Source of the DNA: Ruminococcaceae bacterium UBA2656
GTDB taxonomy: Bacteria; Bacillota; Clostridia; Oscillospirales; Acutalibacteraceae
DNA length: 14,934 nucleotides
Direction: 5' to 3'
NCBI GenBank assembly: GCA_002359465.1
Contig: DENA01000036.1
Coordinates: 99,916 to 114,849 of the forward strand
In this document: positions 1 to 14,934 of the stretch, one piece after another
Layout of the letters: every line of letters begins with the position of its first letter
Position numbering within the stretch: the first letter of the stretch is position 1
Notes under the pieces: model-generated
Database searches by the model: none
What the model was told of the DNA's origin: nothing
Seen by the model: the letters and a program-made list of their open reading frames with translations, nothing else
Program-made: the position numbers and the translations under genes

Positions 1-30
1 TAAAGTATGTACTCTTATGGCACATATACG

Positions 31-1389
31 CTAATGAAGCGCAGAGGACCATTTCACCCGCAAAATCAGGATAATGGAGATGATGGCGGCAACATAATTT
101 GAAAACAGGTTGCCCCAGAAAACAGAATAGAACTGGAGCGCGTGTTCGGTGGCGAGAATAAAAATATAACGCAGGAACCAAATGCGCAGGACGCCGATGA
201 TCATCGGTACGCCGGTCCGCCCCAGTCCGATAAACGCACCCTGCACCGCCATGCAGACGCCGAAGCCCACCACGGAATAGGTGTAAATATGAAGCGCCCG
301 GTTGGCCACGCCAAGCACGTCCGCCCTTTGGGTGAACAAAACCGTCAGGTGGGGGGACAGCGGCACTATGAGGGCGATAATGGCGACAGCCGTCACAGCG
401 CTGGCCACGCACCCGACCAGGCAGGAACGCTTTGCCTTGTCCGGCTGCCCTGCCCCGATGTTCAGGCTGACCATCGTCGTCACCGCCGACCCGAAAGCCG
501 CCGGCAGGTTGAAGCAGACCGCCGTAATATTGTTCGCAATCCCCTGTCCGTTCAGGACCACCGCGCCGTATTTTTGGGTTTCATTGTTAATCAGAAAAAA
601 TCCCAGATTCAGCATCAGGCTGGTAAGCATGGCGGGAACGCCAACACGGAACAGCTGCCTGATCAGCGGTCTGTCAAACCGGAACCCCTTCAGGCTGAGC
701 CGGTCCTCCCCTTTTTTGACAAACAGCTCGTGGAACATCCAGCCGCATATAAGTACATTGGAGCAGAAGGAAGAAAGTACGCAGCCGACTACTTCCAGCC
801 GCAGCCAGACTACAAATATAATATTAAAAATAATTTTCAGAGCAAGCATGATGACCATGCGGATAAAAGTGGCCTCCGGTTTTCCGGTAGCGTTTTTAAT
901 CGCGTTATAAATGCTCTCTAAAAATGAAAAGGGCAGGACAAACGCATAAAGGCTGATGTACAGCATCACATTGTGCGATATCTCCGCATCCACATTGGCG
1001 GAAATCGGAAACGCCACCAGCGCGGACATGGGTGCGATGCAAAAACCCATGACAAAAGCAAACACAACAATCTGCGCGGAAATATTCCGCACCCTGTCAA
1101 AATCGCCATGACCGTTCGCCTGGCCGATAATGGCCATCGCCGCCACGCTCAGCCCCTGGGCCAGCGCCGTCATCATATTGATGACGGGCTCGCTGTAGGT
1201 GACCGCGCTTGCAACCAGCGTTCCCGCCGCATTATTGATAAAAAGCCCGTCCGTCAACGGCATGAGGGACTGTATGACACTCATCATCAGCGTTGGCAGT
1301 GACAGCATCATCAGGGTTCTCAGGATATTGCCGTGCAGAATCAGGTTCCGCCGCTGCTCCGTGCTCTGATGTAAAAACTCAATTTTCAA
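31..1389 (-). CDS. MATE family efflux transporter
   Basis: This is a 452-residue polytopic membrane protein, the usual length for the multidrug and toxic compound extrusion (MATE) family. Members export drugs or metabolites across the cytoplasmic membrane using a Na+ or H+ gradient. About twelve hydrophobic segments are visible in two related halves. The first half opens near residues 25-55 with a typical MATE start (LSLPTLMMSVIQSLMPLTDG) and carries the small-residue-rich stretch around GQANG. The second half resumes near VGVPAMLTSLMLNLG. The start is a TTG at 1387-1389; the purine-rich AAGCGGG a few bases upstream is only a weak ribosome binding site, so a slightly later start is possible. 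It is transcribed alone from its own promoter, just beyond the terminator of the reductase unit. The substrate cannot be inferred. Family assignment is secure; the start is less so. Confidence 0.9.
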   Translation of the reverse strand: MKIEFLHQSTEQRRNLILHGNILRTLMMLSLPTLMMSVIQSLMPLTDGLFINNAAGTLVASAVTYSEPVINMMTALAQGLSVAAMAIIGQANGHGDFDRVRNISAQIVVFAFVMGFCIAPMSALVAFPISANVDAEISHNVMLYISLYAFVLPFSFLESIYNAIKNATGKPEATFIRMVIMLALKIIFNIIFVVWLRLEVVGCVLSSFCSNVLICGWMFHELFVKKGEDRLSLKGFRFDRPLIRQLFRVGVPAMLTSLMLNLGFFLINNETQKYGAVVLNGQGIANNITAVCFNLPAAFGSAVTTMVSLNIGAGQPDKAKRSCLVGCVASAVTAVAIIALIVPLSPHLTVLFTQRADVLGVANRALHIYTYSVVGFGVCMAVQGAFIGLGRTGVPMIIGVLRIWFLRYIFILATEHALQFYSVFWGNLFSNYVAAIISIILILRVKWSSALH

Positions 1390-1419
1390 TCTTAACCCGC
1401 TTTCTGTTCATGAGCTTTT

Positions 1420-1448
1420 ATTTTATCATTATAAAGGAAAATTTTCAA
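1420..1448 (-). promoter_or_regulatory. Promoter of the MATE transporter
   Basis: On the minus strand a TTGAAA (-35, 1443-1448) is followed after 17 bases by TAAAAT (-10, 1420-1425), a good sigma-A-type match. The predicted transcript starts near 1413, leaving a leader of only about 24 nt before the TTG start at 1389. A second TATAAT lies within the spacer but has no good -35. Confidence 0.6.
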
Positions 1449-1502
1449 GATTCATTTCCTTGATCCCTATTCCTTCCCAGAACGCGTACTTCTTTACCAC
1501 GG

Positions 1503-1560
1503 CAAAAAAGAGCCGTATCATGCATTTCTTCCGAACAGGAATTTACGCATGGTACGGCTT
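1503..1560 (-). terminator. Intrinsic terminator of the PfpI/aldo-keto reductase unit
   Basis: Reading the minus strand, AGCCGTA (1553-1559) pairs with TACGGCT (1511-1517). Further pairing (CATGC/GCATG and an A/T-rich inner stem) follows, and the stem is succeeded by an uninterrupted T6 run (1504-1509). The hairpin begins only a few bases past the stop codon of the broken reductase at 1564. Confidence 0.85.
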
Positions 1561-1563
1561 CTG

Positions 1564-2234
1564 CTAATGGGATTTTACCTTCATAAATTTTCTGACGACG
1601 GCGACAAACGGCTTATACAAAACACCTTCCATTTCACGGCTGACTGTTTTCAGTTCCTTGCGGATGGCTATTTTCTGCGGGCAATGACTTTCGCACTTTC
1701 CGCACTGCCTGCACTGGGAAGCGACGGCCGGTTTGGCGAATACAGCGCCCAGCGACTGAAAATACCGGCGCCGCGCGGATTTGTCCTCCATCAAGTACTT
1801 GTCGTTGTAGCAGGAAAAGCATCCGGGAATATTCACCCCGGCCGGGCAGGGCATGCAATATCCGCACCCCGTACAAGGAATTTTTGTTTTTTCGTTGATT
1901 TCCTTTTTTACCGCTTTGAATACATTCAGCTCTTCTTCCGAAAGAGTATTCGACTCCGCTTCGCAGGCAATACGGATGTTTTCCTCCATCTGCGCCTCAT
2001 CGCTCATCCCGGAAAGCACAACGTTCACTTCCGGATGGTTCCAGACCCAGCGCAGAGCCCATTCTGATAAATATAAGCCGTGTCAAAATAGTTCACACCT
2101 TTTTCAATGGCGTCATGAATCATCTGAATGGATCGCGGCTCATCAATGGAACCGTTTTTCGTCGGCAGACGCATGCAGCCAAATCCCAGAATGGAAAGCG
2201 CATCGCCGTTTTTCGCATTGATTCTTGTTTTCAA
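1564..2234 (-). pseudogene. Aldo/keto reductase with C-terminal 4Fe-4S domain, internally deleted and frameshifted
   Basis: Two adjoining frames together look like one ferredoxin-type aldo/keto reductase. The N-terminal part (from the TTG at 2232-2234, with GGAGG about ten bases upstream) has the family start ILGFGCMRLP and the active-site segment NYFDTAYIY, so the catalytic Asp and Tyr are present. It then runs out of frame. The C-terminal part, in another frame from about 2064 to 1564, resumes as EWALRWVWNHPEV and continues to two cysteine clusters (CTGCGYCMPC and CRQCGKCESHCP) that should bind 4Fe-4S centres. Roughly 150 residues of the TIM barrel, including the catalytic Lys and His, are missing; the intact family is about 370-380 residues. 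This size is my estimate from the family. The gene lies 65 bp downstream of the PfpI gene, probably in the same transcript, and is almost certainly non-functional unless the deletion is an assembly error. Confidence 0.85.
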
Positions 2235-2299
2235 ATCTCAGTACCTCCGAAGATTCCGGGGCGGCCAAAGCCCCTTTCCGGTTTACAGATTTCGCTGTA

Positions 2300-2821
2300 C
2301 TACTGCTTTTCCAGAAGTTCGATGAAGGCTTTCATATATTCCGGCAAATCCGGCGGGCGGCGGCTGGAAACGATGTTGCCGTCCACGACCACCGGCAGGT
2401 CATACCACGTCGCACCGGCATGAATCAGATCATCCTTGATGCCCGGGGTGCTGGTGACCTTTTTTCCGTTCAGGATATCCGCCGACGCCAGAACCCAGCC
2501 CGCATGGCAGATATGGCCGATCGGCTTTTTCTGACGGTCCATATACCGGACCATTTCCAGCACTTCCGGAAAACGCCTTAATTTATCCGGCGCCCAACCG
2601 CCGGGCACCAAAAGCGCGTCGTAATCCGCAATGTTGATATCGCCGAACGCATAATCGGAAACCGCCGGGACACCGTATTTTCCAATATACTTTTGCTTCG
2701 CTTTTTCACCGACCAGGTGCACGGTAACCCCTTCTTCCCGGAGCCTTAAAACCGGATACCACAGTTCCAGATCTTCAAAGTCATCCGAAATCAAACAAAC
2801 CGCTTTTAAGTTCTTTTTCAT
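2300..2821 (-). CDS. DJ-1/PfpI family protein (type 1 glutamine amidotransferase-like)
   Basis: This 173-residue cytoplasmic protein has the DJ-1/ThiJ/PfpI fold, which includes stress chaperones, glyoxalases or deglycases, and intracellular peptidases. Visible features are the conserved acidic residue in the SDDFEDLEL segment (Glu16), the LLVPGG strand-turn at 70-75, and the nucleophile elbow GHICHAG with Cys105 followed by His106, the arrangement typical of PfpI-like members. The length is normal and complete. The ATG is preceded by GGAGG at good distance, and a near-consensus promoter lies at 2865-2893. It heads a unit with the broken Fe-S aldo/keto reductase, which suggests an original role in stress or carbonyl detoxification; that link is inference. 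The exact substrate is unknown. Confidence 0.9.
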   Translation of the reverse strand: MKKNLKAVCLISDDFEDLELWYPVLRLREEGVTVHLVGEKAKQKYIGKYGVPAVSDYAFGDINIADYDALLVPGGWAPDKLRRFPEVLEMVRYMDRQKKPIGHICHAGWVLASADILNGKKVTSTPGIKDDLIHAGATWYDLPVVVDGNIVSSRRPPDLPEYMKAFIELLEKQ

Positions 2822-2864
2822 TACAATTGCCTCCTTTTCATAATCTTCTGCTGTTTTTATGTTG

Positions 2865-2893
2865 ATTATAATCTTACAGCCCTAATTTATCAA
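2865..2893 (-). promoter_or_regulatory. Promoter of the PfpI-family gene
   Basis: On the minus strand TTGATA (2888-2893) and a perfect TATAAT (2865-2870) are separated by 17 bases, about 44 bp upstream of the ATG. This is one of the best sigma-A-type promoters in the window. Confidence 0.8.
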
Positions 2894-2964
2894 TAAAGAA
2901 ACAGCGGAATATAAAAATTAAAGAGGAAGCAGGAAAGGCAAACTGCCATTGACCGTAGCAAGAT

Positions 2965-2993
2965 TTTATGGTATGACATATTTATAGTATAAT
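2965..2993 (+). promoter_or_regulatory. Probable promoter of yccF
   Basis: A perfect TATAAT (2988-2993) lies 21 bp before the yccF ATG. The -35 position at 17-base spacing reads TTTATG (2965-2970), which is a weak match, so the -10 element carries most of the evidence. The leader would be very short. Confidence 0.5.
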
Positions 2994-3014
2994 AAAAATT
3001 ATGGAGCGTATAGT

Positions 3015-3374
3015 ATGGGGTGTTTGGGAAATTTTATCTGGTTTGTTTTCGGCGGCCTGATTATGGGCCTGAGCTGGCTCTTGATCGGTATTTTATGGTG
3101 CGTCACCATTGTGGGAATCCCTGTGGGAATCCAGTGTTTTAAATTCGCGGAGCTGGCTCTTTGCCCGTTTGGGAAAGATGTTTATTTCGGCGGCGGAGTC
3201 GGTTCGCTGCTGCTGAATATTCTATGGCTGGTTTTCGGCGGTTTTGCACTGGCGGCGGAGGCTGCTGTAATCGGCGGCCTGTTCTGTCTGACGATCATCG
3301 GCATTCCTTTCGGGCTGCAGTGCTTTAAAATTGCAAAGCTGGCCTTGATGCCGTTCGGCGCATCCATCCGTTAA
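3015..3374 (+). CDS. yccF: YccF domain-containing inner membrane protein
   Basis: This is a 119-residue small integral membrane protein of the YccF family, whose function is not established. The protein is an internal tandem duplication. Residues about 3-55 and 62-117 share the same pattern: N..W.VFGG, a hydrophobic helix, then C.TI.GIP.G.QCFK.A.LAL.PFG. Such a double YccF unit is normal for the family. The start is supported by GGAG eight bases upstream and a TATAAT at 2988-2993. The gene is transcribed alone on the plus strand between a divergent PfpI unit and ileS, and the promoter of ileS begins only three bases after its stop codon. No terminator of its own is evident, so read-through into the T-box leader is possible. 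Confidence 0.9.
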   Translation: MGCLGNFIWFVFGGLIMGLSWLLIGILWCVTIVGIPVGIQCFKFAELALCPFGKDVYFGGGVGSLLLNILWLVFGGFALAAEAAVIGGLFCLTIIGIPFGLQCFKIAKLALMPFGASIR

Positions 3375-3376
3375 AT

Positions 3377-3405
3377 TTGACTTTTCCAGTTTTATGTGAT
3401 ATGAT
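3377..3405 (+). promoter_or_regulatory. Promoter of the ileS T-box leader
   Basis: TTGACT (3377-3382) and TATGAT (3400-3405) are separated by 17 bases, a strong sigma-A-type match. The -35 starts three bases past the yccF stop codon. The predicted transcript start near 3412 lies directly before stem I of the T-box. Confidence 0.8.
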
Positions 3406-3411
3406 CAATCT

Positions 3412-3665
3412 CTAAAAATATGACAAAAACGTTGAAAGAGACAGTAGGATTTAAGCGAAAAGCAAAGCGAGCCGGTGCCAGTGAGAGTCCGGCATGAGTA
3501 GTTTATTTTTGAAAATCACTCTTGAGTTTCAGGCTGAAAGAGTCAATCGATTAAGCTTTGGCGGTTTTCCTCCGTTACCGGGAACACATATGAAAGTATG
3601 CAGAAATAGGTGGTTTAACGAAGCAAAGCCTTCGTCCTGTTCTCAGGGCGGAGGCTTTTTATTTT
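3412..3665 (+). promoter_or_regulatory. T-box leader specific for tRNA-Ile
   Basis: The ileS leader contains a complete transcriptional T-box. Stem I has the distal arm with AGCGAGCCGGTG and the specifier region GAAAATCACTC, which presents the isoleucine codon ATC at 3515-3517. The antiterminator is fully readable: helix A1 ATAGG (3606-3610) with CCTGT (3636-3640), helix A2 ACGAAG (3618-3623) with CTTCGT (3630-3635), and a seven-base bulge TGGTTTA (3611-3617). The bulge starts with TGGT, able to pair with the ACCA end of uncharged tRNA-Ile (A at the discriminator position). Uncharged tRNA-Ile should stabilise this form and allow ileS transcription. The leader fills the non-coding gap between yccF and ileS. 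Confidence 0.95.
3626..3662 (+). terminator. T-box attenuator terminator of ileS
   Basis: AAGCCTTCGTCCTG (3626-3639) pairs with CAGGGCGGAGGCTT (3644-3657) around a TTCT loop, followed by a T run. The 5' arm contains the 3' strands of both antiterminator helices, so the two folds exclude each other, as expected for a T-box. Confidence 0.93.
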
Positions 3666-3678
3666 GGGAGGTTTCAGA

Positions 3679-6600
3679 ATGTACGACAAAGTGCCTGCAA
3701 ATTTAAACTTTGTAGAGAGAGAGAAGAAAGTTGAAAAATTCTGGGAAGAGAACCAAATTTTCGAGAAGAGTATCGACAGCCGCAAAAACGGGGAAACATA
3801 TACTTTTTATGACGGCCCGCCCACCGCAAACGGCAAGCCCCACATCGGCCATGTTCTGACAAGGGTCATCAAAGATATGATTCCCCGCTACAGGACGATG
3901 AAGGGCTATCAGGTTCCCAGAAAAGCCGGATGGGACACCCACGGGCTCCCGGTGGAGCTGGAGGTGGAAAAGTTCCTGCATCTTGACGGCAAGGAGCAGA
4001 TTGAACAATACGGGCTTGAGCCGTTCGTAAAGCAGTGCAAGGAAAGCGTTTGGAAATACAAGGGCATGTGGGAGGATTTTTCCCGCACCGTCGGCTTCTG
4101 GGCGGACATGGGGCACCCTTATGTGACTTATGAAAATGATTATATTGAGTCTGAATGGTGGGCGTTGAAGCAAATCTGGGAAAAGGGCCTTCTGTACAAG
4201 GGCTTTAAGATTGTGCCCTACTGCCCTAGGTGCGGCACCCCCCTGTCCAGCCACGAGGTCGCGCAGGGCTACAAGGATGTCAAGGAAAAGTCCGCGATTG
4301 CAAAATTCAGGGTAAAGGGCGAGGACGCATACATTCTGGCATGGACAACCACCCCGTGGACGCTGCCCTCCAACGTTGCGCTGTGCGTCAACCCGGATGA
4401 AAACTATGTAAAGGTAAAAACGGAGGACGCCGTTTATTATCTGGCCGAGGCGCTTGCGCCAACGGTGCTTGGGGAAGGCTACACCGTGCTCGAAGCATAC
4501 TCCGGCAAGGATCTTGAGTATAAGGAATACGAACCTCTTTTCGACTTTGTAAAGCCGGACAAAAAATGCTGGTATGTCACCTGCGACCGCTATGTCACGC
4601 TGACGGACGGCACCGGCGTGGTTCATATTGCACCCGCTTTCGGCGAAGATGACGCCAATGTCGGCCGTAAATACGACCTGCCCTTCGTTCAACTGGTCGA
4701 CGGGAAGGGCGAAATGACCAAAGAAACCCTTTGGCCGGGCATGTTCTGCAAGGATGCGGACAAGGAGGTTTTGAAAAACCTGAAACAGCGCGGACTTTTG
4801 TTCTCCGCGCCGGCTTTCGAGCACAGCTACCCGTTCTGTTGGCGGTGCGACACCCCTCTGATCTACTACGCCAGAGACTCCTGGTTCATTAAGATGACCG
4901 CCGTAAAGGACGACCTGATCCGCAACAACAACACCATCCACTGGATTCCGGAAAGCATCGGCAAGGGCCGCTTCGGCGACTGGCTGGAAAACGTGCAGGA
5001 CTGGGGTATCAGCCGCAACCGTTACTGGGGCACCCCGCTGAATATCTGGGAATGCGAATGCGGACATAGACATGCCATCGGCAGTATTGAAGAGCTGAAA
5101 TCCATGTCGCCCAACTGTCCGGAAGACATTGAACTGCACAGGCCGTATATCGACGCGGTCACCATCACCTGTCCCGAATGCGGAAAGCAGATGAAGCGCG
5201 TGCCGGAGGTCATCGACTGCTGGTTCGATTCCGGCTCCATGCCGTTCGCGCAGCATCACTATCCATTTGAGAATCAGGAGCTTTTCAAAGAACAGTTCCC
5301 CGCCGACTTTATTTCCGAGGCGGTCGACCAGACAAGAGGGTGGTTCTATTCCCTACTGGCGATTTCTACCCTGATCTTCAATCAGGCTCCGTATAAAAAC
5401 GTAATCGTTCTCGGCCATGTACAGGACGAGAACGGGCAGAAAATGTCCAAGTCCAAGGGCAACGCGGTAGACCCGTTCGAAGCGCTGGAAACCTACGGCG
5501 CGGACGCCATCCGCTGGTATTTCTACAGCAATTCCGCCCCGTGGCTGCCGAACCGTTTTCACGGCAAGGCCGTGATGGAGGGTCAGCGCAAATTCATGGG
5601 TACGCTTTGGAATACCTATGCGTTTTTCGTGCTGTACGCAAACATCGACGAGTTTGACGCCACAAAATACACGCTGGACCTTGACAGCCTGACCGTAATG
5701 GACAAGTGGCTGTTGTCCCGTCTGAACACTCTTGTCAAAACAATAGACAGCCATCTGGCAAACTATAAAATTCCGGAAGCGGCACGCGTTTTACAGGATT
5801 TTGTCGATGAAATGAGCAATTGGTATGTCAGAAGAAGCCGTGAGCGGTTCTGGGTAAAGGGCATGCCGCAGGATAAAATCAACGCGTATATGACGCTGTA
5901 CACCGCCCTTGTGACAGTGGCAAAAGCGGCCGCCCCGATGATTCCGTTCATGGCGGAGGATATTTACCGCAATCTGGTCTGTAAGATCAATCCGGCCGAG
6001 CCGGAAAGCGTGCATCTCTGTGACTTCCCCTCTGCCGACGAAACGCTGATTGACGCGGAGCTGGAGAAAAACATGGAACTGGTTCTCGACATTGTCGTCC
6101 TGGGCCGCGCGGCAAGGAACACCGCCAACATTAAGAACCGCCAGCCGATTGCAAAAATGTATGTCCGGTCGGAAACCCTGCTGAGTGAATTCTATCAGAA
6201 AATTATTCGCGAAGAGCTGAACAGCAAAGAAATCGTGTTTACAGAGGATGTCTCCGACTTCACCTCCTACCGCTTCAAGCCGCAGCTTAAGATTCTTGGA
6301 CAGAAATACGGCAAAAAAATCGGTGAGATTAAAAACATGCTTGCCGCGCTGGACGGAAACGCAGCGAAAAAGGAACTGGATGCTGCGGGCGCACTGACCA
6401 TTTCCCTGAGCGACGGCCCTGTTTCCCTGACGCCAGACGAACTGCTGATTGAAACCGCACAGGCTGAAAATTATGTTTCGATGGCCGACGGCGGCCTGAC
6501 GGTCGTAATCGACACGAATCTGACGGAAGCACTCATCGAAGAGGGCTTCGTAAGGGAAATCATCAGTAAAATCCAGACAATGCGCAAGGACGCGGGCTTT

Positions 6601-6801
6601 GACGTAACCGACCATATTGTTGTTTATGAAAAGGGAAATGAAAAGATAGCGAAAATCATTTCGGACAATCTTGCTTCCATTCAAAACGACGTACTGGCAG
6701 ACGAAGTTAAACTCAATGAAATGAACGGGTTTGCCAAGGAGTGGGATCTAAACGGCGAGGCCGTGGAACTGGGCGTTCAAAAAACGGGCGCTGTAAAATA
6801 A
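3679..6801 (+). CDS. ileS: Isoleucyl-tRNA synthetase, type 2 (eukaryote-like)
   Basis: This cytoplasmic class Ia synthetase charges tRNA-Ile with isoleucine using ATP. The protein has 1040 residues. The ATP-binding HIGH motif is at 55-58 (in PHIGH) and KMSKS at 588-592. CxxC pairs are seen at CPRC, CWRC and CPEC, and the editing (CP1) domain lies between the two halves with the segment AWTTTPWTLPSN. Its length, the N-terminal signature around DGPPTANGKPHIGH, and the long C-terminal extension (DUF5915-like, about 900-1040) mark it as type 2 rather than the shorter ~930-residue bacterial type 1. Type 2 enzymes are known to tolerate the inhibitor mupirocin. The HIGH motif is canonical, not rearranged. 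The start is the ATG at 3679, seven bases after GGGAGG; a TTG at 3664 overlaps this site and is unlikely. Regulation is by the upstream T-box. Confidence 0.97.
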   Translation: MYDKVPANLNFVEREKKVEKFWEENQIFEKSIDSRKNGETYTFYDGPPTANGKPHIGHVLTRVIKDMIPRYRTMKGYQVPRKAGWDTHGLPVELEVEKFLHLDGKEQIEQYGLEPFVKQCKESVWKYKGMWEDFSRTVGFWADMGHPYVTYENDYIESEWWALKQIWEKGLLYKGFKIVPYCPRCGTPLSSHEVAQGYKDVKEKSAIAKFRVKGEDAYILAWTTTPWTLPSNVALCVNPDENYVKVKTEDAVYYLAEALAPTVLGEGYTVLEAYSGKDLEYKEYEPLFDFVKPDKKCWYVTCDRYVTLTDGTGVVHIAPAFGEDDANVGRKYDLPFVQLVDGKGEMTKETLWPGMFCKDADKEVLKNLKQRGLLFSAPAFEHSYPFCWRCDTPLIYYARDSWFIKMTAVKDDLIRNNNTIHWIPESIGKGRFGDWLENVQDWGISRNRYWGTPLNIWECECGHRHAIGSIEELKSMSPNCPEDIELHRPYIDAVTITCPECGKQMKRVPEVIDCWFDSGSMPFAQHHYPFENQELFKEQFPADFISEAVDQTRGWFYSLLAISTLIFNQAPYKNVIVLGHVQDENGQKMSKSKGNAVDPFEALETYGADAIRWYFYSNSAPWLPNRFHGKAVMEGQRKFMGTLWNTYAFFVLYANIDEFDATKYTLDLDSLTVMDKWLLSRLNTLVKTIDSHLANYKIPEAARVLQDFVDEMSNWYVRRSRERFWVKGMPQDKINAYMTLYTALVTVAKAAAPMIPFMAEDIYRNLVCKINPAEPESVHLCDFPSADETLIDAELEKNMELVLDIVVLGRAARNTANIKNRQPIAKMYVRSETLLSEFYQKIIREELNSKEIVFTEDVSDFTSYRFKPQLKILGQKYGKKIGEIKNMLAALDGNAAKKELDAAGALTISLSDGPVSLTPDELLIETAQAENYVSMADGGLTVVIDTNLTEALIEEGFVREIISKIQTMRKDAGFDVTDHIVVYEKGNEKIAKIISDNLASIQNDVLADEVKLNEMNGFAKEWDLNGEAVELGVQKTGAVK

Positions 6802-6817
6802 GATTCCAACCTGGACG

Positions 6818-6856
6818 AAAGACGCTCCGCCTGCTTTTGCAGTCGGAGCGTCTTTG
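6818..6856 (+). terminator. Terminator of ileS, possibly bidirectional with ade
   Basis: GACGCTCCG (6821-6829) pairs with CGGAGCGTC (6844-6852), and the stem extends inward through CTGC/GCAG to a TTTT loop. A short T-rich tail (TTTGATTT) follows on the plus strand. On the minus strand the stem is followed by TTT, so the same hairpin may also end the adenine deaminase transcript that converges on it. Confidence 0.85.
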
Positions 6857-6884
6857 ATTTATTAAGACAGGGCATAAAAAGTTT

Positions 6885-8708
6885 CTATTCTACGCCAGGC
6901 TCTTCGTCCGGTTCTTCAAGGAACAGCGGAGCAAACTGAAATTTTGTGCAGTCTACCAATCCCCTGTCGGTCAGCCGCAGCTCCGGCAGGCAGGCAAGCG
7001 GAATCAGCGCCATGGTCATAAAGGGTGAAACCATGCTGCATCCGATTTTTTCCCATGCCTCGCCGAGAGCGCCGACGATTTCACTCATTTTCTCCACCGG
7101 CTTATCGTTCATCAGACCCGCAATCGGCAGTTCGACCGTGCCGAGAACCTTGCCGTTCTGCACGGCCGTCATGCCCCCGCCGCACGCAATCAGCGTGTTC
7201 GCGGCCAGCGCCATATCTTCGTCATTGGTACCGATGACCAGCAGATTGTGCGCGTCATGCGCAACGGTGGACGCCATTGCACCGCACCGGATGCCAAACC
7301 CTTTCACGAAACCGAACCCGACATGTCCCGTTTCGTGGTGCCGCTCAAAAACCGCGGTTTTCAGAACATCCTGTCCGACATCGGAACCGACCAATCCGTT
7401 TTCCACCTTCAGCGCAATATGCCGTTCATAGGAACCGACCCGGGCGGGGATCACTTCGATCACACGGGCGGTCACCCGGTTTCCTTCGGAATGGATGGCA
7501 AAGGATTCCGGGGTAATGGCCCCTTTAATATGCATGGATTCCGTCGCCCATTTGGGATAACGGTAGGACGGAAAATCCGCGGTCATCGCCCCGTTTTCCG
7601 CAACGACGGCGCCGTTGATCAGCACCTTTGTGACGTCAAGCTTATCCAGACTGCCGATAAACACGATATCGGCGCACTTGCCCGGCGCGATGGAACCAAG
7701 CTCATGGTCCATCTGAAAGCCCTGGGCGCAGTTGATGGTAACCATTTGGATTGCGGTCACCACGTCAATTCCCTCTTCTACCGCGCGGCGGACAATATGG
7801 TCAAGATGGCCCTGCGTCAACAGGGTGTGCGGGTGCGTATCGTCGGAGATCAAAACGCCGAACCGGGCGTCAATTTTATGCTGTGTAATGCTCTTCGCAA
7901 CCTCATGCAGGTCGCGCCACGCAGAACCCTCCCGCAGCATGGCGTACATACCGAGCCGCATTTTTGCCAGCGCGTCCTGCGCCCGGGTGGATTCATGGCA
8001 GCAGCGGACGCCGGAAGCGATATACGCGTTCAGCCCCGGCCCCGTCTCCGGCATGGAATAATGGCCTGTAATGATTTTATCCGCTTTCAGCGTTTCGGCA
8101 ATTTCCCCGTGCGTGTGATCGTCGGACGCGAGCACGCCGGGGAAATTCATCAGTTCACCAAGTCCCACTACACTGTCCCATTTCATAGTTTCGGCAATCT
8201 CTTCCGGGCCGATGAATGAACCGGTATCCTCAAAGCCGGGGACGGCAGGAACGCAGGACGGCGTGGTGACCATCGCCTTCAAAGGGGTTCTTTTGGAATC
8301 CTCAATCATACAGGAAACCCCGTCCAGCCCAAGGACATTACAGATTTCATGCGGGTCCATATAGATTCCCACCGTGCCGTGGGGGATGACCGCTTTTGCG
8401 TATTCCCCGACGCTCATCATGGAGGATTCCACATGGATATGCCCGTCCAGAAACCCGGGGGCAATATACTGACCTGCCGCGTCAAGCACGACTGTATTTT
8501 CTCCGATGCAGCGCCTTGCGTCGCCGACAAGAGCGATTCTGCCGCAGGCGATGGCGACATCGGTATCCGGCAGAATTTCTCCGGTACAGACATTGATCAG
8601 CCTGGCGTTGACAATCACGGTTTCCGCCGGTTTGAAGCCCTGTGCAACTGCGGCAAGGGTTCTGCTGGATTCCCACAGCGGAGAAGTACAGAACTTATTA
8701 ATCATCAT
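6885..8708 (-). CDS. ade: Adenine deaminase
   Basis: This cytoplasmic amidohydrolase-superfamily metalloenzyme converts adenine to hypoxanthine and ammonia (EC 3.5.4.2), feeding purine salvage. From the ATG at 8708 it has 607 residues, normal for bacterial Ade (about 580-600). The metal-binding motif APGFLDGHIHVESS has HIH at 90-92, MDPHE lies near 117-121, and the C-terminal half carries the family's GGGMT segment. An upstream in-frame ATG at 8732 is unlikely: it would sit at or before the predicted transcript start (about 8729), whereas AAAAGGGG lies just before the tandem ATGs at 8708 and 8705. Either of these could be the true start. It forms a single-gene unit with its own promoter, separated from ppa by a terminator and convergent with ileS. 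Confidence 0.95.
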   Translation of the reverse strand: MMINKFCTSPLWESSRTLAAVAQGFKPAETVIVNARLINVCTGEILPDTDVAIACGRIALVGDARRCIGENTVVLDAAGQYIAPGFLDGHIHVESSMMSVGEYAKAVIPHGTVGIYMDPHEICNVLGLDGVSCMIEDSKRTPLKAMVTTPSCVPAVPGFEDTGSFIGPEEIAETMKWDSVVGLGELMNFPGVLASDDHTHGEIAETLKADKIITGHYSMPETGPGLNAYIASGVRCCHESTRAQDALAKMRLGMYAMLREGSAWRDLHEVAKSITQHKIDARFGVLISDDTHPHTLLTQGHLDHIVRRAVEEGIDVVTAIQMVTINCAQGFQMDHELGSIAPGKCADIVFIGSLDKLDVTKVLINGAVVAENGAMTADFPSYRYPKWATESMHIKGAITPESFAIHSEGNRVTARVIEVIPARVGSYERHIALKVENGLVGSDVGQDVLKTAVFERHHETGHVGFGFVKGFGIRCGAMASTVAHDAHNLLVIGTNDEDMALAANTLIACGGGMTAVQNGKVLGTVELPIAGLMNDKPVEKMSEIVGALGEAWEKIGCSMVSPFMTMALIPLACLPELRLTDRGLVDCTKFQFAPLFLEEPDEEPGVE

Positions 8709-8735
8709 AGCACCCCTTTTAATTGTTTTCATTCT

Positions 8736-8764
8736 ATATTAATCGGCATTAAAATGCCTGTCAA
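8736..8764 (-). promoter_or_regulatory. Promoter of ade with a symmetrical spacer
   Basis: On the minus strand TTGACA (8759-8764) and TAATAT (8736-8741) are separated by 17 bases. The spacer holds an inverted repeat, GGCATT-TT-AATGCC, between the two elements, a possible repressor operator (inference). The predicted start near 8729 rules out the ATG at 8732. Confidence 0.75.
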
Positions 8765-8804
8765 GACTAAAAAATTTTTACAGCCTGTTTTCCTCCGCTC
8801 CATA

Positions 8805-8857
8805 AAACAAAAAACTGATGCTCCGGCGGCAAAGCAGCCGGAAGATCAGTTTTATTT
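8805..8857 (-). terminator. Terminator of ppa
   Basis: On the minus strand AAAACTGATCTTCCGGC pairs with GCCGGAGCATCAGTTTT across a short loop, followed by a T-rich tail ending TTTTTTGTTTTAT. It lies 17 bases past the ppa stop codon and separates ppa from ade. The arms also have A/T flanks suitable for the plus strand. Confidence 0.88.
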
Positions 8858-8873
8858 CAGATAAAAGCGGTGG

Positions 8874-9413
8874 TTAAGAAACCGTATCAACAAAGGTCCT
8901 TTGATATCCGCTGATACTTTCCTGAATAATTTTCTTTGCCTGCTCCGCATTCCGGATATAATCAACGGCTGTGGCCTTGTCTTCCAGTTCTTTGTAAATG
9001 GAAAAAAAATGAATCATCTCATCGAAAATATGAGCGGGCAATTCGTCAATGCTTCGATACTCGTTGAAAGTAGGGTCCCCAAATGGAATGGCGATTATCT
9101 TATCGTCGACAAAGCCCCCGTCCTCCATGGAAATAACCCCAATGGGGTAGCAGCGGACAAGGGAAAGCGGCTGAACATCCTCGGAACAGAGGATCAGCAC
9201 ATCCAGCGGGTCATGGTCCGCCGCGTAAGTGCGCGGAATAAAGCCGTAATTCGCCGGATAATGCGCGGATGTATACAGAACACGGTCCATGGAAAGCAGT
9301 CCGGTTTCCTTATCCAGTTCATACTTGGTCTTACAGCCCTTTGGAATTTCTATCACTGCAAAAAAATCATCAGCGTGGATTCTCTCCTGAGAAATATCGT
9401 GCCAAATATTCAA
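8874..9413 (-). CDS. ppa: Inorganic pyrophosphatase (family I)
   Basis: This soluble cytoplasmic enzyme hydrolyses pyrophosphate to two phosphates (EC 3.6.1.1), pulling biosynthetic reactions forward. The family I signature is clear: FFAVIEIPKG near 17-26, the Tyr-rich HYPANYGFIP at 51-60, and the metal-binding DHDPLDVLIL with Asp66, Asp68 and Asp71. At 179 residues it has normal family length. The start is a TTG at 9411-9413: AGGAGG lies seven bases upstream (9421-9426) and the family N-terminus begins here. An upstream in-frame ATG would extend the protein backwards through the riboswitch terminator and is rejected. The gene stands alone behind a fluoride riboswitch. Fluoride is a classical inhibitor of family I pyrophosphatase, which explains the arrangement. 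Confidence 0.96.
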   Translation of the reverse strand: MNIWHDISQERIHADDFFAVIEIPKGCKTKYELDKETGLLSMDRVLYTSAHYPANYGFIPRTYAADHDPLDVLILCSEDVQPLSLVRCYPIGVISMEDGGFVDDKIIAIPFGDPTFNEYRSIDELPAHIFDEMIHFFSIYKELEDKATAVDYIRNAEQAKKIIQESISGYQRTFVDTVS

Positions 9414-9451
9414 AAAAGTCCCTCCTGTTAAAAAATATTCTGATAAACAAA

Positions 9452-9497
9452 TAAAAAGCTGACAACCCGCTGTGTCCATCACAGAAGTCATCAGCTT
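9452..9497 (-). terminator. Riboswitch-controlled terminator of ppa
   Basis: On the minus strand a long stem starts with AAGCTGA (9491-9497) pairing TCAGCTT (9456-9462). It continues through G-U-rich pairs to CTGTG/CACAG around an ATGGA loop, and is followed by TTTTTATTTG. Its 5' arm is the conserved 3' strand of the fluoride aptamer (GCTGATGACTTCT), so aptamer and terminator cannot form together. This predicts an ON switch: fluoride prevents termination. Confidence 0.88.
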
Positions 9498-9543
9498 ATA
9501 AAAGCAATTTTAGCGTTCGCTATGGGAGAACTTCATTCCCTGC
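9480..9543 (-). promoter_or_regulatory. Fluoride riboswitch (crcB motif)
   Basis: Read on the minus strand, the leader matches the crcB/fluoride aptamer in order. GGGA ... TCCC (P2) encloses ATGAAGTTC. GAAGT pairs with ACTTC (P1, plus-strand 9484-9488 for the 3' strand). Then come CCATA, the AACGC element, an A/T-rich P3, and the hallmark GCTGATGACTTCT. The aptamer begins at about the predicted transcript start and overlaps a terminator. Pyrophosphatase is one of the gene classes known to lie behind fluoride riboswitches. The match is by eye, not by covariance model. Confidence 0.9.
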
Positions 9544-9547
9544 TGTT

Positions 9548-9577
9548 ATCATAGCACAATATGGAACATCCTGTCAA
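9548..9577 (-). promoter_or_regulatory. Promoter of the ppa riboswitch leader
   Basis: On the minus strand a perfect TTGACA (9572-9577) and TATGAT (9548-9553) are separated by 18 bases. The predicted start near 9541 coincides with the first bases of the fluoride aptamer. Confidence 0.8.
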
Positions 9578-9664
9578 TAAAATGTAATGGAAATAAAACG
9601 ACCAGTAAACATATCATTATTGGCTTTAAAAGAATTATATTTTAGCATAGATTAATCCAAATAA

Positions 9665-9818
9665 CTATTTTTTTGCAACTTCCTGTAAAATATTCCCAGT
9701 ATAGCCAATGATAGCAAGCCCGCTCAGAATAGTAAAACAGAGGGGAAAATAAGCCTCACCCTACAGCATAATCGGAACTGCTTCATGATCTGTTCAGCCA
9801 ATTCTGTACGGAAGCAAC
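9665..9818 (-). other. Possible decayed gene remnant
   Basis: No intact gene is present between the ppa promoter and the ATPase. Two overlapping minus-strand open stretches look protein-like. One (about 9724-9818) contains TELAEQIMKQFRLCCR. The other (9665-9760, ending in TAG) contains FPLCFTILSGLAIIGY followed by TGNILQEVAKK, resembling a C-terminal membrane helix with a charged tail. A single frameshift between them would give a cytoplasmic segment plus a terminal helix. Neither has a start codon with a ribosome binding site. I do not recognise a family; this could be chance. Confidence 0.3.
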
Positions 9819-9851
9819 AAAAGGCAGGAATTCCGTTAAGAATTCCTGCCT
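9819..9851 (-). terminator. Perfect 12-bp hairpin, probable minus-strand terminator
   Basis: AGGCAGGAATTC (9822-9833) and GAATTCCTGCCT (9840-9851) are perfect inverted repeats around a six-base loop. On the minus strand TTTTGTTGCTT follows, a modest U-tract; on the plus strand CCCC follows, so it should act only leftward. It lies about 255 bp past the ATPase stop codon and is the first convincing terminator downstream of that gene. Confidence 0.6.
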
Positions 9852-10106
9852 CCCCAAGCTCGTATTTAATTTTTAAAACATGAGGAAATAATCAGTTCAG
9901 CTAAACTATCTTCCGGTTTTCATAAAGGCATTACTGCACGAATCATTATGGGTTCCCAGACGGATCTGTTCAACTTAACCATCTCCCAATATTCATGATT
10001 AAATCTTTGCTTGCCAATGTGATTGAGGGTACTGATTCACCAGAAATCATTCACTGTACCCGATCCTTATTATGCGCCCGCAATTCGTTTTTATTCCATC
10101 AATTTT
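9852..10106 (-). other. A/T-rich intergenic stretch after the ATPase, no gene seen
   Basis: I see no gene here. There is an imperfect hairpin (GGGTAC at 10027-10032 with GTACCC at 10056-10061) without a U-tract. A short minus-strand open tail, EDSLAELIISSCFKN, ends at 9866 and may be another coding remnant. If the ATPase transcript ends at the 9819-9851 hairpin, this is its long 3' untranslated region. Confidence 0.4.
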
Positions 10107-12764
10107 TTAAAATGTGCCTTCCTGCACGGACTTTTTGGAAAATTTCCTTTGAAATGCTTTGACGATTTCAACAATCGGGATGACAGAAAATGCAAGCAGC
10201 AGGGCGACCGAATACTCAAGCAGGGAAATATCCTCAAACTGGAAAGCAAACGCCAGGGCGGGAATGTAAATGACGGCTGTTGTCAGTACCAGGGAAACCA
10301 GCATCGCGCCGATCAGATATCCGTTCTGGCTCTTCATGGTAAAAATCGAGTGGCGTTGGGAGCGCATGTTGAATGAGTGAAAAATTTCGGCCATGGACAT
10401 GGTCAGGAAGGCCATGGTCATGCCGTCCGCGCTGTTGGTGATCTCCCACACACCGGCTTCCATAAAGTGGCCGACAAAGTAGGCGGACAGGGTGACGATG
10501 GTCACTAGAATTCCCTGATAGGAGACATCTGTGCCAAGCCCGCCGGCGAAAATGCCGTCTCTGGAGTTCCGCGGCCTTCGCTGCATCAGGGCTTTTTCAC
10601 GCTTTTCCATCCCAAGCGCAAGGGCCGGGAAACAGTCGGTGATCAGGTTGATCCACAGCAGATGCACGGGCTTTAAAATTACAAACCCCAAAAGGGTCGC
10701 TGTAAAAATGGACAGGACCTCGCTCAGATTGGAAGCCAGCAGAAACTGGATCGCCTTCCGGATATTGTCGTAGATTCTTCTGCCCTCTTCCACTGCGGAA
10801 ACAATGGTCGCGAAATTATCGTCCGCAAGTACCATGTCTGCCACGTTTTTGGTGACGTCCGTGCCCGTGATGCCCATGCCGACGCCGATGTCGGCGCTCT
10901 TGATGGACGGCGCGTCGTTCACGCCGTCGCCGGTCATGGCGGTAATCATTCCGTTGGTTTTCCACGCATTGACAATGCGCACCTTATGTTCCGGCTGAAC
11001 GCGGGCATATACGGAGTAGCGCCCGATGGTATCCTTCAATTCCCCGTCGCTGATTTCGTCCAGCTGGGCACCGGTGATCGCCTGTGATTCATCAGTAATA
11101 ATTCCTAGCTGCATCGCGATGGCCACCGCTGTGTCCCTGTGGTCGCCCGTGATCATGACCGGCCGGATTCCCGCCGCCCTGCATTCCTTAATCGCGTCCA
11201 CAACCTCCGGACGGATGGGGTCGATCATTCCGGTCAGGCCGATCAGGGTCAGGCCGTTCTCCAGTTCGGCCGGTTCAAAGGAATCCGGCGCATGGTCATA
11301 TTTTTTAAAGGCCGCGCAAAGCACACGCAGAGCCTTGCCCGCCATACGCTTATTTTCAGAACGAATTTCCGCGTGCAGGGAATCGGTCATCGGAACGATC
11401 TGTCCGTTTTTCAGAATATGGGTGCATTTCTTAATGACTTCATCCGGAGCGCCCTTGGTGTACTGAATATAGCTTCCGTCCGTGCAGGAATGGACGGTCG
11501 ACATCATTTTGCGCATGGAGTCGAACGGCGCCTCGCCGATTCTGGGATTCGTTTTTTTCAGGTCGTTTTTATCGAGCTTCAGGCTCGCGGCGTAGCTGAC
11601 AAGAGCGGCTTCCGTCGGTTCGCCGGTCACTTCCCCGTCCCTGCCAAGCTCAGCGTCGCTGCAAAGGGCCATCGCGGTGGCAAGCAGCGGTTCGTCTTGT
11701 GCGTAATGCTCCACCACGGTCATTTTGTTCTGCGTCAGCGTACCGGTTTTGTCGGAGCAGATCACCTGTGCGCAGCCAAGCGTTTCAACAGCCGTCAGCT
11801 TGCGGATAACGGCGTTTCGCTTTGACATATTGGTGACGCCGATGGAAAGCACAATCGTTACGACGGTGGCAAGGCCCTCCGGAATCGCGGCCAGGGCCAG
11901 GCTGACCGCAACCATAAAGGTATTTAATACTACTTCGCCGCTGAAATCGCCCGATTTGATCAAGCTGAACGCAAAAATAAATATGCAGATGCCAATGACC
12001 AAATTGCTCAGGATTTTGCTGAGCTGGTTTAATTTGATCTGCAGCGGGGTAACATTGTCTTTCGCATTCGCAAGCGCATCGGCAATTTTCCCCATTTCCG
12101 TATCCATGCCCGTTGCCACGACCACCGCTTTGCCGCGGCCGTAGACAGCCGTGCTGCCCATGTACGCCATGTTTTTGCGGTCGCCGAGCGAGACGTCCGA
12201 CTCACCCTCCATATAGAGCATTTCGATGACCTTATCGACGGGGACGGATTCGCCCGTCAGCGCGGCCTCCTCAATCTTCATACTCTTGGAGTCAATGATG
12301 CGCCCGTCCGCCGGAACCGCGTCGCCGGCTTCCAGAATGACGACGTCACCAACGACAAGGTCTTCGCTTTTTATAGAAACAATGTGTCCGTTACGCAGAA
12401 CCTTACTTGTGGCTGACGACATTTCCTGTAGAGCTTCCAGCGCTTTTTCGGCCTTGTTTTCCTGGTAGACGCCGAGCGCCGCGTTCACGACGACGACGAA
12501 CAGGATGATGATAACGTCCGCAAAGCCCTCGCCCGAATAGCGCGAGGTGACGGCCGAAATGACGGCCGCGACGATCAACATGATGATCATGGGATCCGCC
12601 ATCTGGGCGAAGAAGCGCTTTACGAGGGGATCCTTCCGGCCCTCAGCTAACTTGTTGCTGCCGTTTTCGGCGAGACGTTTTTGGGCCTCGGCTGCGGAAA
12701 GACCTTCGCGGGACGAGCGCGTTTCCTTTAAAACATCATCGACCCCACTGCAATAATACTTCAT
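10107..12764 (-). CDS. P2-type cation-transporting ATPase (Ca2+/Mn2+ exporter)
   Basis: This is an 885-residue membrane pump with the full P-type layout. It has an N-terminal cation-ATPase domain, TGES of the actuator domain at 170-173, the phosphorylated Asp338 in CSDKTGTLT, the nucleotide-domain segment KGAPDEV, and TGDGVNDAP of the hinge near 611-619. Membrane ligands match SERCA/PMR1-type Ca2+ pumps: IPEGL in M4, NLSE in M5, NLITD in M6, and MAEIFHSFNMRS in the M8 region. Such pumps move Ca2+, and several also move Mn2+. The start is the ATG at 12764, seven bases after AGGAGG (12772-12777); longer upstream starts would run through the leader terminator. It stands alone behind a manganese riboswitch, which argues for a role in Mn2+ export. 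Selectivity itself cannot be read from the sequence. Confidence 0.95.
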   Translation of the reverse strand: MKYYCSGVDDVLKETRSSREGLSAAEAQKRLAENGSNKLAEGRKDPLVKRFFAQMADPMIIMLIVAAVISAVTSRYSGEGFADVIIILFVVVVNAALGVYQENKAEKALEALQEMSSATSKVLRNGHIVSIKSEDLVVGDVVILEAGDAVPADGRIIDSKSMKIEEAALTGESVPVDKVIEMLYMEGESDVSLGDRKNMAYMGSTAVYGRGKAVVVATGMDTEMGKIADALANAKDNVTPLQIKLNQLSKILSNLVIGICIFIFAFSLIKSGDFSGEVVLNTFMVAVSLALAAIPEGLATVVTIVLSIGVTNMSKRNAVIRKLTAVETLGCAQVICSDKTGTLTQNKMTVVEHYAQDEPLLATAMALCSDAELGRDGEVTGEPTEAALVSYAASLKLDKNDLKKTNPRIGEAPFDSMRKMMSTVHSCTDGSYIQYTKGAPDEVIKKCTHILKNGQIVPMTDSLHAEIRSENKRMAGKALRVLCAAFKKYDHAPDSFEPAELENGLTLIGLTGMIDPIRPEVVDAIKECRAAGIRPVMITGDHRDTAVAIAMQLGIITDESQAITGAQLDEISDGELKDTIGRYSVYARVQPEHKVRIVNAWKTNGMITAMTGDGVNDAPSIKSADIGVGMGITGTDVTKNVADMVLADDNFATIVSAVEEGRRIYDNIRKAIQFLLASNLSEVLSIFTATLLGFVILKPVHLLWINLITDCFPALALGMEKREKALMQRRPRNSRDGIFAGGLGTDVSYQGILVTIVTLSAYFVGHFMEAGVWEITNSADGMTMAFLTMSMAEIFHSFNMRSQRHSIFTMKSQNGYLIGAMLVSLVLTTAVIYIPALAFAFQFEDISLLEYSVALLLAFSVIPIVEIVKAFQRKFSKKSVQEGTF

Positions 12765-12833
12765 TCGTGTGCCTCCTGTTTTCAAACGTTGCTGTTTTAA
12801 GGGTATGCTGGAATTGTATTTATATATGAATAT

Positions 12834-12871
12834 GAAAAAACTCATGGACAGGCGAAGGCCTATCCATGAGT
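12834..12871 (-). terminator. Riboswitch-controlled terminator of the ATPase gene
   Basis: On the minus strand ACTCATGGATAGGC pairs over 14 bp with GCCTGTCCATGAGT around a four-base loop, followed directly by TTTTTTC (to about 12834). It starts exactly where the aptamer ends and lies about 70 bp before the ATG. Manganese binding is expected to prevent its formation. Confidence 0.9.
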
Positions 12872-12970
12872 CTGGTCGTTTCATTCAAGCCAGGCGGCGG
12901 GCCGCCATGTATGTTGACTTGGACCGCTGCGGCAGATGCCGGAGAGCTGACTACTCCCCCACGGAAGTCT
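12872..12970 (-). promoter_or_regulatory. Manganese riboswitch (yybP-ykoY motif)
   Basis: The minus-strand leader carries the two hallmark Mn2+-binding loop segments. GGGGAGTAG lies near the 5' end (plus-strand complement CTACTCCCC, 12951-12959), and GTCAACATAC lies in the second arm (complement at 12909-12918). Helices flank each segment, including CCGGCATCTGCCG and GGCGGCCCGCCGCC. The 3' part closes with GAAACGACCAGAC just before the terminator. The aptamer starts at the predicted transcript start. This class is known to control P-type cation ATPases and Mn2+ exporters. Assigned by eye; a covariance search would settle it. Confidence 0.9.
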
Positions 12971-12974
12971 TTTC

Positions 12975-13003
12975 ATTTTAGCATGCTCCCGGACGATTGT
13001 CAA
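12975..13003 (-). promoter_or_regulatory. Promoter of the manganese-riboswitch leader
   Basis: On the minus strand a perfect TTGACA (12998-13003) and TAAAAT (12975-12980) are separated by 17 bases. The -35 element ends ten bases from the spoIIR stop codon. No spoIIR terminator lies between, so spoIIR transcripts may run into the riboswitch. Confidence 0.82.
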
Positions 13004-13012
13004 GGAAAGGAC

Positions 13013-13609
13013 TCAGAATTTCTCCCGCAGTTTTCCATACCATTCAACGATGTGAAACCGGATCTCATAGCCTTCGTCGCTGCGGATAAGGCGCGCGTCG
13101 TCCGCGGGCAGAGCGGAAAAGGCCGTCTCGTCCGTTGCCGCGGCCGTGCACAGCGGGGGAAATACGACGCACCACCAGTTGTGCCCCTGCCCCTCGCCGA
13201 GCGTCACGCGCAGAGCGACATAGTTCCCGGCGGGAAGAGAAAAGCCGCTGTATTGCCGCGTCGGAAAGCGCTCATAGCGAAGCTCGGCGCTCGCGGGATA
13301 GAACTTGCCGCTTTTTTGAAGGCTCTCGCGTGCGGCGATCTGGAGCTGCGGAAGCGCTTTTTTTATGACTGCTTCGGCCTCGGCCGGGTCCTTTATATCT
13401 GAAAGCTCCGGCGCCAGCGCCGCGAGCACCGCGTCGCGCACCTGCAGCTTCGCCGCCTGATCGGTTTCGTCGTCCGAATTTGCCACGACGTGGAGACGCA
13501 CAAGCTCGGAGGAGAGCCTCCTTTGCCGTCCCTGCGCCCAAAGCCCGGTCAAAAGTGCCGCACACAGGGCAAAAAGGAGCGAGATTTCCCAAATCTTCAT
13601 ATGTTCCAT
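13013..13609 (-). CDS. spoIIR: Stage II sporulation protein R
   Basis: SpoIIR is made in the forespore under sigma-F and is exported to signal across the septum, so that the SpoIIGA protease activates sigma-E in the mother cell. The 198-residue protein starts with a single hydrophobic export segment (about residues 8-25). The family core LVRLHVVANSD follows at 36-46, and a second hallmark, NWWCVVFPPLC, comes later. Length is normal. The ATG at 13609 is preceded by AAGGCGG nine bases upstream, but this sequence forms the 3' arm of a terminator-like hairpin. A second in-frame ATG at 13600 has no better site. It is downstream of ispE on the same strand. A possible sigma-F-like pair (GTATA complement at 13716-13720, GG 15 bases on) lies upstream, but the -10 match is poor. 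Confidence 0.93.
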   Translation of the reverse strand: MEHMKIWEISLLFALCAALLTGLWAQGRQRRLSSELVRLHVVANSDDETDQAAKLQVRDAVLAALAPELSDIKDPAEAEAVIKKALPQLQIAARESLQKSGKFYPASAELRYERFPTRQYSGFSLPAGNYVALRVTLGEGQGHNWWCVVFPPLCTAAATDETAFSALPADDARLIRSDEGYEIRFHIVEWYGKLREKF

Positions 13610-13611
13610 GA

Positions 13612-13646
13612 TAAAAAACCGCCTTGTCGATATTCGGCAAGGCGGT
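13612..13646 (-). terminator. Hairpin with T-run directly upstream of spoIIR
   Basis: On the minus strand ACCGCCTTG (13638-13646) pairs with CAAGGCGGT (13618-13626), with three further inner pairs (CGA/TCG), followed by TTTTTT. It has the form of an intrinsic terminator for the ispE transcript. It also contains the only good ribosome binding site (AAGGCGG) of spoIIR and ends three bases before its ATG. Confidence 0.75.
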
Positions 13647-13665
13647 ATGTCGCTTTTTTTCCCGA

Positions 13666-13698
13666 AATGTGCATTTTGCAATTTCAAAACTGCACATT
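13666..13698. repeat. Inverted repeat between ispE and spoIIR
   Basis: AATGTGCA (13666-13673) is the exact complement of TGCACATT (13691-13698), and inner TTTTG/CAAAA segments also pair with one bulged base, giving about 13 bp in total. Neither strand has a T-run after it, so it is not a classical terminator. It could be an operator, an RNA stability hairpin, or part of a tandem ending with the next hairpin. Confidence 0.6.
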
Positions 13699-13793
13699 CC
13701 GTGGAATAATAAAAATATACGCATTTGCTGCGCTTTTCCGCATTGCCGAAGAAATTATCGACTGCGCCGCGCATTTTTATTCAAATGCGATTG

Positions 13794-14663
13794 TCAAATC
13801 TTCAGCCGCCCCTTCGGATGGGCGAGAAAAACCTCTCCATAGCCTTTTGCGAGCGCAGCGCGAGCCGTCTCAGCCTTTTTTTGCTCGTCGAAAACGCCGA
13901 AAACGGCGGAACCCGTTCCAGTCATCATGGCGCCGAGTGCGCCGCAGTCCAAAAGCGTTCCCTTTATCCGCGGAACATCATCCGGCTTCGGGGGCAGAAC
14001 ATCCTCAAAGACATTGTACATCCGGCGGCATACGGCCGGTAGCTTTTCGCCTTTAATTGCGGAGACAATGCCGTTCGTATCGGGGCGGCGCCTTATGGGG
14101 TACTGGTCCAGCTTTGAAAAAAGCTCCGGCGTTGAAACCGAAAAGCGCGGCTTCACGATGACAAAAAAGCACGCCGGAAAGGCAGGCAGCGGCGTTAAAA
14201 CCTCGCCCCGCCCCTCCGCGAGCGCGGTCCCGCCGCCGATGCAGAAGGGAATATCCGAGCCGAGTCCGGCACCCAGCTTTTCAAGCTCCGCGAGCGAAAA
14301 AGGCTTTCCCGTGAGCCGGTTCAGCGCGCGCAGGACCGCTGCCCCGTCCGACGAGCCGCCGCCCATTCCGGCGCAAACCGGGATGCGCTTGCGGATGCCG
14401 ATGTCGGCCCCGGCGTTCTTCAGGTTTGCCGCCGCAAAAAAGGCGCGCGCAGCTTTCACCGCGATGTTCCGCTCGTCGCAGGGGAGATAGCGCAGGTTCG
14501 TTCCGGCGCGGATATATCCGTCGTCCCGCAGGGAGACGGAAACGTCGTCGCAGAGCGAAACGGTCTGCATGACCATGCGCATATCATGGTACCCGTCCGG
14601 CCGCCGGCCCGTCACGTCGAACGAAATGTTGAGCTTAGCAAAAGCCTTTTCCGTTGTTTTCAT
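13794..14663 (-). CDS. ispE: 4-diphosphocytidyl-2-C-methyl-D-erythritol kinase
   Basis: IspE is a cytoplasmic GHMP-family kinase that phosphorylates CDP-methylerythritol with ATP (EC 2.7.1.148), the fourth step of the MEP isoprenoid pathway. The 289-residue protein has the expected N-terminus AKLNISFDVTGRRPDGYHD with catalytic Lys10. The glycine/serine-rich ATP loop PVCAGMGGGSSDGA lies at 95-108, and GLGSDIPFCIGGGTA contains the catalytic Asp137. A late MTGTGSAVFGVF is the third GHMP motif. The length is normal. The ATG at 14663 is eight bases after AAGGAGG. It starts 19 bases after the stop codon of the apgM-like gene, so the two are probably co-transcribed, with spoIIR next. Confidence 0.96.
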   Translation of the reverse strand: MKTTEKAFAKLNISFDVTGRRPDGYHDMRMVMQTVSLCDDVSVSLRDDGYIRAGTNLRYLPCDERNIAVKAARAFFAAANLKNAGADIGIRKRIPVCAGMGGGSSDGAAVLRALNRLTGKPFSLAELEKLGAGLGSDIPFCIGGGTALAEGRGEVLTPLPAFPACFFVIVKPRFSVSTPELFSKLDQYPIRRRPDTNGIVSAIKGEKLPAVCRRMYNVFEDVLPPKPDDVPRIKGTLLDCGALGAMMTGTGSAVFGVFDEQKKAETARAALAKGYGEVFLAHPKGRLKI

Positions 14664-14682
14664 CGACGGGCCTCCTTTTCAT

Positions 14683-14934
14683 TTAGTCCTGCTCAAAAAG
14701 ATGCGGCATCAGCATCGTGCCTGCTTCCAGATACGGTCCCTTCAGACCGTTTGCCTCTGTGTAGGTAAGACCGGTTCTAAGGTCCTTCCGGCTGTCATAA
14801 ATGAGGTAGGGCACCGGGTCGCCGTCGTGCCCGCGCGTTGAAGTGAGCGTCTTGTGATCCGAAATAAAGAGCAGCCGGTAATCAAAGTCCTCTTTGTCGA
14901 GCCTCGTCGTGAGCGGCTGCAAAACGCGGGAGGT
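14683..14934 (-). CDS. apgM: 2,3-bisphosphoglycerate-independent phosphoglycerate mutase, ApgM-type (C-terminal part)
   Basis: Only the last 83 codons are in the window; the frame stays open to base 14934 and the gene continues beyond it. The visible tail has LLFISDHKT, with the Asp-His metal ligands of the alkaline-phosphatase superfamily. Next comes RGHDGDPVPYLIYDS, a strong match to the archaeal-type cofactor-independent mutase family. It ends in a GPYLEAGTMLMPHLF tail typical of that family. The family includes true glycolytic mutases (2- to 3-phosphoglycerate) and members proposed to act as homoserine kinases in Firmicutes; the fragment cannot tell these apart. A TTG within the frame near 14922 is not the start. 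Confidence 0.87.
   Translation of the reverse strand, partial: TSRVLQPLTTRLDKEDFDYRLLFISDHKTLTSTRGHDGDPVPYLIYDSRKDLRTGLTYTEANGLKGPYLEAGTMLMPHLFEQD

Follow-up and report, generated by a model that had tools for sequence, protein, structure and literature searches.

A candidate fluoride riboswitch with an overlapping terminator precedes a second family I pyrophosphatase gene in Ruminococcaceae bacterium UBA2656

Introduction

Transcriptional fluoride riboswitches of the Bacillus cereus crcB type (RF01734) have a pseudoknotted aptamer with the stems P1 and P3. Their pseudoknot sequence is common to the base of an intrinsic terminator, and fluoride stabilises the aptamer so that it resists being disrupted as the terminator forms (PMC11077080). 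A switch of this class ahead of a pyrophosphatase (PPase) gene has been described in Enterobacter cloacae FRM, where the GI3 operon of ppaC, uspA, eno, gpmA, crcB and orf5249 is fluoride-induced and lies behind an RF01734 riboswitch. A 166-fold induction is listed for ppaC. Its product is annotated as manganese-dependent, which is family II by name, its gene is the first of six, and the authors interpret it as an extra copy of an enzyme that fluoride inhibits (PMC5533749). Both the riboswitch class and the pyrophosphatase target are already in print.

Family I PPases are strongly inhibited at 0.5 mM fluoride, and family II and membrane PPases need far more. In yeast, overexpression of a family I PPase raised fluoride tolerance and prevented the rise in pyrophosphate, and a fluoride-insensitive family II enzyme gave the highest tolerance. 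An attempt at selection by IPP1 overexpression in wild-type yeast failed (PMC11857102).

In this study, we analyzed a stretch of 14,934 nt from Ruminococcaceae bacterium UBA2656, referred to as the window. Its PPase leader resembles the B. cereus type in the pseudoknotted aptamer with P1 and P3 and in the overlap of pseudoknot and terminator. It differs in its target gene and in that its joining region contains an additional small hairpin, UAGCG-AA-CGCUA (9522-9511); stretches like this hairpin occur in many, but not all, of 35 aligned aptamers. As in E. cloacae FRM, RF01734 lies upstream of a pyrophosphatase gene, but here the enzyme belongs to family I, the fluoride-sensitive kind, and apparently forms a single-gene unit. 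The same aptamer class, in many cases with an overlapping terminator, was found in clusters at loci L066 and L067 of congeners and L068 of another genus. L066 also has a switched PPase paralogue, as in the window. The clusters comprise several switches each, whereas the window's switch is the only one in the assembled part of its genome. The literature that was covered, mostly outside subscription journals, contained no report of a fluoride-switched family I PPase in this bacterial family. We interpret the locus, with a probability of roughly 0.88, as a transcriptional fluoride ON riboswitch controlling a dedicated second copy of family I PPase. The novel detail is that the switched PPase is a second isozyme, with the unswitched copy beside rpsB in four genomes of the genus.

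Results

Anatomy of the leader upstream of the pyrophosphatase gene

The following features were located, all on the minus strand.

9548-9577 (-): sigma-70-type promoter TTGACA-18 nt-TATGAT with TG before the -10 element; 11 of 12 consensus positions matched
9475-9549 (-): fluoride riboswitch aptamer RF01734, by covariance-model match
9524-9540 (-): P1 stem-loop GGGA-AUGAAGUUC-UCCC, from the sequence and pair counts in the alignment
9494-9505 (-): P3 stem GCUU/AAGC, with both-sided changes in 4 of 4 pairs among 35 sequences
9484-9488 (-): pseudoknot 3' strand ACUUC, common to the 5' arm of the terminator, by covariation
9449-9497 (-): intrinsic terminator, with arms 9497-9480 and 9474-9456, loop 9479-9475 and U-rich tail 9455-9449
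9421-9426 (-): ribosome-binding site AGGAGG, from the sequence, 7 nt before the TTG start
8874-9413 (-): family I soluble inorganic pyrophosphatase of 179 aa with TTG start, by PF00719
8819-8836 (-): terminator-like hairpin 3' of the PPase gene, weak alone (2 such sites in the stretch against a shuffled mean of 1.3)

A search of the minus strand with the Rfam model RF01734 matched the aptamer over the full length of the model (1-64), with 41.4 bits against a gathering score of 34 and an E value of 1e-8. Under a local model of 35 aptamers, the window's own among them, it scored 73.5 bits. Transcription would start near 9541 (-). The 5' strand of the pseudoknot consists of the P1 loop bases 9534-9530 (GAAGU). 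The sequence GCTGATGACTTCT at 9495-9483 covers both the last part of P3 and the aptamer's pseudoknot strand, and it also lies within the 5' arm of the terminator hairpin. With 9497-9480 common to the aptamer and this arm, the aptamer and the expression platform are mutually exclusive by computation. The hairpin stretch folded at -21.8 kcal/mol (z -5.06), none of 200 shuffles was equally good, and the tail sequence after the hairpin is UUUAUUU. A simple terminator scan of the stretch did not pick up the hairpin 9497-9456, we think because of its bulge.

The first-pass annotation had placed a promoter, a fluoride aptamer and a terminator at 9452-9577, with the conserved 3' strand of the aptamer as the 5' arm of the terminator. 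The coordinates, the anatomy, the riboswitch class and the shared strand were all borne out. Its proposal of an ON switch acting on PPase also holds by sequence, structure and comparison, the ON direction being the one to expect from these parts. As it had stated, no exporter was seen among the genes of the window; crcB lies elsewhere in the genome.

In the absence of fluoride, the terminator would capture the 3' strand of the aptamer and RNA polymerase would halt before the PPase gene. When fluoride is bound as a magnesium-fluoride complex, the pseudoknotted aptamer would keep this strand, so that the terminator would be blocked and PPase made. Fluoride should thus turn transcription on because the anatomy of the window fits the mechanism of the class (PMC11077080). 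The PPase gene is probably a single-gene transcription unit, since it is followed by the terminator-like hairpin at 8836-8819 and a promoter-like site (8764-8736) lies ahead of the gene next to it.

The window carries three riboregulators within 10 kb, namely the fluoride, manganese-like and T-box leaders. The leader of a P-type ATPase gene (10107-12884), at 12836-12964 (-), matched yybP-ykoY with 22.2 bits against a cut-off of 45 (E 0.01) and looks like a manganese riboswitch of this class below the Rfam cut-off. It contains the loops GGGGAGUAG and GUCAACAUAC..UGGC, both of them the hallmark of the class, and a strong terminator-like hairpin comes after them (-29.8 kcal/mol for 12825-12885, z -8.86). 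Because the yybP-ykoY-like leader occupies 12836-12964, the ATG at 12884 in the ORF list appears too early, and the ATPase gene probably starts at 12764. The T-box leader at 3423-3642 (+), before ileS (3664-6801), scored 69.5 bits, below the gathering score of 93, with an E value of 1.3e-13.

Conservation of the aptamer and the overlapping terminator

Covariation was examined in an alignment of 35 of 73 aptamers, leaving out 36 antiporter leaders and two leaders without an assigned target. The 5-bp pseudoknot showed pairing in 99.4% of cells; in 13 of the 35 aptamers U-A was exchanged for C-G, and three of the five pairs were invariant. Over the whole structure, both sides had changed in 49 cells compared to a shuffled mean of 17.4, and none of 500 shuffles reached 49. 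Counted by pairs, the figure was 8 against 5.1 in shuffles, with one of 500 shuffles as high, and further pair types (17 against 16.7), one of five covariation measures, showed no excess. Sliding the partners by one column lowered pairing from 90.5% to about 60%, a control somewhat in favor of the structure because this was specified from the known fold and the window sequence. P1 was the weakest helix (79.3% paired), probably due to rows shifted within the alignment. The window's aptamer retains P1, P3 and all five pseudoknot pairs.

The overlap with a terminator was examined in the 62 leaders carrying the motif, 11 of 73 without the searched motif strings being left out, and dinucleotide shuffles of the downstream sequence were used as controls. 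The strict rule required at least five of the first eight motif bases to be paired near the hairpin end, an energy of -13 kcal/mol or lower and a T-rich tail. An overlapping terminator was found in 50 of the 62 testable leaders compared to 16 of 1,240 shuffles, and in all eight riboswitch-PPase leaders. Looser rules, passed by 51 of 60 leaders, were replaced; only the strict test discriminates, because 232 of 600 shuffles passed the looser ones as well. Among relatives, the 3' arm and loop of the terminator vary and the aptamer strand is nearly constant.

Targets of fluoride riboswitches in the family

In 300 genomes of the same family, a riboswitch match was present in 60 and above the cut-off in 52, the stricter filters of this search losing some weak matches. 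We examined 72 of the 79 matches and left out the seven weakest (22-25 bits). The target was defined as the first recognised gene behind the switch, using Pfam on representatives; in two of the 72, the assigned gene starts 346 and 581 nt behind the switch. The most frequent target was an antiporter of the Na+/H+ exchanger family (36), followed by CrcB (13) and family I PPase (7). A Rex-like CoA-binding protein, an MFS transporter, a GNAT acetyltransferase and a MutS-like protein were found three times each, CLC and a universal stress protein once each, and two switches had no assigned target. PPase thus makes up a small share of the targets in this family, 7 of the 72 switches examined, and such a target had already been published.

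The seven PPase cases come from six genomes in two genera, and an eighth lies on the MAG contig L112 of Clostridiales bacterium AS01afH2WH_19. Among the named-genome PPase loci listed (at least 80, from a scan biased to ATG starts), two had an RF01734 match: that of L112 leads into PPase, and that of L142 is on the opposite strand. A survey of the class gave a riboswitch match in 86 of 391 genomes. The 80 riboswitch genomes outside the family had 17 PF00719 matches, and a PF02833 search of 76 of these 80 together with four genomes of the genus gave 39 matches. By coordinates, PPase was beside a listed riboswitch in none of the 80 (family I) or 76 (family II) genomes outside the family, and broken contigs may hide some cases.

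Clusters of fluoride riboswitches were also observed. L066 (genome G152), L067 (G234) and L068 (G213) contain six, five and four of them within a few kb, often divergent and mostly ahead of different genes. Their targets include MutS-like proteins, Usp, an MFS transporter, GNAT, a Rex-like CoA-binding protein and CrcB, with PPase in L066, and these clusters have the appearance of fluoride resistance islands with multiple promoters. In L066, the MFS gene appears as two overlapping frames. Proteins of about 510 aa with MutS domain V are encoded as two tandem pairs at L066 1786-4817 and 9898-12988, and Pfam gave no MutS domain beyond domain V in them. At L080 1027-1180 (G170), a fluoride riboswitch is followed by the first PPase codons (MNIWHDISSMM) and a stop, and then by two crcB genes; this genome seems to have lost its switched PPase, with the switch now leading into crcB.

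The switched pyrophosphatase is a second family I copy

The window's PPase matched PF00719 with 191.9 bits (cut-off 23.5) over profile positions 1-152 of 153. This was the sole Pfam match, and the family II DHHA2 domain was absent. In the PDB, the proteins most closely related to it are inorganic pyrophosphatases (E 2e-48), a family with many solved structures. It stayed below the cut-off of every NCBIfam model, with NF002317 inorganic diphosphatase the best at 157.3 bits against 200; these equivalog models are narrower than Pfam's. Inhibition of its pyrophosphate hydrolysis by submillimolar fluoride is predicted for it as a property of the family (PMC11857102).

The window's genome (G000) encodes two family I PPases. 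The other copy (L003) lies beside a gene that we take, from the sequence of this neighbor, to be rpsB. The first-pass annotation had proposed that the cell would make more of the poisoned enzyme under fluoride. PPase is the target as it had stated, but the switched gene is a second copy and not the sole PPase. All six whole genomes with a switched PPase carry at least one further PF00719 match without a switch, and 39 of the 219 other genomes with a PF00719 match are listed with two or more, some of these second matches being possibly weak or partial. The association gave a Fisher p of about 5e-5, a value that treats genomes as independent though four of the six are from one genus. G296 and G170, which belong to the same two genera and lack a switched PPase, have one PPase each. 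The rpsB neighbor is common to the unswitched copies of G000, G025, G152, G234 and G296, and it was not beside those of G051, G170 and G247. At eight unswitched PPase loci (the six genomes and two relatives), no Rfam fluoride match was found at E 0.5, and the local model gave at most 13.8 bits and nothing convincing; of its weak matches, those in L098 and L100 overlap the PPase gene's own start. The unswitched copy is presumably expressed constitutively.

A tree was built from 86 of 125 PPases, with 40 of the 79 unswitched sequences from named genomes among them. The six switched PPases of the genus group (the window, G025, G152 twice, G234 and L112) formed one clade with support of 100/95. 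Its sister was the single PPase of G296 (100/94), and the rpsB-linked copies of other congeners came next. The switched PPases of the other genus (G051 and G247) formed a separate group (100/99). The switched PPases thus fall into two groups in the tree, where the well-supported branches require two changes; one clade of all eight switched PPases was not rejected in the AU test (p-AU 0.178), the bootstrap was not fully settled, and G247 sits on a long branch. G025 and one of the two G152 loci preserve the gene order ade, riboswitch, PPase, P-type ATPase.

These data bear on the possibility that the switched PPase is an isozyme adapted to fluoride, less inhibited or differently regulated, and not a mere spare. 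Its separate clade in the genus is what such adaptation might leave. The syntenic switched copies (G000, G025 and G152 at 174 kb) share 82-84% identity with one another, compared to 97% for the rpsB-linked copies of the same genomes, a faster change that could reflect relaxed selection on a rarely used copy. Position 50 adjoins the residue that aligns with the active-site Tyr51 of E. coli; every one of the six switched PPases in the genus clade has Ala there (9266-9264 in the window), and all 117 unswitched ones have Thr. We also compared 15 active-site residues of the E. coli enzyme, with the numbering verified on an E. coli ppa sequence. At 14 of the 15, all eight switched and 117 unswitched PPases were identical. 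The exception, E98, is Gly in the window and mostly N, G, S or D among the unswitched PPases, and it varies in both sets. The tested active site is therefore unchanged save for a position that varies without a switch too, and we consider an adapted isozyme unlikely compared to a dedicated second copy of the ordinary enzyme.

Exporter genes and the state of their leaders

CrcB is encoded on another contig of the window's genome, and a CLC protein is also encoded (L005). The crcB leader of this genome gave no Rfam match at E 5 and no local-model match in the right orientation. No second fluoride riboswitch was found in the assembly, which is 86% complete and may have missed one. G025 (97% complete) has a single riboswitch match, ahead of PPase. 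One of its crcB leaders holds a shortened relative of the aptamer without the pseudoknot loop (19 bits with the local model; L193 1381-1434), and no local-model match was found ahead of its other crcB pair (L205). In G152, one crcB leader gave a weak local-model match (18.4 bits; L206 1299-1368), and riboswitch matches are present at another crcB pair of this genome and at both crcB genes of G234. A hairpin-like stretch and a T-rich tract were observed before crcB in G025 (L193) and in the window's genome (L002 upstream of 1854, -). The exporter switch may possibly have decayed in G025, G152 and the window's genome. In the window's species and in G025, the intact switch that was found is on PPase, not on crcB.

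As decay seems to occur in the genus, judging from the G025 leader with its lost pseudoknot loop and from the weak G152 leader, the window's aptamer might itself be a decayed, non-switching relic, with PPase merely attenuated or constitutive. We regard this as quite improbable, since the window's copy scores above the Rfam cut-off, has P1, P3 and five pseudoknot pairs intact, and still has a matching terminator, in which relatives differ at the 3' arm and loop. It is scarcely credible that the motif is a chance match, belongs to another riboswitch class or acts on another gene, given the E value of 1e-8 for RF01734 and the like leader before PPase at seven more loci, of which six lie in five further whole genomes and one on the MAG contig. 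These readings and the relic were set aside on scores, recurrence and intact pairing.

Discussion

Under the preferred reading, a fluoride ON riboswitch controlling a dedicated second family I PPase, the extra enzyme would compensate for the fluoride inhibition of the rpsB-linked copy, and the accumulation of pyrophosphate would be avoided. A family II PPase was not found by PF02833 in G000, G025, G152 or G234. Why a spare soluble PPase would be needed is less obvious because the window's genome also encodes a membrane pyrophosphatase, a type that is inhibited only at much higher fluoride according to the yeast report (PMC11857102).

The locus offers a clean and compact test case for a fluoride switch that would replace the poisoned enzyme rather than export the poison. 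Since family I PPases with and without a switch coexist in one genome, dose alone and a changed enzyme can be tested directly against each other as the source of tolerance. More tentatively, and with the odds somewhat against it, the fluoride response of this lineage may have moved from export to enzyme replacement, the duplicated switched PPase having become a fluoride-stress isozyme while a crcB switch decayed. If this is true, the sole intact fluoride switch found in the window's species and in G025 would be one that drives a pyrophosphatase.
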